A program made the translations under genes and the position numbers. 64,000 bases of DNA from a virus. The notes beneath the pieces were generated by a model, which was given only the letters and a program-made list of their open reading frames with translations, searched no databases and was not told the DNA's origin. Of this stretch, positions 1 to 64,000 are shown one piece after another; position 1 is the first letter of the stretch; every line of letters starts with the position of its first letter. The stretch covers positions 1-64,000 of IMG/VR virus record IMGVR_UViG_3300010396_000007; one strand, given 5' to 3'.

Positions 1-651
1 AATTTTGACTTTAGTCGAATTGTATTGAATAGAGTAAGTATCAACGGAACTGCGCTTAAAGATTTAAACCTTCGCGGAATTACCATCACAAATTCGTACA
101 TTAGCGGTGAACTGAAAGGTATAAATTTCAAAAACGCCATTCTTACTGGTACTCACTTTAATAGTGCAAGGTTTGAAAAAGTGCAATTCGACGGTGCGAA
201 ACTTGGGAAAACCAATTTCGAAGATGCAGTGTTGGATTTGCAAACACTACGTACTATTCCTTCAAGGTACATTGCAAGCGTTCCTACATTGGCGAGTGCA
301 GAAGCAAGAACATCCTTTATTCCAAAGGAAGGTTCATTCTTGGGGTATAAGAAGCTTCGAGACGGAAAGATTGTGACCCTTGAGATTGGTCCTAAAGCCA
401 AGCGGAGTCACGGCGCGAACGGTCCCACAGAGCGTAAGTGTCGCTGTTCATCGGCTAAAGTTATCTCTATCGTTGATACAAACGGTAAGAAGGTAAAAGA
501 AGGTGTTAGCGATTACGACCCTAATTTTAAGTATACCGTGGGTAAGACGGTTAAACCCCGCCACCCATTTGACGACAATCGTTGGAGCATTTGCACGAGT
601 GGTATTCATTTCTTCCCGACCTTTCAGGAAGCTAAAGACTACGACTTGTAG
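1..651 (+). CDS. Pentapeptide-repeat protein with DUF5758-like C-terminal domain (5' end cut off)
   Basis: The reading frame is open to the left edge, and the codons before the first possible start (TTG at 25) already read as pentapeptide-repeat sequence (NFDFSRIV), so the true start is outside the window. The N-terminal half has the A/N-x-L/F-x-x periodicity of a right-handed quadrilateral beta-helix (KGINFKNAILTGTHF, KLGKTNFEDAVL). The C-terminal half (GYKKLRDGK, AKRS, RKCRCSSAKV, RWSICTSGIHFF) matches the domain I know as DUF5758, often attached to pentapeptide repeats in phages. Some pentapeptide proteins mimic DNA and bind gyrase, but nothing here shows that activity. The function is unknown; the family call is fairly secure. 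Confidence 0.75.
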   Translation, partial: NFDFSRIVLNRVSINGTALKDLNLRGITITNSYISGELKGINFKNAILTGTHFNSARFEKVQFDGAKLGKTNFEDAVLDLQTLRTIPSRYIASVPTLASAEARTSFIPKEGSFLGYKKLRDGKIVTLEIGPKAKRSHGANGPTERKCRCSSAKVISIVDTNGKKVKEGVSDYDPNFKYTVGKTVKPRHPFDDNRWSICTSGIHFFPTFQEAKDYDL

Positions 652-660
652 GAAAGAGTT

Positions 661-822
661 ATGACATTAAATGCAGCAATTCGAAAGGCCGAGATACAAG
701 GTAGCACACATGTGTCTCGCCTTTCCCAACCCGCTATCTTGCGCGGTATACGTACCGCGTTCGATGCTATAGACCACACGCATAATGATTGGCATGTGGT
801 ACTACACCATAAGGAGAGGTAA
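661..822 (+). CDS. Small hypothetical protein, 53 aa
   Basis: An ATG preceded by a GGAAAGAG ribosome-binding site opens a 53-codon frame (MTLNAAIRKAEIQ...HHKER) whose TAA overlaps the ATG of the next gene as TAATG, the coupling used throughout this arm. It starts ten bases after the preceding stop. The product is His/Arg-rich with no recognised domain. It is called a gene because of its tight packing and good Shine-Dalgarno sequence; no homologue is recognised. Confidence 0.6.
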   Translation: MTLNAAIRKAEIQGSTHVSRLSQPAILRGIRTAFDAIDHTHNDWHVVLHHKER

Positions 823-1229
823 TGTCTGATAGATACAGTTTTACCACAACCCTACAGGATGATTACATCTTCCGGGTAGTGGAAGAGGCCGCAGAGGACA
901 CCGATTTCATCGTTCTGACGGAACGGAACACTCTGTTTGGAAGAGGAAACCAAGCACAGATTGCAGTACGCAAGTCTATCCTTGTAGCGGCAGTCTTTGA
1001 TAATAACTTGACGTTGGCAGGACGTAGCCTAGGAGATATCTTTGCCGATGTTCTGGCCGAAGACCTTCAGCTTGAGAATGTTGATGAAGCTACTGATTGG
1101 TTTGTCCTTACCGTGACCGGGGACCCGGATGACGTTGACGATGAGCTTGAGCGCATTCGTAATGAAGTGCGGCGCATCAAGAACATCAAAGAGGGCCGAG
1201 TGGTTCGCGTCAACGTGGAGTCGTTTTAA
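822..1229 (+). CDS. Hypothetical protein, 135 aa, acidic
   Basis: It is translationally coupled to the 53-aa gene through a TAATG junction, with AAGGAGAGG just before the ATG. The predicted protein is acidic and mixed alpha/beta (LQDDYIFRVVEEAAEDTDF, TGDPDDVDDELERIRNE), with a C-terminal helix followed by a basic strand. No signal peptide, membrane segment or known motif is visible. It is the last gene before a 180-base gap holding a strong inverted-repeat element. Its function is unknown. Confidence 0.7.
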   Translation: MSDRYSFTTTLQDDYIFRVVEEAAEDTDFIVLTERNTLFGRGNQAQIAVRKSILVAAVFDNNLTLAGRSLGDIFADVLAEDLQLENVDEATDWFVLTVTGDPDDVDDELERIRNEVRRIKNIKEGRVVRVNVESF

Positions 1230-1237
1230 AACAAGAC

Positions 1238-1327
1238 GGGATAGAGTAAGTTGTATTAGCTCTGGTAGCGGGTGATTGGCCTTGCCTACCTTTGATATCT
1301 GAGAAAAGGCCAATCCTACTCTATCCC
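1238..1327. other. Nested perfect inverted repeats (possible structured RNA or cruciform)
   Basis: An 11-bp arm GGGATAGAGTA at 1238-1248 is exactly complementary to 1317-1327. A second 10-bp arm GATTGGCCTT at 1274-1283 is exactly complementary to 1306-1315, one base inside the outer stem. A short GCT-ctggt-AGC helix at 1259-1269 could form the third arm of a three-way junction. The element fills most of the 1230-1411 gap. There is no T-run after it, so it is not a simple terminator. It could be a small RNA, a 5' leader structure for the 60-aa gene at 1412, or a protein-binding cruciform. The pairing is seen directly; any role is inference. Confidence 0.6.
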
Positions 1328-1411
1328 TTGATCTGCAAGCTTAGTTTCAATGGCGAGAATAGCTCACTCTTAAGAAGGAACAAAGCTAGAATTCACATTC
1401 TGAAAGAAATT

Positions 1412-1594
1412 ATGACCGAGCAGGAAAAAGCACTAAAGACTGTAAAGAAGATATATGGTACTACGGGATTTACTGAGCACCACATTAACTATTGCCGTGT
1501 GGGGTTTAGGAGAGGCGGGAAGGTAATATCCGCTGTCGGCGATGATTGGACTCAAGCGTTTACCGAGCTTGACAAGAAGTTAAAATTGGTGTAG
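1412..1594 (+). CDS. Small hypothetical protein, 60 aa
   Basis: The ATG at 1412 follows a GAAAGAAAT weak ribosome-binding site and opens MTEQEKALKTVKKIYG...ELDKKLKLV. An upstream in-frame start at 1292 would run through the inverted-repeat element and is less likely. The product is small, basic and soluble, with a Tyr/Trp/Gly-rich centre; no family is recognised. Its 3' end contains the -35 box of a promoter for the recombinase gene that follows. Confidence 0.55.
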   Translation: MTEQEKALKTVKKIYGTTGFTEHHINYCRVGFRRGGKVISAVGDDWTQAFTELDKKLKLV

Positions 1595-1597
1595 GAT
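1569..1597 (+). promoter_or_regulatory. Sigma70-like promoter before the recombinase gene
   Basis: TTGACA at 1569-1574 is a perfect -35 box, followed after exactly 17 bp by TAGGAT at 1592-1597. The expected transcription start falls at about the ATG at 1604, which would give little or no leader. The AGGA inside the -10 box could instead serve as a ribosome-binding site for transcripts started further upstream. Confidence 0.5.
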
Positions 1598-1603
1598 GGT
1601 TTT

Positions 1604-2131
1604 ATGAAACATCTCACACAAGACGAACTTAAATTATTGCTGCAAGAGATACCTGATAAACGTCAGAAATTGATGTTTAAAGTTGGATTCTTTCATGCTC
1701 TACGTATTAGTGAGATAGTCAATCTTACAAAAGAGAACATAAGAGAGGGGTTTGTTACCATCCAGCGCTTGAAAGGGTCTGCAAAAACTATGCAGCCTTA
1801 TATTAAGCACCCTGACCCGGAGTTGGATGAATCCGTTGAGCTAGGAGAATTATCAAATACCCTCCAAAAAGGAGAAAAACTATTCCAGATTACAAGGAAT
1901 GGAGCTTACAAATTGATGCAACGAGCGGGAAAGCGAGCGGGTATTCCTTCGTATAAGTTACACCCACATTCGCTTAAACATGGATGTGCCATGCATTTGA
2001 TTCAAAAGAAGATAGGAATTGAGGAATTGAGAATTTTCTTAGGTCATAAATCGCTTAGTTCTACAGGGGAATACATCAAAGTTAGCGATGAGGTAGCAAG
2101 TAGGGCAGCGTCGGTAGCGTTTAATTCATAA
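1604..2131 (+). CDS. Tyrosine recombinase, catalytic domain only (XerC/D- or integrase-like)
   Basis: The 175-aa product spans only the catalytic domain of phage integrase/Xer recombinases; the usual N-terminal SAM-like core-binding domain is missing. Catalytic positions visible: Arg34 in ALRISEI, Lys57 in QRLKG, His122 in HSLKH, His148 in LGHKS and the nucleophile Tyr157 in GEYIKV. The second catalytic Arg of the HxxR box is Lys125 here. Such short recombinases occur in phages and may resolve genome multimers or act with a host partner; integration is not shown, since no attachment site or excisionase was recognised. It has its own promoter overlapping the preceding gene. The fold assignment is strong, the role open. 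Confidence 0.8.
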   Translation: MKHLTQDELKLLLQEIPDKRQKLMFKVGFFHALRISEIVNLTKENIREGFVTIQRLKGSAKTMQPYIKHPDPELDESVELGELSNTLQKGEKLFQITRNGAYKLMQRAGKRAGIPSYKLHPHSLKHGCAMHLIQKKIGIEELRIFLGHKSLSSTGEYIKVSDEVASRAASVAFNS

Positions 2132-2149
2132 TTGTGACCTTGACAGGTA

Positions 2150-2158
2150 TGGTATAAT
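2150..2158 (+). promoter_or_regulatory. Extended -10 promoter element before the HNH gene
   Basis: TGG directly followed by a perfect TATAAT (2153-2158) forms an extended -10 element in the 69-base gap between the recombinase and the HNH endonuclease. A TTGACA lies only 7 bp upstream, too close to act as its -35. The downstream ATG at 2201 has a good AAAGGAG ribosome-binding site, giving a leader of about 36 bases. Confidence 0.5.
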
Positions 2159-2200
2159 TACTAGTAGGATGTATTTTAGTAAAACCTACAAAAGGAGATT

Positions 2201-2977
2201 ATGCCAGATTTAATTGATTTAACCGGAAAGACTTTCGGGAAGCTTATTGTTCTTAGTCGAGCATCAAATAAGGGCAAGTATACTATGTGGAATGTAAAGT
2301 GTACTTGCCCTGCTGGAACTGAATTTACCGCAAGCTCTAGAAAACTAATAAGAGGAAAGTATCCTAGTTGTGGATGTGAGACACGAAGATTGCTTTCTGA
2401 AGCTCTTACTAATGATCTAACAGGTAAAACTTTCGGACGATTAACCGTCCTTGAAAAAGATGATACTGGAGGAAGATTACGAGCTTATTGGAAGGTGAAA
2501 TGTAGTTGTCCTCTAGGTACTATAAAAGTAGTATCTGGTAAACATTTGGTTGATGGGAAAGTTATCGGTTGTGGATGTATGCAAAAAGAGAGAAGGGCAA
2601 TTCAAGTAATTCCTTTCATGGCCTTGTATAATGCATTTTGTAGCTCTGCAAAACGTACAGGGCGCGAGGTATCACTCTCATTCGAGGACTTTTTAGAATT
2701 TACGAAACAAAAAGAATGCCACTATTGTGGTAGAATTCTTCATTGGGCAGTAAAACAGAAAATAGGAGAGCCTTTTGGACATAATTTGGATCGTAAAAAC
2801 AATGATTTAGGCTACTCAAAAGAAAATTGTGTAGCATGTTGTGGGGTATGCAATAAATCACGCGGGGACAGATTTACTTACGAAGAGTGGTTGGAGCATG
2901 GTGCCATTATCCGCGAAAGGCGTAAGAGGAAAGAGTCCGATGAAACAGCGAGCCGAGCGTTCGCAGGAGTGTTCTAA
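2201..2977 (+). CDS. HNH homing-type endonuclease with two AP2-like DNA-binding repeats
   Basis: Two N-terminal modules of about 60-70 residues each (DLTGKTFGKLIVL...PSCGC and DLTGKTFGRLTVL...IGCGC) match the Cys-containing AP2-like/NUMOD-type repeats common in phage homing enzymes. The C-terminal half has the HNH nuclease layout: a CHYCG knuckle, GHNLDRKNNDLGYSKEN and a CxxCN pair. The expected role is a site-specific DNA nick or cut that spreads its own gene. It has its own extended -10 promoter, and its TAA overlaps the next ATG. The domain order and first Cys pair support an intact protein of normal length. Confidence 0.85.
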   Translation: MPDLIDLTGKTFGKLIVLSRASNKGKYTMWNVKCTCPAGTEFTASSRKLIRGKYPSCGCETRRLLSEALTNDLTGKTFGRLTVLEKDDTGGRLRAYWKVKCSCPLGTIKVVSGKHLVDGKVIGCGCMQKERRAIQVIPFMALYNAFCSSAKRTGREVSLSFEDFLEFTKQKECHYCGRILHWAVKQKIGEPFGHNLDRKNNDLGYSKENCVACCGVCNKSRGDRFTYEEWLEHGAIIRERRKRKESDETASRAFAGVF

Positions 2978-3570
2978 TGCAAGCCGTTAAGGTTAAATTC
3001 GAAACACTCGATTATGGTTGGATGTTCAAGATTACTAGTTTTCTTGAGCTAATGGATTACCATGAAAAGGTTAGGGCTAATCGGATTCAATCTGGATTTT
3101 CCAACCTTTTACGTTCACGAGAACTAGAGTCATTAACAGGAGTTTCCAAATTAGGCAACGAACATATGAGCCATCCTGATGCTTTTGGTATTTACTCAAA
3201 ATGCCTAGCCACGGATGGAACATGCTTCGACGCAGTTGCATCCTACGCAACAGATTTGTTGCGGGGAATGCTGCGAAGTCTTGAAGAAACTGGGGCTATT
3301 TATGTCAATAACAAAGGTGGGTACTTCTCGCATCATCCTAGATTAGAAGAATACGCAAGTAAAGAAATAACGGAATGGGTACTCCCCGGAGAAACAATTT
3401 CGATTACACAGTGGCCCGGTGGTACACATTGGTATGCATCTGTTGGTGGACGGTCCGTAACTAGGTACGGTGTGAATAAATGGAGCACCAAGACCATGGC
3501 GCAGACCAATGCTGAAAAATGGGCCGAAGAAAATGGAGTCGTTTTAGAAACCGTAAACGATACGCCTTGA
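2977..3570 (+). CDS. Hypothetical protein, 197 aa
   Basis: It starts on the TAATG junction with the HNH gene. The product is mixed alpha/beta, with a His/Tyr-rich centre (GGYFSHHPRLEEYASKE) and a Trp-rich stretch (ITQWPGGTHWYASVGG), followed by a helix at the C-terminus (TMAQTNAEKWAEENG). No known catalytic motif, signal peptide or membrane segment is visible. Its final codons contain the -35 box of a consensus promoter for the next small-gene operon. Function unknown. Confidence 0.7.
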   Translation: MQAVKVKFETLDYGWMFKITSFLELMDYHEKVRANRIQSGFSNLLRSRELESLTGVSKLGNEHMSHPDAFGIYSKCLATDGTCFDAVASYATDLLRGMLRSLEETGAIYVNNKGGYFSHHPRLEEYASKEITEWVLPGETISITQWPGGTHWYASVGGRSVTRYGVNKWSTKTMAQTNAEKWAEENGVVLETVNDTP

Positions 3571-3595
3571 CAATTAATGGTACTTGTGGTACAAT
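3567..3595 (+). promoter_or_regulatory. Near-perfect sigma70-like promoter, possibly giving a leaderless mRNA
   Basis: TTGACA (3567-3572), a 17-bp spacer ending in TGG, and TACAAT (3590-3595) form one of the best promoters in the window. The first plausible start codon, ATG at 3602, lies seven bases from the end of the -10 box, about where transcription should begin. There is no ribosome-binding site between them, so the mRNA may be leaderless. Confidence 0.75.
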
Positions 3596-3601
3596 GGTTG
3601 T

Positions 3602-3874
3602 ATGACTGGACATTCTAAATGGAGTACAATCAAGCACAAGCCTCAACTGAAGGTAGCACCGAAGTACCCTCATTTGACAGAGACTAACGCTAATAAGGCA
3701 GGGGAAAGCGCATTCAAGATTCGCGTACCCTTATACAATAACCCATATACCGAGAACCCTTGCAAAAGTGCTTGGATTCGTGGATTTAAACGGGCCGAGC
3801 GTAACTTTAACGAAGGACTACGCTTCAGTGCTCGCGTCCTAGAGACAATAGCACTTGAGGAAGTTGAGGCATAA
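3602..3874 (+). CDS. Hypothetical basic protein, 90 aa, with RMF-like C-terminal motif
   Basis: The ATG at 3602 (MTGHSKWSTIKHK) is chosen over an in-frame upstream start that would lie inside the promoter. The segment NPYTENPCKSAWIRGFKRAERNFNEG resembles small phage and bacterial proteins with a Cys/Trp-containing motif and a G-W/F-x-x-A helix, loosely like ribosome modulation factor. That similarity is by eye and weak. The neighbouring 52-aa product carries a related helix (AERLYNRGYAKGL). No function is assigned. Confidence 0.6.
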   Translation: MTGHSKWSTIKHKPQLKVAPKYPHLTETNANKAGESAFKIRVPLYNNPYTENPCKSAWIRGFKRAERNFNEGLRFSARVLETIALEEVEA

Positions 3875-3876
3875 AC

Positions 3877-4035
3877 GTGACATGGTATCGTACAGGATAT
3901 GTCGATGGCTTGCATACTAATGCACAACGTTATTTGTTCCGAACCAAGAAGGCCGAACGTCTGTATAATCGTGGATATGCAAAAGGATTAGGGACATTAT
4001 ACTTCAGAATCCTTATGGAGCAAACAAGTGCCTAA
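3877..4035 (+). CDS. Small basic hypothetical protein, 52 aa
   Basis: A GTG start two bases after the previous TAA opens a 52-codon frame (VTWYRTGYVDGLHTNAQRYL...MEQTSA). Its stop overlaps the next gene's GTG by 8 bases. The preceding stop-start packing and the GAGG at the end of the upstream gene support translation by coupling. The helix AERLYNRGYAKGLG echoes the upstream neighbour's AERNFNEGL region, suggesting two related small proteins. Function unknown. Confidence 0.55.
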   Translation: MTWYRTGYVDGLHTNAQRYLFRTKKAERLYNRGYAKGLGTLYFRILMEQTSA

Positions 4036-4237
4036 GAAGAAAGCACCAAAGGTTTTCCTACCCCTGCCAGATGGGGTGAAGATTGGTGACAACATCGCGT
4101 ATTACCTTAACGGATGGCGAACAGGCCGGTTGGATAAAGTAGACGGTAGTTATGCTGGCATTCATGTCCTAGGTGGAGCAGTAGGTGCCCATCTCAAATG
4201 GGTAAGCATCGCGGACATAAAGAAGGTAGATGAGTGA
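4028..4237 (+). CDS. Small hypothetical protein, 69 aa, beta-rich
   Basis: The GTG at 4028 lies within the last codons of the 52-aa gene. The product (MPKKKAPKVFLPLPDG...SIADIKKVDE) has a basic N-terminus followed by a short beta-rich core (GDNIAYYLNGWRTGRLDKVDGSYAGIHV interrupted by turns) that could be an SH3-like barrel; this is a guess from the strand pattern only. It overlaps the nuclease gene by 8 bases, so the two are probably co-translated. Confidence 0.6.
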   Translation: MPKKKAPKVFLPLPDGVKIGDNIAYYLNGWRTGRLDKVDGSYAGIHVLGGAVGAHLKWVSIADIKKVDE

Positions 4238-5351
4238 AGTAGATAGTTTTATTACAAAGTTCTCAGAGCTAACGGAGGAGTATACCTTTTATGGAGGAGA
4301 AGTTACCCTCCGTTACGACCCAAAGGACCATGTATACTTATTAGTAACACCAGACGGATTAGAAAAGCAGGCAGGTGTAACTACAATTTGCCATATCATC
4401 GACAAGTCCAACGTATTAATTCCATGGGCGTGCAAGATGATGGCGCAGAAGTTGATGACTTTAATACCTATAAACTCTAGCGTGAATGGGCCGGATGCGG
4501 ATTTTATATCTCCTATTCAAGTGACGGATTTTGTAAAACTGGTACATGAAGCCAAATCTGCACATAAAGACAAGCTAGAGGACGCCGGGGAAGTTGGTCA
4601 CGCTGCTCATGCATGGATTGAAGCTTACATTAAAAAGGTTTTAGAGTACACAGATTATCGTGAGACTTTTGAACTACCTGAGATACCAAAAGATGACCGC
4701 GCTACAAGCTGTACGAAAGCCGGTCTATCTTGGATGCAGCGCCACAACGTCAGGTGGATTAGCACCGAGCGTAAGATTTATAGCCGTGAAGACAAGTATG
4801 CTGGTACGATGGATGGTCTATGTCGTGCTGATAGTTGCTCTGACCCGGCTTGCTGTAAGGTACAGTTCAAGGACAAGCTTACATTAGTTGACTGGAAGAC
4901 TAGTAACTATCTGTATATCGAGTATATCCTGCAAACTGCCGCATACAAAAAAGCGTATGAGGAGGAGACAGGGGAACACATTGAGGATATCTGGATTATC
5001 AGGTTGGGCAAGGAAGACGCCGAGTTCGATGCTTGGCATGTAGACCTAGAGACGGCAGAGTTGGGCTGGCAGGCATTCAAAGCGGCATTGGGACTCAGTA
5101 GAGCTATGGTACTCGTGGAAGAGGCTGTAGGGCAAATGAAGGACCATAGAAAACAGCTTGAAAAGGCCGCTAAAGCCGCAAAGAAAGCCGAGGACCTAAA
5201 GGTGAAATGCAAGAACGCTGACCGCTACAAGGGAATAAGAAAACCGACTTGTAACAACGGAAATCCTTGTGAGACCTGCCTTAAGCGGTATGCTGAAACA
5301 CAGGAAAGAATCGCAAAAGACTTGCAGAATTTAGTTGACAAACTAAAGTAG
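4230..5351 (+). CDS. PD-(D/E)XK superfamily nuclease (RecB/exonuclease-like)
   Basis: The 373-aa product shows the RecB-family nuclease pattern: a helix with GEVGHAAHAWIE near residue 125, then E-x-x-x-Y ... KYAGTMDGL with the catalytic Asp, then LVDWKTS (the D/E-x-K motif), then a conserved helix YILQTAAYKKAYEEE. Proteins of this type in phages act as DNA exonucleases in recombination or replication. Cys clusters at CSDPACC and in the C-terminal tail (TCNNGNPCETC) may bind metal. The C-terminal region before the tail is Lys/Ala-rich and helical. With RecA downstream, a recombination-dependent replication role is reasonable inference. Confidence 0.8.
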   Translation: MSEVDSFITKFSELTEEYTFYGGEVTLRYDPKDHVYLLVTPDGLEKQAGVTTICHIIDKSNVLIPWACKMMAQKLMTLIPINSSVNGPDADFISPIQVTDFVKLVHEAKSAHKDKLEDAGEVGHAAHAWIEAYIKKVLEYTDYRETFELPEIPKDDRATSCTKAGLSWMQRHNVRWISTERKIYSREDKYAGTMDGLCRADSCSDPACCKVQFKDKLTLVDWKTSNYLYIEYILQTAAYKKAYEEETGEHIEDIWIIRLGKEDAEFDAWHVDLETAELGWQAFKAALGLSRAMVLVEEAVGQMKDHRKQLEKAAKAAKKAEDLKVKCKNADRYKGIRKPTCNNGNPCETCLKRYAETQERIAKDLQNLVDKLK

Positions 5352-5363
5352 TTGTGGTAAACT
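5335..5363 (+). promoter_or_regulatory. Sigma70-like promoter before the 286-aa gene
   Basis: TTGACA (5335-5340) overlaps the end of the nuclease gene and is followed after a 17-bp spacer ending in TGG by TAAACT (5358-5363). The start site would be near 5370, giving a leader of about 100 bases that contains a stable hairpin. Confidence 0.65.
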
Positions 5364-5395
5364 ATACGTATTAAGTTGAGCTTCATCGGCACAGA

Positions 5396-5442
5396 GGGGT
5401 AGCGTTAGTACTTGGCTTCGATGCAGTACGAAGCGCTACCCC
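5396..5442 (+). promoter_or_regulatory. Stem-loop in the 5' leader of the 286-aa gene
   Basis: GGGGTAGCG at 5396-5404 is exactly complementary to CGCTACCCC at 5434-5442. Inside it, GCTTCG (5415-5420) can pair with CGAAGC (5429-5434), which shares its last base with the outer arm, so the two helices may compete. No T-run follows. It sits between the promoter and the ribosome-binding site AAGGAG (5460-5465), so it could stabilise the mRNA or control its translation. Confidence 0.55.
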
Positions 5443-5467
5443 GTCACGGGATTAAATTAAGGAGAAC

Positions 5468-6328
5468 ATGGCAAATGAACTAACTGTCCTGAATACCAAT
5501 ACGGCCATTCAGGAAGGTGGGCTAGGCGTAGATTTTGGTAGTAAACTCTTTGAGCTAAAGCCAGCTAACCTATTTATTGTACAGAACAACACGAACATTG
5601 AGGGAGCAGTTAAAGGAAACCTACGCATTGCAGAGACGGGTGACGAATATGATTCCATGTATGCGACACTTCTAGTCATGCCGACTGAGCAGCGTCAATA
5701 CCACATCGGTAACCCCGGAGAGCTTAATCGTACTCCTGAAAACCTAATGTGCTTCAGCACTGATATGAAGGTGCCACATGCAAAGGCACGCATTCCACAA
5801 GCAGTAAGCTGTGCAACATGCGCAAGAGCCGACTGGGAGCCATGGCGCGAGTACAAGGAAAAGAACAACGGGCAGACAAATAAGGCTCTGATTCCTCCGT
5901 GTGATGCTCATTATCGTGCATTGTTCATTGACGACCAGTACAAGTTGCCACTTCAAATGTTCATTCGTTCAAAGGCTAAAGAGCCATTTGAGCAGGGAAT
6001 GCAGAATCTAGCGCGCGTAATCGCTATGATGAAGGCAGAAGGAAAGAATCCTAACATCTTTGATGTGCGCTTTAAGATTAGCACAAAGGTTATTACAACA
6101 GGTAAATTCACGAGTTATGTACCTGTATTCAGTGACTTTAAGCCGCTGACAGAAGAACAGAGGGCAGCATTTGGTGCGGTGTACCTACAGTACATTAATC
6201 AGAAGAACCGTAAACAAGAAGCAGACGCGCAGGCAGAGGCCGAGGCAGAAGTTTCTGCAACTAATCAGTCCGTAGACGCATCTGTAGTAGAAGGTGAATA
6301 TGTCGGACAGGACGAAATCACTATCTAG
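5468..6328 (+). CDS. Probable ssDNA-binding or replication-accessory protein, 286 aa
   Basis: The ATG at 5468 follows AAGGAGAAC. The central part has a Cys-x-x-Cys pair (VSCATCARADW) and a later PPCDAHYRAL Cys/His, suggesting a bound zinc. The C-terminal 50 residues are Ala/Glu-rich and end in an acidic tail (VVEGEYVGQDEITI), a feature of many SSB-type proteins that contact other replication proteins. Phage genes of this layout often sit between the exonuclease and helicase genes. The SSB role is inference from tail and context; I do not recognise the family with certainty. It has its own promoter and hairpin leader. Confidence 0.5.
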   Translation: MANELTVLNTNTAIQEGGLGVDFGSKLFELKPANLFIVQNNTNIEGAVKGNLRIAETGDEYDSMYATLLVMPTEQRQYHIGNPGELNRTPENLMCFSTDMKVPHAKARIPQAVSCATCARADWEPWREYKEKNNGQTNKALIPPCDAHYRALFIDDQYKLPLQMFIRSKAKEPFEQGMQNLARVIAMMKAEGKNPNIFDVRFKISTKVITTGKFTSYVPVFSDFKPLTEEQRAAFGAVYLQYINQKNRKQEADAQAEAEAEVSATNQSVDASVVEGEYVGQDEITI

Positions 6329-6338
6329 GAGAAAAACA

Positions 6339-6587
6339 ATGGCAGTGAAACTTTCAGTACCCGGTGAAACACCAGATGTAAAATCGGCTATCCCATGGGT
6401 AGTTACTGTTGAAAACAATGGCGATGGTAGTGTTGACGTTGGTGTATCTACCGATGGTGAAACCCATGAATGGGTTATCTTTAAACTCAAAGCAGACGGA
6501 ACCTTTTACCGCTATGCCGATATTGGCAGTGATTCTGGGTTCAAAATCGACAAAAATGGACGCATAACTGAAACGAAGGCGGAATAA
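6339..6587 (+). CDS. Hypothetical protein, 82 aa
   Basis: The ATG at 6339 follows CTAGGAGAAAAACA, a clear ribosome-binding site that also contains the previous gene's stop; this start is preferred over an in-frame ATG 45 bases upstream. The product is an all-beta-looking small protein (PWVVTVENNGDGSVDVGVSTDG, EWVIFKLKADGTFYRYADIGSDSG) of unknown function. It lies three bases before the next gene. Confidence 0.65.
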   Translation: MAVKLSVPGETPDVKSAIPWVVTVENNGDGSVDVGVSTDGETHEWVIFKLKADGTFYRYADIGSDSGFKIDKNGRITETKAE

Positions 6588-6590
6588 TCA

Positions 6591-6974
6591 ATGAATCTTG
6601 CAATGTCAGCGTTAATGGTCGGAATGCTTGTAGCTAATATCCAAGACCATTCCAAAAAGTTAGAAGTACCTGTAGAACCTTTTTCTCACAAGTATTTCAC
6701 ACAGTTAGACAAAGCTAACACTGCATTGCAAGTTTATTCTAATACCCCTTGCGCTGCGCCGGAATTTATTACCACTGCCCAAAATCTTGTTGTACAGATT
6801 ACTACTCTAAAAGAGATGGAAAAGAACATTCCATCGACGGAAGATGAAATTACAAAAGCACATGAAGTTGAGGCATTTTTGGGATTTGTAGTAGTTGCCA
6901 ATGAGGCAGTTGATAACCAAAATAAATGTCTAACACCTACAGATAAAGAAGATAAGAAAAGGAGCATTCTATGA
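6591..6974 (+). CDS. Hypothetical protein with N-terminal hydrophobic helix, 127 aa
   Basis: The first 16 residues (MNLAMSALMVGMLVAN) are hydrophobic and could be an uncleaved membrane anchor or a weak signal sequence. The rest is helical and soluble with two Cys (TPCAAPEF, NKCLTP) that could pair outside the cytoplasm. The gene overlaps the following exported protein by four bases (ATGA), so the two may act together at the cell envelope. No family is recognised. Confidence 0.6.
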   Translation: MNLAMSALMVGMLVANIQDHSKKLEVPVEPFSHKYFTQLDKANTALQVYSNTPCAAPEFITTAQNLVVQITTLKEMEKNIPSTEDEITKAHEVEAFLGFVVVANEAVDNQNKCLTPTDKEDKKRSIL

Positions 6975-7303
6975 AATCGTTATTTATTGCATTGCTAACA
7001 GGCATTGCTCTGGCCCAAACGCCAGCAACACCGACAGCAGCGCCTGAGAAGCTTACGGCCACCGAGGTACTAGCTCTAAACCAAGTGGCGCAGGAAATCA
7101 ACAAGGCTAGCCAAGACGCCGGTAATGTTGTAGCAGATATCCAGAAGGCACATCCCGGTTACACATATGACTTCCGTACTGGGCAACTTCAGAAGGTTGT
7201 TCCTCTACAGACGCCAGCAGCGCAGCCGAAGACTGAGAACCGGACAAAGACAGCGCCGGAAACTCCGGTCCCTGCAAAACCAGTGGCAAAGCCAGTTAAG
7301 TAA
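6971..7303 (+). CDS. Exported Pro/Ala-rich protein, 110 aa
   Basis: A classic Sec signal peptide is visible (MKSLFIALLTGIALAQ, with a likely cut after ALA). The mature part contains a helix (TEVLALNQVAQEINKASQDAG) and a long Pro/Ala/Lys-rich tail (TPAAQPKTENRTKTAPETPVPAKPVAKPVK when read in parts), like extended periplasmic linkers. There is no lipobox. It may be a periplasmic accessory or a lysis-related protein; it is far from the lysis genes on the other strand. Start coupled by ATGA to the preceding gene. Confidence 0.6.
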   Translation: MKSLFIALLTGIALAQTPATPTAAPEKLTATEVLALNQVAQEINKASQDAGNVVADIQKAHPGYTYDFRTGQLQKVVPLQTPAAQPKTENRTKTAPETPVPAKPVAKPVK

Positions 7304-7304
7304 A

Positions 7305-7376
7305 CCCGTAACCTAAAGGGGAGAAGCTACGGGGTCCGTAAGGCTGTTTACCGGAGGATTAGGCAAGCTCCCCCAA
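7305..7376 (+). promoter_or_regulatory. Structured leader with possible pseudoknot before the RNA ligase gene
   Basis: The 82-base gap holds several complementary segments: a hairpin TACGG-ggt-CCGTA (7328-7340), GGGGAG (7318-7323) with CTCCCC (7368-7373), and CCTAA (7312-7316) with TTAGG (7359-7363). The last two pairings cross, so together they would form a pseudoknot. The 3' arm lies just before the start codon at 7386, where folding could block or expose the ribosome-binding AAAGGA. It is a candidate translational switch or autoregulatory site. No known riboswitch class was recognised. Confidence 0.45.
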
Positions 7377-7385
7377 AGGATTAAT

Positions 7386-8423
7386 ATGAAGCTCAATGAG
7401 TACTTGGACGTAAAGAAACTGAGACAGCACATTAACGTGGGTCTAGTGACCGAACGTTTTCACGATACCCTCCCCCTTGCCATATACTGCTATGGGCGCA
7501 AGGCAGTATTTGACCAACACTGGGATGACGTAACAACTAAGACTCGTGGGCTAATTGTGGACCTTAACACAAATGATATTGTCGCACGTCCTTATGAAAA
7601 GTTCTTCGCCTATGAGACACCTGGGCGCGCGGAGACATACAATCGTAATGTCGAAACAACCGAGACATTGTTTGGACCGCCTATCATTACGGAGAAGGTA
7701 AACGGTTGCCTTGGTACTTTCTGGCGACATGGTATTCATTGGGGTATCGCCTCTAAGGGTTCGTTCCATTCTCCTCATGCGAAGTTTGCGACTGAGTGGC
7801 TGGAAAAGCACATTGAGGAGCACGGGAAGCTTATCTTCCCTGAAGGTTATACCCCAGTATTCGAAATCATTTGCCAAGAAGTACAACCGCATGTGATTAA
7901 ATATGAGCGTGATGGTTTAATACTTCTCAGTCTTATAAACAAAGAAACAGGTGACGAGTTAACTCAAGGTGAGGTAGACTACTACTCCGGTAAGAATTTA
8001 ATTGATACCGTTATGACTTATTCAAATGCTACTTTAAAAGTAGCGTTGGAAGCGGACAGAAATGATATGGAAGGCTTCGTAGCAACTTACCGCCGTCCCG
8101 GACAGTCACCGTTGAAGTTGAAAATTAAATTTCCAACGTTCCTCAAGAACCGCAAGATATTCTACGAAGAACAGAAGCGACTAGCAGTTCCTAAGAACAA
8201 CGATGAATATGTGAAAATCTTCAACGAAGCGTCCACGCTATTGCGGGATGCACTGGTTGCTTGCACCGAGCGCAAGGAGTTCGCAGAGTTTTTCCAGAAG
8301 TCTAATCCTAAGCTTACTCCGGTATGCTTTGCGATGATGGATGAGCGCGATTACAAGAAGGTCATTTGGAGGATAGTTGATAGAGAACAACGAGAAGGAA
8401 GCTCGCAAGAAAGAGCGGCTTAA
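7386..8423 (+). CDS. rnlA: T4 Rnl1-like RNA ligase
   Basis: The 345-aa protein has the nucleotidyltransferase ligase layout of the T4 RNA ligase 1 family. Motif I is EKVNG with the adenylated Lys at 104, preceded by TKTRGLIVDL (the conserved R-G segment) and RPYEKFFAYE. Motif III/IIIa-like HWGIASKGSF, motif IV-like VFEIICQEV and motif V-like LKLKIKFPTF follow in order. It joins RNA ends with ATP; in T4 it seals tRNA cut by host anticodon nucleases. The gene overlaps a HAD-type phosphatase gene, which could heal ends. A structured leader precedes it. A second, unrelated RNA ligase lies at 13842. Confidence 0.85.
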   Translation: MKLNEYLDVKKLRQHINVGLVTERFHDTLPLAIYCYGRKAVFDQHWDDVTTKTRGLIVDLNTNDIVARPYEKFFAYETPGRAETYNRNVETTETLFGPPIITEKVNGCLGTFWRHGIHWGIASKGSFHSPHAKFATEWLEKHIEEHGKLIFPEGYTPVFEIICQEVQPHVIKYERDGLILLSLINKETGDELTQGEVDYYSGKNLIDTVMTYSNATLKVALEADRNDMEGFVATYRRPGQSPLKLKIKFPTFLKNRKIFYEEQKRLAVPKNNDEYVKIFNEASTLLRDALVACTERKEFAEFFQKSNPKLTPVCFAMMDERDYKKVIWRIVDREQREGSSQERAA

Positions 8424-8769
8424 GGAGAACTACATCTATCCTTGGGTTGGTGTAGACCTTGACAAGACATTAGCGGTATACGATACGTTCGTCAGTGAAA
8501 CACACATTGGCGAACCTATACCGGAAATGGTTGAACGTGTACAGAAGATGTTGATGGCTGGTACTATCGTTAAAATCTTCACTGCACGCGCGTCCGAGCC
8601 AAATCCACGGCAAAGACTAGCAAGTATCGCGGCAATCGAGGAGTGGTGTTTGAAGCATATTGGCAGAGTATTGCCGATTACCTGTATTAAAGATTATGGT
8701 TGTACTCGAATCTACGACGATAGAGCAATACAAGTAGAGGCAAATACTGGGAGAATAATTGGCGAGTAA
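8377..8769 (+). CDS. HAD-superfamily hydrolase
   Basis: The 130-aa protein has HAD motif I as VDLDKTLAVYD (two catalytic Asp, with Lys replacing the usual Gly), motif II as IFTAR, and a motif IV-like IYDDRAIQVE. This compact form is common in phages (IGEPIPEMVERV...NTGRIIGE) and may remove phosphate from nucleotides or RNA ends. The TTG start at 8377 overlaps the RNA ligase end by 47 bases and follows GGAGGA closely; no better start is present. Proximity to the RNA ligase suggests end-healing, but the polynucleotide kinase half of T4 Pnkp is not seen. Confidence 0.75.
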   Translation: MIENNEKEARKKERLKENYIYPWVGVDLDKTLAVYDTFVSETHIGEPIPEMVERVQKMLMAGTIVKIFTARASEPNPRQRLASIAAIEEWCLKHIGRVLPITCIKDYGCTRIYDDRAIQVEANTGRIIGE

Positions 8770-9286
8770 AGGTTTTGATTTATCAGGACAACGATTTGGG
8801 AATCTCCGCGTCGAGGATAGAACAAACGAACGCGGTCATGGCGGGGGTGTCATTTGGAACTGTACGTGTGATTGCGGAAATAAATGTAAAAAGCTAGCTG
8901 GAGATTTAAGAAGTGGTCATGTGAAATCTTGTGGATGTGCCAATGTAGAGCAACGAAGAAAAAGACCGTATGAGGCATTATACAATAATTTCATAAACGT
9001 GGGAGTAAAAAGAAAAGGACGAGTATTATCAAATACTCTAACCTACGAAGAGTTTTTAGAATTTATTCAAAATGGTCATTGCTTTTATTGTGGTGACAAA
9101 GTTGAATGGGCTGAATACAACATCGTAAGGAACAAAGCATCGTATAAACTTGATAGAAAAGATTCTAGCTTAGGTTATACAAAAGAAAATTGTGTAGTTT
9201 GTTGCCCAATGTGTAATCAAATGAAGTTAAAGCTTAGCTGTATAGATTTTATACGGCAAGTTCGAAAAATAGCAGAACATTTTTAG
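8759..9286 (+). CDS. HNH homing-type endonuclease with one AP2-like repeat
   Basis: A single N-terminal repeat (DLSGQRFGNLRVEDR...CDCGNKC...KSCGC) precedes an HNH-like nuclease region with CFYCG, YKLDRKDSSLGYTKEN and CCPMCNQ. The His normally found before LDRK is Lys here, so activity is uncertain. It is a shorter relative of the gene at 2201. The TTG start overlaps the HAD gene end by 11 bases, typical of an insertion placed to preserve neighbouring translation. Confidence 0.8.
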   Translation: MASKGFDLSGQRFGNLRVEDRTNERGHGGGVIWNCTCDCGNKCKKLAGDLRSGHVKSCGCANVEQRRKRPYEALYNNFINVGVKRKGRVLSNTLTYEEFLEFIQNGHCFYCGDKVEWAEYNIVRNKASYKLDRKDSSLGYTKENCVVCCPMCNQMKLKLSCIDFIRQVRKIAEHF

Positions 9287-9294
9287 GAGGAAAT

Positions 9295-9747
9295 TTGAAA
9301 ATTTACTTAGCCGCCCGTTACTCTAGACGCGACGAATTGCGAGAGTACAAGAAGCAATTAGAAGAAGTGGGAATCGTGGTGACTTCCCGCTGGCTTGATG
9401 AAAAGGAACCACTAGACTCCCAGATGGGGCAGCATAGTGACGAGTTTTACGTAGAAACAGCAACCATTGACCTAGAAGATATTGACAAGGCCGATGCAGT
9501 AATTTTCTTTTCCGAAGACCCTTTAACTGGATGGGTACGCGGTGGAAGACATGTAGAGTATGGTTATGCCATTGGTACTGGTAAGTCCATAGCAATTATC
9601 GGGCCGAAGGAAAATGTATTCCATTATCTTGAAAATCCTAGAGCTAATCTTATCCATTTACCTAGTCTTGAGGAATTCATTTCTCAGTATACGAGAGTCA
9701 AGGAAAAAGAGCTTTTGGAATTTGTAAATGCAGTATTTGGAGAGTAA
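9295..9747 (+). CDS. Nucleoside 2-deoxyribosyltransferase-like protein
   Basis: The N-terminus KIYLAARYSRRDELREYKKQLEE is the typical first beta-strand and helix of the nucleoside deoxyribosyltransferase/DUF4406 Rossmann-like family. The strand DADAVIFFSE-type segment (KADAVIFFSEDP) and the RGGRHVEYGYAIGTGK stretch carry the conserved Glu region. The family exchanges bases on deoxyribosides or cleaves N-glycosidic bonds, so it fits nucleotide salvage. It begins with TTG after a strong AGGAGGAAA site, and its TAA overlaps the next ATG. Confidence 0.7.
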   Translation: MKIYLAARYSRRDELREYKKQLEEVGIVVTSRWLDEKEPLDSQMGQHSDEFYVETATIDLEDIDKADAVIFFSEDPLTGWVRGGRHVEYGYAIGTGKSIAIIGPKENVFHYLENPRANLIHLPSLEEFISQYTRVKEKELLEFVNAVFGE

Positions 9748-10517
9748 TGGAAGCAATTAATGCAGTCCCACAGTTTCCTGTGCAGGCGACAATTGTGGGA
9801 GAAAAGGTAGCCGGGGAAGCGGCTAAGGTACGTAAGCAACTTGAACAGTTAATTAAGAAAGTCAATAGTTCTGCATTTGATATTGCCGAACTGTTGCATA
9901 CAATCAAAAAGAACGGGTACTATGAAGGGTTCACGACCTTCCAAGAATACGTAAAAACTCTTGAGATTAAGCCCCGCAAGGCACAGTACTTGAGACGAAT
10001 CGCTGAAGTCATGGAAATTATGACCATCGCGCGCGACAAGTATGAACCCCTTGGTGTAGCAAAGCTTAGAGAGATTACTAGCCTTGATGTTGGTGGTACT
10101 TGGATAAATCCTGAGACTAAAGAGGAAACTCCAATAAAAGCCTTCGTTCAAGGATTCATTGACAAGGGTAAAGACATGCCTCTTGAAGAAATCAAGAACC
10201 ATGTAAAAACTCTGAAAGGTTTAATTGGGGAAGACGCGATGGCTTGGCTCCATTTGTACATGAAGGAGCAGGCGATTGATAAGGTTGTCCGACCAGCAAT
10301 GGAACTTGCCAAAGCTCAGATTGGGTCTGTAGGCAAGGATGACGAGGGTGTAAGTAAAGATGCATCCGATGGCGCAGCAATCGAATCTATATGTGGGGCG
10401 TTCTTAGCGGACCCTGCAAATGAGATTTTGGCGGGAGGAGATTATGCCGTATCAACAGAGGATGGATCAACCGACGATGCCGACCAGACCGGGGACAACA
10501 ACGACAACAAAGTATAG
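9747..10517 (+). CDS. Hypothetical DNA-binding-like protein, 256 aa, acidic tail
   Basis: The N-terminal two-thirds is helical with a ParB/DUF3102-like look (AFDIAELLHTIKKNGYYEGF, FQEYVKTLEIKPRKAQYLRRI), which may be a helix-turn-helix. The C-terminal 50 residues are strongly acidic and low complexity (STEDGSTDDADQTGDNNDN). It might be a transcription or replication regulator, but no family is certain. Its 3' end overlaps the ATG of the next gene in another frame. Confidence 0.6.
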   Translation: MEAINAVPQFPVQATIVGEKVAGEAAKVRKQLEQLIKKVNSSAFDIAELLHTIKKNGYYEGFTTFQEYVKTLEIKPRKAQYLRRIAEVMEIMTIARDKYEPLGVAKLREITSLDVGGTWINPETKEETPIKAFVQGFIDKGKDMPLEEIKNHVKTLKGLIGEDAMAWLHLYMKEQAIDKVVRPAMELAKAQIGSVGKDDEGVSKDASDGAAIESICGAFLADPANEILAGGDYAVSTEDGSTDDADQTGDNNDNKV

Positions 10518-10659
10518 TTGTGGACATGTATTGTGTACTACTACTAACCCAGTTATCTACGATCCGGCAGGTATTTTATGTGCTATTCAGATAAATGAAA
10601 CGTCTGATAAAACATGTGGACATTGTGAGAAAATTGAGCAAGATAGGAGAACCCGTTGA
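10444..10659 (+). CDS. Small Cys/His-containing protein, 71 aa
   Basis: The ATG at 10444 has an ideal GGGAGGAG ribosome-binding site inside the 3' end of the upstream gene, so the two overlap by 74 bases in different frames. The product has CGHVLCTTTN and later TCGHCEK, a spacing that could form one zinc ribbon. The Thr-rich stretch (RPGTTTTTK) joins these. Overlap with the acidic tail of the upstream gene is unusual but the start signal is strong. Function unknown. Confidence 0.5.
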   Translation: MPYQQRMDQPTMPTRPGTTTTTKYSCGHVLCTTTNPVIYDPAGILCAIQINETSDKTCGHCEKIEQDRRTR

Positions 10660-10698
10660 GGAACCTGATACTGAATCTACAGTGGATAATTCTTAATT

Positions 10699-10959
10699 AT
10701 GCTGCCTATTTACCTATCTTGCTTTCGTAGAGATGGTTGGAAGTGTAGACATTGTGGTGACCGGGGAGGATTACATCCACACCACATTGTCTATCAGTCA
10801 CATCAAGGTGAAGATAAACTTAACAATCTCATAACCTTATGTGCCCAATGTCATTTAATAGGAATACACCAAGGAAAGCTGAAACTTGAAGTAATTGAAT
10901 TACTTGATAATGATGTGAAAGTAAAATTCACAAGGATAAAGAATTGGAAACCTCAGTAA
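10699..10959 (+). CDS. Minimal HNH endonuclease, 86 aa
   Basis: This is a canonical compact HNH domain: RDGWKCRHCG, then LHPHHIVYQS with the catalytic HH, KLNNLITLCAQCH with the Asn and final CxxCH. All catalytic residues are present. There is no separate DNA-binding domain. It is followed directly by another endonuclease-type gene (16-base overlap), so two mobile elements are placed back to back before the helicase gene. Confidence 0.8.
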   Translation: MLPIYLSCFRRDGWKCRHCGDRGGLHPHHIVYQSHQGEDKLNNLITLCAQCHLIGIHQGKLKLEVIELLDNDVKVKFTRIKNWKPQ

Positions 10960-11351
10960 AACCTAAATTCGATATAAAAGCTTATAGAAAACAGTATAGG
11001 CTAGACCATCGTGACCGTATCGAAGAAACTAGAAGAATTAGATCGCGTAAGAATCCCGCTAAAAGGTTATTCTCTAACGCAAAGAAAAGGGCTAAAGAAA
11101 TCAATGTACCTTTTTCCATAGAGCCAAGTGATATTAAAGTGCCAGAATATTGTCCAATTTTAGGAATTCTTTTATTTGTTGGAAATGGAAAGCAGGGAGC
11201 AAATTCTCCAAGCGTGGATAGAATTGATTCCAGTAAAGGGTATGAGAAGGGCAATGTACAGGTTATATCATACAAAGCAAACGCAATGAAGCAGAATGCG
11301 ACTAAAGAGGAATTGGTCAAATTTGCTGAATGGATTTTATCAGGGAAATAA
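10944..11351 (+). CDS. Putative HNH-like endonuclease, 'PSLDRID' family
   Basis: A basic N-terminus (IKAYRKQYRLDHRDRIEETRRIR) precedes a domain shared with three other proteins of this window: RLFSNAKKRAKE, PEYCPILGI, SPSVDRIDSSKGY, GNVQVISYKANAMKQNATKEEL. The order resembles an HNH core (LDRID...GN..V) in which the first His is replaced by Ser/Pro, so it may be a degenerate or variant His-Me nuclease. Start TTG at 10944. Its stop overlaps the ATG of the SF2 helicase (TAATG). Family call is by internal similarity. Confidence 0.7.
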   Translation: METSVKPKFDIKAYRKQYRLDHRDRIEETRRIRSRKNPAKRLFSNAKKRAKEINVPFSIEPSDIKVPEYCPILGILLFVGNGKQGANSPSVDRIDSSKGYEKGNVQVISYKANAMKQNATKEELVKFAEWILSGK

Positions 11352-13063
11352 TGCCTCTACGTGTATACCAAAATTTAGCCGTCAATGCGATTGATTCATC
11401 CCTAGCTGCCGAGATTAACCGGCAGCTTTTGGTTATGGCGACGGGAACTGGTAAAACTGAGGTATTCTCCCATCTTCCTGAGAAGCTAAAGCATAGACTT
11501 CCGGGACAGCAAATGGTGCTCCTGCATCGTGACGAGCTTGCACAGCAGGCTATTAAGAAACTTCAGAAGCGAAACCCCGGTAAAATCGTACAGCAAGAGG
11601 CAGGCGCGGAACATTGCGACCCTGCTGTAGCGGACATGATTGTAGCAAGCGTGCAGACTCTTGGGCGCAAAGGTACAAAGCGTCTTGCGAAGTTTAACAA
11701 GAACACACTCGATAAGTTTGTTGTGGATGAAGCACACCGTAGTATAGCAGATTCTTATTACAATGTCTACAACCATTTCGAGTTACTAAAGGATAAAGAC
11801 CCGCGACTGTTACTGGGTGTAACAGCTACCCCGACCCGTGGGGACGGGGAAGGGTTAGGAAAGCTTTACCAGAAGATTGTTTATACGTATTCTTTACGGC
11901 AAGCTATCGAAGATGGCTTTCTCGTTGATGTAAAAGGAATTAGAGTAGATACGGAGATTTCACTTGACAATGTTAAAACAACTATGGGCGACTTTAACCA
12001 AGATGACCTTGCTAAAGAAGTCGATAATCCTTACCGTAATAATCTTGTCGCTATTGCTTATAGTGAGCATTGCGCGGGACGCCAAGCAATCGGATTCGGG
12101 GTCAACATCCAACATTCATGTAATCTTGCAAATACATTTAAAGATAGGGGATTCAACGCCGAAGCCGTCTGGGGAGCCGACCCAGACCGGGACGACAAAA
12201 TCCAACGATTCCGTGAAGGAAAGATAGACATACTCTTTAACGCACAGCTATTAGTAGAAGGTTTCGATCTAGCTACTATTGGATGTGTTATTCTAGCTGC
12301 TCCTACAAAGAGTGGTGTAGTATTTAGTCAAAGAGTGGGTAGAGGTACGAGATTAGACTTACCAGACGGTTTCGATAATTTACATGAGTACCGTTCGTAT
12401 ATGAAAGACCTAGCATTAAGCACTGAAGGTCTAAAAGAGGACTGTATCATCCTTGATGTATGTGATGCTACGACGCGCCACAGCCTCATAACGCTGCCGA
12501 CACTACTTGGACTACCTTCTGGCCTCAATATGCGCGGGAAATCGCTTGTAGGGACTGCTAGGGCCATTGAAGATATGATTGCGAAGTACCCGCATCTAGA
12601 CTTTAGCACCCTTAAGGACGCAGATAAAGTTGAAGCTTTTGTTGAATCGGTGAATCTATTTGAAGTGAAATTCCCAAGTGAGGTTGAGGCTAACAGCGAA
12701 TTCACATGGCACCCTGCGTATTCTGGCGGTTACCTATTGATGTTACCAGACAAAGATTCTCTCAGAATTGAAGAAAATTTGTTGACAAAATGGGTCATAA
12801 GTGGTAATATTAAGGGTAAGAAGTATAAAGGCGAACGTAACACCATGGCAGAAGCATTTTCTGCCGCTGATGATTTGATTAAAAAGATAGCCCCGGAAGC
12901 TCTAAAGATTGTGAAACGTGAGGCGCATTGGCATAATGACCCTCCTACGCCGGGGCAGTTAAAGCTACTTGCTAAGTTGTTTAGAGGCAAGCAAATACCG
13001 GCGGATTTAACAAAAGGTGCAGCAAGTAAACTAATCGGGTCCGCATTAGCGGGAAAAGGATAA
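11351..13063 (+). CDS. Superfamily 2 DEAH-box DNA/RNA helicase
   Basis: Helicase motifs appear in order: RVYQNLAVNAI (Q-like), ATGTGKT (Walker A, residues 30-36), VVDEAHR (DEAH, Walker B), GVTATPTR (motif III), ILFNAQLLVEGFD (motif V) and SQRVGRGTR (motif VI). The protein is close to UvsW/RecG-like or type III restriction-like phage helicases and could remodel replication forks. The start at 11351 is preferred over an in-frame ATG at 11330, because it gives the TAATG coupling with the upstream gene. The C-terminal 200 residues are unassigned. Confidence 0.9.
   Translation: MPLRVYQNLAVNAIDSSLAAEINRQLLVMATGTGKTEVFSHLPEKLKHRLPGQQMVLLHRDELAQQAIKKLQKRNPGKIVQQEAGAEHCDPAVADMIVASVQTLGRKGTKRLAKFNKNTLDKFVVDEAHRSIADSYYNVYNHFELLKDKDPRLLLGVTATPTRGDGEGLGKLYQKIVYTYSLRQAIEDGFLVDVKGIRVDTEISLDNVKTTMGDFNQDDLAKEVDNPYRNNLVAIAYSEHCAGRQAIGFGVNIQHSCNLANTFKDRGFNAEAVWGADPDRDDKIQRFREGKIDILFNAQLLVEGFDLATIGCVILAAPTKSGVVFSQRVGRGTRLDLPDGFDNLHEYRSYMKDLALSTEGLKEDCIILDVCDATTRHSLITLPTLLGLPSGLNMRGKSLVGTARAIEDMIAKYPHLDFSTLKDADKVEAFVESVNLFEVKFPSEVEANSEFTWHPAYSGGYLLMLPDKDSLRIEENLLTKWVISGNIKGKKYKGERNTMAEAFSAADDLIKKIAPEALKIVKREAHWHNDPPTPGQLKLLAKLFRGKQIPADLTKGAASKLIGSALAGKG
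12782..12810 (+). promoter_or_regulatory. Sigma70-like promoter inside the helicase gene
   Basis: TTGACA (12782-12787), a 17-bp spacer ending TGG, and TAATAT (12805-12810) match the motif used elsewhere in this arm. It lies 250 bases before the end of the helicase gene and could drive the small-gene operon that follows. As it is inside coding sequence it may be chance, but the full match including TGG favours a real site. Confidence 0.45.
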
Positions 13064-13066
13064 ATA

Positions 13067-13366
13067 ATGGATAAGACTCTGAGTGAAAAGCAGTTTAACT
13101 TCTTGAAAGCATTGTGTGAGAATGAAACTTACATCATGCTTGTCCCTGCTGTATTAGATGAGGACCCAGAAGAACTTAAGGAAAAGCACCGGGCCGGTAT
13201 GACGGATATCCGCGAACTTGCCGAGATGGGTTTCATTGAGAACATTACCGACAAGTTCCAAGAGATGCTTGATATTGTCAAGAAGGAAGGGGCGCGCGGA
13301 TTTGAAGCATTCCTTGTGACAGCAGATACGGCGCGCATGTTTACACCGGGAGCAAATATACAATGA
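13067..13366 (+). CDS. Hypothetical protein, 99 aa
   Basis: A start three bases after the helicase stop, with GGAAAAGGA before it, opens a mostly helical protein (LSEKQFNFLKALCENET, IRELAEMGFIENITDKF, EMLDIVKKEGARG). No recognised domain. The gene ends in an ATGA overlap with the next small gene, starting a run of four coupled short genes. Confidence 0.65.
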   Translation: MDKTLSEKQFNFLKALCENETYIMLVPAVLDEDPEELKEKHRAGMTDIRELAEMGFIENITDKFQEMLDIVKKEGARGFEAFLVTADTARMFTPGANIQ

Positions 13367-13527
13367 AGAACAAGATTTTTATAGTAACAAGTGAAGATGG
13401 TGAAACTCAGCTTAGGTTAGCTGCACTGTCCGCTAAAGAAGCAATTAAAAGAGCGCAAGAGTACTTACCTTACTATTTTGGAAAGGAAGCAACTGCTATT
13501 AGAGATACTAGCGGTTCAAGAGAATAA
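13363..13527 (+). CDS. Small hypothetical protein, 54 aa
   Basis: A 55-codon frame begins at the ATGA overlap and ends at a TAATG overlap. The product (MKNKIFIVTSEDGETQLRLAAL...GSRE) has a beta-beta-alpha look with the segment ALSAKEAIKRAQEYL, like small proteins that handle RNA or act as accessory factors, but no family is certain. Support is from the stop-start packing at both ends. Confidence 0.5.
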   Translation: MKNKIFIVTSEDGETQLRLAALSAKEAIKRAQEYLPYYFGKEATAIRDTSGSRE

Positions 13528-13616
13528 TGAGCAAGCCTATGTACTACTACTCTTGCGCAGTATGCGGAAAAGTTATGCTAATAGGACAGGGGCATAGGTG
13601 CGAGGGAAAGAAATAA
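13527..13616 (+). CDS. Tiny Cys-rich protein, 29 aa
   Basis: Coupled on both sides by TAATG, this 30-codon frame encodes a product with SCAVCGKV and a later GHRCEG, enough for a single zinc knuckle. Many phages carry such micro-proteins. It is reported because of its exact placement between two coupled genes; translation is unproven. Confidence 0.4.
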   Translation: MSKPMYYYSCAVCGKVMLIGQGHRCEGKK

Positions 13617-13858
13617 TGGACACACAAAACATTAGGTCACGCGAGCCGCTGTCTAGCTTCATCCGGTATTGTGTGACCCATCCCGAAGAACGTTTCTGGC
13701 AAGCTCTAAAGAATTGGAGCGACTATCAGCGTATCAGTGCGGTAGAGATTTATCACGACCCGGAGCCTGTTCCAAACCCGTTAATGATATCGGGATACAG
13801 GGAAACACACATGGATACCTATAACTGGGAAGGAAGACGATATGACGAAAAAAGCTAA
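13616..13858 (+). CDS. Hypothetical protein, 80 aa
   Basis: The ATG at 13616 overlaps the previous TAA and follows AGGGAAAG. The product begins MDTQNIRSREPLSSF and contains a helix (EERFWQALKNWSDYQRISAVE), a pattern seen in small phage proteins of unknown role, and an acidic/aromatic C-terminus. It overlaps the second RNA ligase gene by 17 bases. Confidence 0.6.
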   Translation: MDTQNIRSREPLSSFIRYCVTHPEERFWQALKNWSDYQRISAVEIYHDPEPVPNPLMISGYRETHMDTYNWEGRRYDEKS

Positions 13859-15065
13859 CCACCAAGCGAACATAGTACGCATTTCTCAAATTGAGAAACA
13901 TCCGAACGCGGACACTCTTGAGATTATCAAGATTGGCGAATATCAAGTCGTGTCTAAAATCGGACAGTTCAAGGTGGGAGACTTGGGCGTTTATATTCAG
14001 CCTGATAGTGTTGTGCCTCAGACTGAGCCGTTTAGGTTTATCTGGGAGCCGCATCAAGTTCTAGCAGCCGATAGTCCTTATGCGTTTCATTCTCCTGTAC
14101 CGGAACGTAAGAGACGTATCACGGTTAGAAAATTCCGTAAAGAGTGGTCAGAGGGTTTGCTGCTTCCAATTAGTGATTTCTGGACTCTGGATCATTTCGA
14201 ATCTAATGGTGACCAACATGTAGCCGTTACTTGGGATGAAGCAGACCAAGAACCCGGTTATTTATATGAAGGGCAGGATATATCTGACCTTCTAGGGATT
14301 ACTCACTACGACCCGGACACTGAGAGTACCAAAGGAGAGAACAGCAATGCTCCAAAACTCAGCAAAAAGTACCCAAAGAGCCTTCGTGGATGGTACAACT
14401 TCCTTGTGCGTAAGATTAAGAACTTCTTTGGCAAGGACGACCTTGGGGGTTCAAACGACAATATCAGTTTGGGGATTCCTGTGTACGATGTAGACGCTCT
14501 AAAGAACTATCCCAAGACGTTCGAAGACGGGGAGCCGGTAATCGTTACTGAGAAGATTCACGGAAGTAATGCGCGCTTCTTGTTCCTTGAAGGGGTAATG
14601 TATGCAGGGTCACGTAAGCTATGGAAGTCACCAAATTCTACTTGCATTTTCCGCCGTGCTGTGAAAGAATTGAAGTGGATTGAGGAATGGTGCCGTGAGC
14701 ATGAAGGTTATGTATTGTGGGGCGAGCTTACCCCAACTCAAGGCGGCTTTGAATACGGTAGTAAACACGTCCAATTCTTCGTGTTTGATATCCGTACTCC
14801 CGATGGGAAATGGTTGGACAGGGAGCACGATGAAGCTGGATTACTCGCGCAGTTGATGGACTATTCAGTTCCTATTCTGTATCAGGGTCCATATGACCTT
14901 GAAGTAATCAAGAAGTTCGTAGACGGTCCTTCTATGGTCCCTCTGGCGAAGAACATTCGTGAAGGTGTGGTTATCAAGACTGCTACTGAGAAGCACAAGA
15001 CTGGTATCGGACGCTGCCAGATGAAGGTGGTATCGAATGCGTACCTCGAAAAAGATAATAAATAA
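13842..15065 (+). CDS. RNA ligase, Deinococcus DraRnl (Rnl5)-like, with N-terminal OB-type domain
   Basis: The first 110 residues (ANIVRISQIEKHPNADTLEI, VGDLGVYIQPDSVVP) form the OB-fold-like domain known at the N-terminus of the Deinococcus DRB0094-type RNA ligases. The ligase core starts near residue 220, with motif I TEKIHGSN (adenylated Lys at 238) and MYAGSRKLWK, LWGELTPTQGGF and GVVIKTATEK for later motifs. DraRnl seals nicks with a 3'-OH on an RNA strand. Residues 160-205 are a linker rich in Lys and Ser. With the Rnl1-like ligase at 7386 the phage carries two ligases of different families. Confidence 0.85.
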   Translation: MTKKANHQANIVRISQIEKHPNADTLEIIKIGEYQVVSKIGQFKVGDLGVYIQPDSVVPQTEPFRFIWEPHQVLAADSPYAFHSPVPERKRRITVRKFRKEWSEGLLLPISDFWTLDHFESNGDQHVAVTWDEADQEPGYLYEGQDISDLLGITHYDPDTESTKGENSNAPKLSKKYPKSLRGWYNFLVRKIKNFFGKDDLGGSNDNISLGIPVYDVDALKNYPKTFEDGEPVIVTEKIHGSNARFLFLEGVMYAGSRKLWKSPNSTCIFRRAVKELKWIEEWCREHEGYVLWGELTPTQGGFEYGSKHVQFFVFDIRTPDGKWLDREHDEAGLLAQLMDYSVPILYQGPYDLEVIKKFVDGPSMVPLAKNIREGVVIKTATEKHKTGIGRCQMKVVSNAYLEKDNK

Positions 15066-15119
15066 TTGCTAACCTTTTACATTACTATTCGTCTAATATG
15101 GTGTAGTATAAAGGAAAGC

Positions 15120-15653
15120 ATGGAAAAAGTATGTACTAAATGTAAGAAATCAAAATCTTTAACTCTATTTCCTGCAAATAAACATTGCGAGGGAGGAAAA
15201 GATTCTTGGTGTAAACCTTGTAAAAATGAAAGTTCGAAGGCATATTATAACAAAAATAGAGATGCCCAGAAAAAGAGAATGAGAGAATACGGGAGAAAAT
15301 GTTGGCCGGGACTTGTCCAAAAGAGATTGAAAAACCCGGAGAAATATCTTTGCAAAATAGCGCGCAGTAGGGCTAAAAAAGAAGGTATTACATTTTCGAT
15401 AACCCCAGATGATATCCACATACCAGAATTTTGTCCGGTTTTGGGCATCAAGTTGGAGTTTTCAGTAGGAAAGCATTCGACAGATTGTTCTCCGACACTG
15501 GATAAATTAATCCCAGAACTAGGTTATGTACCGGGAAATATATCGGTAATTTCAAAAAGAGCTAACAGATTAAAAGGAGATGCCTGCTTAGGTGAAATTG
15601 AATCGTTGCTAACGTGGATGACTAAGCAGATATACCAAAAGGACAACAAATAA
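15120..15653 (+). CDS. Putative HNH-like endonuclease, 'PSLDRID' family, with zinc-ribbon N-terminus
   Basis: The ATG at 15120 follows AAGGAAAG; upstream in-frame codons lack a good site. Residues 4-35 have CTKCKKSKSL and WCKPCKN, a CxxC-CxxC zinc ribbon. After a basic coiled region comes the shared core: IARSRAKKEGI, PEFCPVLGIKL, SPTLDKLIPELGY, GNISVISKRANRLKGDA. The usual DRID is DKLI here, so this copy may be degenerate. It sits between the second RNA ligase and a DNA glycosylase; its stop overlaps the latter's ATG. Confidence 0.7.
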   Translation: MEKVCTKCKKSKSLTLFPANKHCEGGKDSWCKPCKNESSKAYYNKNRDAQKKRMREYGRKCWPGLVQKRLKNPEKYLCKIARSRAKKEGITFSITPDDIHIPEFCPVLGIKLEFSVGKHSTDCSPTLDKLIPELGYVPGNISVISKRANRLKGDACLGEIESLLTWMTKQIYQKDNK

Positions 15654-16201
15654 TGGACGTAGCTAACATGCCAAAAGTTGTACCGATGGAGGAGCGCGAG
15701 TGGTTCGTGCTCTTTGCCATCTGTGTAGCTGGAAAGAGTGCGAAGCAGACTCAGGACAAGCTTAATCAATATTTAGCTGGAGTTACATTATCTCCATTCG
15801 ACATTGTGAGGACAGATATAAAATTAGAATGGCTAGAAAGTCTTCTTAGAGATTGTAAAATGGGTCAGTACAAACGTATTGTAAAAGCATTCAAGGAAGT
15901 AGTCAAGTTGAACGTTAAGACAGACCTAACCGTAGAGAAGCTAGAAGCCATTCCCGGCATTGGTCCTAAGACGGCGCGGTTTATTGTATTGTATACGGAC
16001 CCAGATGCGAACTGTGTCCCACTTGACACTCATATTTTGAAGTTTCTAAGAGAATGTGGTTACAGAGCGCCGAAGAGTACTCCACCTAAAGGTAATGTGT
16101 ATAAATGGTTGGAAGCTAAGTTTCAAATTGAAGCTGCAAAAAGAGACAAGACCGTAAGACAACTCGATACGGAGGTATGGCAGTCTTACGCAAAGAAGTA
16201 A
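15653..16201 (+). CDS. HhH-GPD DNA glycosylase (endonuclease III-like)
   Basis: The 182-aa product has the helix-hairpin-helix LEAIPGIGPKTARF with Lys106 at the position of the endonuclease III catalytic Lys120, and VPLDTHIL with Asp125 at the position of Asp138. These are the marks of a bifunctional glycosylase/AP lyase. The four-Cys iron-sulphur cluster of the usual enzyme is absent from the C-terminus, and the protein is shorter than Nth (about 210 aa). It could excise damaged or modified bases in phage or host DNA. The start overlaps the upstream stop (TAATG). Confidence 0.8.
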   Translation: MDVANMPKVVPMEEREWFVLFAICVAGKSAKQTQDKLNQYLAGVTLSPFDIVRTDIKLEWLESLLRDCKMGQYKRIVKAFKEVVKLNVKTDLTVEKLEAIPGIGPKTARFIVLYTDPDANCVPLDTHILKFLRECGYRAPKSTPPKGNVYKWLEAKFQIEAAKRDKTVRQLDTEVWQSYAKK

Positions 16202-16211
16202 CCGGGGGTAA

Positions 16212-18245
16212 ATGGTAATACCAAGTGAATTTCAGGGCAGCGCAGCCCTTCAGTTAATACAGTCGCAAGGTTGGAATTTCAAAGTAGTCAACTCAAGTGA
16301 AGTAGTTTTAGGCAAATGCCCGTTATGTGGCAAAGATGACCACTGCTACATGCAAATTAAAGGCGCAGCAGCCGAAGATAAGAACAAGGATGGGTTGTTT
16401 CTCTGTCAGCGTTGCGGCAAGAGTGGTAACCTTTATCTACTAAAAGAGAAGCTAGGACTAATTATACCCGGAGTATCCTCACAAAAGGAATGGGGTAACT
16501 CTGAAAAGAAGATTGATCCACTACCTGATACCGAAGCCTGCCATGCAGCGCTAATGGAAGATGATGACGCTCTTGCGTACCTAATGCAGATTAGAGGATT
16601 CAGTCTTGATATCATTAAGAAGCAAAAGCTTGGTCTAACCAAGACGTACTTCAAAGCTACAGGTAAAGACACACGAGCATTAGTATTCCCGTACCTAGTC
16701 AACGGCAACACCGTATGGGCGCACTTTAGAACCCTCCCGGACCCTAACGATCTAAAGAAGGTCCCTAAGGACTTCGCAGCGCCGAAGGGTTGGGAGTCTA
16801 CCCTCTATAACGGCGAAGTACTCAAGCCCGGTCTGAAAGATATTGTACTGGTAGAGGGTGAGATGAATTGTCTTGCCGCTATGAATGTTGGTATTCACAA
16901 CATTTGTGGCGTGCCGGGTGCAAATATAAAGAAGGCCGAATGGATTACCAAGATAGACGAAATAGGATTGGAGAAAGTCTATGTATGCTACGATTCTGAC
17001 AAGGTGGGGCAGAGAGAGGCACAGGCGATTGCGTCCCGTATTGGTATCGAAAGGTGCTATAAAATTATTCTTCCAACCTTTGATGTGGTTACGGAATCTG
17101 GGGAAACACGTAAAGGTAAGGACCTTAATGAATGGTTCCAAAATGGAGGGACAGCGTCAGCATTCGAACAGTTAAAGCAGGATGCACTCTTGTTCGATGT
17201 AGATGGTGTTTCATCTGCCATGGACGCCCTTGACGAATTCACCGAAGAGTTAGACGGTAAAGGTGCTGGACAGAAATACGTTTGGCCGCTCATCTCTGAG
17301 CTTATTCAGTTTGATGAAGGCGATATCATCGACATTCTAGCCGAAGAGAAAATCGGCAAGACCAAGTTCGGTATGAACCTAATTGAGTACATGGTTGATA
17401 CCTATGGTGACGATGGAATCATTATCTGTGCTGAAATGACACGCGCGAAGCTAGCCCGTTCGTGGGTTAGCCACAAGGCGCAAGTAGCAGATAATCTACC
17501 GAAGACGCCTGAAGAGGCAGCAGCACTAACCGAAGCGTTCAAACAAGCCATTCCCGGAGTCAAGGATATGGCAGCAAACCGGGAGGGAACACTCTACCTG
17601 TGTTATCCAAAGTTCACTACAATGGATGACATTTACAAGCTGGTAACCGATTGTATCAGACGCTACGGAGTCAAATGGGTAATGCTGGACAACCTGCAAA
17701 GGTTTTGTGACCTAACAAAAGGGACACGGAACAGAACCGAATGGCTGTCCGAAATCAGCAAGCGTACCTCACAGATTGGTAAAGACTATAATGTGCAGAT
17801 GATTCGTATTCTACAGCCGCACAGAGTAGGAGAGAACCATTTGACCAGTGTATCTAGTGTAGACGGTGCCTCACAAATCGCTAAAGACTGTGATGGCATG
17901 TTGATTCTCAACCGTAATCGTATTGGAGGAGTGGATAAGAACACATTCCAGTCCGGGGCATTCGTAGAAAGCAATACCACATTTTCACCTGAGACATTAG
18001 TGACATGTGGGATCAGCCGATACAGTGCAGGCGGTGAGACTCAGGTATGGTTTGACGGGGCTACAAGTACCTTCAGCAAGCTCAACGAGGGTAAGGTGAA
18101 GTCTATGAAGGAAAGTGTTGGCAACGGCATTCTAAAGGGCGCTAAAGGCCCAGACCCGGTAATGCCGTTAGACGCCCTGAAAGCAGCCATGGCACCCGAG
18201 CCAACTGCACCATGGCAAAATGTAGAAGGAAACATTGTCATATGA
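16212..18245 (+). CDS. Bifunctional DNA primase-helicase (T7 gp4-like)
   Basis: The N-terminus has a primase zinc motif (Cys36, Cys39, His44 region, Cys65, Cys68). A TOPRIM domain follows, with LVEGEMNCLAAM (Glu216) and CYDSDKVG (Asp262/264). The C-terminal half is a RecA/DnaB-type helicase; its Walker A is AEEKIGKTKFG near residues 378-388, with Ala instead of the first Gly, and Walker B is WVMLDNLQRF. It lays primers and unwinds DNA at the fork, as in T7. The total length of 677 aa is larger than T7 gp4 (566 aa). GGGGG before the ATG at 16212 is the ribosome-binding site. Confidence 0.88.
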   Translation: MVIPSEFQGSAALQLIQSQGWNFKVVNSSEVVLGKCPLCGKDDHCYMQIKGAAAEDKNKDGLFLCQRCGKSGNLYLLKEKLGLIIPGVSSQKEWGNSEKKIDPLPDTEACHAALMEDDDALAYLMQIRGFSLDIIKKQKLGLTKTYFKATGKDTRALVFPYLVNGNTVWAHFRTLPDPNDLKKVPKDFAAPKGWESTLYNGEVLKPGLKDIVLVEGEMNCLAAMNVGIHNICGVPGANIKKAEWITKIDEIGLEKVYVCYDSDKVGQREAQAIASRIGIERCYKIILPTFDVVTESGETRKGKDLNEWFQNGGTASAFEQLKQDALLFDVDGVSSAMDALDEFTEELDGKGAGQKYVWPLISELIQFDEGDIIDILAEEKIGKTKFGMNLIEYMVDTYGDDGIIICAEMTRAKLARSWVSHKAQVADNLPKTPEEAAALTEAFKQAIPGVKDMAANREGTLYLCYPKFTTMDDIYKLVTDCIRRYGVKWVMLDNLQRFCDLTKGTRNRTEWLSEISKRTSQIGKDYNVQMIRILQPHRVGENHLTSVSSVDGASQIAKDCDGMLILNRNRIGGVDKNTFQSGAFVESNTTFSPETLVTCGISRYSAGGETQVWFDGATSTFSKLNEGKVKSMKESVGNGILKGAKGPDPVMPLDALKAAMAPEPTAPWQNVEGNIVI

Positions 18246-18751
18246 AGTCAAAACTAACAGTGTATGATATCTCATATATTATGAAAAAGTTTAGGCTGAA
18301 GACTGTCGAAGACTTTGCAGACTTTGGCCTAAGACTTACAGCTATAGGGTCTGGTTGTTCCCGTAATGTTTACGCCATTCGTGGATACAATCTTGTCGTT
18401 AAGATTCCATTTGGTGATGACAAAGGTGAACTTAAAAGTGCTAGACGACACGCAATGCAGGAATATAAAGCATATCGAAGAATAGCAAATGAGAGGATTA
18501 AAAAGTATAAACCATTGCGGAAGTATCTTCCTGAGATTCATTGTCATACCAAAGACGGTCTTATTCTAATGGATAAATATAAAGTAGTAGGCTACGGGAA
18601 GAAATACGAGAAAGAGATTCAAGAGATACGCCGACATGCTAATTATCTGTTCCCAGAAAATGACGGAACGGATATGTACGGGGAAAACATAGGCCGAGAT
18701 GCCGAAGGAAATTTAGTGATTCTCGATTTTGGATGCTTTTTTAGATGGTAA
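18242..18751 (+). CDS. Protein-kinase-fold protein, compact
   Basis: The ATG at 18242 overlaps the primase stop (ATGA). The 169-aa product has a Gly-rich loop (IGSGCSRNVY, residues 35-44), an invariant-like Lys54 in LVVKIPF, a helix with Glu that could pair with it, then TDMYGENIG (Asp144, Asn149: the HRD-to-Asn segment) and LDFG (Asp162). These fit a minimal protein-kinase or kinase-like fold at well under the usual 250 aa. It could phosphorylate host proteins or a small molecule, or be a pseudokinase. Similar short proteins are known in phages under generic names. Confidence 0.65.
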   Translation: MKSKLTVYDISYIMKKFRLKTVEDFADFGLRLTAIGSGCSRNVYAIRGYNLVVKIPFGDDKGELKSARRHAMQEYKAYRRIANERIKKYKPLRKYLPEIHCHTKDGLILMDKYKVVGYGKKYEKEIQEIRRHANYLFPENDGTDMYGENIGRDAEGNLVILDFGCFFRW

Positions 18752-19185
18752 TGACAAAACAGGAAAAAGCAAAGGACGCTAGGCTAAGACGGGAATTTCA
18801 CATTACCCTAGCTGAGTACTATAAAGTCCTTGACTATCAACAAGGTGTGTGTTATATTTGTAAGCATAAGTATAACAAAAAAGGCAAGCCTTTACAGCTT
18901 TCCGTAGACCACGATCACACAACAGGCGAAGTACGCGGACTCCTGTGTTGGCCTTGTAACAAAGCGATTGCGATTCTTCAGGACGATATTGAGCGTATGC
19001 ACAATGCATACCTTTACTTTAAGAACATTCCATTTGAAGTAGTCCTTGGGGAAAAGCGATACACAGCGCCGGGAAAGATAGGCGCTAAGAAGCGAATAAA
19101 ACAATTGGCCGCGTTCAATGCGGCGAGGGGAGTAGGTGCCAAGAAAGAAAAGGGACAGATACGCAGAAAAAGCCGCAAGGTTTAA
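18751..19185 (+). CDS. Recombination endonuclease VII-like HNH nuclease
   Basis: The ATG at 18751 overlaps the previous stop (TAATG) and is preferred over an ATG 6 bases upstream. CYICKHKYN, LSVDHDHTTGEVRGLLCWPCN and the helix AIAILQDDIERMHNAYLYF are the signature of the endonuclease VII (Pfam 02945) group; the DHDH contains the catalytic His. Free-standing copies behave as homing elements; T4 gp49 is the resolvase version. The C-terminal tail is Lys/Arg-rich (GAKKEKGQIRRKSRK). A sigma70-like box pair exists inside it (18830-18858) but may be chance. Confidence 0.85.
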   Translation: MTKQEKAKDARLRREFHITLAEYYKVLDYQQGVCYICKHKYNKKGKPLQLSVDHDHTTGEVRGLLCWPCNKAIAILQDDIERMHNAYLYFKNIPFEVVLGEKRYTAPGKIGAKKRIKQLAAFNAARGVGAKKEKGQIRRKSRKV

Positions 19186-19561
19186 AAGAGCTTTTGATGA
19201 AATTATTGGGGACCCATATGCTAAACCGGACCCAATAGAGGGTCATTATTCAATGCTTAAAAGTAGAAGCTCATTAGCAATAGCCGAGCCGGAACGCAAG
19301 GCAAAGACTCCGGTAAATGAAGCACGGCCTAGCGCTATTGACTTCTTTATTGACGTAGAAGCAGCAGTCTTAGACGGTCTAGAAGTATGGTGGTTTGGAT
19401 CAAAAGATGCCAAGCGCATCTTCTGCAACACTTACTTTTATGAAACCGGCGAAATACTAACTCAAAAGGAACGGGCAGAAGTAGAGCAGGCAATCGGGCA
19501 GATTCTAGTTTACCGAGGAATTAGTCCTGCTGCAAAGTACTTTACCGCAATCCGACAATAG
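19136..19561 (+). CDS. Hypothetical protein, 141 aa
   Basis: A GTG at 19136 with a GAGGGGAG site opens a frame overlapping the endonuclease 3' end by 50 bases. The N-terminus is basic (PRKKRDRYAEKAARFKRAF), and the rest alpha/beta with a conserved-looking EVWWFGSKDAKRIF segment and a C-terminal helix ERAEVEQAIGQIL. No known domain is recognised. Phage genes of this outline are often unknown virion- or DNA-associated proteins. Confidence 0.65.
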   Translation: MPRKKRDRYAEKAARFKRAFDEIIGDPYAKPDPIEGHYSMLKSRSSLAIAEPERKAKTPVNEARPSAIDFFIDVEAAVLDGLEVWWFGSKDAKRIFCNTYFYETGEILTQKERAEVEQAIGQILVYRGISPAAKYFTAIRQ

Positions 19562-19572
19562 AAAGGCAGTAA

Positions 19573-19875
19573 ATGAAAGAAGCATACAAATTGGTCAGAG
19601 TGAGAAAAAATTACACACTAGGGCCATTGTTTATTGACAAAAAACGTATACTTCCAGTGGGCAAATGGTTGAAAGCTGATGCTGTTCTGACAAAAGGTTT
19701 TGCATTTAGACCGGGATGGCATTGCTGCGAAAAACCAGAAGCTCCTCATTTATCTAAAAAGGGACGAATTTGGTGTAAAGTTCTCATCAAAGGTGTAGAG
19801 AAGCATCAAAGACCAGAATCCCAAGGTGGGCTCTGGTATACGGCCCAACAAATGAAAATAACCGAATTACTTTAG
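19573..19875 (+). CDS. Hypothetical phage protein, 100 aa
   Basis: The protein LVRVRKNYTLGPLFIDKKRILPVGKW and APHLSKKGRIWCKVLIKG...RPESQGGLWYTAQQMKI pattern resembles a widespread uncharacterised phage family, which is remembered from phage annotations but not confirmed here. A GAAAGG ribosome-binding site precedes the ATG. Cys and His residues (WHCCEKPEAPH) could hold a metal. Function unknown. Confidence 0.65.
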   Translation: MKEAYKLVRVRKNYTLGPLFIDKKRILPVGKWLKADAVLTKGFAFRPGWHCCEKPEAPHLSKKGRIWCKVLIKGVEKHQRPESQGGLWYTAQQMKITELL

Positions 19876-19884
19876 AAAGGTAAT

Positions 19885-20049
19885 ATGGAAAACGATTACG
19901 ATTTAGCAGTAGAGGAACTTAAGGATGCATCGAACCCAGTGGAAAAGCAGATGCTACTGCAAAAATACGGGATGATTGAACCGAAGCTTACACAAGAAGA
20001 ACAGTTCATTATTGCAGATGAACTTACTTCAAAGTGGGAGGACCAATGA
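19885..20049 (+). CDS. Small acidic hypothetical protein, 54 aa
   Basis: A frame of 55 codons starts at an ATG with AGAAAGG upstream and ends on an ATGA overlap with the following gene. The product is helical and acidic (MENDYDLAVEELKDASNP...SKWEDQ). No family is recognised; packing on both sides supports it. Confidence 0.5.
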   Translation: MENDYDLAVEELKDASNPVEKQMLLQKYGMIEPKLTQEEQFIIADELTSKWEDQ

Positions 20050-20489
20050 GTGAATTCTACGATGTAGTAGACTCTGAAGGCAACGTTGTAGAAACCGCTG
20101 CCGAGCAACAGGTAGAAGTTCCTCTTGAACGTGAGCAGAAGGCTCCAACTGAAGGTGAGTTGAAGCTACTCCGTAAACAGTACGTAACTGTACAACATCC
20201 ACGGGTAGTTGCTTGTCAGCATGAGTTGAATCTTAGTAAACAGCCTACACACCGTAATTGTGAAAGTTGTTGGTTCGCTTGGTTCAATAATCATGGAGAA
20301 CTTGTGCAGCAATTGGATGAAATGCACACGGGCGGGAATGATGCGATTATCATTCAGTTACAGGGTAAGAAGTTCTTCAAGCGCTGGACTCAATTTATGA
20401 GCACCATCGCACAATGGGAAAAGCAACAGGCATCGCAAGCCTTAGCCGACCAAGAAGCATTACAGGAGATAAATGAGCAAGCTAGCTAG
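20046..20489 (+). CDS. Hypothetical protein, 147 aa, Cys/His-containing
   Basis: The ATG at 20046 overlaps the previous stop (ATGA), with GGAGG before it. The centre has ACQHELNLSKQPTHRNCESCW, a possible zinc-binding set, and the C-terminus is a helical Gln/Ala/Glu-rich tail. It overlaps the recA start by 17 bases, which suggests co-expression with the recombinase. Role unknown. Confidence 0.65.
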   Translation: MSEFYDVVDSEGNVVETAAEQQVEVPLEREQKAPTEGELKLLRKQYVTVQHPRVVACQHELNLSKQPTHRNCESCWFAWFNNHGELVQQLDEMHTGGNDAIIIQLQGKKFFKRWTQFMSTIAQWEKQQASQALADQEALQEINEQAS

Positions 20490-21600
20490 CCTAGCCGCAG
20501 CATTGAATGAACCGGGGGCAGTAGACCCGGTTCAACCTGCGTCTAAGAAAGAGAAAAAAGAACCTGAGAAAGAATTAACGAAGAAAGATAAGTTTGAAAT
20601 CCTATCTGATCTTAACAAGACACTTAATAAGCAGTTCGATTGCAAAGTATCACTAGTCCGCATGGGGGACAAGGTAGGTGTTCGCGTACCCAGTATCAGT
20701 ACGAACCTACCATCTCTAGATGAGGAGGTAATTCAATCGGGCGGTATTCCTAGGGGCCGAATTGTAGAAATCTTTGGGCCGGAATCAGCAGGTAAAACTA
20801 CCATTGCTTTACATATTATTGCCTGTGAACAAGAAACTACTAGTAACATCTGTGCGTTTGTAGACGCCGAGCATTCGTTAGACCCTACATATGCTTCAAC
20901 TCTTGGGGTAAATGTAGATGATCTATGGATTTCACAGCCGGATAGCGGAGAGCAAGCACTGACCATTGTGGAGCAGCTTATTGACTCCGGGGCGGTAAGT
21001 TTGATTGTCATTGACTCCGTAGCTGCGCTTGTACCTCAAGCCGAGCTTGACGGTGAGATGGGCGATTCTAATATAGGCCTTGCTGCCCGATTGATGAGTC
21101 AGGCCATGCGTAAGTTACGCGGAAAGGCTAGCATGAAAGGCGTTACTCTAATCTTTATCAATCAGATTCGTGAGAAGATTGGTGTAATGTTTGGCTCTCC
21201 CGAGACTACTACAGGTGGAAGGGCATTGAAGTTCTTCGCATCTCTGAGACTTGATGTGCGCCGTAAGGACCCAATTGGTCCCAAGGAAAGTCCCATCGGG
21301 CACACATTGAAGGTCAAAGCAGTGAAGAATAAAATGGGCAGTCCAATGCGCGAGACGTTTATCAACTTACTGTATGGGAAGGGTTTAGATACTTTCGCGG
21401 ATACTATTGCTTACGCAGTTAAGATTGGAGTAATCGACAAAGACGGAGCGTGGTATTCCTACAAGGGTGAGCGAATCGGTTATGGTCTGGAAACAGCAAC
21501 TGAGAACCTTCGGAACAATCCCGAATGGTTTAGTAAAATTCTCTTGACAATTCAAGAACATCGTGATACTGTTGTACATGAAAGCGAGAAATCAAAGTAA
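20473..21600 (+). CDS. recA: RecA-type recombinase
   Basis: The 375-aa product has all RecA landmarks: GGIPRGRIVEIFGPESAGKTT with Walker A at 102-110, VDAEHSLDPTYASTLGV (catalytic Glu region), LIVIDSVAALVP (Walker B), the L1/L2 loops near ELDGEMGDSN and GVMFGSPETTTGGRALKFF, and a C-terminal domain ending EHRDTVVHESEKSK. Length is close to bacterial RecA (about 350 aa), with an extra Lys/Glu-rich N-terminal stretch of about 45 residues. It promotes DNA strand exchange and, with the nuclease and helicase upstream, suggests recombination-dependent replication or repair. Confidence 0.93.
   Translation: MSKLASLAAALNEPGAVDPVQPASKKEKKEPEKELTKKDKFEILSDLNKTLNKQFDCKVSLVRMGDKVGVRVPSISTNLPSLDEEVIQSGGIPRGRIVEIFGPESAGKTTIALHIIACEQETTSNICAFVDAEHSLDPTYASTLGVNVDDLWISQPDSGEQALTIVEQLIDSGAVSLIVIDSVAALVPQAELDGEMGDSNIGLAARLMSQAMRKLRGKASMKGVTLIFINQIREKIGVMFGSPETTTGGRALKFFASLRLDVRRKDPIGPKESPIGHTLKVKAVKNKMGSPMRETFINLLYGKGLDTFADTIAYAVKIGVIDKDGAWYSYKGERIGYGLETATENLRNNPEWFSKILLTIQEHRDTVVHESEKSK
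21544..21572 (+). promoter_or_regulatory. Sigma70-like promoter inside the recA 3' end
   Basis: TTGACA (21544-21549), 17 bp ending TGA, and TACTGT (21567-21572) lie just before the recA stop. It would drive the small genes from 21600 on. It is inside coding sequence, so chance cannot be excluded, but the spacing and extended TGN match the others in the window. Confidence 0.45.
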
Positions 21601-21857
21601 TGGAAATCAATATTAATGCAGTACTGCCACCAAGACTTATCAAAGTTTCGGAGATGCCTGTCGGCTCTATCGGAAAAGTCGTAGGCGCTAGTATGAGTGA
21701 TTTATATGTTATTCATACCAATGAAAATGGGGACAAATATATTTGCCTTTGGCCCAATTCTAATCCTCCGGGACTAGAAGTACGGTCTGAAAAAATCGTG
21801 GAAAGCTTTGAAGTAGAGTTACTTCCAGAAGGCACTACCATTGAGTTGAAGTTCTAG
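21600..21857 (+). CDS. Hypothetical protein, 85 aa
   Basis: TAATG junction with recA. The product is beta-rich (INAVLPPRLIKVSEMPVG, LYVIHTNENGDKYICLWP) and acidic at the C-terminus. No recognised domain. It may be expressed with recA and from the internal promoter. Confidence 0.6.
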   Translation: MEININAVLPPRLIKVSEMPVGSIGKVVGASMSDLYVIHTNENGDKYICLWPNSNPPGLEVRSEKIVESFEVELLPEGTTIELKF

Positions 21858-21869
21858 AAAGGGAACAAA

Positions 21870-22121
21870 GTGAGCCGCAAGAAAAAGAGCAGTAAGGTAG
21901 CAGTAAAGAGAGTCTTCGAATATAAATCAGAGTGTTGCAACGAACTTGCCAAGAAGCCTCCGGTTGAGCGTTCCAGTGCTGACCGGAAGGAGAATAAATA
22001 CTCTGAGTGCGGTCTAGGGCACTGGCATTGTTCCAAATGCGGTAACAATTGCAAGGTGAAACGTAGCCGGGTTAAAAAGGAAACGAGTGGACAACCAGCA
22101 GAAGGAACCGGAGTTAACTGA
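21870..22121 (+). CDS. Small Cys-rich, Lys-rich protein, 83 aa
   Basis: A GTG start after AAAGGGA opens a very basic protein with SECCNEL and WHCSKCGNNCK, suggesting one zinc-ribbon site. The C-terminal overlap with the next gene is 35 bases. Basic plus zinc suggests nucleic-acid binding, but this is inference. Confidence 0.55.
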   Translation: MSRKKKSSKVAVKRVFEYKSECCNELAKKPPVERSSADRKENKYSECGLGHWHCSKCGNNCKVKRSRVKKETSGQPAEGTGVN

Positions 22122-22386
22122 TATCGGCACACGTTACGAGCATCTTCAAGAACATCTTGATGCTTTAGAAGCGTGTGTCGAAGCTTTAAAATCAAGAGCG
22201 CATGGCCCAGAAACCAGACAGCGCTTGATGAAACTAACCATAGCTGCTGAAGTTATGCGCGCTACAATAGATTCGTATGCGGGTGTAAACGCTAATGCGA
22301 ATGAATACGCACTGTACAGACTGTTGAATAGTATTCCCGAGCACCCGGAAAATATCGAAGGGGGAAGGGGAACACCCTTAATATGA
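22087..22386 (+). CDS. Hypothetical helical protein, 99 aa
   Basis: The GTG at 22087 lies inside the end of the previous gene with AAAGGAAA in front. The product is an alpha-helical, acidic protein (RYEHLQEHLDALEACVEALK, QRLMKLTIAAEVMRATIDSY). No domain recognised. It overlaps the next ATG by 4 bases. Confidence 0.6.
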   Translation: MDNQQKEPELTDIGTRYEHLQEHLDALEACVEALKSRAHGPETRQRLMKLTIAAEVMRATIDSYAGVNANANEYALYRLLNSIPEHPENIEGGRGTPLI

Positions 22387-22565
22387 AGAAAGTGTATTTA
22401 GGAAGCATCAAAATCGAGAATGTTGATGGTGAGTACATTCGATTAACCGTTGACACCGAGCCTTTTTTAGATAACAGGCTTGAGCAAATGGAAGCCGAGG
22501 GGGAAACCTTAGAGGCGGCATTAATAAGCCTGCACGAGCAGGTAGAGGCAGTATTGCACGATTAG
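22383..22565 (+). CDS. Small hypothetical protein, 60 aa
   Basis: ATGA overlap with the previous gene. The product (MKKVYLGSIKIENVDGEY...EQVEAVLHD) is a beta-strand pair followed by an acidic helix. No family recognised. The GGGGAA-rich stretch just upstream can serve as a ribosome-binding site. Confidence 0.55.
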   Translation: MKKVYLGSIKIENVDGEYIRLTVDTEPFLDNRLEQMEAEGETLEAALISLHEQVEAVLHD

Positions 22566-22572
22566 GAGATTT

Positions 22573-22914
22573 ATGGATTTTAATGAATATCAGCGGCAAG
22601 CCAACGAGCTTGCAACTTATCCCCAAGTCGGAACTAATCTAGCATACCCGGCTCTGGGACTTGCCGGTGAAGCTGGTGAAGCAGCCGATAAGATTAAGAA
22701 GACATGGCGCAATCAAGGTTTAATGAGCGCCAACGGATATAGCGCAACTCAGAAACTCGAACTTGCTAAAGAAGTAGGAGATGTGTTATGGTACATAGCA
22801 GCAATCGCAATGGAACTTGGGATTCCTATGGAGGAAATCGCTCAAATGAATTTGGACAAACTCCATGACCGCAGGAACCGAGGCGTTATCAAATCTGAGG
22901 GAGATAACCGTTGA
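22573..22914 (+). CDS. mazG: MazG-like nucleotide pyrophosphohydrolase
   Basis: The 113-aa protein has the MazG/all-alpha NTP pyrophosphatase core: NEYQRQANELATYP, GLAGEAGEAADKIKK (the E-x-x-E metal site) and LAKEVGDVLWYIAAIA (the E-x-x-D site). It hydrolyses (d)NTPs to monophosphates; in phages MazG can lower (p)ppGpp-linked starvation signalling or clean the nucleotide pool. It lies just upstream of exported proteins, and its ATGA-like stop overlaps the next start (TTG at 22911). Length is the usual single-domain size. Confidence 0.85.
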   Translation: MDFNEYQRQANELATYPQVGTNLAYPALGLAGEAGEAADKIKKTWRNQGLMSANGYSATQKLELAKEVGDVLWYIAAIAMELGIPMEEIAQMNLDKLHDRRNRGVIKSEGDNR

Positions 22915-23384
22915 AATTTAAAACACTTATCGCAGTCGCATTGTTAGCACTTTCATGTGCTGTTGGCAATGCCCAAATTAAATCAAAACCGGCAGTTAAG
23001 CTAAAGAGTTTTGCTGCACCAATTGGCGCAACGTATAGCTCAATTGTCGTTGCATGGCAGTTCACACCAAATGCACCACCTTGTTCATCTAGCGGAGTAT
23101 TGACGAACTGTATTGACGGTTTCAACACAACTATCGTTGTAGGTGGAACTACCGTTTACAGCGCTACCGCTGGTTACGGAACAGGCCAACTTAATCCTTC
23201 TGCTCTGGGATATACCTTTACACCAGCGGCAGGAGTCTCATTTGGAAACTACACTATCACTGTTACGACAGTAGGATATGATGGAGTCGGTAATCAAATC
23301 TTCTCTACTCCTGCTACGACAACACTAGCTGTAAATCTTACATCTCTTAACCCGCCAACTAACGTAACGGCAACAGGAAAGTAA
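22911..23384 (+). CDS. Exported fibronectin/Ig-like protein, 157 aa
   Basis: A signal peptide is clear (MKFKTLIAVALLALSCAVGNAQ). The mature protein is all-beta (SSIVVAWQFTPNAPP, FGNYTITVTTVGYDGVGNQIFS) and resembles a single FN3/Ig-like domain with a possible disulfide (PPCSSSGVLTNC). The start is a TTG overlapping mazG. An exported, non-structural beta-sandwich made early is unusual; it could change the cell surface, for instance against superinfection. Confidence 0.65.
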   Translation: MKFKTLIAVALLALSCAVGNAQIKSKPAVKLKSFAAPIGATYSSIVVAWQFTPNAPPCSSSGVLTNCIDGFNTTIVVGGTTVYSATAGYGTGQLNPSALGYTFTPAAGVSFGNYTITVTTVGYDGVGNQIFSTPATTTLAVNLTSLNPPTNVTATGK

Positions 23385-23684
23385 ATGAAAAAGTGGTTAC
23401 TTTGTAGCCTAATTATTTTAACCGGATGCGGGGGTTTGTCGAAGACACTTCCCCCGCCTTCAACTATAACAATTAACTGGCAAGATGGGAACCCAACCAT
23501 TCCTGCATGTGGCAGCTTTAACTGTAAATCAGGTTGGCAAATTTTAGACAACGGAAAACTTGAATCTCTCCCCCTTTCAACTACATCTTATATAGGAGTG
23601 GCATCTCATACGTATCAAATACGGGCTACCGGCTTAGATGGAAAAGGTAACCCGCTTTACTCTTCGTATGTAGCTGTCCCATGA
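23385..23684 (+). CDS. Lipoprotein with FN3-like domain, 99 aa
   Basis: MKKWLLCSLIILTGCGG is a type II signal peptide with lipobox LTGC. The mature part (STITINWQDGNPTIPACGSFNC, SHTYQIRATGLDGKGNPLYSSY) resembles the preceding protein's FN3-like fold and includes the same YTI-x-G-x-D-G-x-G-N motif, so the two look like relatives made by duplication. Expected location is the inner or outer membrane, facing the periplasm or outside. A superinfection-exclusion role is inference. Confidence 0.7.
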   Translation: MKKWLLCSLIILTGCGGLSKTLPPPSTITINWQDGNPTIPACGSFNCKSGWQILDNGKLESLPLSTTSYIGVASHTYQIRATGLDGKGNPLYSSYVAVP

Positions 23685-23691
23685 GGAGAAC

Positions 23692-24138
23692 ATGGATATT
23701 CTAAAAGCGTTACTAAGTTTTTCTTTAGGATTGTCATTACTGTTGATGACATTCCTATTCCCGCTATTCAAGATTTGTTTCATTATATTCATGCTTGCGT
23801 ATTTGCTACATAAAACATATAAATACCGCAACTGGACTTTTGCGGTCCCTAGTGTGGGAGGAGTATTAAATCTGACCGCAATTCTTTCGAATGGTGGCAA
23901 AATGCCGGTGCTAGTCCCTCCGGGATTTCAACTTACTGGGATTGACCCTTGTCATTCTCTTCTAACTGCCGGGACACATGTTAAGATGCTCTGCGACATT
24001 TTCCCGCTCATGCATCTAGGTTTGTTTAGTGTAGGCGACGTGACAATCGCTGTAATTTGGCCCTTGACAGTCATAGGGTATGTATGCTACAGTAAATACA
24101 CTAAGAGAAAGGCAGCAAATGTCAGTTCACATTCTTAA
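23692..24138 (+). CDS. DUF5317-like integral membrane protein, 148 aa
   Basis: Three or four hydrophobic segments are visible (residues 5-30 and 33-45, then a long loop, then 110-135). The loop has VPSVGGVLNLTAILSNGGKMPV, GIDPCHSLLTAGT and LGLFSVGDV, matching the uncharacterised DUF5317 family as I recall it. The protein is probably in the inner membrane. It lies between the lipoprotein and the Prs-like gene, and its 3' end contains the promoter for the latter. Function unknown. Confidence 0.65.
   Translation: MDILKALLSFSLGLSLLLMTFLFPLFKICFIIFMLAYLLHKTYKYRNWTFAVPSVGGVLNLTAILSNGGKMPVLVPPGFQLTGIDPCHSLLTAGTHVKMLCDIFPLMHLGLFSVGDVTIAVIWPLTVIGYVCYSKYTKRKAANVSSHS
24064..24093 (+). promoter_or_regulatory. 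Sigma70-like promoter before the Prs-like gene
   Basis: TTGACA (24064-24069), an 18-bp spacer ending TGC, and TACAGT (24088-24093) lie inside the end of the membrane-protein gene. Transcription would start near 24100, leaving a short leader before AGAAAGG and the ATG at 24119. It would express the NAD-related operon separately. Confidence 0.6.
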
Positions 24139-24940
24139 CGGTTACACCGTCATTCCTTACAAGAGCTTCAAGTTCTCCGGGGGCGAGATTCAAGTAAAGC
24201 TCGCTCCAGCAAATATGGAATACAGCGCAGACAAACCAGTTGTGTTCCATGCTACCATTACTAGCGCTGATGACCTTATGGAATTGGCCCTTGTGGTAGA
24301 CGCGGTGAAGCGATTCTTCAATCAGCCAATCAAGACACAGTTGTACCTTCCCTACATGCCATATGCGCGTCAAGACCGTGTATGCGCTAAAGGTGAAGCA
24401 CTATCTCTTCGTGTGGCCGCAACTTTCATTAACTCCCTTGAATTTGACAAGGTTACGGTAGTGGACCCTCACAGTGATGTGACACCGGCTTTACTTAACA
24501 ACTGCTCTGTCACTGACATAGTTGAGATTTTTGCCACTCGTATGCATCACTTTGCTCCAATTGGGAACACTGTGTTGGTATCCCCGGATGCAGGAGCAAT
24601 TAAGAAGGTCCTGAAGCTTGCACAATTTCTCAAATTGAGAATGATTCAAGCAGAGAAGATTCGCAATCCTATGGATGGTGAAATTACCGGCACGAAGGTT
24701 CACACAGACCACCTTGGATTAAAACCAGTTCTAGTAGTGGATGATATCTGCGATGGTGGGCGTACCTTTACCGAGCTTGCTAAAGAGCTTTCCCATAAGA
24801 CGGATGGAAAGTTGAATCTTTACGTCACCCATGGCATCTTTAGTAAAGGACTAGAACCGTTGCTGGAATGGTACGACAAAATCTATTGTCCATATGTGTT
24901 CCCCGGCGTTGAACAGAACGAGAAGTTGGTGAGAATATGA
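24119..24940 (+). CDS. PRPP synthetase-family enzyme (Prs-like; possible ADP-ribose pyrophosphate synthetase)
   Basis: Family marks: YARQDR (82-87), DPHSD (116-120), VSPDAGA (154-160) and the PRPP loop VVDDICDGGRTF (206-217). The 273-aa protein is shorter than bacterial Prs (about 315 aa) and lacks the PRPP synthetase N-terminal segment in part. Prs makes PRPP from ribose-5-phosphate and ATP. Next to the NAMPT-like gene it supplies PRPP for NAD+ salvage or, as reported for phage NARP1, forms ADP-ribose pyrophosphate to rebuild NAD+ after a host defence has depleted it. Which substrate is used cannot be told by eye. It has its own promoter; ATGA overlap follows. Confidence 0.85.
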   Translation: MSVHILNGYTVIPYKSFKFSGGEIQVKLAPANMEYSADKPVVFHATITSADDLMELALVVDAVKRFFNQPIKTQLYLPYMPYARQDRVCAKGEALSLRVAATFINSLEFDKVTVVDPHSDVTPALLNNCSVTDIVEIFATRMHHFAPIGNTVLVSPDAGAIKKVLKLAQFLKLRMIQAEKIRNPMDGEITGTKVHTDHLGLKPVLVVDDICDGGRTFTELAKELSHKTDGKLNLYVTHGIFSKGLEPLLEWYDKIYCPYVFPGVEQNEKLVRI

Positions 24941-25254
24941 GAGAAATGAAAACATTGCAACAGCCATCAAGTAAACGATTTATCTATACCCTCATGGGAT
25001 TTATAGTTTCTTGGTGTATCTTTGCTGGCGTTATCGGTTGTGAAGTGAGTGCTGTAGCTACAGTGAAAACGAATAATCCAAATATGAAAGTGGACTTCCT
25101 TTTCGAACATGAGGGCTGCCGCGTCTATAGATTTTCAGATAACGGCAACGATCACTACTACGCCAAGTGTGCAAATGGATCATTTACGTCTAGTGAAATA
25201 CCGCAAGGTAAGACAACTAGACCAGAAGAAATTCCGACAGGAGAAACAAATTGA
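24937..25254 (+). CDS. Membrane-anchored or lipoprotein-like small protein (DUF4884-like), 105 aa
   Basis: An N-terminal hydrophobic stretch (YTLMGFIVSWCIFAGVIGC, with a lipobox-like AGVIGC) is followed by VDFLFEHEGCRVYRFSDNGNDHYYAKC, which resembles the DUF4884 pattern. It could be a lipoprotein or membrane-anchored domain with a disulfide-type Cys pair. It is inserted between the Prs-like and NAMPT-like genes and coupled to both (ATGA and TTG overlaps), so it may have a role with them, or be a passenger. Confidence 0.6.
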   Translation: MREMKTLQQPSSKRFIYTLMGFIVSWCIFAGVIGCEVSAVATVKTNNPNMKVDFLFEHEGCRVYRFSDNGNDHYYAKCANGSFTSSEIPQGKTTRPEEIPTGETN

Positions 25255-26723
25255 ATATCTTTCCATTACACGCAACAGATTTCTACAAGACTGGACACTA
25301 TGCCCAGTACCCTGCTGGCAGTGAGTTTGTCTATGAGAACTTCACTTGTCGGTCATCCAAGTTCTTCGAACACGCTATCGGCTATGACAGCACAGTAGTG
25401 TTCTTTGGACTCCAATATGTCCTGAAGAACCTTCTTGTGGATATTTGGAACAAGAATTTCTTTGAAAAGCCTATTGAGGAAGTCGTTGCGAAGTATGAGC
25501 GCCGTATGACGGGAGCGCTTGGACCGGGACTGGTGACCATGGAACATATCCGTGAGTTGCACGCTCTAGGATACCTACCTATCCGCATCAAGGCTCTCCC
25601 TGAAGGTTCGCACGTCGATATCAGGGTGCCTCTCTTTACCATTGAGAACACCGTAGCAGGATTCGGATGGGTTGTGGGATACCTTGAAACGGCCATCTCA
25701 GCCGAGCTTTGGCAGACTATTACATCGGCCACTTCAGCCTATGAGTATCGCAGGATGCTGGACATGTATGCAGATGCTACGGGGGCCGATAAGAGCTTCG
25801 TGCCGTGGCAGGGACATGACTTCTCAGCGCGCGGTATGGTTGGAGTCATAGGTGGAGCAGCAAGCGGTATGGGTCATCTGACCAGTTTTACAGGCACAGA
25901 TACAGTCCTTGCATTGGACTTCCTTGAGGAATACTATCGTGGAGGAGAAACATTCCTTGGAGGGTCTGTGCCTGCTACGGAGCATTCCGTGATGTGCATG
26001 GGCACCGAAGACGAAGAGATTTACACATTCAGTCGCTTGATTACTGAGGTTTATCCAAGCGGAGTTGTCAGTATCGTATCTGATACGTGGGACTTCTGGA
26101 CAGTTATTACCAGCTTCACACGTCAATTGAAATCGGAAATCCTTGACCGTAAAGGTAAAGTAGTGTTCCGCCCCGACTCTGGGGACCCTGTGAAGATTAT
26201 TTGTGGGGACCCGGAAGCTGAGAAAGGCTCTCCTGCTTTCAAAGGAGCGGTTGAATGTCTCTGGGAAATCTTTGGTGGGACTATCACTAGCAAGGGTTAT
26301 AAGGTCCTTGACTCGCATGTTGGCCTTATCTACGGGGACAGCATCTCGCTTACTCGTGCTGATGCGATTCTTAGTGGATTGCAGGAGAAGGGCTTTGCCT
26401 CGTCTAACATCGTGTTTGGGATTGGCAGCTACACATATCAGCATGTGACCCGCGATACTCTTGGTACTGCTATCAAGGCGACTTGGGGGCAGGTAAACGG
26501 GAAGGGACGTGAGCTTTTCAAGAAGCCGAAGACTGACAACGGTATGAAGAATTCCGCTTGTGGTCTTCTGAGAATTGAGCGCGAGCATGGGCAGTTTGTA
26601 CTCTATGACCGTCAAACGCGCGAGCAGGAACAAAAAGGACTCTTGACAACTGTGTTCGAAGATGGTAAGATAGTTAAAGAATACAGCATCGTAGAGATTC
26701 GTGACACGGTTTTGAAAGGATAG
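25251..26723 (+). CDS. nadV: Nicotinamide phosphoribosyltransferase-family enzyme (NadV/NAMPT-like)
   Basis: The 490-aa protein matches NAMPT from end to end: DFYKTGHYAQYP at 10-21, FVPWQGHDFSARGM (183-196), the PATEHSV segment with His245 at the position of human His247, DTWDFW, and FRPDSGDP. It normally forms nicotinamide mononucleotide from nicotinamide and PRPP. Phage members in NARP1 instead join ADP-ribose pyrophosphate with nicotinamide to give NAD+ in one step. The start is a TTG overlapping the upstream stop. A promoter at 26643 lies in its 3' end, and its stop shares one base with tRNA-Arg. Confidence 0.9.
   Translation: MNIFPLHATDFYKTGHYAQYPAGSEFVYENFTCRSSKFFEHAIGYDSTVVFFGLQYVLKNLLVDIWNKNFFEKPIEEVVAKYERRMTGALGPGLVTMEHIRELHALGYLPIRIKALPEGSHVDIRVPLFTIENTVAGFGWVVGYLETAISAELWQTITSATSAYEYRRMLDMYADATGADKSFVPWQGHDFSARGMVGVIGGAASGMGHLTSFTGTDTVLALDFLEEYYRGGETFLGGSVPATEHSVMCMGTEDEEIYTFSRLITEVYPSGVVSIVSDTWDFWTVITSFTRQLKSEILDRKGKVVFRPDSGDPVKIICGDPEAEKGSPAFKGAVECLWEIFGGTITSKGYKVLDSHVGLIYGDSISLTRADAILSGLQEKGFASSNIVFGIGSYTYQHVTRDTLGTAIKATWGQVNGKGRELFKKPKTDNGMKNSACGLLRIEREHGQFVLYDRQTREQEQKGLLTTVFEDGKIVKEYSIVEIRDTVLKG
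26643..26671 (+). promoter_or_regulatory. Sigma70-like promoter before tRNA-Arg and the AAA+ gene
   Basis: TTGACA (26643-26648), 17 bp ending TGG, and TAAGAT (26666-26671) match the window's promoter motif. The start near 26678 lies 45 bases before the tRNA and would transcribe the tRNA together with the AAA+ ATPase gene. Confidence 0.6.
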
Positions 26724-26799
26724 GGCGCGTAACTCAGCGGACTAGAGTCACGAGCTTCTACCTCGTTGGCCGCAGGTTCGAATCCTGCCGTGCCCTCCA
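26723..26799 (+). tRNA. tRNA-Arg (anticodon TCT)
   Basis: Seven-bp acceptor GGGCGCG/CGTGCCC (one G-T pair), D-arm ACTC...GAGT, anticodon stem ACGAG/CTCGT with loop CTTCTAC (anticodon TCT, reading AGA), T-arm GCAGG-TTCGAAT-CCTGC, then discriminator T and encoded CCA. It is the only tRNA on the plus strand, apart from the cluster at 30.8-31.5 kb. It directly follows the nadV stop. Confidence 0.92.
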
Positions 26800-26816
26800 A
26801 TTTTGAAAGGAAACAA

Positions 26817-27953
26817 ATGGGAATCCAAACTGACAACGTAACATTCTTTCGCAATGATGATAACTTCATGCTAGGGAATGACAAGCCATCTAAACGCTAT
26901 CCAACCCTTCCTGCTGCGACGTATGTATTACGTTTCTCCCCGGAAGTTGGATTTTACCTTGAATTAACTGATGACTTCGATTTGCCTAAGAAACTTTATG
27001 GTAATCTCGAAAAGAAAGCTGACCGCATTCTTAATACCTTCAGTACACGTCCGGGGACAACCGGAGTACTCTTGTGCGGAGAGAAGGGAAGTGGTAAAAC
27101 TCTTCTGACGAAGCTGATTGCAACTAAGGCGCGCGATACTGGAATGCCGACCATTCTGGTTAACTTCGCAGCACAGGGAGATTCATTTAATACCTTCCTT
27201 GCGAAGATTGACCAACCCGCTGTTGTACTCTTTGATGAGTTTGAGAAGACGTATGATGAAAACGAGCAGCAGGGATTGCTGACGCTGTTGGATGGTGTGT
27301 TTTCGAGTAAGAAGCTTTGCCTGCTTACTTCTAACGAATTCAAGCAGATTAATAGCCACATGAAGAATCGTCCGGGACGTGTGTTCTATTACCTCAACTT
27401 TGAGGGATTGGATAGCCAGTTCGTTAAGGAATATGGAGCGGACAACCTCAAGAACCCAAATCATCTTGCAAGTCTTCAAGTGCTTGGTAATCTGGTAAAG
27501 CCGTTGAACTTCGACATGCTTCAGGCTGTTGTCGAAGAAGCTAACCGCTACAATGAGCCGCCAATGGAAACTTTGGACATGTTGAACGTCCGGGTATCTG
27601 GGTATGCTGACACCTTCTTGTATGAGCTTATCATTCCGGGTCGCAAGTTGACGAAGGGTAATGAAAAGGAAGTTCGTTGTAACCCAATCAACGGTTGTCG
27701 TCTGGCGTATTATTATTCTAAGCCAGCCAAAGAAGGTTCGAAAAAGAAGCCTACCATTGAGTATGACGAGGCGCAATTTGAATCGAAAGACTTGGTGGCT
27801 TTGAATGCGGACCTTGGTTCCTATGAGTATAAAAACGAAAAGGGTGAAATCCTGAAGCTCACACTGAAGCCAATCTCTGCATACAGTAGTGGTATGGATA
27901 AGGTAAAAGAACTTGTGGGGGACAGTGTTAAGGACCCCAATGACGACCTTTAA
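26817..27953 (+). CDS. AAA+ ATPase
   Basis: The ATG at 26817 follows GAAAGGAAACAA and is preferred to an in-frame start that would lie inside the tRNA. The 378-aa protein has Walker A GEKGSGKT (88-95), Walker B VVLFDEFE (136-143), sensor-1 TSN (171-173) and arginine-finger candidates (RPGR, 185-188). This matches phage AAA+ ATPases that act in DNA metabolism or protein remodelling. Residues 230-378 have no recognised motif. It is the last gene of the plus arm. Confidence 0.85.
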   Translation: MGIQTDNVTFFRNDDNFMLGNDKPSKRYPTLPAATYVLRFSPEVGFYLELTDDFDLPKKLYGNLEKKADRILNTFSTRPGTTGVLLCGEKGSGKTLLTKLIATKARDTGMPTILVNFAAQGDSFNTFLAKIDQPAVVLFDEFEKTYDENEQQGLLTLLDGVFSSKKLCLLTSNEFKQINSHMKNRPGRVFYYLNFEGLDSQFVKEYGADNLKNPNHLASLQVLGNLVKPLNFDMLQAVVEEANRYNEPPMETLDMLNVRVSGYADTFLYELIIPGRKLTKGNEKEVRCNPINGCRLAYYYSKPAKEGSKKKPTIEYDEAQFESKDLVALNADLGSYEYKNEKGEILKLTLKPISAYSSGMDKVKELVGDSVKDPNDDL

Positions 27954-27970
27954 ATAGGCACAAAAAGAAG

Positions 27971-27997
27971 GCCCCCTTTTCGGGGGCTTTTCCTTTT
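27971..27997. terminator. Rho-independent terminator at the convergent junction
   Basis: GCCCCC (27971-27976) pairs with GGGGGC (27982-27987) around TTTTC, followed by TTTTCCTTTT on the plus strand. On the minus strand, the stem is followed by a weaker CCTTCTTTTTG. It lies between the stop of the AAA+ gene and the stop of the minus-strand HNH gene, so it probably ends both transcription units. Confidence 0.85.
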
Positions 27998-28592
27998 ACA
28001 TCTGTGATAATTTAGTGTACTCTACTAATTTACACCATGTTTTAAATTCTTCGTCTGAAAGCGGTCCCTTCATTCTATTGATAACTTTGTGGACCCATTG
28101 AATATTATCAACCGTGTATCCTTTGCTAGAATCTTTTCTATCTAAAGAAGCTGTGAAATCTGAATAATCAGGATTACTATTTAACAATTTCGAGGAAAGA
28201 TTAATAGGAACACCTGACAAAGCACAAGTTCCGTTTTGTCGGACAAATTGTTCCCATGCCTGTTCGATTGTCAAGTCAAAAGATATATCTCTCTTTTTAG
28301 CTCCCTCTCTAATACCTGCCCACACAGTTTTAGTCAAGTCACCAATACCTTCATGCGGACGTTTGCAAAAATAACCATTACTATTAGTTTTGACAGTCTC
28401 TTTAGCAGAGCACTTTTTACAACAAGTGCTTCTACCAGATTCAACATGATCTATTCGGCGGACTCCTTTGTAACCACACGAACATTCAACAGTATAGCAT
28501 TTTCGTCTGTTATGTAGAATTGTTCCCGTGATTTTCCATTTAGTTTCCACAGGAACCGCCTTTTGTCCAGTCGCAAATATCTCCTTGTTCAT
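27996..28592 (-). CDS. HNH homing-type endonuclease next to the ribonucleotide reductase gene
   Basis: The ATG at 28592 has GGAAAG in front; an earlier in-frame ATG at 28610 is less well placed. N-terminal ECSCGYKGVRRIDHVESGR and CCKKC form a zinc/AP2-like region. The nuclease core is NGTCALSGVPI, TASLDRKDSSKGY, DNIQWVHKVINRMKG. The motif SLDRKD...N..W.H resembles the HNH group with Ser in place of the first His. It overlaps the nrdJ 3' end by 53 bases. Homing genes next to ribonucleotide reductase genes are common in phages. Confidence 0.75.
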   Translation of the reverse strand: MNKEIFATGQKAVPVETKWKITGTILHNRRKCYTVECSCGYKGVRRIDHVESGRSTCCKKCSAKETVKTNSNGYFCKRPHEGIGDLTKTVWAGIREGAKKRDISFDLTIEQAWEQFVRQNGTCALSGVPINLSSKLLNSNPDYSDFTASLDRKDSSKGYTVDNIQWVHKVINRMKGPLSDEEFKTWCKLVEYTKLSQM

Positions 28593-30201
28593 AAAAAATC
28601 TTTCCTTCATGTTTGATAGCTGTGTTAAATTTCACCGCATTGAGAGGTTGTCCCGAACGCGCACCATCTGGGTAGCATGTAATTCCACGAAGGTTGGGCA
28701 GATGTTTCAAGAGCATTTCTCCAAAAGATTTTACTCTATCTTCGTTATTGAACTCACTTCCCCACGCTGGTAAATTTAAAGTGCTACTGATCCCATGATC
28801 GACGTATTGTTGAAGCCAAACTTGGAATTCAATTCTCCTAGTAGGATTCTCAGCTAGCGAATACGCATCTTCAATACTTTCAGGCGAGATTCCAGTTTCA
28901 ACTAGACGTTTTACAATTGGGTCAATAACGTATTGGTATTCCCATGTTCTGCCATTTAGATAACGTCTTTTGTAAGCACAGCAAAATATAGGCTCCATAC
29001 CAGATGTTGTTTCCGCAGCTATACTTATCGTACCCGTTGGCGCGATAGCTCTTGTCTTAACAGAATGGGACAGGCTCCATTGGTCTTCAATGCTGTGTGC
29101 GATTCCTGTACTTTGTGCATAAATCTCCAAATACTTCGCTAGGTCATCATCCGGCCCGTATTGTTTACCGTGTTTGACTAGCCACTCGTGGATTCCCATG
29201 AGTCCCAAACCAAGTCTACGGTTGTCTCTACGCACATCGGCAACTTTGTCGTAGGGCACATGTGAGTACTCAGTACCCGCAACCAATAGAGCAGTCCCGA
29301 CTTCAACACATGCCTGCATGTCCGCGAGGGTATGAATGCGAGCAAGGTTGAGACTGAGCAAATTACAAATGTCGCTATCCGTATCGCTAGTAACTTCAGT
29401 GCAAGCATTTCTTAGGTGTTCTCCTTCATTCTCGCCAGTGTCGATACTGAATCCCGGTTCCCCGGTGCTCACCATCTGTCTGACGGTTTCCCAGTACACC
29501 TTATAAGCATGAAGGTGTTTGGGATGATTCTTGTCATTATACGCTTTAAAGAACTCGCCGTCAAGTCGTACCGATACGTTCGTACCGTCCATGGGGGCAG
29601 GGAAGTTGAAATCCTGAGCCTTAAGTGCTCGTACCTCGGGGGACCAATCTTTCATATGAATAAACTTGAAAATGTCTGGATGATCCCATCCTAAACCGGC
29701 CCATATAGCACTTCTACGGCTTCCTCCTTGCATTATATATCTACCGGCCTCGTTTACCATTGCTTGAAGGGCTAGAGGGCCGGTAGCATGGCCCCCTGTT
29801 CGTTTAATGAGTGCTCCCTCCTCTCTGACACGGGAATATTCGATCCCGATTCCCGCGCCACTCATTAGCGCCATGGAAGCGTTGTGCATAATCTCTGACC
29901 ATCCCTCACGGCTATCTTCGGCTCGCATGAGTAGGCAGTTTTGAACTTGGTGGTAATCTCTCCCGGCTGCATACAAGTATCTCCCACCGGGTATAATTTG
30001 TCGCATTGCTATGCGATAGGTTAATTCATCTATCAAGTCTCTTTTGGCTGGCACCGCTGAAAATACACTCTCTGATACTCTCGATGCAATTTCAGGCCAT
30101 GTTTGTCTGTCATCTAGTGTTGGAAATTTGGCGTACTTATTATTAATAGTAGTTTGTGCGAACGTACTAAATACCTGTGATTGCGGGTCTACTGCCTGCA
30201 T
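28540..30201 (-). CDS. nrdJ: Adenosylcobalamin-dependent (class II) ribonucleotide reductase
   Basis: The 553-aa product has class II marks: IIPGGRYLYAAG, NCLLM with the redox Cys, GAGIGIEYSRVR, RNACTEVTSDTDSDICNLLSLNLARI (the radical/active-site segment), RRLGLGLMGIHEW and a C-terminal Cys pair (ICDWTKGGSCGN). It reduces ribonucleotides to deoxyribonucleotides with vitamin B12 and works with or without oxygen. It is shorter than the 740-aa Lactobacillus enzyme but in the range for phage NrdJ. A terminator precedes it on the minus strand (30248-30273), so it is probably a separate unit or read through from the lysis genes. Confidence 0.88.
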   Translation of the reverse strand: MQAVDPQSQVFSTFAQTTINNKYAKFPTLDDRQTWPEIASRVSESVFSAVPAKRDLIDELTYRIAMRQIIPGGRYLYAAGRDYHQVQNCLLMRAEDSREGWSEIMHNASMALMSGAGIGIEYSRVREEGALIKRTGGHATGPLALQAMVNEAGRYIMQGGSRRSAIWAGLGWDHPDIFKFIHMKDWSPEVRALKAQDFNFPAPMDGTNVSVRLDGEFFKAYNDKNHPKHLHAYKVYWETVRQMVSTGEPGFSIDTGENEGEHLRNACTEVTSDTDSDICNLLSLNLARIHTLADMQACVEVGTALLVAGTEYSHVPYDKVADVRRDNRRLGLGLMGIHEWLVKHGKQYGPDDDLAKYLEIYAQSTGIAHSIEDQWSLSHSVKTRAIAPTGTISIAAETTSGMEPIFCCAYKRRYLNGRTWEYQYVIDPIVKRLVETGISPESIEDAYSLAENPTRRIEFQVWLQQYVDHGISSTLNLPAWGSEFNNEDRVKSFGEMLLKHLPNLRGITCYPDGARSGQPLNAVKFNTAIKHEGKIFYEQGDICDWTKGGSCGN

Positions 30202-30247
30202 TGATTCTCCCTGTATTGTTTACTACATCGTGCAAAGACACGAAAAG

Positions 30248-30273
30248 CCGGGTAACCTGTGAGGGCTACCCGG
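30248..30273 (-). terminator. Terminator-like hairpin between the SleB-type gene and nrdJ
   Basis: On the minus strand CCGGGTA and TACCCGG (plus strand 30248-30254 and 30267-30273) form a 7-bp stem, followed by CTTTTCG. The T-run is short, so it may be a partial terminator. The stretch 30202-30321 otherwise holds only the nrdJ ribosome-binding site. Confidence 0.6.
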
Positions 30274-30321
30274 AGTTAAATCTACCATCGGAGATGGCGC
30301 TACAGTTAGTAGCTTTTCTGG

Positions 30322-30741
30322 TTACTTAAAGAATGTGTGGTGACCGATTACTACTGTGATTGGGTGTTGAAGCTTATCAGCAACGATATGGTTGAAAAAC
30401 CATCCACTCGTTGTGTTCTTGAGGTTGGCATAGTAATGAGCGCCGAGTGTATTGTCTACATCCTGTCCTGAAAGGACTAGCTGTGCTAGATTCTCACATG
30501 CCGCATAGATTTTATCACCCGGTTTCGGCTGTAGGTTAAACTCTGGATCAGAAATTACAGACATACTAGTAAAAGCATTCTTCTGATAAATCACATTATG
30601 CAAAGTAGAAGGAAAATCTTTGGCACCTACGCGATTAGCTATTACATGCATGACCGCTCTACATCCCTCTACACCTTCTCCTCTAGCTTCCTTCCATGTC
30701 ACAAGAGCTAGGTTATCTACATCTACATTATCGAATGTCAT
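30322..30741 (-). CDS. SleB-type cell wall hydrolase (endolysin candidate)
   Basis: LALVTWKEARGEGVEGCRAVMHVIANRV is the typical start of the SleB/Hydrolase_2 fold, with the catalytic Glu in EARGE. YQKNAFTSM, NTLGAHYYAN and SGWFFNHI are further family features. At 139 aa it is only the catalytic domain. It cuts peptidoglycan and is the best endolysin candidate in this arm, together with the related-looking protein at 35374. No signal peptide, so release would need a holin (candidates at 34999 and 46590). Confidence 0.8.
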   Translation of the reverse strand: MTFDNVDVDNLALVTWKEARGEGVEGCRAVMHVIANRVGAKDFPSTLHNVIYQKNAFTSMSVISDPEFNLQPKPGDKIYAACENLAQLVLSGQDVDNTLGAHYYANLKNTTSGWFFNHIVADKLQHPITVVIGHHTFFK

Positions 30742-30757
30742 TTGTTCCTTAAATCTT

Positions 30758-30832
30758 TGGCATGAGATGAACGATTTGCACGCTCGCCCTAACGCTTTGG
30801 AGGCGTAGATGCTGCTGTTACACCAATCTCAT
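30758..30832 (-). tRNA. tRNA-Trp (anticodon CCA)
   Basis: Read on the minus strand: acceptor ATGAGAT/ATCTCAT (7 perfect pairs), D-arm GGTG...CATC, anticodon loop CTCCAAA (CCA, reads TGG), T-arm GAGCG-TGCAAAT-CGTTC, discriminator G and encoded CCA. The T-loop begins TG rather than TT, and the top anticodon pair is T-T, both also seen in other phage tRNAs. It abuts tRNA-Thr with one base between. Confidence 0.8.
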
Positions 30833-30833
30833 A

Positions 30834-30909
30834 TGGAGCCTGCGGAGGGAATCGAACCCCCGACATTCTGTTTACAAAACAGATGCTCTACCAACTGAGC
30901 TACACAGGC
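30834..30909 (-). tRNA. tRNA-Thr (anticodon TGT)
   Basis: Minus strand: acceptor GCCTGTG/CGCAGGC with one G-T or mismatch-type pair, D-arm GCTC...GAGC, anticodon stem TCTGT/ACAGA with loop TTTGTAA (TGT, reads ACA), T-arm GGGGG-TTCGATT-CCCTC, discriminator T, encoded CCA. Fully canonical. Confidence 0.92.
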
Positions 30910-30988
30910 CGGTTTTAGGTTTTTTACAAGGTTTATACCTTTATCCTTGATTAGTCACTCCTAAAAATTGATGAGAATGATCCTAATA

Positions 30989-31063
30989 TGGAGCGGAATA
31001 CCCGACTTGAACGGGTGCCTTTGGTTTGGAAGACCACGATGCTACCACTAACACCAATCCCGC
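30989..31063 (-). tRNA. tRNA-Gly (anticodon TCC)
   Basis: Minus strand: acceptor GCGGGAT/ATTCCGC, D-arm GGTG...CATC, anticodon loop CTTCCAA (TCC, reads GGA), T-arm ACCCG-TTCAAGT-CGGGT, discriminator T, encoded CCA. The uppermost anticodon-stem pair is a mismatch; the rest is canonical. The 79 bases between it and tRNA-Thr contain nothing I recognise. Confidence 0.88.
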
Positions 31064-31071
31064 TTTAAATT

Positions 31072-31145
31072 TGGCACCGGGGCAGAGATTCGAACTCCAA
31101 TAAGCAGCTTCAAAGACTGCCGTCCTTCCATTGAACGAACCCGGT
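31072..31145 (-). tRNA. tRNA-Gln (anticodon TTG)
   Basis: Minus strand: acceptor ACCGGGT/CCCCGGT (one mismatch at the base of the stem), D-arm GTTC...GGAC, anticodon stem GCAGT/GCTGC with loop CTTTGAA (TTG, reads CAA), T-arm TGGAG-TTCGAAT-CTCTG, discriminator G, encoded CCA. It has a partner with anticodon CTG 165 bases upstream in the transcript. Confidence 0.85.
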
Positions 31146-31146
31146 A

Positions 31147-31299
31147 TTATGTACAGTCTTCCCTGTACTTTCTACAGGCAAGACATTTACAATCATTCTC
31201 GTGTTGGGCGCGATACAAATGACAAATGATAAGCTTTTGACTATTAAAAATAGTCGCAATTATTGCCCATATGAAGAATATAACTATAAAGAATCCCAT
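31147..31299 (-). CDS. Small membrane protein with Cys-rich tail, 50 aa, inside the tRNA cluster
   Basis: An ATG with a strong GAAAGGAAATA site opens 50 codons between two tRNA-Gln genes. The first 18 residues are a membrane helix (MGFFIVIFFIWAIIATIF), and the tail has HENDCKCLACRKYREDC with four Cys. The gene fits exactly into the spacer, ending one base before the tRNA-Gln(TTG) 5' end. Function unknown; small membrane proteins often act in lysis or exclusion. Confidence 0.55.
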   Translation of the reverse strand: MGFFIVIFFIWAIIATIFNSQKLIICHLYRAQHENDCKCLACRKYREDCT

Positions 31300-31310
31300 T
31301 ATTTCCTTTC

Positions 31311-31384
31311 TGGCACCCAGTCATGGATTTGCACCACGATTCACGGATTCAGAATCCGCTGTCCTGCTGTTGAACGAACTAGGT
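31311..31384 (-). tRNA. tRNA-Gln (anticodon CTG)
   Basis: Minus strand: acceptor ACCTAGT/ACTGGGT, D-arm GTTC...GGAC, anticodon stem GCGGA/TCCGT with loop TTCTGAA (CTG, reads CAG), T-arm CGTGG-TGCAAAT-CCATG, discriminator G, encoded CCA. Like tRNA-Trp, its T-loop starts TG. Carrying both Gln isoacceptors is unusual for a small set of tRNAs. Confidence 0.85.
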
Positions 31385-31386
31385 AT

Positions 31387-31462
31387 TGGCGGTTCCAGCG
31401 GGATTCGAACCCGCACCTTTCACCTTGACAAGATGGCATCCTAGCCGTTAGACCATGAAACC
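31387..31462 (-). tRNA. tRNA-Asp (anticodon GTC)
   Basis: Minus strand: acceptor GGTTTCA/TGGAACC, D-arm GTCT...GGAT, anticodon loop TTGTCAA (GTC, reads GAC), T-arm GCGGG-TTCGAAT-CCCGC, discriminator G, as expected for Asp, and encoded CCA. The outermost anticodon-stem pair is a mismatch. Confidence 0.87.
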
Positions 31463-31463
31463 G

Positions 31464-31539
31464 TGGTGGACCCATCCGGCTCTGCCCCGGACGCCCCCTG
31501 ATTGCAAATCAGGCGCTCTCCTAAATGAGCTATAGGCCC
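31464..31539 (-). tRNA. tRNA-Ala (anticodon TGC) with an abnormal T-loop
   Basis: Minus strand: acceptor GGGCCTA/TGGGTCC, D-arm GCTC...GAGC, anticodon stem CCTGA/TCAGG with loop TTTGCAA (TGC, reads GCA), discriminator A, encoded CCA. The T-stem TCCGG/CCGGA is intact, but the loop is GGCAGAG instead of TTCRANT, so the T54-A58 and G19-C56 contacts are lost. It may be decaying or adapted. It is the first tRNA after the spanin-like gene in transcription order. Confidence 0.75.
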
Positions 31540-31541
31540 AC

Positions 31542-32270
31542 TTAAAACCCAAATACATGTGCTACTAAACCGCTCACAAGTCCTAGACCGTATCCGATAC
31601 CAAATGCTTTCAACTTACCTTTACGCGCCTGTGCTTTAGTAGCATTCAATTCTGCTGTACACGCTTTATCTTTGTCAGTCAGTTGAAGCTGTAAACCATT
31701 TACTACAATCTTTCCTTGCCCGATTAAATCATTTGCGCTAGCTACATCCTTCTGTAACGCTGCTGTTTTTGACTGCTCATCCGCAAGGTCAGCTTTTAAG
31801 ACAGGAACTTGTTCAAGATTCTGCACAGTCGTAAGAGCGGCTGAGTCGGAAACTGTATATCCAGTGGCAACTGGAACTACACCAGAATCACCTACAAGTC
31901 CCTGCCATCTTTGCGCCAACTGAGAAGGTGGCATTGCTGCATCAGCTTTCTGCTGTACAACTACTACTCTATCTCTAGATACTTGCGCAGTCGTTAAAGT
32001 TGCAATTTCTTTTGTAGCTGCTGCCAATTGAGTCTGGTAATCTGATAGCATTCCCTTCGCCGTAGCTAGGTCTGCATCATTTTTAGCTTTCTGTGCATCA
32101 AGCACTTTCTCAGCCTGTGTTGCTTTATGTTGTTCCCATGATGCCACAATACCGAGAGTCTTATTTACGACTAAAAAAGAGACAAATAAAACAGCGAAGA
32201 TGATAAGAAGCCTTTCATGCTTCTGAAGCCACGTCTTTGCAATCTGTACATCCTTCGCTACTGTTTCCAT
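31542..32270 (-). CDS. Membrane-anchored coiled-coil protein (i-spanin candidate)
   Basis: The N-terminus has one membrane helix (ERLLIIFAVLFVSFLVVNKTLGIV) after a short cytoplasmic part. A long coiled coil follows, rich in Ala/Gln/Lys (KVLDAQKAKNDADLATAKG, TKEIATLTTAQVSRD). A C-terminal Gly-rich hydrophobic helix (FGIGYGLGLVSGLVAHVFGF) may be a second membrane segment. Inner-membrane spanins look like this, but are usually 100-150 aa, and no partner o-spanin lipoprotein is overlapping. Alternative: a virion or tape-like membrane protein. It is followed by the tRNA cluster. Confidence 0.5.
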   Translation of the reverse strand: METVAKDVQIAKTWLQKHERLLIIFAVLFVSFLVVNKTLGIVASWEQHKATQAEKVLDAQKAKNDADLATAKGMLSDYQTQLAAATKEIATLTTAQVSRDRVVVVQQKADAAMPPSQLAQRWQGLVGDSGVVPVATGYTVSDSAALTTVQNLEQVPVLKADLADEQSKTAALQKDVASANDLIGQGKIVVNGLQLQLTDKDKACTAELNATKAQARKGKLKAFGIGYGLGLVSGLVAHVFGF

Positions 32271-32700
32271 TGTACTCCTTCAAATAATTAATAGCATTTT
32301 CGAGAATTTTTATACTATCTTGAAAAGCTCCTAGGCCCATATTACAAACATTACATAATAATGCTCTTACACAAGTGCCACAGCTTTTCTTTCCCCTACA
32401 GCAAGAATGGTCATGGTCGATGTAGTATAGTTCCTTTTCGTTAAAGAGTTTACCACAAATTTTACATTTCCCATTTTGTTTCTGTAGAATAGCAGATAAT
32501 TTTTCTTCTGTCAAGCCGTAATTGCTTTTTATGGCAACAATTTTCGCTCGTTGCTTATTCTCTTGGTAATACTCTTTGCCTCTAACTTTACGACAAAGTT
32601 TGCATCCCCTTTCATTGGTATGCTTACCTTTATAGAGGTTTTCCTCTATTCTTAGGTGTCCGCGTTTACAATGTGTTGCTTTATATCCCTTTACAGGCAT
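32215..32700 (-). CDS. Recombination endonuclease VII-like HNH nuclease
   Basis: The 161-aa protein has an N-terminal CKRGHLRIEENLYKGKHTNERGCKLCRKVRGKEYY domain seen with many homing enzymes (read in pieces), then CKICGKLFNE, YYIDHDHSCCRGKKSCGTCVRALLCNVCN and GLGAFQDSIKILENAINYLK. DHDH holds the catalytic His. It overlaps the start of the spanin-like gene by 56 bases. The C-terminal tail after LKEYNG is Ser/Cys-rich and different from relatives, possibly because the insertion joined into neighbouring sequence. Confidence 0.85.
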   Translation of the reverse strand: MPVKGYKATHCKRGHLRIEENLYKGKHTNERGCKLCRKVRGKEYYQENKQRAKIVAIKSNYGLTEEKLSAILQKQNGKCKICGKLFNEKELYYIDHDHSCCRGKKSCGTCVRALLCNVCNMGLGAFQDSIKILENAINYLKEYNGNSSEGCTDCKDVASEA

Positions 32701-32702
32701 AA

Positions 32703-32981
32703 TTACTCGTCAAAGTCTTCGTATCGTTCAATATTTTGTTCTGTTCGCCCACTGATCCCCTCCTGTCGGCTTGGTGTTTCTACAATAGGGAATTTTGAAG
32801 GAACTTGTGTATCAGAACGGATAGTTCCATATCGTTCTACCTGCGTGCTATGTCCACCAAAATATGAAACGCCACACCATCTCTCAAATTGATACCATCC
32901 TCCGTCTTCATATTCCCTTTCCCCAAGAGGACCACCTTCTAACGGTTTATGGTCTGGGTCAATTTTGATCTTCTTAGCCAT
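32703..32981 (-). CDS. Hypothetical protein, 92 aa, acidic
   Basis: The ATG at 32981 (MAKKIKIDPDHKPLEGG) has GGAGCAAT upstream and is preferred to a longer in-frame start that would run through the neighbouring gene. The product is hydrophilic with Gly, Glu and Arg (GPLGEREYEDGGWYQFERWCG) and an acidic C-terminus. No domain is recognised. It lies between two probable morphogenesis-adjacent small genes. Confidence 0.6.
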   Translation of the reverse strand: MAKKIKIDPDHKPLEGGPLGEREYEDGGWYQFERWCGVSYFGGHSTQVERYGTIRSDTQVPSKFPIVETPSRQEGISGRTEQNIERYEDFDE

Positions 32982-32988
32982 ATTGCTC

Positions 32989-33141
32989 CTACTTCTTACG
33001 CTTTGCTTTCTTTCCGCCACCTGCTCGACGCTGTACGTCAAGGGCAATGGCAATCGCCTGCTTACGCGGCTTTCCTGCTTCAATTTCAGCTTTGTAGTTT
33101 TTTCCTACGGCTGCTTTACTTTTGCTCTTTAATAGTGGCAT
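32989..33141 (-). CDS. Small basic protein, DUF6496-like, 50 aa
   Basis: This short frame encodes MPLLKSKSKAAVGKNYKAEI, EAGKPRKQAIAIALDVQRRAG and a Lys-rich tail. The layout (S/G-K-S-K at the start, A-G-K-P-x-K-Q-A-I-A-I-A in the middle) matches the tiny basic phage proteins known as DUF6496. It overlaps the preceding DUF5664 gene by 26 bases. DNA or RNA binding is likely from charge alone; the role is unknown. Confidence 0.7.
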   Translation of the reverse strand: MPLLKSKSKAAVGKNYKAEIEAGKPRKQAIAIALDVQRRAGGGKKAKRKK

Positions 33142-33460
33142 TTTCCTCCGCTTTTCTCTCTGCTTCAATTTCTAGCTGAAGAATAGCAAGTGCTCTCCAC
33201 GCCATCTTTGCGCTATGACGTTGACCATCATTGTCAATCGTACCTGCTTCCATCAAATGACGAACCATCGTATCCTCTTGGTCTGTAGACTTCTCCTTGG
33301 CCCAATGTAAAGGTTCGCCGGGATTGTGCTGCTCATTACCTGCGAATGATACCTTAGCAATTTCAGCCAAAGCATCTGGAAAATATTTGATTACCCCTGA
33401 ATAAATAGGAATGCGCTTACGTTCTTTCGCATCCGTTGGCAGTTTGACACCTGTACTCAA
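33116..33460 (-). CDS. DUF5664 family protein (dATP/dGTP diphosphohydrolase-like, MazZ-related)
   Basis: The TTG at 33460 has an exceptional GGGGAGGAG site and gives the typical family start STGVKLPTDAKERKRIPIYSG; a longer GTG start is less likely. FPDALAEIAKVSFAGN, QHNPGEPLHWAKEKSTDQEDTMVRHL and DGQRHSAKMAWRALAILQLEIE follow, with His, Glu and Asp for metal binding. This is the N-terminal domain of the MazZ-type enzymes that remove pyrophosphate from dATP/dGTP. MazZ supports 2-aminoadenine genomes in some phages, but most carriers of this domain do not have them, and no PurZ is in the window. TTGA coupling to the upstream gene. Confidence 0.8.
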   Translation of the reverse strand: MSTGVKLPTDAKERKRIPIYSGVIKYFPDALAEIAKVSFAGNEQHNPGEPLHWAKEKSTDQEDTMVRHLMEAGTIDNDGQRHSAKMAWRALAILQLEIEAERKAEENATIKEQK

Positions 33461-33651
33461 TGTATATCTCCTCCCCACCAAAGCCGGGTCCACCAGTTAT
33501 AATGGACTACTCGAAGCTTGGCACAATCACGATATAAAAGTCTATATCGAGTTTTGCCGTCCATGAAAGTGTCTCCGACATTAATATCGCAGAATGCTTC
33601 CACATTTTTAGTGACATAAAATGGAAACAAATCAAGGATAAAATCAAGCAT
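33457..33651 (-). CDS. Small hypothetical protein, 64 aa, aromatic-rich
   Basis: The start overlaps the stop of the metallophosphoesterase gene (33651) and the stop overlaps the next start. The N-terminus is hydrophobic (MLDFILDLFPFYV) and the C-terminus Trp-rich (HYNWWTRLWWGGDIH). It contains a possible SH3-like strand pattern (NVGDTFMDGKTRYRLLYRD). No family is certain. Coupled translation supports it as real. Confidence 0.55.
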   Translation of the reverse strand: MLDFILDLFPFYVTKNVEAFCDINVGDTFMDGKTRYRLLYRDCAKLRVVHYNWWTRLWWGGDIH

Positions 33652-34937
33652 TAATCTAACTCCGTATGAATGAATTCCGCGATTCTACCGTACTCTTTGT
33701 TCCAAACAATTGCCTCTGCTTGACGAAGGTTGCCTACAAAATGCTCCGCGCTGTGCCAAGCATCGGGAGGACAGAGGGCTGCAAATGTTCGCACTCTAAC
33801 GCCGAACTTTTCATCTACCTTCAACCCATGTGTATGTCCGATGTGGATTTCACGAAAGAACGTTTCGCCAAAATCTTGAGGACGCTCTGTTGCCATCCAT
33901 AGACCGTAGTCAGCTTTCTTGCCTTTATCACCGTGAGTGAATCCCAGAAGAACCTTGCCCCAACGATAGAACTTATGTGGGCTAGGTGCGTTGTCAATTT
34001 CCACGTCATCATAGTTATGGAAATAACATTCTAGGGAATCTCCTAGTGTAAACGTGCTCTGCGTATCATGGTTACCCGGAATGACCTTCACTACCACCTT
34101 CTTACAAAGAGGGCGAAGTCTTTCAATTGTACGACAAATCATCTCACGTACTGCTTTATAGGTCTTCTGGTAACGAGTGTCGCTACTTACCAGTGTTCCC
34201 TTTGTGGTCTGACTGTTGTAATCATCCGAGTTGAGTAAGTCGTTCCCTACTCCTAACAGGATTTCGTCAAACACGTATCCTTGGGCGCGATCTAAAATCG
34301 TCTGTACCGCACGCTCATATGTCTCAATAGCGGTAGGAGTGTCGTAATCTTCGTGGAGTGTTTCCTTCGCCCACGCGAATTTACCGGCATGAAGGTCTGG
34401 AATCAACATCTCTAGACAATTTTTTGACTTCACCCCGGACTTCACCACTACAGGAGGAAGATGTGCAGCAAGTTTAGCCGCTTTCTTTAAATCCTCAATC
34501 TCCGCGCGTGCATCTACAATGTTCTGCTTCTTAACGAAAGTGGCTTTAACCTGATACAACGGGATATAGCTTGCTACTTTATCTTCCTGCGGTCCAGTAG
34601 TATAGCCCATTTCCCATTTGTTAGCAATAAAGCGCTCAACTTGCCAAACACCTAAGTCTACATCGAATTGCTTAACAAGTTCGTCAAGGCTTTTGATTCT
34701 ACTGACTAGTGACAAATCCCATTTATCATCATGGAACGTTTGTTGCACAGACTCATCCGATGTGTGACCAGATGCAGCCGCTACGAAGTCTGTAAATGTA
34801 GGAAAATACTTCCGATATAATTCCGGGTATGCCCCTTCTTTTCTATAAAAGTCTCGTGTGACCTTAGTATGTTTAGCTAGAAGCTTTTGCATATCTGCAA
34901 TCAATGCTTCCTTTGACGTATCGTTTACGCTACTCAT
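33651..34937 (-). CDS. Calcineurin-like metallophosphoesterase
   Basis: Metal-binding motifs appear in order in the C-terminal two-thirds: IPDLHAGK (D-x-H), LLGVGNDLLNSD (G-D-x-x-D equivalent), VIPGNHDTQ (GNHD), GFTHGDKGK (H) and IHIGHTHG (GHxH). Residues 1-150 form an N-terminal helical domain with no known match. This fold includes Mre11/SbcD DNA nucleases and phosphatases; in phages such proteins sit near structural or lysis genes. It starts just downstream of a strong promoter at 34970-34998 and may be an independently expressed gene. Confidence 0.85.
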   Translation of the reverse strand: MSSVNDTSKEALIADMQKLLAKHTKVTRDFYRKEGAYPELYRKYFPTFTDFVAAASGHTSDESVQQTFHDDKWDLSLVSRIKSLDELVKQFDVDLGVWQVERFIANKWEMGYTTGPQEDKVASYIPLYQVKATFVKKQNIVDARAEIEDLKKAAKLAAHLPPVVVKSGVKSKNCLEMLIPDLHAGKFAWAKETLHEDYDTPTAIETYERAVQTILDRAQGYVFDEILLGVGNDLLNSDDYNSQTTKGTLVSSDTRYQKTYKAVREMICRTIERLRPLCKKVVVKVIPGNHDTQSTFTLGDSLECYFHNYDDVEIDNAPSPHKFYRWGKVLLGFTHGDKGKKADYGLWMATERPQDFGETFFREIHIGHTHGLKVDEKFGVRVRTFAALCPPDAWHSAEHFVGNLRQAEAIVWNKEYGRIAEFIHTELD

Positions 34938-34969
34938 TACCCTCCGATTGAATTTTTAACTACACACCA

Positions 34970-34998
34970 AGTATACCACACATGGCTTTGTTTGTCAA
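34970..34998 (-). promoter_or_regulatory. Sigma70-like promoter for the metallophosphoesterase operon
   Basis: On the minus strand TTGACA (plus 34993-34998), a 17-bp spacer ending TGG, and TATACT (plus 34970-34975) match the motif of the plus arm. Transcription would start near 34963, about 26 bases before the ATG at 34937, with a GGAGGG-like site in between. Confidence 0.75.
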
Positions 34999-35361
34999 TT
35001 ATTTCTTTCGTGCTGCCTTTTTGCGCTTGGCGCGAACGGGCATAAGGGCGGCAGGTTGCTGCATCTGTTGCATTTGTTGCATCATCATTACCGGGGCGTA
35101 GAACGTTCTAAAGTCTTGTCTCTGCTCGGATAATGCTGTAGCAATGGTTGATGTTTGACTTTTAATGTCCTCTCTCAAACCTGTAATATGTACATCCATG
35201 GAATTTTTTAGCTCTACTACATTATTATCAATACTCGTGAATTTATTCTTAATCCATGTAATCACTTTAAACACTCCAATAATGAACCCAGAGAATGTTG
35301 CTATACCACCAGCGATTTTGAGAATCAATAAAATTGTAGCAAGTGAAATAAAATCCGGCAT
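34999..35361 (-). CDS. Small membrane protein with coiled coil (holin candidate), 120 aa
   Basis: One long hydrophobic helix (ISLATILLILKIAGGIATFSGFIIGVFKVITWI, residues 4-37) is followed by a coiled coil (NVVELKNSMDVHITGLREDIKS) and a Met/Gln-rich repeat (MMMQQMQQMQQ) and a very basic tail (RAKRKKAARKK). The layout resembles class III-type holins or membrane-anchored virion proteins. It lies beside a putative cell wall hydrolase, which supports a lysis role. The TM segment is seen; the role is inference. Confidence 0.5.
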   Translation of the reverse strand: MPDFISLATILLILKIAGGIATFSGFIIGVFKVITWIKNKFTSIDNNVVELKNSMDVHITGLREDIKSQTSTIATALSEQRQDFRTFYAPVMMMQQMQQMQQPAALMPVRAKRKKAARKK

Positions 35362-35373
35362 TACTTCTCCAAT

Positions 35374-35781
35374 CTATCGAAAAAGCATTAAGCTATTCAT
35401 GTTGCCCACTTTTGGATGAGCAAATGAGTCACTTAAAATTTTATCTTGGAACCACGGGTTATCAATTGGTTTGGCGGTATCGCACCAATATAACGCTCCT
35501 TTAGCGTAGTCTTGAGAGCCATCATAGATAGCTTCAACTTCATGGAGGAGTCTTACAAATGCCATATCCCAAATGGAAGGTACACCTGAAGGCTGCTCGA
35601 TAGTAGCAGAATACTTAGGTATACTATCAACAATATCTAACCAGTTTCCCCATCCTAAACGCTGACGGTTAGCAAGACATGACATTATCATGCAACTTGC
35701 TAGATGGCCTCCGTACTCACGTCCATGTTTCCATCCCGCGAGTACGAGTTGACCTTTTTGAAAATCATCCTGTCTGAGCAA
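35374..35781 (-). CDS. Putative cell wall hydrolase-fold protein, 135 aa
   Basis: The pattern LAGWKHGREYGGHLASCMIMSCLANR, GWGNWLDIVDSIPKYSA, IWDMAFVRLLHEVEAIYDGS and ALYWCDTAKPIDNPWF is reminiscent of the SleB-type hydrolase fold and of an uncharacterised phage protein group. The catalytic Glu of the first helix is not clearly placed. It may be a second lysis enzyme or a virion-associated hydrolase, next to the internal virion proteins. Confidence in the hydrolase call is limited. Confidence 0.5.
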   Translation of the reverse strand: MLRQDDFQKGQLVLAGWKHGREYGGHLASCMIMSCLANRQRLGWGNWLDIVDSIPKYSATIEQPSGVPSIWDMAFVRLLHEVEAIYDGSQDYAKGALYWCDTAKPIDNPWFQDKILSDSFAHPKVGNMNSLMLFR

Positions 35782-35790
35782 TCTCTCTCC

Positions 35791-37893
35791 TTATTGCAAT
35801 GCACTAGATGTTTGTGAGTAAATATCTCTCAATTTATCTTTACTCTGGGTTGCGTTGAGCGCATCGGTTGCACCTTTGGCAATAACCTTCGCAGCCGTAC
35901 CCGGAGCACCACGTTCTGCCATTTGCCCTGCTTTTTGATAAAAGTTCCAAACTTCAGGGTGCGTTGCTATCTTATTCAGCAAAGCACGTCCAGCAGCGAA
36001 TCCGCCACCTTCAGCTACAGTTAAACCAAGTAGCGCTCCCAATCCCATATGGGCTATACTAGCGCCCCCTGCCGCACCAAGCGGAACAAGAACGCCCGCA
36101 CGAGTTAGGTGCTGTAACTGTTCGCCTGCGTGAGCATCTTGTGCAAGTTGTTTCAAACCATTTTTAGCATCAGCAACATTGAATAAATCATTCTTGCTAT
36201 CATCAGTAATTCGGGTCCATGCTTCAGAAAACTTTGCTGGATTAAACTGTCCATCGTCCAGTGAGTCTTTCATCATGGTTTGAAATACATCTTTGCCAAA
36301 CGCTTTTACACCATCTGCACCAATTACTCTTTTCAGAACATCTGTATTAAAGTTTGCTTTACCTGCGGACGGCAATGCCGAACCCGCGCGTTTCAATCCT
36401 ACGAAAGCCTTTGCTGCATCATCCATCTTACCGTCACGCAGCGCTGCAATAACAGGATTGTCGAATAAATTAACCTTATCGCGGTAGCCTGCTCTCAATT
36501 CCTTGTAATCATTTAGAGCCGTTGGGTCACCACTTTTCTGAGCCATCTGACCAATTGTGTCATCAAGGGCATTGTTAATCTTTCTTAATACACGACCATT
36601 GATATCACCAAGCTCATAACTATCACCTAAAGTACGAACCTGCTGACGAAGCGCCACTAAATCATCAATATTGAGATTCTTTACTGGTTTCGTTTCAGGA
36701 GCTAAATCTTTAGAAGATTGAATAGGCTTACCGGAGGCATCGAGAATTTTAGGCGCTTCCGCAGTTGCTTCTTTCTCTACAGGTTGTGTGCCTGTTGAAA
36801 GTTGCTCTAGCAAGTCCTTAGTACTTTTATCAAGCTTGTCGCCTGTGGCGTTCTTAGCAGTGACAACAAAAGGATGTTCTTCGGGATTAGGCTTCGCTAG
36901 AAGCTCTTTGGCTTTCTTTTGAAGAGGATTGTCTGTTGGGTCAATCTCCTGCCCGCTTAGTCTGTCCTTAATATCCTTGATACCAGTTTCAAAATCGGTA
37001 TGCATTTGGGCGTTAGATGCTTTAATACGATTGCCCATTTCTTCTACGATTTCCTGCTTACCTTTCGCGCCCTCGGCCACTTGAGATAGATTTTTAACCT
37101 TACCAGCAACTTGCCCTGCTTTCTGCAAAAGCTCGCCACCAGCTTCTAATGGGACACCTACGGCTGTACCAAATGCGGTAGCTTCCGCGCCCTGCTTTAA
37201 ACCTTCTTTAGCTTTATCTTCAATGCTCCCTTGTTCTCGGGCAGCAGATTGCGCACCTTGTACGATGCCACCTTCTGCACCATGGATACCAGCAAGAGCA
37301 AGCATTCTAGCGCCAATGCGGAGAGCATTTACCAGTCTAGGAGAGCCTTCTACAGTCTTAATAGCTTTTGCTGCCGTCTCAAGTCTCTGAGCAACAGGGA
37401 GTGCTTTTAAAGCTTCATCACCCATTAGGAATTCAGCAAGTGTCTCACCGCCATAGCCAATCTTAGCAGCAGGAGGAAGATTTTCTTCTTTTGCTACATT
37501 ATCATCGGCAATGTGATGCAGGAATTGTCTTGCTTTATCAGGTAGACCTAGGGTGTCCGCAGCCTTGGACGCCGCTTGAAAAACACCTTGTCCAACGCCG
37601 CCGAGAGTATTTAAAACCCCCGCACCCGCACCTTCTAGCGTTTCTCCGACTCCTACACCTGCATTTCCTACAACTTTACCGGCTGTAGTCAGAGCGGAAT
37701 CTTCTGGCTTAAACTCTAACCCATGCGCCGCTTTTTCAAAACCGTCTTCAGTGTTCTGTTGTGTTGGCGGTTGTCCTACAGTTGCGCCTTGTGGGATAGG
37801 CGTAGAATACTGATCTTGATTCGAAGCCTGTCCCACAGTTGCGCCTTGAGGCAATGGTGTAGAATATTGGTCCTGCTGTTGGTTATTTTCCAT
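35791..37893 (-). CDS. Large internal virion protein, 700 aa
   Basis: The N-terminus has two near-identical copies of a 15-17 residue motif (QDQYSTP-PQGATVGQ) about 18 residues apart, followed by an Ala/Gly-rich part (GNAGVGVGETLEGAGAGVL) and long helical regions. The gene is next to two other large virion-type genes. Podophages carry three such internal proteins that form a channel for DNA delivery. A hydrophobic Gly/Ala zipper near residues 590-630 (VPLGAAGGASIAHMGLGALLGLTVAEGGGF in pieces) could insert into membrane. The role is inferred from size, order and composition. Confidence 0.65.
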   Translation of the reverse strand: MENNQQQDQYSTPLPQGATVGQASNQDQYSTPIPQGATVGQPPTQQNTEDGFEKAAHGLEFKPEDSALTTAGKVVGNAGVGVGETLEGAGAGVLNTLGGVGQGVFQAASKAADTLGLPDKARQFLHHIADDNVAKEENLPPAAKIGYGGETLAEFLMGDEALKALPVAQRLETAAKAIKTVEGSPRLVNALRIGARMLALAGIHGAEGGIVQGAQSAAREQGSIEDKAKEGLKQGAEATAFGTAVGVPLEAGGELLQKAGQVAGKVKNLSQVAEGAKGKQEIVEEMGNRIKASNAQMHTDFETGIKDIKDRLSGQEIDPTDNPLQKKAKELLAKPNPEEHPFVVTAKNATGDKLDKSTKDLLEQLSTGTQPVEKEATAEAPKILDASGKPIQSSKDLAPETKPVKNLNIDDLVALRQQVRTLGDSYELGDINGRVLRKINNALDDTIGQMAQKSGDPTALNDYKELRAGYRDKVNLFDNPVIAALRDGKMDDAAKAFVGLKRAGSALPSAGKANFNTDVLKRVIGADGVKAFGKDVFQTMMKDSLDDGQFNPAKFSEAWTRITDDSKNDLFNVADAKNGLKQLAQDAHAGEQLQHLTRAGVLVPLGAAGGASIAHMGLGALLGLTVAEGGGFAAGRALLNKIATHPEVWNFYQKAGQMAERGAPGTAAKVIAKGATDALNATQSKDKLRDIYSQTSSALQ

Positions 37894-37907
37894 GTCCTAC
37901 CTTTTTA

Positions 37908-40784
37908 TTACTGCGTTTGTAATGCTCGATATCCCTTTGCACCGGGGACAGTAAACCCAAGAACTTGACCATTGTTACCGTAAACAGGAACCTCTTGCGG
38001 AGTTAACTGTCCGGGTAACATTTGCTGTGTTCCCTGCGCTTGCTGTCTTTGCGACCACGGAGTTTCATAACCGTACTTCTGGCTTAATGTAGTAAAGCTA
38101 GAAGGAATGTTAGCTAGGTGCTTGTCGGCTGCTCCCGACATTTGATTGTATTGTTCGTCGTAAGGAGCAACTTTTCCATGCATAACACCTGTGTACAGTC
38201 TAGCAAGGTCATCAATTTGCTTCTCTGAGTTTTCAGGAGTCATGTTCTTCATAATAGCTTCAACTTGTCCCTTTTGAGGAGCGAAGCCACCTGACAGAAC
38301 CTTACCCATTTCATCGTTTACCGCGCCGGTTAAGGCCGCGAGCCTGCTATAATCACTTCCACCTGTATGATAATTTAACTCATTCTCTAATTTATTAATC
38401 AGAGGATATTGACCGGCCCCGCTCTTAATGGCGTGTGCCAATTCAGTTAACATATTCAAGTGGTTTGAAACAGCAGCGGCAGCTTGGAATGTCTGCGCAG
38501 GTTTACTATTAGCACTCGTAAAGGAGTGTAAGTCCTTGTAGTTGTCCACATTATATGTTGGATTAAACTGTCTTACCACATTCAACATATCCTGCTGTGT
38601 AAGTGATTGATCTTTGAACCATAGTTTGTTCGAAGCAACATTAATAGGAGCATCATAACGAGCAATAGCCATAGCATCACGAATAGCTTCAGCCGGTAAT
38701 GTTACGCCTTGGGCTTGTAGACTCTTATATACATCTTTAGGGTCCATCTTCAAAGCATCTTGCGGAACATTAGCTGTTTCCAACGTATCCAACATAGCTT
38801 GTTTCTTAGCATGAGCGGCCTCATCGTTGGCATTCTTAGCGGCTGCTCTTGCTTCAATTGCTTTTGTTTGAACATCACTCTTACGTTGTTCTGCTTGTGT
38901 GGTTACATAATCGTCATGCGTTTTGATCGCATCGGCACCACCTTGCTGCAAGTAAGCTGCGATGTTATTAGCAGCGTCCCCTTGTCCTGATTGACGTAGG
39001 TGTGCTAATGCCGCGCCAACCTGTCCTTCGGAACCCGGAGGAAGACTGTTGTATGCACCCATGAATTTCTCTACATCAGAGGCAAACGTCGCGTGCTCTT
39101 TAGCAAAGTCTGTTGGCAGAGGATGCTTTTTATCAGTCGCTACATCTGGTGCTTGCAGAAGTCCTACACGTCCCGCAACTGAGTCCACATACTTCTGCGT
39201 GTCTGCTGCTGAATGGTCTTTTGTGTCCTGAATGGCACCGTTTGGACCGATAGCTCCCGGACCACTATAATACGCCGCTAGTGCCTTCTTAGGGTCACCT
39301 TGGTATTGCTTTAGTAAGTCAGAGAAATAATGAGCCGTGGCATCAGTATTCTTAGCCGGGTCTGTTCTATTGTCATTACCATCTGCGTCAATTAATCCAT
39401 ACTGTTTAGCCGTTGTTTTGGTAAACTGTCCGACACCTGTAGCACCTGTAGCACTAATTGCATTTGGATCGCCGCCTGATTCTTGTGATACAAGGCCGCG
39501 AAGCAGCGCTTGAAAGTTATCAGGAGTTATTAATGTTTTAATAGACGGTGCGTACTTCTCTGCTACATTATCAACCATGCCTTGAATTTTTGTGTTCTTA
39601 ACTTCGGGTGAAGTTAGAGTCCCCGGCTTGGTTACATCGGCAGAGATTTGATGGTTCACTCCGGTTGCTTCGTCAACAGTGTCAAAGAAGTTGCTAAACA
39701 TCTGCTCGGCTACACCCAATTGAGTAGCCATCGACTTCTTATTTAGTGCCAAGCGCGCGTTAAGAGGAGCATCTGTAATGTTTTGATTGTCCATTCCCGG
39801 TTGTCCCCAAGCTGACAAACGTTTAGTGTCTTCAGGACTCAACATTCCTGTAGTCTTAAATGAAGGGTCCAGAATTAGATAATCCATATCCCATTGTGGT
39901 TTACCGTTAATCTCTACTTGCTTTCCCTCACTATCAAGGCGAGGTACGCGTTTATAAGGAATTGCAGTATCCGCAGTGACATTATACTTAGCCAAATCCT
40001 TGTAGGATGCTATTGCTTTAATATAGCCGGGAAATTCAGATTGAATCTTATCGACTAAATCTTTGTACTGCCCAATGTATGCATCTGCTGCGTCAGCATC
40101 CATCTTCCCAATACTGCGAGCATTGTTGTACATGCGCATATTCAATTCAGTGGTCTGTACGCGGCGAGCATAATCCTGAGTAGCTTGGTCTTTAGCATTC
40201 TGTGTGATCTGTTGACTCTGTTTTGCACCAGCAGCAAACCCGGCTGAAGCTGCGCGCCCAAGATTACCCGGACCATTTTGTACACCAAATCCGGCAGCAG
40301 CGCCTGTTAAAGCTTCCATGGCGATAGCAAGAGCTAAGTGTCCGTTACTTATCGGAACTTGCTTCTTTTGCATGTTACCCATTGAATCGACAGAATAGGT
40401 GTAACGTGGTCCTCCTGCAAGTGCTTCCGCAATATCATGGAACATGCTCGCCTTTTTAACAGCAGGCGGTGGTCCTTGAGGGGCGGGAATGCCATTAGGC
40501 TGCTGCGGCCCCGGAGTCTTAGACAAATCTGAAGGTTTACCGGGTTGCTGTCCGGGACCATTAGAGGTGTTTCCCTGTACCGGCGAAGAATTGACACCTT
40601 GGGGAGCGGTGGCAGTTACAGGTGTGGGAGCAGGAGTAGGAGGAATATTTGGCGCTGCTGTTTGTGAAACGGTAGCAGCGTCATTCGCCTCTGGATTTGC
40701 AATGTCAAGTACCTGTCCTCCATTTGGCGGATTAGAGGTTCCTTCCATTGGTTCCTGATTTTGAGATTGTGTTTGTGCGTCCAT
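37908..40784 (-). CDS. Internal virion protein with lytic transglycosylase (SLT) domain, 958 aa
   Basis: Near residue 435 the segment LVSQESGGDPNAISATGATGVGQF and the later KKALAAYYSGPGAI match the SLT/goose-lysozyme-type transglycosylase domain, with the catalytic Glu in ESGG. The first 110 residues are Pro/Gln/Asn-rich and disordered; residues 130-420 and 560-958 are helical. Such proteins are carried in the virion and cut peptidoglycan during infection (as T7 gp16 does). It is the largest gene of this block and fits the podovirus assignment. Confidence 0.8.
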   Translation of the reverse strand: MDAQTQSQNQEPMEGTSNPPNGGQVLDIANPEANDAATVSQTAAPNIPPTPAPTPVTATAPQGVNSSPVQGNTSNGPGQQPGKPSDLSKTPGPQQPNGIPAPQGPPPAVKKASMFHDIAEALAGGPRYTYSVDSMGNMQKKQVPISNGHLALAIAMEALTGAAAGFGVQNGPGNLGRAASAGFAAGAKQSQQITQNAKDQATQDYARRVQTTELNMRMYNNARSIGKMDADAADAYIGQYKDLVDKIQSEFPGYIKAIASYKDLAKYNVTADTAIPYKRVPRLDSEGKQVEINGKPQWDMDYLILDPSFKTTGMLSPEDTKRLSAWGQPGMDNQNITDAPLNARLALNKKSMATQLGVAEQMFSNFFDTVDEATGVNHQISADVTKPGTLTSPEVKNTKIQGMVDNVAEKYAPSIKTLITPDNFQALLRGLVSQESGGDPNAISATGATGVGQFTKTTAKQYGLIDADGNDNRTDPAKNTDATAHYFSDLLKQYQGDPKKALAAYYSGPGAIGPNGAIQDTKDHSAADTQKYVDSVAGRVGLLQAPDVATDKKHPLPTDFAKEHATFASDVEKFMGAYNSLPPGSEGQVGAALAHLRQSGQGDAANNIAAYLQQGGADAIKTHDDYVTTQAEQRKSDVQTKAIEARAAAKNANDEAAHAKKQAMLDTLETANVPQDALKMDPKDVYKSLQAQGVTLPAEAIRDAMAIARYDAPINVASNKLWFKDQSLTQQDMLNVVRQFNPTYNVDNYKDLHSFTSANSKPAQTFQAAAAVSNHLNMLTELAHAIKSGAGQYPLINKLENELNYHTGGSDYSRLAALTGAVNDEMGKVLSGGFAPQKGQVEAIMKNMTPENSEKQIDDLARLYTGVMHGKVAPYDEQYNQMSGAADKHLANIPSSFTTLSQKYGYETPWSQRQQAQGTQQMLPGQLTPQEVPVYGNNGQVLGFTVPGAKGYRALQTQ

Positions 40785-40796
40785 TATTGATACTCC

Positions 40797-41543
40797 TTAT
40801 CCACCAAAGAATCCTTTTCCTTTCCCGAGATTAGCCATCCCGCCTGTTGCAACAGCACCGCCAATAGAACCGACAGCGCCAAGAACACCTTGTAAAACAC
40901 TGTTATCCGCTTGGGCAACATCATTTTGTGATGTGGTAGCGGCTTCACCGGCTTGTGTCCCGGCTCCTGTAGCTCCGGTTGCCGCACCAAATACGCTTGG
41001 TGCTGCTAATTCACCTTGTACAGCAGTGGCCCAGTTTTGTCTTCCTTGGGCATAGTTCTCTGTAGTAATTTCATTAAGCTGATTTGCAGTTTGTGATGCG
41101 CCTGCATTAGCAAGTTGCAATTCTTCATTAGCTGCCACGCCGCTAGGTAATGCGGTGTTACCGCCACCTTGAGCCGCAAGATTCTCACCAAGAGCTTGTC
41201 GTGCGTTCTTAAAGCTTTGACCAGTTGTTGTAATTGCGGCTGATCTTTTAGCAGCAAGTTCCGTAGGAGAAAACCCTTGTTGATTTGGGCCTGCGTTGAC
41301 AATTGGCGCGAATGTATTCATCAGCCCTTGAAAGACTTGAGAAGCATCGCCAAAAACAGTCTTAGCTTGATCCTGAGCTTGTGTCATAAAGCTTGTGGTG
41401 CTAGCTGCTACCTGCTTCTGTCCTGAAGTTGCACCACATGCTAATGCGATAGTTCCATTATACTCGAAAGAGGATGAAGTGTCAAGCACGTAACGACCCA
41501 TGCCGTCATCCCAGTGATACTCAAGCTTCGTAAATATTCTCAT
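40797..41543 (-). CDS. Virion-associated protein, 248 aa (internal core candidate)
   Basis: The N-terminal RIFTKLEYHWDDGMGRYVLDTSSSFEYNGTIALACGA region is a pattern known from phage structural proteins near internal virion genes. The rest is Ala/Gln/Thr-rich and helical (SFMTQAQDQAKTVFGDASQVFQGLM), ending in a Gly-rich tail (GGMANLGKGKGFFGG). A strong promoter overlaps its start codon, so internal transcription may begin just inside the gene. Role inferred from position between the GNAT-like gene and the 958-aa protein. Confidence 0.65.
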   Translation of the reverse strand: MRIFTKLEYHWDDGMGRYVLDTSSSFEYNGTIALACGATSGQKQVAASTTSFMTQAQDQAKTVFGDASQVFQGLMNTFAPIVNAGPNQQGFSPTELAAKRSAAITTTGQSFKNARQALGENLAAQGGGNTALPSGVAANEELQLANAGASQTANQLNEITTENYAQGRQNWATAVQGELAAPSVFGAATGATGAGTQAGEAATTSQNDVAQADNSVLQGVLGAVGSIGGAVATGGMANLGKGKGFFGG

Positions 41544-41571
41544 TATACCATTTCCTCTTTCGGTGTGTCAA
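41542..41571 (-). promoter_or_regulatory. Perfect-box sigma70-like promoter at the start of the 248-aa gene
   Basis: On the minus strand, TTGACA (plus 41566-41571), an 18-bp spacer ending TGG, and TATAAT (plus 41542-41547). The -10 box covers the ATG of the 248-aa gene, so transcripts would start just inside it and could serve later genes, or the true start of that gene is further in. It is the only promoter here with both boxes perfect. Confidence 0.65.
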
Positions 41572-41977
41572 TGAAAAGTTTTCCAAGAACCCCTTCACCG
41601 AAGTCCTGAAATCCTAATCGCTTGATGCAAAAATTTCGCAATAACGGGACGGTGCTTATAAAAAAGAAGCCACTGAATCCATTGTCTTTAGCTTTATTCT
41701 CTAATTCAGGAAAACCCGTTAGCATCGCTTTTAAATTTCGTCTACCATCGTCATTATTTAGATATTGAATGTCTAACTGTATAATGCCTACACCTTTTTC
41801 AACAATGGGCTTGCCGCGTACAAAACATATCGGCCCTTTCTCATCTTCATACACAGAACACACAGTACCATCTGCGTAAAAGAAACTAGCGGGTGTATCT
41901 TTGTGGTGCTCGTCAAGCATTAAAGAACTTGCTAACAAACTGTAATCATCATCTGTAATGTATCTACTTGTTATCAT
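41543..41977 (-). CDS. GNAT-like acyltransferase-fold protein, 144 aa
   Basis: The ATG at 41977 follows GGAAGG and gives MITSRYITDDDY. The strand-helix pattern IICFVRGKP-like and IQLDIQYLNNDD...NKAKDNGFSGFFF, then LRNFCIKRLGFQDFG resembles the C-terminal half of GNAT N-acyltransferases, where RLGF is typical. In N4- and T7-like phages, GNAT-like proteins occur near virion genes with unknown role. The acetyl-CoA loop is not clear. Confidence 0.55.
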   Translation of the reverse strand: MITSRYITDDDYSLLASSLMLDEHHKDTPASFFYADGTVCSVYEDEKGPICFVRGKPIVEKGVGIIQLDIQYLNNDDGRRNLKAMLTGFPELENKAKDNGFSGFFFISTVPLLRNFCIKRLGFQDFGEGVLGKLFIDTPKEEMV

Positions 41978-42567
41978 TACCTTCCTTTTGCTTCCCAATA
42001 CGCGAATCCACTTGAGCCGTTGTTAGAGATAGTAAAGCCAGTGATGGACTCAGAACCTTTAACAACAAACGTGATACGATCTGTAGGCGACCAAGTTGTT
42101 ACTAAAATCATTTCAATAGTAGATGGGAAAGGAATTGGGAACGTAACAGCTATTGTACCAGCATTAATATCAGTCGTTACTGCACCCCATTGTGTTATAA
42201 TTCCGAGTGGGTCTTTCTCCCAAAACCCATTAGCATTAGACCCTTGACTAAATCCTGCCGTTGGGTCCGTGTTTGTGATATTAGTGACTTTAGTTGTGTT
42301 CGTAACATTGGTTACAGATTGCACAAGATTATTTGGTGGAGTAGGAGGGATAATTCTATTCTGGGGAACTACCCCTCCATTGAAATAAGTTCGCAAAGAA
42401 TCACTTGATGCGTGCCATATAGGAGGTATAGGGGTACGCATATAAACACTCTGCCCCGGTGCTGCTTGGGATGTTTGTGCAAATCCTGTTAAAGAAGTTA
42501 CGGGCGCTGTAAGAACAGGCTCGTAACCGCTAGTATCAGCATTTGTTGATTCTTGTAAACTTGGCAT
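41977..42567 (-). CDS. Tail fibre or tail tip protein with gp53-like C-terminal domain
   Basis: The C-terminal 80 residues (NGFWEKDPLGIITQWGAVTTD, IAVTFPIPFPSTIEMILVTT, ITGFTISNNGSSGFAYWEAKGR) match the putative tail-fibre gp53-like C-terminal domain, which often forms the receptor-binding tip. The first 110 residues are Asn/Thr/Pro-rich and contain a run of Thr-Asn-Val repeats (NVTNTTKVTNITN), a likely trimeric stalk. The gene lies next to the nozzle-like gene. Confidence 0.75.
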   Translation of the reverse strand: MPSLQESTNADTSGYEPVLTAPVTSLTGFAQTSQAAPGQSVYMRTPIPPIWHASSDSLRTYFNGGVVPQNRIIPPTPPNNLVQSVTNVTNTTKVTNITNTDPTAGFSQGSNANGFWEKDPLGIITQWGAVTTDINAGTIAVTFPIPFPSTIEMILVTTWSPTDRITFVVKGSESITGFTISNNGSSGFAYWEAKGR

Positions 42568-45338
42568 TATAACTCCTGCAAATATGTACCAAATACGGTC
42601 ATTGTTAGAAGTTCATTCATAACGGTGTCCGCAGGACTAAATATAACCTGTATCTGCATGTGTCTCAGTGTTGCTAACACATTTTCGTTATCCGATAAAT
42701 AGAAACGCTGACTATAAAAAGATTTGCTTGTGGGCAAATTAGGAGGGTCAGATTCCCAATTTTTCAGAATATCAATTGGACCTGTATAATAAGGCAATGC
42801 CTCATCAATGAGTACGCCCAATGAGATAGGACTTCCAACTCTTACAGAATCGGTAACAATATGTGCTACTTGTGCTACTTGTCCCGGCTGAGTAAGTACC
42901 GCAGAGCCTACAACTGCATATGCCGAATATGGTGTTCCGTTATCTGCATACACACTAAGGTCACGTTGTAAAAGTTCACCTGTTGACACAGGACCAAGTA
43001 ATAGTCTATGTACACCCGGAGATACCTCAATTGATTGAACCGCTTTGACACCGCCACTAATTTGTGCGAACGGTGACCATGTATATCCTGTCTCCGGTGC
43101 CGGTGTAGTCATCAACCTGTACCAGCCGTTTGCTCCGTCACATACGTACCAAGCTTGATCTTCACCTTGGACATGCCATGCAACGTAAGCATTCTTAGGA
43201 TTCCACGATGTGCCTAATCCGCCATTATTTAAGCGAAGTTGGTCACCAATCGGGAATCCTGCGTATACTGTACCGGCTGACGGGTCTAGAATGAGGAATT
43301 GATTGTCTGTAGTAAACAGACCAATAATTGCTCCATTTACATCTAAAGCATTATAACTAAGTAAACCAATGCCCGGTAGCAAGGGTTGAGAGCCTTGAAT
43401 TGGACTTGTTTGTGTTCCTAGTCCTTGTATAATGTATACATCTGAAACGGTAAATACTAACATTCCAGAAGTCGTAGGAACCAAGCGCGTAACTAAGGAT
43501 GGCATGGAGTCAAAATTCAAAGGACTTGACCCATTTAGTCCATTGCCTTCCGGCGCATCTGGTCCTGAAGTCCAATAAACTACGTTTCCGATGCTGTACC
43601 AAATTCTATTTAAGTGGTATGTAAGATTAATAGCCCCTGTTGCCGGAACAGTGTTTTCTCCCGCTATCGGTGCAGAAATTAGGTTATTCAAACCCGTGTC
43701 TTGAGTATTGTCCCAAAATCCGTGTATTAAATAATCACTTAATCTCATAGTCCAAGTCGTACCGTCTTGCCCCGGAATTAAAAACGGCGTGGCCTGTCCA
43801 TCGGTTGTTCTAAAAATAGCAACATAATCAGCTTGGAAATCCAGTGTCGTACCGGGGATAATCGTATGGGGCGCTCGTACTATAGACGGCAGTCCCATTC
43901 CCGGTGCTAGATAAACATTCTGCGCTCCATTGAAATTACCAGTAGGAGGAGATAGGGGCGAAACATTCGAGTAAGTATCATCCAGACTGTTTACCAAAGC
44001 TACGCAGTATTGATATCCCCCATTGGAAGGACTCAAAGCACTCTGGTAAATCATTGTCCATGTGTTACCACCATCTACAGTCGTATCACCAATGATCTTT
44101 GACCAATTAGGCTCCGGTCCAGCCGGTGTACCTGCAAATGTCAATTGCTGAAGATTGTTGTTTGAATCAATTACAGTTTGTCCTGCTATATAAGCTGTGC
44201 CCGCTGTCCAATTTGGGAAGGGCAGCGTTCCTACAGAACCTAATCCCGCATAATTCTGGTTAAACACAGTCGAAATAGGAATCGTGGGAGTATTTGTAAT
44301 CCCCCAGTTTTTGACTAGAGGACCATGATTCACCCAAAGAACCGTATTATCAACTGTCCAACCGCCTTTATATTTATTAGGAGCAATAGCTACCACGCCC
44401 GGTTGAACGTTACTGAATGTAGGAATTGTAGCACCAGATTTGGGTGTACCTCCGTTAAAAGCAATTACGTTGCCAGTAGTTGCAGTTGTTGTAACAGGAA
44501 GTGTAAAAGGGCTAATGGTAGGAAAAGGCCAAGTCGTTGTCATACTTGTACCTGAAACCGTAAGTACTGTTACATTTGCAAAAAGCTCTTGTCCTACTAT
44601 GATACCAGAATCCCAATATGTAATAAACGGTGCTGCGTCAATTGATACTGTATCCCCTGCTGCAAAAAAGTTGGATAGAGTTATACTAGATGTTAATGTA
44701 ATAACAGGCCCGCTAGTGGTAGTGGGGGCAGCAATCGAGTATGACACTAAAGGTGCAATAGTACCAAGAAGCTGTTGTATATTTCCGTTTGAATCTACAA
44801 TGAAAGTAGTTAAGAATGGGGTAGTTTGCTGCCCGTACAGAAAGTTAGCCTGCCAAGTCTGCAAGGTTTGCATGTACTTTTTATTGTCGATTCCATTTGC
44901 AAAGTAGAGAATATTTCCTACCGACTGCATATAAGTTTGACCAGCACCAATACTCTTATCAAAAATATCCGTCTTAACTCCACCAGACAATGAGTACAAA
45001 GCGTTCGCTTGGTCAACCATCAATATAATTGTTTCTGTATTCTGGTCAAATAGGCGAAATTCATAGAAGCGATCTACACCTGTGTAACTGTTAGAATCGT
45101 ACACTGATGTACCGGGTCTACGCGCTAGTGTCAATTTATTTGTAATTTCAACGTTCAATCCGGCAATAAGGGCATCCCCTGCTTGACCATAAAACTTTTC
45201 GACAATACGGCTGGTAGTGGCATCTCTTAAAGGGGAACGATTTGTCCATAAACCACTAGACCAACGACCTGTATACAAAGGCGCAAACTTCGGCTGCTTA
45301 CTTGGTGTTGCTCCTGCTAGTCCGAGGTTGTTACTCAA
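42567..45338 (-). CDS. Tail nozzle / tail tubular protein B-like protein, 923 aa
   Basis: The TTG at 45338 follows GAGGAAGG and yields SNNLGLAGATPSKQPKFAPLY. A typical N-terminal segment (GLNVEITNKLTLARRPGTSVYD, RFYEFRLFDQNTETIILMVDQ) resembles podovirus nozzle proteins (T7 gp12-like), which start with an N-VE...L..RPG pattern. The remainder is beta-rich, with WTAGTAYIAGQTVIDSNNN-type repeats and a conserved LGWNPKNAYV-like part. An endonuclease gene overlaps its 5' end by 8 bases. Role by pattern and order. Confidence 0.7.
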   Translation of the reverse strand: MSNNLGLAGATPSKQPKFAPLYTGRWSSGLWTNRSPLRDATTSRIVEKFYGQAGDALIAGLNVEITNKLTLARRPGTSVYDSNSYTGVDRFYEFRLFDQNTETIILMVDQANALYSLSGGVKTDIFDKSIGAGQTYMQSVGNILYFANGIDNKKYMQTLQTWQANFLYGQQTTPFLTTFIVDSNGNIQQLLGTIAPLVSYSIAAPTTTSGPVITLTSSITLSNFFAAGDTVSIDAAPFITYWDSGIIVGQELFANVTVLTVSGTSMTTTWPFPTISPFTLPVTTTATTGNVIAFNGGTPKSGATIPTFSNVQPGVVAIAPNKYKGGWTVDNTVLWVNHGPLVKNWGITNTPTIPISTVFNQNYAGLGSVGTLPFPNWTAGTAYIAGQTVIDSNNNLQQLTFAGTPAGPEPNWSKIIGDTTVDGGNTWTMIYQSALSPSNGGYQYCVALVNSLDDTYSNVSPLSPPTGNFNGAQNVYLAPGMGLPSIVRAPHTIIPGTTLDFQADYVAIFRTTDGQATPFLIPGQDGTTWTMRLSDYLIHGFWDNTQDTGLNNLISAPIAGENTVPATGAINLTYHLNRIWYSIGNVVYWTSGPDAPEGNGLNGSSPLNFDSMPSLVTRLVPTTSGMLVFTVSDVYIIQGLGTQTSPIQGSQPLLPGIGLLSYNALDVNGAIIGLFTTDNQFLILDPSAGTVYAGFPIGDQLRLNNGGLGTSWNPKNAYVAWHVQGEDQAWYVCDGANGWYRLMTTPAPETGYTWSPFAQISGGVKAVQSIEVSPGVHRLLLGPVSTGELLQRDLSVYADNGTPYSAYAVVGSAVLTQPGQVAQVAHIVTDSVRVGSPISLGVLIDEALPYYTGPIDILKNWESDPPNLPTSKSFYSQRFYLSDNENVLATLRHMQIQVIFSPADTVMNELLTMTVFGTYLQEL

Positions 45339-45855
45339 TTTGACCTTCCTCAAGCATAACAACTTTAGCCCACTCACCGAGTAAAATAAGTTCTTCTAAT
45401 GAGGCATTGCTTTTCATTGTGTTAGCTTTATTTGATATTATGTGAATATTACCTTTAACATATCCTCCATTCGGGTCAATTCTATCTAAGCTAGGAGAAT
45501 TTGGCAAAGGACCATGAGGCCCAAAGTTTTTCACAATCGGTATATTAAGTATTGGACAATGTGTAGGTATTTCGATATCCTCTACTTTTATCGTAAATTC
45601 TATACCCCTTTGATTAGCACGCTGTCTAGCAGAGGCATAAACCGCTATACGATTATCTTCCTTGGTTTTTTGAATTCGGTGTTTATTGGCTTGTTTATTA
45701 ATTTTTTCTCTAACGCCGGGTTTAGATTTATACAGATCACGAGACTTTTTGTTACACACTTTACAATAAGACCGTCGCTTTTCACCGCGTCCACATTTGG
45801 TGTAACTTGTAAATGTTTTAACTTCTCCGCATTTTGAACATTTCTTAGTTTCCAT
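45331..45855 (-). CDS. Putative HNH-like endonuclease, 'PSLDRID' family, with zinc ribbon
   Basis: The ATG at 45855 has GGAAATATTT in front. N-terminal CSKCGEVKTF and YCKVCNK form a zinc ribbon. The core is YASARQRANQRGI, PTHCPILNIPI, SPSLDRIDPNGGY, GNIHIISNKANTMKSNASLEEL. It is the same family as the genes at 10944, 15120 and 61085. It separates the nozzle-like gene from a small fibre gene and overlaps the former's start. Confidence 0.75.
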   Translation of the reverse strand: METKKCSKCGEVKTFTSYTKCGRGEKRRSYCKVCNKKSRDLYKSKPGVREKINKQANKHRIQKTKEDNRIAVYASARQRANQRGIEFTIKVEDIEIPTHCPILNIPIVKNFGPHGPLPNSPSLDRIDPNGGYVKGNIHIISNKANTMKSNASLEELILLGEWAKVVMLEEGQIE

Positions 45856-45866
45856 AAATATTTCCT

Positions 45867-46211
45867 TTAAGCGTTTGGCACCCAAGCACCGATATCAAAT
45901 GGACTAGGTGAGCTTAAAATCTGCTGTACATTCGGTCCCCATACGCGCTCTCCGTTTTTAGTATATGCGGATACAGTATAAAAGGAACCGGATGGTGTTA
46001 TTAAATCGTTGGGCCAAAATGAATGTGCAGGGGACGTTACAACATTACCATTAGAATCTAATGGAACCTTCACCACAAGCCCTGAGCAAATCAAAGTACT
46101 TGTATTCACAACTTCATCTTGATTTAGCTGAAGTAAAAGGTAACCATTAGCTAAAAGGTTACCTTCACTATCGGCAAAACTTCCTCCAACAATCTGATTA
46201 ATTGTTGACAT
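45867..46211 (-). CDS. Small tail-fibre-type protein, 114 aa
   Basis: The product (INQIVGGSFADSEGNLLANGYLLLQLNQDE, CSGLVVKVPLDSNGNVVTS, PNDLITPSGSFYTVSAY) is beta-rich and clearly related to the 93-aa protein at 52298 (GSPVISGYLLFKLNTDG, PNSSISPSGTYYIQSVY). The two are paralogues. Similar domains sit at the N-terminus of tail fibres and baseplate-type attachment proteins. It ends in a fragment-like tail (GAWVPNA). The upstream broken endonuclease overlaps its start. Confidence 0.6.
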   Translation of the reverse strand: MSTINQIVGGSFADSEGNLLANGYLLLQLNQDEVVNTSTLICSGLVVKVPLDSNGNVVTSPAHSFWPNDLITPSGSFYTVSAYTKNGERVWGPNVQQILSSPSPFDIGAWVPNA

Positions 46212-46590
46212 GTTGATACCTCTTCAAATAATTCTCTATGCCCCTAACCATATCAGGATCATCAAGTAGAAGTCCGATAGCGAAATTGCACTGCTTACAT
46301 AATAAACCACGCACTTCATTTGTAGCATGATCGTGGTCAATATATTCCGCTGGTCTTTTACATTGCTCATTCGCACATTTTCCGCCCTGTAATTCATACA
46401 TTTCTTTATATTATTCAGGGGTTAAACCGTATCGCCATTTGAGCATGTATTTTTGACGAGCCTCACGAGTAGCTTCAGGATGATCTTTCTTCCACTTAGC
46501 TGCTCGCTCGCTCCGTTTTCTTTTACGTTCCGGGTCTTGGTTACGCTTATGTTCGTATTCTTTACGTACTTCCGCATCTTTGTGCGACAT
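46198..46590 (-). pseudogene. Endonuclease VII-like HNH gene interrupted by an in-frame TAA
   Basis: Reading from ATG at 46590, 59 codons (MSHKDAEVRKEYEHKRNQ... KYMLKWRYGLTPE) end at TAA (46411-46413). The same frame then continues YKEMYELQGGKCANEQC, IDHDHATNEVRGLLCKQCN and GLLLDDPDMVRGIENYLKRY to the stop at 46198. RYGLTPE(stop)YKEMYELQGGKC is the usual junction in the family, where Glu or Gln stands at the stop. An ATG (46401) four codons later could restart the nuclease part. Other genes use TAA normally, so recoding of TAA is unlikely. Probably a nonsense mutation. Confidence 0.8.
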
Positions 46591-46865
46591 TACGCCCCCG
46601 GTTTATTATCTTTATTCTTTAACCAATCAGCAGCTTTATTGGCCCCGTAAAGAGGACCACATGTGGTTACAATAAAAGTAGCCCCTGAATTAAGAAAGTT
46701 ATTGAATTGTTCTACTGTGATGCGCTTTTGATAAGTAGCTATACCGAAAGAAATACCTACCCCCAAAATGAACGCAACTAGCATTGTTATATGGATACGA
46801 GTTGAAGACCCGCTTCCATCAGGTTCGCTCCAAATAGAACGAACCCATGTCCAAAATTGATTCAT
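46590..46865 (-). CDS. Small membrane protein, holin candidate, 91 aa
   Basis: One clear hydrophobic helix (THITMLVAFILGVGISFGIA-like, residues 25-45) and a second weaker one (GATFIVTTCGPLYGANKAA, 61-79) fit a two-TM holin with a cytoplasmic basic tail (KNKDNKPGA). The start GTRHWTW-like region is amphipathic. It directly follows the exported beta-helix gene and overlaps the broken endonuclease start. Holin function is inference. Confidence 0.5.
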   Translation of the reverse strand: MNQFWTWVRSIWSEPDGSGSSTRIHITMLVAFILGVGISFGIATYQKRITVEQFNNFLNSGATFIVTTCGPLYGANKAADWLKNKDNKPGA

Positions 46866-46873
46866 AAAATCCT

Positions 46874-48898
46874 CTATTGTACTACTTGTCCTGATAAACT
46901 AAGGACTCCAGAAAATGATGTTCCGGGTGTAACAGGCGATGTTGCCGGATAGCAGGTATTTGCATCAAAAGCGAGCACCGTTGACGATCCATTCGTCAGT
47001 CCACCCAGGACATTCAGATAGCAGTTAGCCGCAGGGTTCAGCCACGCATGGCCTGCGGTGTTCGCAATGTTGCCGCCTGTGACTTCCGGGCCGATACCGG
47101 GATAGGGAGCCCCCGAGCCCGATGGAAACACCCACCATGGCGGCGTGCCGCTTCGGTAAAGCGATGGGTAGCTTGCATACGACGTTGACGGGCTTGCGAG
47201 TCCGGGGTACGTCGAGGCGGTTGAGGCTGTTTGGCAGGCATGAATCCCCGCTGTGACCGCATCCCAGTTGCCGCAAAGCATGGAGGAATCAGACGGCCCA
47301 GCGTTCGCCACCACATCGTTAGGCACAGGGCCGGGAGGGCTGAGAGTTCCCCCGTAGCAGGTCGAAGAATACTCGCTTCCAATCTGGCCGGTATCTCCCA
47401 GAAGAAACACCATCCCATTGTTGCCGGTTCCGCAATCAGTAGTCGAAGCCATTGCATAACTGTAAGTCGAGGCATGGCCTCCGTACCCGAGAACATTCAT
47501 CACGTAATTCAGGTACCGGGCATAGCCCATCGTGTTCGTGGAAAGAAGATTCTGCGTCTTTGCGGCTGTCGAGGTCGAAGGATCGAAGCCGGAGAGAGCG
47601 TTGCGGAAGATCGTGTTTGCAAACGCTGTGCCGTGGATCGAGTCTTCCGTGTGGCACGTTCCGATGTTGCCTTCCCATAGGTTGTAGTAGTCGCCTGCAT
47701 TGTGGTGGAACTGATCGCATTGCTGCCACGCCGGGTCGCCGTTGTCGTAAAAGTTATCGACGGCATAGTGATAGCCGAAGACGTTCCCGGCGCCGCCCTC
47801 CATGATTTCGCAGGTTGCGATTTTCTGGCAGATGTTGTTCTCTGCCAGCGAATCCGAGGATTGCCAGAAGTCCACCCCGTAAGCTTCTGACGATGGACTG
47901 GACCCATACTCGTAAGAATCTCTGACCGTGATGTGCGAGGAGGCTGCAACCCATACATGCTTGTGCATGGCGGTTGAAGTCGTCGTCGCGTTGACCATCG
48001 CAACATTTTTGATCCATGAGTTTGTGGCCCAAATGTACTGAATCATCGCCGCGTCGGACGTGCTTCCGGTGATTCCCTGTGTATCTACCGTCAAGTTCTC
48101 AAGGCCGAATCCGGTCAAGGGCAGCGACGAAGAAAAGGTCGCGAGAGGGTTTTTAGAGTTCGACCAGTTCGGCGCATAGAGAGCCGGGGTAAAGGTGACG
48201 GTTGATCCCGAGATTCCCGTCACGGTCACAACCTGAATCTCCGATTGCCCCGGAAAGACGTTCCCGCCGTCACCCTGCTGCGAGTAGGTTGTGGACCCGT
48301 TGAAGAAGGCGTTCCCGGTGTCGGTTGAATCGTCAATTTGATTAAAGGAAATCAGCGAACCGACATGTAGATTCGAGATTGAGCCCGAGCACACACTTGA
48401 CCCCGAGCCGCAGATATTTGAGACAGGAGCCGAGCCTAAAACAACGGAAGTTGAGCCCTGTGCCATGCCGCTTGAAACAGTCAGCACGTTGGCTGCGTAG
48501 CCAATGGCTCCAGAGTCGCCGTTGTAGAGACACATCGCCACAGGGCCAATGCCGAGGCAGTTGGTTGAGGTTCCAGTGAAAACCAGCTTGGTTGAGTTTG
48601 GCCCCGCACCTCTGAGCGTCACGTTCGATGCTGTCGAGACGAGCGAAGATGACCAGTTGTACGTCCCTGCCGCCAGAGAGACGGTTTGCCCTGCCGTGCA
48701 ACTGGAAAGCGCCGACTGCACAGCAGCGGGTGTAGCGGTTGAAGTCAGCGATGCGCAGATCGTAGTACGCGCTGGGATGGTTCCCGCGCCTGCGTTCGAC
48801 CATCCAGCGGAGGGATAGCGATTCGTATTCAGCAGCCCAGAGGGAGACTGTGCCATCGCAGGGAGAGAGACGAGGAGCAGGATGAGAAGTTTCTTCAT
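46874..48898 (-). CDS. Exported parallel beta-helix protein (pectate-lyase-like fold), 674 aa, GC-rich
   Basis: A strong signal peptide (MKKLLILLLVSLPAMAQ) is followed by a region like the N-cap of secreted beta-helix proteins (AAVQSALSSCTAGQTVSLAAGTYNWSS, NVTLRGAGPNSTKLVF), and by repeated turns (LTVDTQGITGS, KHVWVAASSHITVRDSYEYGSS). The base composition of the gene is visibly richer in G and C than its neighbours, and long antisense frames appear in it, pointing to recent transfer, perhaps from a soil bacterium. Its place among tail genes suggests a tailspike-like depolymerase or a surface enzyme exported by the infected cell. No catalytic residues identified. Confidence 0.75.
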   Translation of the reverse strand: MKKLLILLLVSLPAMAQSPSGLLNTNRYPSAGWSNAGAGTIPARTTICASLTSTATPAAVQSALSSCTAGQTVSLAAGTYNWSSSLVSTASNVTLRGAGPNSTKLVFTGTSTNCLGIGPVAMCLYNGDSGAIGYAANVLTVSSGMAQGSTSVVLGSAPVSNICGSGSSVCSGSISNLHVGSLISFNQIDDSTDTGNAFFNGSTTYSQQGDGGNVFPGQSEIQVVTVTGISGSTVTFTPALYAPNWSNSKNPLATFSSSLPLTGFGLENLTVDTQGITGSTSDAAMIQYIWATNSWIKNVAMVNATTTSTAMHKHVWVAASSHITVRDSYEYGSSPSSEAYGVDFWQSSDSLAENNICQKIATCEIMEGGAGNVFGYHYAVDNFYDNGDPAWQQCDQFHHNAGDYYNLWEGNIGTCHTEDSIHGTAFANTIFRNALSGFDPSTSTAAKTQNLLSTNTMGYARYLNYVMNVLGYGGHASTYSYAMASTTDCGTGNNGMVFLLGDTGQIGSEYSSTCYGGTLSPPGPVPNDVVANAGPSDSSMLCGNWDAVTAGIHACQTASTASTYPGLASPSTSYASYPSLYRSGTPPWWVFPSGSGAPYPGIGPEVTGGNIANTAGHAWLNPAANCYLNVLGGLTNGSSTVLAFDANTCYPATSPVTPGTSFSGVLSLSGQVVQ

Positions 48899-48901
48899 AA
48901 A

Positions 48902-49204
48902 TTATTTACCAATTAAATGCCAGAGTCGTGCTCGCAGCGTTGGGATTGGAAGCGGGCGTAATGGTAGCGACCCGGCGCCCACCCAGTTCAAGCCCTTGTT
49001 GTCCACCACAGTAGAAGGCCATGTTACACTTCCTGAAGTTGAAGGAATGTGTAGCGTGTCACCGGGAGAGGCGGCAGTGATACAATCCGTTATGTCAGTT
49101 TGGGCGGCTGAGGCGGCTGTCCAATTGGGACTCGAACCTCCACATACCGCCATAGCTGATGCAGTACAGAGTAACATCAACAGAAGAAGCTGAAGAGTTT
49201 TCAT
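48902..49204 (-). CDS. Exported remnant of a beta-helix protein, 100 aa (frameshifted or deleted)
   Basis: The ATG at 49204 follows GGAG and yields a signal peptide (MKTLQLLLLMLLCTASAMAV). The mature part (WTAASAAQTDITDCITAASPGDTLHIPSTSGSVTWPS, then GLNWVGAG) is the start of a beta-helix protein similar to the 674-aa neighbour. It then diverges and stops. The next frame over from that point reads VATITPASNPNAASTTLAFNW, ending like the next upstream gene (MAFNY). It looks like a gene that lost its middle and shifted frame. It may still make an exported peptide. Confidence 0.6.
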   Translation of the reverse strand: MKTLQLLLLMLLCTASAMAVCGGSSPNWTAASAAQTDITDCITAASPGDTLHIPSTSGSVTWPSTVVDNKGLNWVGAGSLPLRPLPIPTLRARLWHLIGK

Positions 49205-49215
49205 GCTTGGCTCCA

Positions 49216-52200
49216 TTAGTAATTAAATGCCATAATCACGTTTTGTCCTATTCCGCCAGAGTTTGTGTAGGGCCAACTATTTCCCATTCCGCCAATAAAT
49301 GTTCCAGCGGCTGGAACAGCATAGGATTCACACGCGTTAGTTGCAATTGATGGACCCACGCCTTGATCGCTCCAATCCAGATGTGCTAAATTCCCGGCAA
49401 TCATGCCCGGAAATCTTCCCTGTTGATCCGCCCATCCGCCGCAGAACACGACGAATGTTCGCTGCGTGGTTGTAGTCGAAGCGGAAGTCATGTACGACGT
49501 TCCAGTTCCAATACCGTTAGTTGTTGGAGTTAAATTTGTAGTTGGACTGGCAAGTGAATATTCCACCACCGTCATAGACATAAACGTGTCCGCTGAGTTA
49601 GGCGTACAAGTGAAAGTAGTTGAACCTGCCGATGTAGCTGCCCATGCGGAACCAGTTGACTGCGACCCTCCTGCTATGCCGGTATTTTGATTCCAAGAAA
49701 GCGTAGGAGTGCTCGACACTGTAAATGTTCTAGTTGACCCACTACGGCAAAAGACAACAACAGTATGATTCGCTGCCAGCGTAATCGCAGGACTTGTAAT
49801 TGATGCGCTAGAAGGTGTGGTCAAGCCGACATTTGTTCCCTGCACAAAGGCAGGTACAGTACTACCTCCTCCACCAGAACCTAACACAATATGACCACTC
49901 ACATCAGTAGCCAAAGATGAAAGATTTGCGGCTACAGTGGCGCCATTAACTTCATTTGCGTTGACGATGCCTGTACCCGTAGGACCAAATGAGCCGCCAG
50001 TACCTATATTAAGAGCGTTAGTGTTAGTACCAGATGCGATAGCTGACCAAGCAGTTGAACCGCTTCCCGGACAACCTGTAGATTGAGTACAGATAAGAGA
50101 AAAAGCAGCCCCTGCATTAGACACTTCAGCATTACCCGAAGCATCAACAGCATAAACCGTTGTAGTAGCAGACCCAACTACAGGAGCAAACCCTGTAGAA
50201 TAAGTCATATTCATTTGCGTTGAACTTGTAGTGCATGTACTTACAAATGCACCAGAAGCATTTACTTCCCATCCACATCCATTAGCATCAGCTTTGAATG
50301 GTATTTCCGTAGAGCCACTGGCAGTATAGACATGGAATAATACTCCCGTTCCGGTATTAGACGTAGTATCAGTCAGGCCAAATAAGTCACTTGAACCTGT
50401 GGCTGCGTTGTATGTAAACAGACTTGTATCTGCTCCCATTGCCAATGAAAGGTTGCCAGTTGGATTTGTTAGTGCAGACCAAGCCGAGCTTCCACCAGTA
50501 TTGCAGTCTGGACCAGTGTTTGTAATATTTCCGGCAGTGTCTATGTGTAAACATGAATGACCTGAGGCGGCTGCTATTGCAGTTGCCCTGAGTCCAGCAG
50601 AAATCAAGTTGCCACTTGCATCTACATACATTGCACCTGTTACGCAAAACGGGGCGAATGAGGGGCAAATAGCATTCCCGTTAAACACGCGAAGAGTTGG
50701 TACATACATACCAACAGCGTGGATTTCGGCATTTATTGTTCCTAAATCTGGAGAACGAAAATCAAATATAGGATCACTTAAAGACCCTGCCCATGTATAA
50801 CCAGCTACACTCGATCCGGGAGGAGCAGCCCAAACCCAAGGTTGGTAATTGACAGGAGTTCCTGCGCCGTCATTTATAGCGGCTGCATTAGCATCAGCGA
50901 CCCTTCTTTGAGAACCCGTTTGTTGTGGTTGGTTGGAAGGATCAGTTCCGTCCATTGTTGGTGTGGATGTATCCACTATAATGTCCCAATATTGACCGCT
51001 GGCAGCGTTAGCTACGGTCTTGTACATACCGAATAACGCCTGTCGATTGTAGTTCCAAAGCTGCCAAGCTGTAGCACACCCTATAGTTTGGTTGAACCCT
51101 TGTTGCGACACTCCAGCGCCGACAACTACTATGTAACCATCAGCGTGAGCTTGCGCGAACAAACTTTTGTATGCCGCCTGAACTGTAGCTGTGGCAGTAC
51201 AAAGCTGGTCGTCGTTTCCGTGGTCATTAATAATCAGGTAAGCGGGACGGCCTCCATTTGCCGCAGGACTGAGCGCGTGGTAGTTCACGGTATAGTTACT
51301 GGCAGCGCCGGGTATTGTTACCGGATTTGGAATAGCTGTATACGTTCTACTTACGGCCCCAGAAGGAAATGTTGCACGGTTTGTTGTCATAAATGGTGCG
51401 TAGCCCATTGCTGACTCAGCATAACCGCAACTTGAAGAACAAGGACTTTCTGTAAGAGTTCCAATATCTATTTGAAATGTAGTACCGCTAAGACCTGTGG
51501 ATAATACCTTGAAAATGTTGTAACCAGTTCCAAAAAATACTCCGGTGGGAGCGCCAAAAGACCATCCCGTAAGGAAGCGCGTATTTATCCAGTCTCCCGC
51601 TGAGAAGTTGTTAGTTCCGCTGTTGACGAATGAAACAACAGTACCAGTTTGAGTCCAACTGTTAACTGCTACATGTGGTGCTAGCACTCCTAAATCATCA
51701 TCGTTTATTGATGTTCCAGTGAATACGAAAATAGCATTAGAAGGTATAGTACCTCCTCCTGTAGATGCAGCTTGTAAATTAATTAATCCCGGAGACGGTG
51801 TAATTATCACAGAACCATCTGTTGACTGTAAATTAATGGACCCGTTTAGGCCATTTAGAAGCGTAACGCCAGCAACGCCAGTTCCAATATCAGAAAACAT
51901 AGTTCTTACGTCTAGGATACTTGTAATATTTCCACCACTAGCTACAACTACTGCGATTGGAAATTGACCAGAAGTAAAATTAGAAGTGCTAGATGCTAAG
52001 GCACCTGTGGTAGAATTAAGGTAAACATAGTTAGTCCCATTTACCATTGTTATTGTTTGCGCACCGTCTGTTCTATAAGTGGAACCAAAGAATGACGTAC
52101 CTGCGCTCACATTCAGGGTAAGACCAGTTGATGCGGCAGTAGGCCAATAACCCGGTGCCACGCCGTTTACCAATTTTGCATTTGTGGCATAAATAGGCTG

Positions 52201-52290
52201 TGTTGGGGGTAAATCATTAGCTTGTGGTTGCTGAGAATAAACTAACGATGCCACGGCAAGCGTCAATGATGCAATGATCTTTTTAAACAT
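49216..52290 (-). CDS. Tail fibre or tailspike with signal peptide and SGNH/GDSL-like domain, 1024 aa
   Basis: The N-terminus is a signal peptide (MFKKIIASLTLAVASLVYSQ), rare for a virion fibre. Residues 25-160 look like a fibre head (LPPTQPIYATNAKLVNGV, RTDGAQTITMVNGTNYVYLN). Residues about 190-500 resemble an SGNH/GDSL hydrolase: FTGTSIN near 190, IINDHGNDDQ near 355, and later D and H candidates. SGNH domains deacetylate or hydrolyse surface sugars. The rest has repeated Ser/Thr/Gly-rich beta segments (STTVYAVDASGNAEVSNAGAAFSL). It ends GGIGQNVIMAFNY. Attribution of catalytic residues is uncertain. Confidence 0.65.
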   Translation of the reverse strand: MFKKIIASLTLAVASLVYSQQPQANDLPPTQPIYATNAKLVNGVAPGYWPTAASTGLTLNVSAGTSFFGSTYRTDGAQTITMVNGTNYVYLNSTTGALASSTSNFTSGQFPIAVVVASGGNITSILDVRTMFSDIGTGVAGVTLLNGLNGSINLQSTDGSVIITPSPGLINLQAASTGGGTIPSNAIFVFTGTSINDDDLGVLAPHVAVNSWTQTGTVVSFVNSGTNNFSAGDWINTRFLTGWSFGAPTGVFFGTGYNIFKVLSTGLSGTTFQIDIGTLTESPCSSSCGYAESAMGYAPFMTTNRATFPSGAVSRTYTAIPNPVTIPGAASNYTVNYHALSPAANGGRPAYLIINDHGNDDQLCTATATVQAAYKSLFAQAHADGYIVVVGAGVSQQGFNQTIGCATAWQLWNYNRQALFGMYKTVANAASGQYWDIIVDTSTPTMDGTDPSNQPQQTGSQRRVADANAAAINDGAGTPVNYQPWVWAAPPGSSVAGYTWAGSLSDPIFDFRSPDLGTINAEIHAVGMYVPTLRVFNGNAICPSFAPFCVTGAMYVDASGNLISAGLRATAIAAASGHSCLHIDTAGNITNTGPDCNTGGSSAWSALTNPTGNLSLAMGADTSLFTYNAATGSSDLFGLTDTTSNTGTGVLFHVYTASGSTEIPFKADANGCGWEVNASGAFVSTCTTSSTQMNMTYSTGFAPVVGSATTTVYAVDASGNAEVSNAGAAFSLICTQSTGCPGSGSTAWSAIASGTNTNALNIGTGGSFGPTGTGIVNANEVNGATVAANLSSLATDVSGHIVLGSGGGGSTVPAFVQGTNVGLTTPSSASITSPAITLAANHTVVVFCRSGSTRTFTVSSTPTLSWNQNTGIAGGSQSTGSAWAATSAGSTTFTCTPNSADTFMSMTVVEYSLASPTTNLTPTTNGIGTGTSYMTSASTTTTQRTFVVFCGGWADQQGRFPGMIAGNLAHLDWSDQGVGPSIATNACESYAVPAAGTFIGGMGNSWPYTNSGGIGQNVIMAFNY

Positions 52291-52297
52291 GTGTCTC

Positions 52298-52579
52298 CTA
52301 AACTGTGACCTTGCTAGGTCCTGAAATTAATTGCCCATTAGCGCCATAAACTGACTGTATATAATAAGTACCCGATGGGGATATACTTGAATTGGGCCAA
52401 AATGTCGGACTACCTGTTATATTTCCACTTGCATCAAGAAGAATTTTCGTAGTCTGTGAGGATATTTGCGTATCGTTTACGGAACCATCTGTATTCAATT
52501 TAAACAGAAGGTAGCCACTGATAACAGGGCTACCATCGGGGTTCTGAAAATTCGTAACTGTTAGTGGAATTCTAGGCAT
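52298..52579 (-). CDS. Small tail-fibre-type protein, 93 aa
   Basis: Paralogue of the 114-aa protein at 45867, with the shared pattern PDGSPVISGYLLFKLN, KILLDASGNITGSPTFWPNSSISPSGTYY. It probably forms a beta-sandwich attachment domain. It lies between an adaptor-like gene (52579) and the large exported fibre. Having two dispersed copies suggests gene duplication in the fibre region. Confidence 0.6.
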   Translation of the reverse strand: MPRIPLTVTNFQNPDGSPVISGYLLFKLNTDGSVNDTQISSQTTKILLDASGNITGSPTFWPNSSISPSGTYYIQSVYGANGQLISGPSKVTV

Positions 52580-53502
52580 TAGAGTGCTATTCTCCCCTGT
52601 CGTCCTTGGGCAATGTTATCTGTCATAACAGTTGACGCCCCTGTAATCTGCTGCCAATTGTTGAGCATAATATTGACTTCTGTTTCCGTCAAACCTTCGC
52701 TTGTGCTCAAAAGATTAGCAATGAATTTTTGGTTTGCAAACTGAAAACGAGTATCATCTGCGAACATATACATTAAGGCTAGAAATCCCCAATTATACAA
52801 ACGAGAATATTCATCCGGTATTGGTGCCCATGTATCTTGTAAACTAGCAATGACAGGAGGCTTCTGTTGTATCGTAATGGACACTGGATACGCCTTGTCA
52901 GGGGCAGGCATCAAACGAAATGTGGTATTACCGTTGCCGTCGTCAAATTCTGCTGAAATACTGTGAGGACGTGCTTGAGCGGAATCCAAAGCTAAGTCAA
53001 TTTTAGGGCTAATTTGTACCCATGCAAAATTACATGTATTTTGGTTTACATCTCGTACAGATGCATTTTCAATCCAACCGAAGTTGTAAGTTGTATTAAA
53101 ATGAGAAACACCAATGGACCCCATATTTGTCCATACGGCTGTGCCGTCTGCTGTTGTTCCTCCTACAGTCTGGTTGAATGTGGGCAGAGAGCTACCAGTT
53201 GTACCGGCTGTAGTTACTTGTTGTGAAAAACCATTACTATCTACAAGAACATATCCTACTCTAACCGCTGTGTTAGCAGTCCAATTAAAAATTGTATAGT
53301 CTTGCACGCCTGCTTGTGTAACAAAACCAATGACGGCGCGGTTCCATCTCCATTTGAAAGGAGCGCCAAGGATGGTCTGTAAGATAATATTCGCACTGGT
53401 AATGGCAGGTTCTAAATAATTTCCGATAGCCACGGGGCGCTGAAATATAAAACGCTTAACCCACTCAGTAGACTGTAATAATGTATAGGAAGAACTCGCC
53501 AT
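52579..53502 (-). CDS. Head-tail adaptor-like virion protein, 307 aa
   Basis: The segment AITSANIILQTILGAPFKWRWNRAVIG with later TAVRVGYVLVDSNGFSQQVTTAG repeats resembles podovirus adaptor/gateway-type proteins, and its core (PFKWRWNR) recurs in the 451-aa neighbour (PYNWKWNR). A long middle part of GTTGSSLPTFNQTVGG... is beta-rich. A terminator precedes the gene in transcription order. The role is by analogy. Confidence 0.55.
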   Translation of the reverse strand: MASSSYTLLQSTEWVKRFIFQRPVAIGNYLEPAITSANIILQTILGAPFKWRWNRAVIGFVTQAGVQDYTIFNWTANTAVRVGYVLVDSNGFSQQVTTAGTTGSSLPTFNQTVGGTTADGTAVWTNMGSIGVSHFNTTYNFGWIENASVRDVNQNTCNFAWVQISPKIDLALDSAQARPHSISAEFDDGNGNTTFRLMPAPDKAYPVSITIQQKPPVIASLQDTWAPIPDEYSRLYNWGFLALMYMFADDTRFQFANQKFIANLLSTSEGLTETEVNIMLNNWQQITGASTVMTDNIAQGRQGRIAL

Positions 53503-53514
53503 TTGGCTCCTTAA

Positions 53515-53555
53515 TAAAAAAGACGGCAGGCGGCTAAAATGCCAAAGCCTGCCGT
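53515..53555 (-). terminator. Rho-independent terminator between the two adaptor-like genes
   Basis: On the minus strand ACGGCAGGC and GCCTGCCGT (plus 53523-53531 and 53547-53555) form a perfect 9-bp stem, followed directly by CTTTTTTATT. It is the clearest terminator in the minus arm and would separate the capsid/adaptor transcript from the tail genes, so a promoter for the latter is expected upstream of 53502, none is recognised. Confidence 0.85.
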
Positions 53556-53562
53556 TAGGTGT

Positions 53563-54918
53563 TTACCAACCTGTCCATGGACCCCATGGTTGTGCCGGAG
53601 TTACAGGGTTGTAACCAAACCCAGTGTCCATTACCATTCCTCCGGGACCCACGTAGAAACCAAAATCATCTGGTTCTCTATCGTATTGACGCACCGCTTT
53701 ATCGAGAGATTCCAACCACCACATTTTCTCTTGCTGATATTTCGCGCGTACTTTTGGGTCTGGATTTCGTCTGAAGCATTCTGCAAAAAAGCCCTGTTTA
53801 AAAGCCCATTCCATTGCATCAGGGATAGGGTTCAAATATTGTTGTAAATTATAAAAACGCGGTGCTACCATCTGTCCAACAGCTTGAACTGCCCATACGA
53901 CGCCGGATTGCGGCGGTACTGGGCTAAGTCTCATGCCTTGTCCTTTAGGATTAATTGCTGTCCATACACATGTTCCATCAACCACCGTAGTAGGTAGGAT
54001 ATTTGGATTACGAAGTGTAGGAAATGTTGGATTAGACGGCCACACAGGTTCGGTACTACCACAAACGCCGTATGTCGTCAAGCACCACAAGTTTCCGTAA
54101 GGGTCCGTTATCGCTGTAGTAGCGTTATACGGAGTAACCAACGTTCCCACTGGGTTCGTAAAGATTACACCCGGTCCCGGATTCTGCAATCCTGTAAGGT
54201 CCGGTCCTGCTACCGTTGTCTGCCCCGAAGGGAAGCCAGCAGTAGGGCCTAGAGGCGCTGCACCCCACGTCCCAGTCTGAAGCATACTATTTGGCAACCA
54301 TGCGATCTTAGCCATGTATGTGCCCGCCTGATACGTTAGTAAAAGGTCTTTGTCTACTTCTAGAGGGAAGTTCTGTTTAGGAACAGATGTTTGATTGATA
54401 TTTACTGCCCATGCCGATTCTAGCCAACCAAGGTTAACCAAACCGGGGATGAAATAATCTTGCTGCAAACTATTAGTGTAGAACACAGGTAGATTATAAC
54501 GATTCCATTTCCAGTTGTAGGGCTGCCCTCCGGGTCCTCCGTTAATCAATGCCTGCATTACGTCATTGGCGATTGATAAGGCGGGTGCCATAGAGAATCC
54601 GCCCGTAGCCAGCGCGGGGGCAACATCCCCTAACGTTGCCGCATCGTCTACAACTTCCTGCAAACGAATAGTTGAATTACCATACACCACACACTGAGGA
54701 GTCACACTCGCAAAGATAATTGCAAAGCCTGTTATTCCCGCGTCCGACGCTACTAAATAAAGGTTACTTGCATCATATTTAAGTGGAGTTTGGAACCAAA
54801 CGGCACCGCCTGACGTAAATTCAAAGATAACAGAACCGGGCGTAACTCCAAGATTATGTGGTAGAGTAAACGGTCCCGGTGCCGAAGTTGTGAACGCTAC
54901 TTGTGTTTGAGATGCCAT
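53563..54918 (-). CDS. Virion adaptor-like protein with Ig-like N-terminal domain, 451 aa
   Basis: The ATG at 54918 follows AGAGGAAAAAA; a start 18 bases upstream is weaker. Residues 1-75 (SQTQVAFTTSAPGPFTLPHNLGVTPGSVIFEFTSGGAVWFQTP) are the same domain as the entire 73-aa protein just upstream in transcription (54930-55151). The middle region shares PYNWKWNRYNLPVFY with the 307-aa protein. The C-terminus has a conserved AFKQGFFAECFRRNPDPKVR-type helix and RMRWWLESLDKAVRQ-like end. Probably a joining protein between portal and tail; function inferred. Confidence 0.6.
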   Translation of the reverse strand: MASQTQVAFTTSAPGPFTLPHNLGVTPGSVIFEFTSGGAVWFQTPLKYDASNLYLVASDAGITGFAIIFASVTPQCVVYGNSTIRLQEVVDDAATLGDVAPALATGGFSMAPALSIANDVMQALINGGPGGQPYNWKWNRYNLPVFYTNSLQQDYFIPGLVNLGWLESAWAVNINQTSVPKQNFPLEVDKDLLLTYQAGTYMAKIAWLPNSMLQTGTWGAAPLGPTAGFPSGQTTVAGPDLTGLQNPGPGVIFTNPVGTLVTPYNATTAITDPYGNLWCLTTYGVCGSTEPVWPSNPTFPTLRNPNILPTTVVDGTCVWTAINPKGQGMRLSPVPPQSGVVWAVQAVGQMVAPRFYNLQQYLNPIPDAMEWAFKQGFFAECFRRNPDPKVRAKYQQEKMWWLESLDKAVRQYDREPDDFGFYVGPGGMVMDTGFGYNPVTPAQPWGPWTGW

Positions 54919-54929
54919 TTTTTTTCCTC

Positions 54930-55151
54930 TTAACAACCGCAGTCTGCGAATATGATAACAACCCCGGTAATACCGGCGTCTGAAGCTACTAGGTAAAGAT
55001 TTGTTGAATCATAGCGCTGTGGCTGAAACCACACTGTACCGCCATCAGTGAATTCAAAAATAACAGTAGAGGGAACTATACCTAGATTGTGAGCTAGAGT
55101 AAAGTTCCCCGGTGCTGATGTATTGAATGGGATAGTAGCGTTTGCTTGCAT
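54930..55151 (-). CDS. Stand-alone copy of the neighbouring protein's N-terminal domain, 73 aa
   Basis: MQANATIPFNTSAPGNFTLAHNLGIVPSTVIFEFTDGGTVWFQ is about 60 percent identical by eye to the first 73 residues of the next gene. It ends with an extra Cys pair (ADCGC). It looks like a domain split off by duplication, kept as a separate small gene. Its ribosome-binding site is AAGAGGAAAA. Confidence 0.65.
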   Translation of the reverse strand: MQANATIPFNTSAPGNFTLAHNLGIVPSTVIFEFTDGGTVWFQPQRYDSTNLYLVASDAGITGVVIIFADCGC

Positions 55152-55159
55152 TTTTCCTC

Positions 55160-55759
55160 TTATCGAAGTGTCGTAGCTTTAGTCACTTCGCGGTAGTATT
55201 GTCCGTTGTCGGAGAAGCGGAAAGTTACAGACCCAGAGGGCACATTACGTGTCTGGAAATTAACTGCCGTCTCGTATTCTACAACTGCCTTCAGGAACAA
55301 TGCCTCACTCTCGTAATCTTCCTTAACGGGTGGTTTCCAAGTCTTACCGCAACGCAGACAACGTACCCACATATCGCCGTTAGCGAACGTGTGCTTCAAT
55401 ACAGCGTACTGAGAGTCGTCTCCCTGTCCTGCAACCACGCCTTGTGCTCCGTTTCCACCTTTACGATGATTGCAACGTTTCTGAGCAGCAGTATCATTCT
55501 GTGCAAGCTGCTTCAATGTTTGACCATTGGTAAGGCTGCGCTGTCTCTTATTCTCACGCTTTAATTCGCGCTCTGCTAGACGTTCCTCTACGTCCTGTAG
55601 GTTAGCGGTACGTTCTTTTAGCTCAAGTTGCTTTGCAGCAAGCTCTGCTTTCTTAATTTCAATATCAAGTAGCTCACCCTCTGTGAGTACTTTCTTTTTT
55701 TCGGGAGCAGGACTTCCGTTCTGCTTCGGCTCTCCTGCAATGTCATTTAAATTACTCAT
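55160..55759 (-). CDS. Phage protein with coiled coil and Cys-rich module, 199 aa
   Basis: The first 90 residues form a charged coiled coil (LTEGELLDIEIKKAELAAKQLELKERTANL in pieces). A zinc-type module CNHRKGGNGAQGVV and MWVRCLRCGKTWKPP follows, and a beta-rich C-terminus (GSVTFRFSDNGQYYREVTK). The combination CxHRKGGNG...W.RC.RCGKTW is a conserved element of an unnamed phage family in capsid-proximal modules. Scaffold or head-completion role is possible. Confidence 0.65.
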   Translation of the reverse strand: MSNLNDIAGEPKQNGSPAPEKKKVLTEGELLDIEIKKAELAAKQLELKERTANLQDVEERLAERELKRENKRQRSLTNGQTLKQLAQNDTAAQKRCNHRKGGNGAQGVVAGQGDDSQYAVLKHTFANGDMWVRCLRCGKTWKPPVKEDYESEALFLKAVVEYETAVNFQTRNVPSGSVTFRFSDNGQYYREVTKATTLR

Positions 55760-55771
55760 AGTCTCCTCTAA

Positions 55772-56431
55772 CTATTCATCAAGTCTGCTACCAGCATTAC
55801 GAAATGCTTTTAGCAACGAATTGTATCTATCGAAAGCTTTATCCTGTCTAGGTCTTCCGAATACCTCAATCGCTTTTTCCTCTGTGATAATCCCTTTCAG
55901 GATAATCTGAAGCAAACAAGTTCTCCATCCTCTGCGTCTTTCAGCTAGAGGAGCACCGTATTGGTCAAAGTTCATAATGGACAATTCAGGCATTTGTCCA
56001 AACTGTGCCCAACATGCTACTTCAGGTTTCTCTAATCCACGTATTTGATATAATAGAGTAACCTTATCGGCATGTGGATGCTGCACATACCAACAATGTA
56101 CGCCAGCTTGTCTTAGCTTCGTAATGAACTCGGCATGAGACATTACTTTTCCTATTCTGGCTTCAACATCTGCGTAATCATTCGGATTCAGCCATTGGTA
56201 TTGTTTGGCTATTTCCGAGTTGATTTCTTGATTCTCAGCAATAATTTCCTGAGTTTGATTACTAGGTTTAGTATCTTGGTGACGCTTTGTAGCATACTCA
56301 GCAACTTGTGCCGCCAACTCCGGGGTCATTTTCTGCCCGGTTAGTTCTGCATCGTAAGACTCCCACGGAGCGGTTTCGCTCAAACGTGTGCCTTGCGCTT
56401 TCTGAATTTCTTGTGCGCTTGGTTGTGTCAT
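55772..56431 (-). CDS. Hypothetical head-module protein, 219 aa
   Basis: The ATG at 56431 has GAGGAGAGC, a very good site. The protein is helical with a conserved-looking SHAEFITKLRQAGVHCWYVQHPHADKVTLLYQIRG segment and RGWRTCLLQIILKGIITEEKAIEVFGRP, typical of an uncharacterised family next to portal-type genes. No catalytic motif. It is the first gene after a 162-base gap with a terminator and promoter-like elements. Confidence 0.6.
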   Translation of the reverse strand: MTQPSAQEIQKAQGTRLSETAPWESYDAELTGQKMTPELAAQVAEYATKRHQDTKPSNQTQEIIAENQEINSEIAKQYQWLNPNDYADVEARIGKVMSHAEFITKLRQAGVHCWYVQHPHADKVTLLYQIRGLEKPEVACWAQFGQMPELSIMNFDQYGAPLAERRRGWRTCLLQIILKGIITEEKAIEVFGRPRQDKAFDRYNSLLKAFRNAGSRLDE

Positions 56432-56467
56432 GCTCTCCTCAAAGCATTCAATAATATGTTCCCCCAT

Positions 56468-56600
56468 CCACCTGAAGTCTATAACACTCTAACTGGTGAG
56501 GGTCTTTTCACCCGGCTGTACACACCTGACAGGAAAAGAAAAACTGTATAGTCTTTCATAATTCAGGTAATCCACCCTACTATAGTATTCCCTATACAGC
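56468..56600 (-). promoter_or_regulatory. Leader region before the 219-aa gene, with inverted repeats
   Basis: No gene is seen. CTGTATAG at about 56547 and CTATACAG at about 56591 are inverted copies, and ACTATAGTA occurs between them. On the minus strand the ACTATAGTAGGG segment vaguely resembles phage-type RNA polymerase start sequences, but there is no consensus match and no such polymerase in the window. No TTGACA box is present. Transcription after the terminator at 56601-56626 needs a promoter here. Confidence 0.35.
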
Positions 56601-56626
56601 AAAAAAGTGCGGCCCCGTAAGGCCGC
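56601..56626 (-). terminator. Rho-independent terminator after the 88-aa gene
   Basis: On the minus strand GCGGCC-ttacgg-GGCCGC (plus 56609-56614 and 56621-56626) is a 6-bp GC stem, followed by ACTTTTTTG. It would end the capsid transcript after the 88-aa gene and before the 219-aa gene. Confidence 0.85.
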
Positions 56627-56629
56627 GAT

Positions 56630-56896
56630 TTAGCTTTGGTCTATGGGGTTAAGTGCTCTCACGCAACTCTCGACTATGAAATCATAATCCAATGGACCGC
56701 ATTCAAATCCCCCAAGCGTCCACAGTTTTTCCAAAGCAATTTCGGCGTCCGATTTTACTTCTAGTATCTGTAGAAAGTTTTCATCAGCCTGTTCTTGTAT
56801 TTTTCTATGTGTACTACGGAGAGATTTATTAACTTTCCGTAGTACACGATTGTGATGCCTGATTACCGATACTTGCTCGTCATCCATTTCTGCCAT
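56630..56896 (-). CDS. Small helical hypothetical protein, 88 aa
   Basis: A coiled-coil-like N-terminal half (VIRHHNRVLRKVNKSLRSTHRKIQEQADENF) is followed by an acidic C-terminal half (LGGFECGPLDYDFIVESC). It lies between the Ig-like virion protein and a terminator, the last gene of its transcript. Function unknown. Confidence 0.6.
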   Translation of the reverse strand: MAEMDDEQVSVIRHHNRVLRKVNKSLRSTHRKIQEQADENFLQILEVKSDAEIALEKLWTLGGFECGPLDYDFIVESCVRALNPIDQS

Positions 56897-56920
56897 AATA
56901 CCCTCCCGTATTAAGACTGA

Positions 56921-57865
56921 TTAAGCTACAACAGTTACGCTGTTTTCCGCGTAAATCTTCGCAATTGGAAGACCGTTCATAGGGTTGCCGCTAGAAACGA
57001 TATCCCCAATTGAGTTGTTGAACGTTGGATACGAAGTTTCTACAACAGAACCACCTTCTGCAACCGCAGTCACAAGACCACTTGAAGAAACAGTAACAAC
57101 CGCAGTAGAAGTACCTGAGGGCTGATATGTGTTACCTGTTAGAGTCTTAAAACCGTAAGCTACATAGGTAAGAGCGTTTCCACTCTCCTGTGCAGTAGCA
57201 GTTCCAGCATGTGTTTCTGAGGCTCCGTTCGGATTCTCAAGTGTTAGAGTTGTAGTTGTAGATGCTGTAGCAATGAACGTTCCATTGTTAGAGGCAGTTG
57301 CAAATCCTGCTACTACAAATGTTTCACCCTTGAATGCGTTAGAACCACCACCTGTAATAGTACCAGTGTATACAGTTGTCCCCTGTTCATCTTGTGCAGT
57401 TCCAGCATGTGTTTCTGCAACACCGAATTCGTTAACAAGTGTAAGAGTAGTAGTTGTGCTAGCTACGCAAATAAATGAACCGTTGTTCGATGCATTTACA
57501 AATCCAGCAATGATAAAGCTGTGGCCTTGGAATGCGTTAGAACCACCACCTGTGATTGTTCCGGTATAAACCGTTTGGTTACCACTTGCTGCTGCTACGG
57601 CTGATAGTGTAAGTACAGGAGCGGAACCCGCTGCTGCTGCCGTAAGCACGAACTGTGTTCCGGCTGTTACTTCATTACCGGCTACGTCCTCTAGCTGTGG
57701 ATTTAGTTGAAAGGTTTGAGGCCCATTAAGTCCGCTCAAAGACAGTCTAATCTTATTGTAACCATTGACACCGGCCTTTGCTTCTTGACCCGGAGGTGTT
57801 ACGTTACCTTGAGATACAATCTTTGCAGCTACGCCCAAACCTGTAGTTTGACTAGGAAAGCTCAT
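56921..57865 (-). CDS. Virion protein with two tandem 66-aa repeats and Big_2-like domain
   Basis: Residues 99-164 and 165-230 are consecutive copies of one repeat (VYTGTITGGGSNAF-G-F, AGF-ASNNG-F, ASTTTTLTL-N-G, ETHAGTA), mostly identical. The C-terminus (TAVVTVSSSGLVTAVAEGGSVVETSYPTFNN) is like bacterial Ig-like group 2. Such repeats may decorate the capsid and bind host surface sugars. The gene lies right after the probable decoration protein and the capsid gene. Repeat number could vary in relatives. Confidence 0.7.
   Translation of the reverse strand: MSFPSQTTGLGVAAKIVSQGNVTPPGQEAKAGVNGYNKIRLSLSGLNGPQTFQLNPQLEDVAGNEVTAGTQFVLTAAAAGSAPVLTLSAVAAASGNQTVYTGTITGGGSNAFQGHSFIIAGFVNASNNGSFICVASTTTTLTLVNEFGVAETHAGTAQDEQGTTVYTGTITGGGSNAFKGETFVVAGFATASNNGTFIATASTTTTLTLENPNGASETHAGTATAQESGNALTYVAYGFKTLTGNTYQPSGTSTAVVTVSSSGLVTAVAEGGSVVETSYPTFNNSIGDIVSSGNPMNGLPIAKIYAENSVTVVA
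57176..57571 (-). repeat. Tandem 198-bp repeat, two copies
   Basis: The DNA behind residues 99-230 of the Ig-like virion protein is a direct repeat with a 198-bp period (57374-57571 and 57176-57373). Blocks around GCGTTAGAACCACCACCTGT recur 198 bases apart. This kind of repeat can expand or contract by recombination, varying the surface protein. Confidence 0.85.
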
Positions 57866-57883
57866 GTTTTTCTATTCTCCTTA

Positions 57884-58384
57884 TTAACCTAGGAACTCTA
57901 CGCGCGCTTTTAGCGTGTAAGTAAGAGTTGCTGCTGCCGCAGATGAAATGACAATATTTGTCCCTGCCTTTGCGTTAATTACAAGTGACCCACTCTTGTT
58001 GTCACCAGCATTTGTACCCGTGCCAGTTGCCTGAATAGCCGCACCTGTCTCAGCTACGCCAGTATCACCTTCTGTATAAGCTGCCGCAGTAGATGGAAGT
58101 GTTCCACCTGTTGCAGTCATCTGCACAGCATAAGTAGTTAGGCGGTATAGTCCAGTTGCAGGAACCGCAAATGTCAGCACATTAGCCTGTGTTGCCGCTG
58201 TCTGACTTGACAAAATTGACTTAGCCAGAGCATCGGAAAAAGGTTGCCATCCGTTACCAGCACTGATATATAGTGCAGCGTTAACAGTATCAACCGCAAT
58301 ATTTGGAGCCTGTTGCGAACCACCAGAAGCTACTGCTCCTAGGGCGTTTGGGTTCCCTTGAAATACTTGATTCAGTAAACTCAT
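57884..58384 (-). CDS. Probable capsid decoration protein, 166 aa
   Basis: The protein is Ala/Thr/Gly-rich and beta-rich (TFAVPATGLYRLTTYAVQMTATGGTL, GSLVINAKAGTNIVISSAAAATLTYTLKARVEF), lies directly downstream of the major capsid gene and has no enzyme motif. This is the usual place for a decoration or head-fibre protein. It has an ATTTCTCC... (GGAGAAAT) ribosome-binding site. Confidence 0.6.
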   Translation of the reverse strand: MSLLNQVFQGNPNALGAVASGGSQQAPNIAVDTVNAALYISAGNGWQPFSDALAKSILSSQTAATQANVLTFAVPATGLYRLTTYAVQMTATGGTLPSTAAAYTEGDTGVAETGAAIQATGTGTNAGDNKSGSLVINAKAGTNIVISSAAAATLTYTLKARVEFLG

Positions 58385-58422
58385 TATTTCTCCTTGATGA
58401 GTGCACCCATCTTAGGATGCGT

Positions 58423-58469
58423 GGGGAGTATATTTCAACTCCCCTCAGTTGCTTAATCAGCCCTGATTA
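58423..58469 (-). other. Two hairpins at the 3' end of the capsid gene
   Basis: GGGGAGT and ACTCCCC (58423-58429, 58438-58444) form a 7-bp stem, and TAATCAG-CC-CTGATTA (58454-58469) is another perfect stem covering the capsid gene's stop codon. Neither has a T-run. They may protect the capsid mRNA 3' end or mark a processing site so that capsid is made in excess over the decoration protein. Confidence 0.5.
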
Positions 58470-59501
58470 GCTGATGGCAGATGCCGCGTCGATTTCACGG
58501 ATGCGGATTGTGGTATCCGGTCCAAGTGAAGTCGTAAAGTGAACACGGTAGCTAGTCCATCCGGGGATTAGACCTTCAGGGTCAGCTACAGTTGGTTCTG
58601 CGTTCTGCACAATGTTGCACTTGATGTTCTGCCATTCTCCGTCACCGAAGCCTGTATCTCCCTGCGCACCAAGCTTAATGCTGAAGATGCCATCACGTCC
58701 GAAGATATAAGTACGTAGGGCCGTTAGACCTGTTACGCTCTTATAGTTCGAAGTTGTGGTAACCTGATTGGTCTGGAAGAAACGAACACCCGTTGAAGGA
58801 AGTTCGATCATTTCAGTTAGGTCTACAGAGATAAGGTCTTCCATGCGAGCAAGACCTACCGGGGTGTGCTTCAGAATGTCGATAGGTGAGTCGTTGCTGT
58901 TGTCAGCAAGAACGTCGCCAAGGGCAAACGGATGAATTACACCGCAGAATGTCTTACTTGCTTCGTCAAACGGACGTACCGAACGACCAGCAAGGCTCTG
59001 CACAGAGTTACGAATCTGGTTAAGGCTTAGAGTTGTAAAGCTTGTAAGTGAAGTTGCGCCAAGCTGCACAAGTACACTTGAGTCAACAGCATTTGCACCG
59101 TCAGCAGTTGCACGGACAAGACCGCTTAGAGACTCGCCAAGGCGATACGCAAGTTCACGCGCAACGTTCTCAACAGTGTTGTCAATTGCGGTAGCAAGAG
59201 ACAGACTTGAGAAGTTAGCGTAGTCCGCATATTCACCGATTGTTGCTGTGGTTGTAAGCACGTTGATAGCAATACCGCTTCCAACAGTACCCTCAGTTGT
59301 CTGAGTTGTGTTGGCTGCTAGAGGAACGTACATAAACATTTCGTACTGGTTACCAGACTTCATTGGTAGGTCCAGACGCTCCGAGCAAGCAACGAACGGA
59401 GTTTGCGCCTTCAGGTTCTCACGGAACTTCTTGTCGTAGTAACGAACCGTTGACTGAGGCAAATTTGACTGACTATTACTAGATGGGCTATAACCGGCCA
59501 T
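58467..59501 (-). CDS. Major capsid protein, N4-gp56 family
   Basis: The 344-aa protein begins with the typical STVRYYDKKFRENLKAQTPFVACSERLDLPMKSGNQYEMFMY segment (read in pieces), followed by TTEGTVGSGIAINVLTTTATIGEYADYANFSSLSLATAI and a C-terminal GLIPGWTSYRVHFTTSLGPDTTIRIREIDAA. These are features of the N4-gp56 family HK97-fold capsid proteins. It sits in the expected order portal, scaffold, capsid. A long leader with repeats lies upstream. This is the most diagnostic structural gene here. Confidence 0.9.
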   Translation of the reverse strand: MAGYSPSSNSQSNLPQSTVRYYDKKFRENLKAQTPFVACSERLDLPMKSGNQYEMFMYVPLAANTTQTTEGTVGSGIAINVLTTTATIGEYADYANFSSLSLATAIDNTVENVARELAYRLGESLSGLVRATADGANAVDSSVLVQLGATSLTSFTTLSLNQIRNSVQSLAGRSVRPFDEASKTFCGVIHPFALGDVLADNSNDSPIDILKHTPVGLARMEDLISVDLTEMIELPSTGVRFFQTNQVTTTSNYKSVTGLTALRTYIFGRDGIFSIKLGAQGDTGFGDGEWQNIKCNIVQNAEPTVADPEGLIPGWTSYRVHFTTSLGPDTTIRIREIDAASAIS

Positions 59502-59726
59502 GTTGGTTATTCCTTATAAAAGTGGTTGGTTACGCTTCTCCTCCCAGAGAATAAACACCCATGTCCTTATCGCGTCACTTACTTCACGCCAGTAATCCGA
59601 CTGTGTTTTTCAGTGACCAAGGTTAAGACTTCAACCTTAGTTGCCTCACGCTTTTGGTGGCTCTACAGTAATCCGACTGTGAATTCCATTTGTATCGTAT
59701 TGTTTACGCTAGTCTATCTAGGGTCA
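59502..59726 (-). promoter_or_regulatory. Leader region before the capsid gene with 16-bp direct repeats
   Basis: No gene is visible in the 225 bases. CAGTAATCCGACTGTG occurs exactly twice (59590-59605 and 59666-59681), 76 bp apart. Between them AAGGTT-aagacttc-AACCTT (59619-59638) can pair. On the minus strand the copies read CACAGTCGGATTACTG. They may be binding sites for a late-gene activator or paired RNA elements. No sigma70-like box pair was found. The capsid ribosome-binding site ATAAGGAATAACC is at the end. Confidence 0.55.
59590..59681. repeat. Pair of 16-bp direct repeats
   Basis: Two perfect copies of CAGTAATCCGACTGTG at 59590-59605 and 59666-59681 flank the small inverted repeat of the capsid leader. 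Each copy has CAGT...ACTG ends. Confidence 0.85.
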
Positions 59727-60182
59727 CTAAGACGATACGTTCCAGATGGGTCTAGCGCTTTTTGCCATACATATAGCATGTTTGCCTTTCCCATAATAAT
59801 TCTCATCAACCGAGTACACTCTATATCCCAAATCGAAATACAGTTTTTGTGCAGGGTTGTTTGCGTCAACCTGAAGCCAGAAAAAAATGTTCTCAGGTTT
59901 TTGATTCATTCCATAAACTGATTCAAATTGCTTAATCAATTTAGTGGCAATTCCTTTACCGCGATGTGCGGGTTCTACAGTAACATTGTTAATGTAAGCC
60001 GCTCCATGTTTAATCTTACCAATGATAAAACCGATGACTTCACCATTTTCTTCTGCTACCCATGCGTGTCCTTTTTCAATAGACTCTAATACAAATGATT
60101 TAGGAGCAGGTACGTCTTGGTATTTATCATTTATTTCCATGACTTTCGCAAAGTCTTGCATAACAAAATCGCGTATTGTCAT
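59727..60182 (-). CDS. GNAT-family N-acetyltransferase
   Basis: The ATG at 60182 (MTIRDFVMQDF) is preferred to a longer start inside the scaffold gene's end. The family features are AWVAEENGEVIGFIIGKIKHGAAYINNVTVEPAHRGKGIATKLIKQFE, with the acetyl-CoA loop RGKGIA, and LQVDANNPAQKLYFDLGYRVYS with N and LGY. It probably acetylates a protein or small molecule; a role in virion assembly is not clear. It lies between scaffold and capsid genes. Unlike the GNAT-like protein at 41543, this copy has all the motifs. Confidence 0.9.
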   Translation of the reverse strand: MTIRDFVMQDFAKVMEINDKYQDVPAPKSFVLESIEKGHAWVAEENGEVIGFIIGKIKHGAAYINNVTVEPAHRGKGIATKLIKQFESVYGMNQKPENIFFWLQVDANNPAQKLYFDLGYRVYSVDENYYGKGKHAICMAKSARPIWNVSS

Positions 60183-60183
60183 G

Positions 60184-61107
60184 TTAGCCTCTCGGCTTTC
60201 TAGCATCAGCTTCTAGTTTATCTACTAGCTTTCCAAAATTCTTATCACGCAGCAGACGAGTTTTGTACTCTTCTCCCGGCATAGCTGCAATAGCGGCTAG
60301 ACCAGTAAGAACCTGTCCGTTTGGCAGCTTATAGGTAATTTCACTACCTGCTTGTAGTGGAACACCAGAGTCCGAACTCATTTCACGGGTTAATCCCGAT
60401 GGAATACGATGTTGCACAACCTGCTCTTGTACAGGTTCTAACGGAGCAATTGGGACTTCAACCACGGGAGCAACTATCTCTACTACCGGGGCAGCACCTT
60501 CAATTAACAATCCTTGTGCCTTCAACGTATCATATGCTTTCTGGAAGTTAGCTTTTACAGGGGCCAAATCATATCGTACCATCCAAGATGTAATAGCTTC
60601 GAAATTCTCTTGGCAACGATAATAGTCTGGGTTATCTGCAACGAAAGCATTAGCTTCTAGTTTCGCGCGAAGTGAAATTACTTCCTGCTGAGTACTCTGA
60701 AGTGTCTTACCGATGGAGTCCAGCGGAGCGCCAACTGAGGCTTCAATTAATTCCTGAGTTGCCTGTGCTGAAGTCGTAGGGTCTGCTAATCTACGGGCAA
60801 TATCATAACGTTCTTCGTCTGAAAGGTCGCGCGGGGCAAATTGAATAAATCCATCTGCGTGCTGAATATCTTCCGGTAATTCTTCCCTTTCTTCGATACC
60901 AAGGCGAACTTTCTTAGTCTGTTCGCGCAGCTTGCGTACTAGAAGAACATTCTGCTCAGTAAGCTTGTCGCGTAGTTCATCTACCGTTGTGTATTTAATT
61001 ACCTGCGCTCCTCCGATTGGTCTGCCCTCTGCATCGGTAGGCTGATATTTATAAATCTTTTCCTCAACAGGCACAATTACCTGTTCAATTTGCTGTGAAT
61101 TTTCCAC
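60184..61107 (-). CDS. Probable capsid scaffolding protein, 307 aa
   Basis: Placed just before the capsid gene (with a GNAT between), the protein is charged and mostly helical, with coiled-coil segments (TTVDELRDKLTEQNVLLVRKLREQTKK, IGKTLQSTQQEVISLRAKLEANAF) and a Pro/Val-rich acidic linker (APVVEIVAPVVEVPIAPLEPVQE). The C-terminus is basic (RDKNFGKLVDKLEADARKPRG), as in scaffolds that bind capsid. No enzyme motif. The role is by order and composition. Confidence 0.7.
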   Translation of the reverse strand: MENSQQIEQVIVPVEEKIYKYQPTDAEGRPIGGAQVIKYTTVDELRDKLTEQNVLLVRKLREQTKKVRLGIEEREELPEDIQHADGFIQFAPRDLSDEERYDIARRLADPTTSAQATQELIEASVGAPLDSIGKTLQSTQQEVISLRAKLEANAFVADNPDYYRCQENFEAITSWMVRYDLAPVKANFQKAYDTLKAQGLLIEGAAPVVEIVAPVVEVPIAPLEPVQEQVVQHRIPSGLTREMSSDSGVPLQAGSEITYKLPNGQVLTGLAAIAAMPGEEYKTRLLRDKNFGKLVDKLEADARKPRG

Positions 61108-61630
61108 TGTTCTCCTCCAGTCGATTCACAAAACTCTTCCACTCTTGTAGTGTTAGGTTTCGTTTAATTGTGTTAGCTTTTTGGCTAACTACCCATACAT
61201 TTCCTTTAACATAACCCAAATTTGGATTAAAACAATCAAGTGATGGGCTATTATTTGTAAGTTTACCACCTTTTTTAGATATAGGAATATCCAATAAAGG
61301 GCATACATCAGGAACTACAATATCCTCAACTTCTATATTAAAAGGAATATCACGTAACTTTGCTCTTGATTTAGCATTTTTCCATGTTTTGTATTCGGGA
61401 GTTGTGGATAATCCATGGGTAATTCTAGACTCCCCTAACCGTTGTAACCCTATGCAGCCGCAACTTGTTGTATGTCCGCTCTGAATCGCTGCTCCACGTC
61501 CAATAAATTTATTCCCACAAGAACAAACACAGTGCCAAAATGACCCTTGTTTGTTCGAATGACTATAAGACTTAATCGTTATATGGTTAAATACCATGTC
61601 GGATAAGTCTATATACTCTCCTTTTCTCAT
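61085..61630 (-). CDS. Putative HNH-like endonuclease with AP2-like N-terminus, 'PSLDRID' family
   Basis: The N-terminal VCSCGNKFIGRGAAIQSGHTTSCGC module is the AP2-like/SGCG repeat also found in the genes at 2201 and 8759. The C-terminal core PEYKTWKNAKSRAKLRDI, PDVCPLLDIPI, SPSLDCFNPNLGY, GNVWVVSQKANTIKRNLT places it in the PSLDRID family. The usual DRID is DCFN here. It thus joins two families of this window. It overlaps the scaffold start by 23 bases. Confidence 0.75.
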   Translation of the reverse strand: MRKGEYIDLSDMVFNHITIKSYSHSNKQGSFWHCVCSCGNKFIGRGAAIQSGHTTSCGCIGLQRLGESRITHGLSTTPEYKTWKNAKSRAKLRDIPFNIEVEDIVVPDVCPLLDIPISKKGGKLTNNSPSLDCFNPNLGYVKGNVWVVSQKANTIKRNLTLQEWKSFVNRLEENSGKFTAN

Positions 61631-61639
61631 GTTTTTCCT

Positions 61640-61987
61640 TTAAAACAAATTTTCCTCTACCGCGTTACCCTCGTGGGTAAATTCACCAATATCTAGTGAT
61701 GCTGCTACGTCAACTGGTTTATCTTGTGGTTGTGCGTGTATATATTCATCTACTTGAAGTTTAATTTCACTTATGAATGCTGTATAAAGTTGTGCTGCTA
61801 CTTTTGCATGACGATGTGCACGAAGAATGTCTTCATCTGTTGTCTGATTTATCCATTTCACTACAAATTGGTCTACACAGGCTCTGCCAATTTTCTGAAT
61901 CACAGCAAATCCCGGTTGGGACGTTACTGAGGCCAGTGCCGATTGCTCTGCTCTGTCCAGATTAACTTCTGGATTAAAATCTTCCAT
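61640..61987 (-). CDS. Hypothetical head-module protein, 115 aa
   Basis: A helical protein (LDRAEQSALASVTSQPGFAVIQKIGRACVDQF, HAKVAAQLYTAFISEIKLQVDEY) with an acidic C-terminus (GEFTHEGNAVEENLF). It lies between the portal and scaffold genes, where small phage head proteins are usual. The family is not recognised. Confidence 0.6.
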   Translation of the reverse strand: MEDFNPEVNLDRAEQSALASVTSQPGFAVIQKIGRACVDQFVVKWINQTTDEDILRAHRHAKVAAQLYTAFISEIKLQVDEYIHAQPQDKPVDVAASLDIGEFTHEGNAVEENLF

Positions 61988-62072
61988 CTCCCCTCCCCTC
62001 CCAAGGATTATTGAAGGTATTTCTCACAATGCCACGCCCGTATGGTAACCTTCTGGCATCCTCACAATTTAA

Positions 62073-62097
62073 GGGCCTTTTTTAAAGAAGGAGGCCC
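62073..62097 (-). terminator. Weak terminator-like hairpin after the portal gene
   Basis: GGGCCT (62073-62078) and AGGCCC (62092-62097) can pair around a long A/T-rich loop, followed on the minus strand by TTAAATTG. The T-run is poor, so it may be a partial stop or an mRNA processing hairpin in the 128-base gap 61988-62115. Confidence 0.35.
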
Positions 62098-62115
62098 ACA
62101 ACCTCTAGCTGGTGA

Positions 62116-64000
62116 CTACTGTACTTCTGGTTCTCCACCGCCTAAACCAACATCGGTGGCTTGTCCTTCATTAGCTTCGCCTTTTGCGCTATTCAGAACT
62201 GCACCTACAATCAATCTTTCCTTGATGCGAGCATCGGCGGATTCTTGCTGTAACTGAGATTTCTGTTCTGCGTTTTGCTTACTAATAGCGGATTGTGTTG
62301 CTAATTTAGACTGCTGTTGAGCCGCCTGCGACTTAGCTGCCATTCGGTCTTTCATAGCTTGAGTCATAGGCTTCACAATATCATTGAAGTCTTTCCATTC
62401 ACTTGCTTCCATCCACATCTTGAGAATCTGCTTGAAGTCAATATACTCTTCGTTAATTTCGGCAAGATTCTGCTGAATTGTTGGGTTCTCGAATATCTGA
62501 GTAATCAAGGTCATTGATTGGCTCATAGTTCTCTTAGCGGCTAATGAAGCACCCGCTAGAACCTCGTATTCTACAACACCTTCATGGAATTCTTCTAAGT
62601 CAACTTCGAAGTCTTTACCCTTCTCTGCACCTAGAATTCTATAAATTTCAGCATCAGAGAAGAACTCAAATACCAACATATCTAGGATGTACAACCAAGG
62701 CTTGAAAACCTGCTCAATAAAATTATCAAGTGGCCCGTCAAGTCGTGTTGCACTAGCTCCTGCCAAGTTGGTAGCACCTGTTGCCGTGCGTCCCATTGAT
62801 GATCTTGGGCCTGCTGTTGAGCCTTGAACAAGCTGTTGATCGGCTCCAGAGCTACTTTCGGTAGCTTTCTCGGACTCTGCCAGCGCGGACCACACATCGG
62901 GTGGAACTTTAGGCGAATCAAGTAATTTATACGCCTTATCAACTTCCGTATCTACGGTCAGGATTTTACCCAATCCGGTGCGAATCATTTGAGTAGGCGA
63001 GTTTGAATCGCGCTTACGCAAATACACAGGATTGACACCAAATGACAGTATTTTCAGGATAGCATTGATTGTTCCCTGATCTACACGTTGGTTTTGTCCT
63101 ACAATTAGGCCCAGTCCCATTCCGTAAAATGCTCTTGGTCTATTCCACCAATTAGCTGAAAGGAAAGGGATAACTCCAAATTGATTTTCCCCTGAGTAAA
63201 GCTTTTTCTTTCGTTGGATTACAATGATTTTGCGCTGCTTATCCCAGTACTCAAGAACTTCCAACTTCTTAAATAGAATGTCTGGGGTTACTTGAATATT
63301 GATATCTTCTGCGTGGTGTACTACGCCTTTAACGTATGCTGCCTGTTGGGTAACTGATTCTCCCATATCGCCAGCATTAGAAGGCGGCATGAACCATGAT
63401 TTTAACTCGGTTTCGCTAGGAAGTTCCCAACCCTTTTTATCAGGATGGCCTGCCGGTAATTCATCAATACCTTTAATCAAGGCTTGAAGTTGGTAGAAGT
63501 CCATGAATCTCTGGTCAATGGCCCAATCCGCTCTACGAATGTCTCCGTAAGAAGTATGAGGGTCCACAAGTACTCTATCAATAGGACGGCTCTCTATATA
63601 AGGTCTGGGAGCATATCGTTCCGTAATAGTGATCTTAGGTGCGTCCTCTGTAGGGATCATAGCCTTGTCCTGATAACCTTCAGGACCAGCTTCTACTTTT
63701 GTAACCGTAGGGGTTCGTTTCTTAGTGATAATTTTCTTGTATTCAATACCCCATTTCCAGATTCCTGTGCCAAAAAGGGCCATCTGTTCAAGGCCAATTT
63801 TAGTTTCCATCTTGAAATTGCACTGATCTAACAGGGCCGAGAATAGCGATGTTTTCGCATCCACTACGTTCTGTGACGTTCCGGGACGCGGACGCAACAC
63901 CATTGGAGGGTCCTGATAGAACAGTCCTTTATATAACTGAGGTACGATAGCATTTACAACTTTTGCGACTGTGAAGCGTTGTACATTAGGTTCCAAAATG
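62116..64000 (-). CDS. Portal protein (5' end outside the window)
   Basis: The frame is still open at base 64000 and the nearest possible start (TTG at 63996) lies at the very edge, so the gene almost certainly begins beyond it. The visible 626 residues show podovirus portal features: LFGTGIWKWGIEYK, RPYIESRPIDRVLVDPHTSYGDIRRADWAIDQRFMDF, FGVIPFLSANWWNRPRAFYGMGLGLIVGQNQRVDQ (in pieces) and a helical Gln/Ala-rich C-terminus ending GGGEPEVQ. It sits upstream of scaffold and capsid. The terminase genes are expected beyond the window. Confidence 0.85.
   Translation of the reverse strand, partial: ILEPNVQRFTVAKVVNAIVPQLYKGLFYQDPPMVLRPRPGTSQNVVDAKTSLFSALLDQCNFKMETKIGLEQMALFGTGIWKWGIEYKKIITKKRTPTVTKVEAGPEGYQDKAMIPTEDAPKITITERYAPRPYIESRPIDRVLVDPHTSYGDIRRADWAIDQRFMDFYQLQALIKGIDELPAGHPDKKGWELPSETELKSWFMPPSNAGDMGESVTQQAAYVKGVVHHAEDINIQVTPDILFKKLEVLEYWDKQRKIIVIQRKKKLYSGENQFGVIPFLSANWWNRPRAFYGMGLGLIVGQNQRVDQGTINAILKILSFGVNPVYLRKRDSNSPTQMIRTGLGKILTVDTEVDKAYKLLDSPKVPPDVWSALAESEKATESSSGADQQLVQGSTAGPRSSMGRTATGATNLAGASATRLDGPLDNFIEQVFKPWLYILDMLVFEFFSDAEIYRILGAEKGKDFEVDLEEFHEGVVEYEVLAGASLAAKRTMSQSMTLITQIFENPTIQQNLAEINEEYIDFKQILKMWMEASEWKDFNDIVKPMTQAMKDRMAAKSQAAQQQSKLATQSAISKQNAEQKSQLQQESADARIKERLIVGAVLNSAKGEANEGQATDVGLGGGEPEVQ

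What the first reader, a model, noticed from the sequence alone, without database searches (positions are those of the whole stretch)
24119..26723. Prs-like + membrane/lipoprotein + NAMPT-like cassette: a possible NARP1-type NAD+ rebuilding system
A PRPP-synthetase-family gene and a NAMPT-family gene stand together with their own promoter. This gene pair is the architecture of NARP1, in which a Prs-like enzyme forms ADP-ribose pyrophosphate and a NAMPT-like enzyme joins it to nicotinamide to restore NAD+ after Thoeris- or Sir2-type defences destroy it. Ordinary NMN salvage is the alternative. The 105-aa DUF4884-like protein coupled between them is not a known part of the pathway and could be an added component.
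Basis: partly seen in the sequence, partly recalled or inferred. Interest (0 to 1): 0.8.

Follow-up and report, generated by a model that had tools for sequence, protein, structure and literature searches.

The report
Phage NARP1-type NAD+ rebuilding gene pair
An uncultivated phage carries a two-enzyme pair that very probably rebuilds NAD+ from its breakdown products after bacterial defences destroy it (the known NARP1 route); a small lipoprotein gene sits between the two enzymes but does not look like part of the machine.

Summary
Sequence evidence strongly supports NARP1 over NMN salvage. The NAMPT-like protein is closest in the PDB to phage Namat (516 bits; human NAMPT 224), keeps its nicotinamide and ribose contacts, and carries the Namat-only adenine-clamp motif (GSYTYQHVTRD; the His also occurs in the biochemically active DyoEdafos Namat). 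The Prs-like protein has Adps-type motifs (DPHSDV, DDICDGGRTF), not those of PRPP synthetases, though an AU test did not reject joining it to Prs. The pair is adjacent in all 76 assessable related loci. No NMN adenylyltransferase gene was found in the record. DUF4884 is probably a passenger: the nearest relatives lack it, and 16 other viral copies lie away from NARP1. The 'own promoter' is only a consensus match. In passing: in other phages the Adps-Namat gap often holds genes predicted to act on ADP-ribose derivatives (macro, NADAR, deoxyribosyltransferase-like). New member of a known kind; activity untested.

The parts
24119..24940 (+). Adps-like gene (predicted ADP-ribose pyrophosphate synthetase; PRPP-synthetase fold), 273 aa
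   Evidence: 70% identical to the sibling phage protein
24464..24481 (+). DPHSDV motif (residues 116-121), Adps type; PRPP synthetases have DLH(A/T)..(I/L)QGF-type motifs here
24737..24769 (+). VDDICDGGRTF (residues 207-217), phosphate-binding loop of Adps type; PRPP synthetases have VDDMIDT(G/A)GT or similar
24937..25254 (+). DUF4884 small lipoprotein, 105 aa: one membrane helix, lipobox VIGC at Cys35, two conserved cysteines (61, 78) in the mature part; occupies the gap between the two enzymes but is not a conserved part of the system
25251..26723 (+). Namat-like gene (predicted nicotinamide ADP-ribose transferase), 490 aa, TTG start
25359..25364 (+). K37-F38: predicted selectivity-clamp loop residues (Lys then Phe, the Bas63-type arrangement described in PMC12774641)
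26424..26456 (+). GSYTYQHVTRD (residues 392-402): Namat selectivity-clamp helix motif; Y394 and H398 take the place of F392 and Y396 of SPbetaL1 Namat
24064..24093 (+). sigma-70-like promoter match (TTGACA-18-TACAGT, TG before -10); not above chance for the region and not seen in the sibling
26723..26799 (+). tRNA-Arg (tct) directly after the pair; same place in the sibling phage
22573..22914 (+). MazG-like pyrophosphohydrolase, conserved upstream neighbour
26817..27953 (+). AAA ATPase (phrog_2376), conserved downstream neighbour

Best explanation
The cassette is a phage NARP1 pathway. The Prs-like enzyme (Adps) uses ATP to put a pyrophosphate on ADP-ribose, giving ADPR-PP. The NAMPT-like enzyme (Namat) then joins nicotinamide to ADPR-PP, giving NAD+ in one step. 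Both inputs are what TIR-, SIR2- or SEFIR-type NADase defences leave behind, so the phage can refill NAD+ during infection and keep replicating. Shown here: gene content, the Namat clamp motif and conserved catalytic core, Adps-type motifs, and conservation of the pair. Inferred from experiments on homologues (SPbetaL1, DyoEdafos, ICP1, Paenibacillus foliorum): the reactions and the anti-defence role. The DUF4884 lipoprotein between the genes most likely does something unrelated in the cell envelope and is only co-transcribed; this too is inferred.
For: (1) Namat side. Best PDB match is SPbetaL1 Namat 9w5x/9w5w, 516 bits, against 224 for human NAMPT. Aligned to it, D10, Y12, F191, S192, R194, D217, A242, R307, D309, G362, D363, G392, S393, T400, R401 and D402 are identical. 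The published Namat signature GSX-phi-X-phi-X-phi-TRD (PMC12774641) is present as GSYTYQHVTRD, while phage and bacterial Nampts have GMGGGLLQ..TRD, GMGGALLQ..RD and similar. His at position 7 is in 7 of 77 related loci and in DyoEdafos Namat, which makes NAD+ in vitro (PMC13232231). H. ducreyi NadV, a lone gene on pNAD1 with no Adps, lies within the Namat branch but has GAQTYQRNTRD, with the clamp aromatics gone. Placing the window protein with Nampts is rejected (AU p 0.013). (2) Adps side. DPHSDV and DDICDGGRTF match the partners of Namat, including DyoEdafos and ICP1 NrsA, and differ from five PRPP synthetases; Prs rows form a 100/100 group apart from all Adps-like rows. (3) The pair is adjacent in all 76 of 80 related loci that could be judged and kept at the same site in the sibling genome. 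(4) No NMN adenylyltransferase-type (PF01467) and no Nudix (PF00293) gene was found in the record or four relatives, while both models ring in all 14 control genomes.
Against: No enzyme assay or plating test was done. Namats also make NMN from PRPP in vitro (PMC12774641), so sequence cannot exclude mixed use. The Adps tree is a deep, weakly resolved radiation: forcing window + sibling to join the Prs group is not rejected (AU p 0.31), so the Adps call rests on motifs and partnership more than on branching order. NCBIfam still scores the Prs-like protein as ribose-phosphate diphosphokinase (121 bits, cut-off 113). The record is not known to be complete, so an NMN adenylyltransferase could be missing from it.
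Confidence: 0.9

Rival explanations
1. Ordinary NMN salvage: the Prs-like enzyme makes PRPP, the NAMPT-like enzyme joins it to nicotinamide to give NMN, and the host's adenylyltransferase finishes NAD+.
For: Database names; Namats keep PRPP activity in vitro (PMC12774641); the 62%-identical bacterial homologue sits next to an NMN adenylyltransferase/ADP-ribose pyrophosphatase gene; joining the Prs-like protein to the PRPP synthetases is not rejected by the AU test (p 0.31).
Against: Adenine-clamp aromatics present; Adps-type motifs; no NMN adenylyltransferase found in the record or four relatives. True phage Nampts have other motifs; GAP32 has an NMN adenylyltransferase/Nudix neighbour and CcrSwift a Nudix neighbour, and neither shows a Prs-like gene in the stretch read.
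Confidence: 0.07
2. A three-part NARP1 variant in which the DUF4884 lipoprotein is a working component (for example scavenging or importing nicotinamide or ADP-ribose at the envelope).
For: It is coupled between the two genes; in a mycobacteriophage the same gap holds RyDEP, a proven partner (PMC13232231); one relative in another phage sits near a NADAR gene.
Against: The sibling has an unrelated 89-aa gene there and the 75%- and 68%-identical relatives have none. All 16 other viral DUF4884 loci lack NARP1 genes within 4 kb, and 7 of 8 whole records tested lack Namat. The protein is predicted to be exported (lipobox in the aligned relatives), while the pathway is cytosolic. Its predicted fold matches nothing of known function.
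Confidence: 0.04
3. The genes are host DNA or decayed passengers rather than a working phage system.
For: A 62% homologue is on bacterial DNA filed under 'Acinetobacter phage MD-2021a'.
Against: All frames are intact, the catalytic residues are kept, and a syntenic sibling genome keeps both genes at 70-77% identity between the same MazG and AAA ATPase neighbours.
Confidence: 0.01

Closest known systems
NARP1 (Adps + Namat) of phages SPbetaL1, Bas63, ICP1 (NrsAB) and DyoEdafos
   Same: Gene order Adps then Namat, close coupling, Namat clamp motif, catalytic core, Adps-type phosphate loop
   Different: Namat only about 50% identical to ICP1 and DyoEdafos Namat, Adps 42-43% identical to ICP1 over 78% of its length; His in place of Tyr at the second clamp aromatic (also in DyoEdafos); a DUF4884 lipoprotein gene in the gap
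DyoEdafos three-gene NARP1 operon (Adps, RyDEP, Namat)
   Same: A small extra gene between Adps and Namat
   Different: RyDEP is a cADPR glycosidase (RyR domain); the window's extra protein is a predicted exported lipoprotein with no detected similarity to it
NAMPT/NadV salvage (phage NadV with NadM; H. ducreyi NadV; Xanthomonas NAMPT)
   Same: Same NAMPT fold and nicotinamide-binding residues
   Different: The ones examined lack the Namat aromatic clamp motif, and no Adps partner lies in the stretches read
PRPP synthetase (E. coli Prs)
   Same: Same PRPP-synthetase family, RQDR loop kept
   Different: Lacks DLHA..IQGF and DDMIDTGGT; has DPHSDV and DDICDGGRTF; 273 against 315 residues

Membership tests
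NARP1 | Namat: NAMPT-family protein with selectivity-clamp motif GSX-phi-X-phi-X-phi-TRD, aromatic at positions 3 and 7 | tested here: met
   GSYTYQHVTRD; Tyr at 3, His at 7. The His variant occurs in 7 of 77 relatives and in the active DyoEdafos enzyme
NARP1 | Namat clamp loop: third residue Arg, or Lys/Tyr followed by a stacking residue | tested here: met
   Position of SPbetaL1 R40 is K37, followed by F38; loop alignment is less certain because loop length varies
NARP1 | Conserved Nampt-type catalytic core (F189, D215, R306 and others of SPbetaL1) | tested here: met
   Nicotinamide and ribose contacts identical
NARP1 | Adps: Prs-family protein distinct from PRPP synthetases | tested here: met
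   Adps-type motifs and position outside the Prs group; caveat: the AU test does not reject joining it to Prs (p 0.31)
NARP1 | adps and namat adjacent and kept together | tested here: met
   76 of 76 assessable loci of 80
NARP1 | ATP + ADP-ribose gives ADPR-PP; ADPR-PP + nicotinamide gives NAD+ | not testable with these tools
   needs enzyme assay
NARP1 | Overcomes NAD+-depleting defences | not testable with these tools
   needs plating or viability test
NAMPT/NMN salvage | Nampt-type motif at the clamp position (GMGGGLLQ..TRD or similar) | tested here: not met
NAMPT/NMN salvage | Phage-encoded NMN adenylyltransferase | tested here: not met
   No PF01467 match in the held 98.7-kb record or four relatives; control genomes ring
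PRPP synthetase (Prs) | DLH(A/T)..(I/L)QGF-type and DD(M/I/L)(I/V)D(T/S)(G/A)GT motifs | tested here: not met

The most novel reading that the evidence does not exclude
NARP1 is a modular operon: the gap between Adps and Namat is a recurrent landing site for accessory genes, and in several phages these are predicted to act on ADP-ribose derivatives (macro domain, NADAR, nucleoside-deoxyribosyltransferase-like, and the published RyDEP), so that ADP-ribose freed from immune signals or ADP-ribosylated targets is fed into NAD+ rebuilding. The window phage would carry an unrelated lipoprotein in that slot.
Probability: 0.4. Interest if true: 0.6.

Novelty: new member of a known kind. Interest (0 to 1): 0.38.

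Why it matters
It adds an uncultivated phage lineage (four relatives at 66-77% Namat identity, two of them near 99 kb) to the phages that rebuild NAD+, and shows that residue-level tests separate NARP1 from NMN salvage where database names do not (both proteins are still named as Prs and nicotinate/nicotinamide phosphoribosyltransferase). The side observation on the Adps-Namat gap gives a short list of candidate ADP-ribose-feeding or signal-degrading enzymes that can be assayed together with NARP1, as was done for RyDEP.

Tried and rejected
DUF4884 as a NARP1 part: rejected on comparative grounds; structure prediction (mean pLDDT 75, 13 sequences) and fold searches gave no functional match, and the two papers in the library that mention DUF4884 were found only as search hits and not read. 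Dedicated promoter: a consensus match only. Longer Prs-like start at 24080: rejected (Shine-Dalgarno and sibling start). Other ADP-ribose genes: none of the macro, NADAR, deoxyribosyltransferase-like or RyR queries hit the record. PADLOC has no relevant model hit (one weak PsyrT match, E 3e-4, over 38 residues). The original NARP1 paper (Osterman et al. 2024, Nature) is not in the library, so its Adps residue analysis could not be used; the Adps motifs here come from my own alignment. The first AU test split the window from its sibling (p 0.094) and was replaced by one that keeps them together (p 0.31); neither rejects the join to Prs.
Full report
WHAT IS THERE. The window is the first 64 kb of a 98,677-bp IMG/VR virus record. 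It reads as a tailed phage: UvsX/RecA-like recombinase, helicase, primase/helicase, ribonucleotide reductase, SU10-like portal. The cassette holds a Prs-like gene (24119-24940), a DUF4884 gene (24937-25254) and a NAMPT-like gene (25251-26723), with stop and start codons overlapping (ATGA, ATTGA), followed at once by a tRNA-Arg. Family matches are far above chance. The Prs-like start is ATG 24119, after GAAAGG, overlapping the end of the preceding membrane-protein gene (DUF5317).

SIBLING GENOME. A second record of 98,604 bp (G001; L002, L148) keeps the same order around the pair: recombinase, MazG, Adps, a small gene, Namat, tRNA-Arg, AAA ATPase, with Adps 70% and Namat 77% identical. Its small gene is an unrelated 89-aa protein without a Pfam match over cut-off. 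Three envelope-type genes of the window (22911-24138) have no counterpart between MazG and Adps in the sibling. So the two enzymes are stable and the small genes around and between them turn over.

NAMAT TEST. PMC12774641 solved SPbetaL1 Namat with nicotinamide and NAD+, and showed that a selectivity clamp makes it use ADPR-PP. The clamp is a helix motif GSX-phi-X-phi-X-phi-TRD, aromatic at positions 3 and 7, plus a variable loop. The window protein's best PDB match is that enzyme (516 bits; human NAMPT 224). I transferred the contacts through the printed alignment: 16 of the 20 contact positions are identical, A362 is Ser364, F392 is Tyr394, Y396 is His398, and R40 is Lys37 followed by Phe38, the arrangement the paper describes for Bas63. 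His at position 7 is a minority variant: 77 of 80 related IMG/VR Namats show the motif, with Y 59, H 7, F 7 and M 4 at that position. DyoEdafos Namat, which makes NAD+ with its Adps in vitro (PMC13232231), has GSFTYQHNTRD, so His is compatible with function. Nampts from Klebsiella phage BL02, Vibrio phage VS2, GAP32, CcrSwift, Burkholderia and Methylosinus lack the motif and form a separate 100/100 group; joining the window protein to them is rejected (AU p 0.013). A useful contrast is NadV of H. ducreyi plasmid pNAD1: it lies inside the Namat branch and has no Adps partner on its plasmid, and its motif is GAQTYQRNTRD, with both aromatics lost.

ADPS TEST. The Prs-like protein is 273 residues long against 315 for E. 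coli Prs and aligns to Prs through the RQDR loop. In an alignment of 31 Adps-like partners of Namat and 5 PRPP synthetases, the PRPP synthetases have DLH(A/T)..(I/L)QGF-type and DD(M/I/L)(I/V)D(T/S)(G/A)GT motifs, while the Adps-like set has a .HS motif in place of DLH(A/T) and mostly DDICDGG.TF. The window has DPHSDV and DDICDGGRTF; ICP1 NrsA and DyoEdafos Adps have DPHSDV/DDICDGAASF and DPHSRR/DDICDGGGTF. In the tree the five Prs rows are split from all Adps-like rows at 100/100. The backbone within Adps is poorly resolved, and moving window + sibling next to Prs is not rejected (AU p 0.31), so the motifs and the partner gene carry the case. PF01467 (NMN adenylyltransferase type) and Nudix were not found in the record or four close relatives, so an NMN route would depend on the host for the last step.

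UNIT CONSERVATION. In 80 viral Namat loci chosen by similarity, Adps is directly upstream in 73 (45 without and 28 with a gap of more than 90 bases) and downstream in 3. Of the other four, three are cut by the contig end and the fourth (L143, the same contig as L006) has its Adps at the far end of that contig.

DUF4884. The protein has a signal helix and a lipobox (VIGC, Cys35), and two conserved cysteines in the mature part; 12 viral relatives aligned with it keep the lipobox cysteine. It is a predicted lipoprotein on the far side of the membrane from the pathway. Its relatives occur in coliphages of Drexlerviridae among others and in scattered viral contigs. None of 16 viral loci has NARP1 genes within 4 kb, and of eight whole records tested only G013 encodes Namat, about 8 kb away. 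AlphaFold2 gives a helix and a small beta-meander at modest confidence, with no functional match. I conclude that it is a passenger of the operon; its own function is unknown, and an envelope role such as superinfection exclusion is a guess.

BEYOND THE WINDOW: THE GAP AS A SLOT. In DyoEdafos the gap gene is RyDEP, which opens cADPR immune signals to ADP-ribose that NARP1 then uses (PMC13232231). In the survey the gap also held macro-domain genes (L132 and L134 over the Pfam cut-off; L135 and L073 by homology), nucleoside-deoxyribosyltransferase-like genes (L109, L111, L123; L102 as DUF1937), a NADAR gene (L123), and unrelated HNH endonucleases, HAD-like, MazG-like and lipoprotein genes. In 50 whole records, 6 of 23 Macro/NDT/NADAR matches fell in the gap, which is 0.39% of the bases; 0.09 were expected. 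The three families were chosen after being seen there. Dropping one hit per family still leaves 3 of 20 (binomial P about 6e-5), but relatedness among phages is not corrected, so this is a lead and not a result. Macro and NADAR domains as phage ADP-ribose processing enzymes are known (PMC9503650, PMC7824862). In a term search of the RyDEP paper I found no mention of them, and the main NARP1 paper could not be read.

VERDICT. A sound new member of NARP1 in an uncultivated phage lineage, with a lipoprotein gene in the middle that is probably a passenger. The biochemistry and anti-defence role are inferred from homologues.

Noticed in passing
L073, L102, L109, L111, L123, L132, L134, L135 (gap between Adps and Namat): The gap holds predicted ADP-ribose-type genes (macro, NADAR, nucleoside-deoxyribosyltransferase-like) in several phages: 6 of 23 such matches in 50 records lie in 0.39% of the bases. 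Families were picked after seeing them, so this needs an independent set.
   Followed up: partly
L006 331-2724 (same contig as L143), 276-aa insert after GIGSY: A Namat gene carries a probable intein placed exactly inside the selectivity-clamp motif (GSY^TYQYVTRD). The insert begins with Cys and ends in HN before Thr; NCBIfam matches an intein-containing radical SAM protein across it at 1e-11.
   Followed up: partly
record positions 79291-79546 (L028 15291-15546), outside the window: The phage encodes a permuted (two-piece type) tmRNA, Rfam RF04321, 72.8 bits against a cut-off of 47, next to a tRNA cluster. This may point to a host lineage with permuted tmRNA.
   Followed up: partly
L043 (CAKLQF020000015.1): A contig filed as 'Acinetobacter phage MD-2021a' looks like bacterial chromosome (siderophore transport, emrB) and holds an Adps-Namat pair next to an NMN adenylyltransferase/ADP-ribose pyrophosphatase gene: a bacterial NARP1-like cluster with clamp motif GSFTYNYLTRD.
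   Followed up: partly
L060 3828-5315 (H. ducreyi pNAD1 NadV): NadV of pNAD1 falls inside the Namat branch but has lost the clamp aromatics (GAQTYQRNTRD) and has no Adps partner on its plasmid: a possible reversion from ADPR-PP to PRPP use.
   Followed up: partly
window 22911-24138: Three envelope-type genes (a secreted protein, a lipoprotein, a DUF5317 membrane protein) directly upstream of Adps are missing between MazG and Adps in the sibling genome.
   Followed up: no
L103, L129, L147: Reversed gene order: Adps lies downstream of Namat in three of 80 loci.
   Followed up: no
L027 5989-7224: A DUF4884 relative (41% identical) sits about 0.4 kb upstream of a NADAR gene in a contig without NARP1.
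   Followed up: partly
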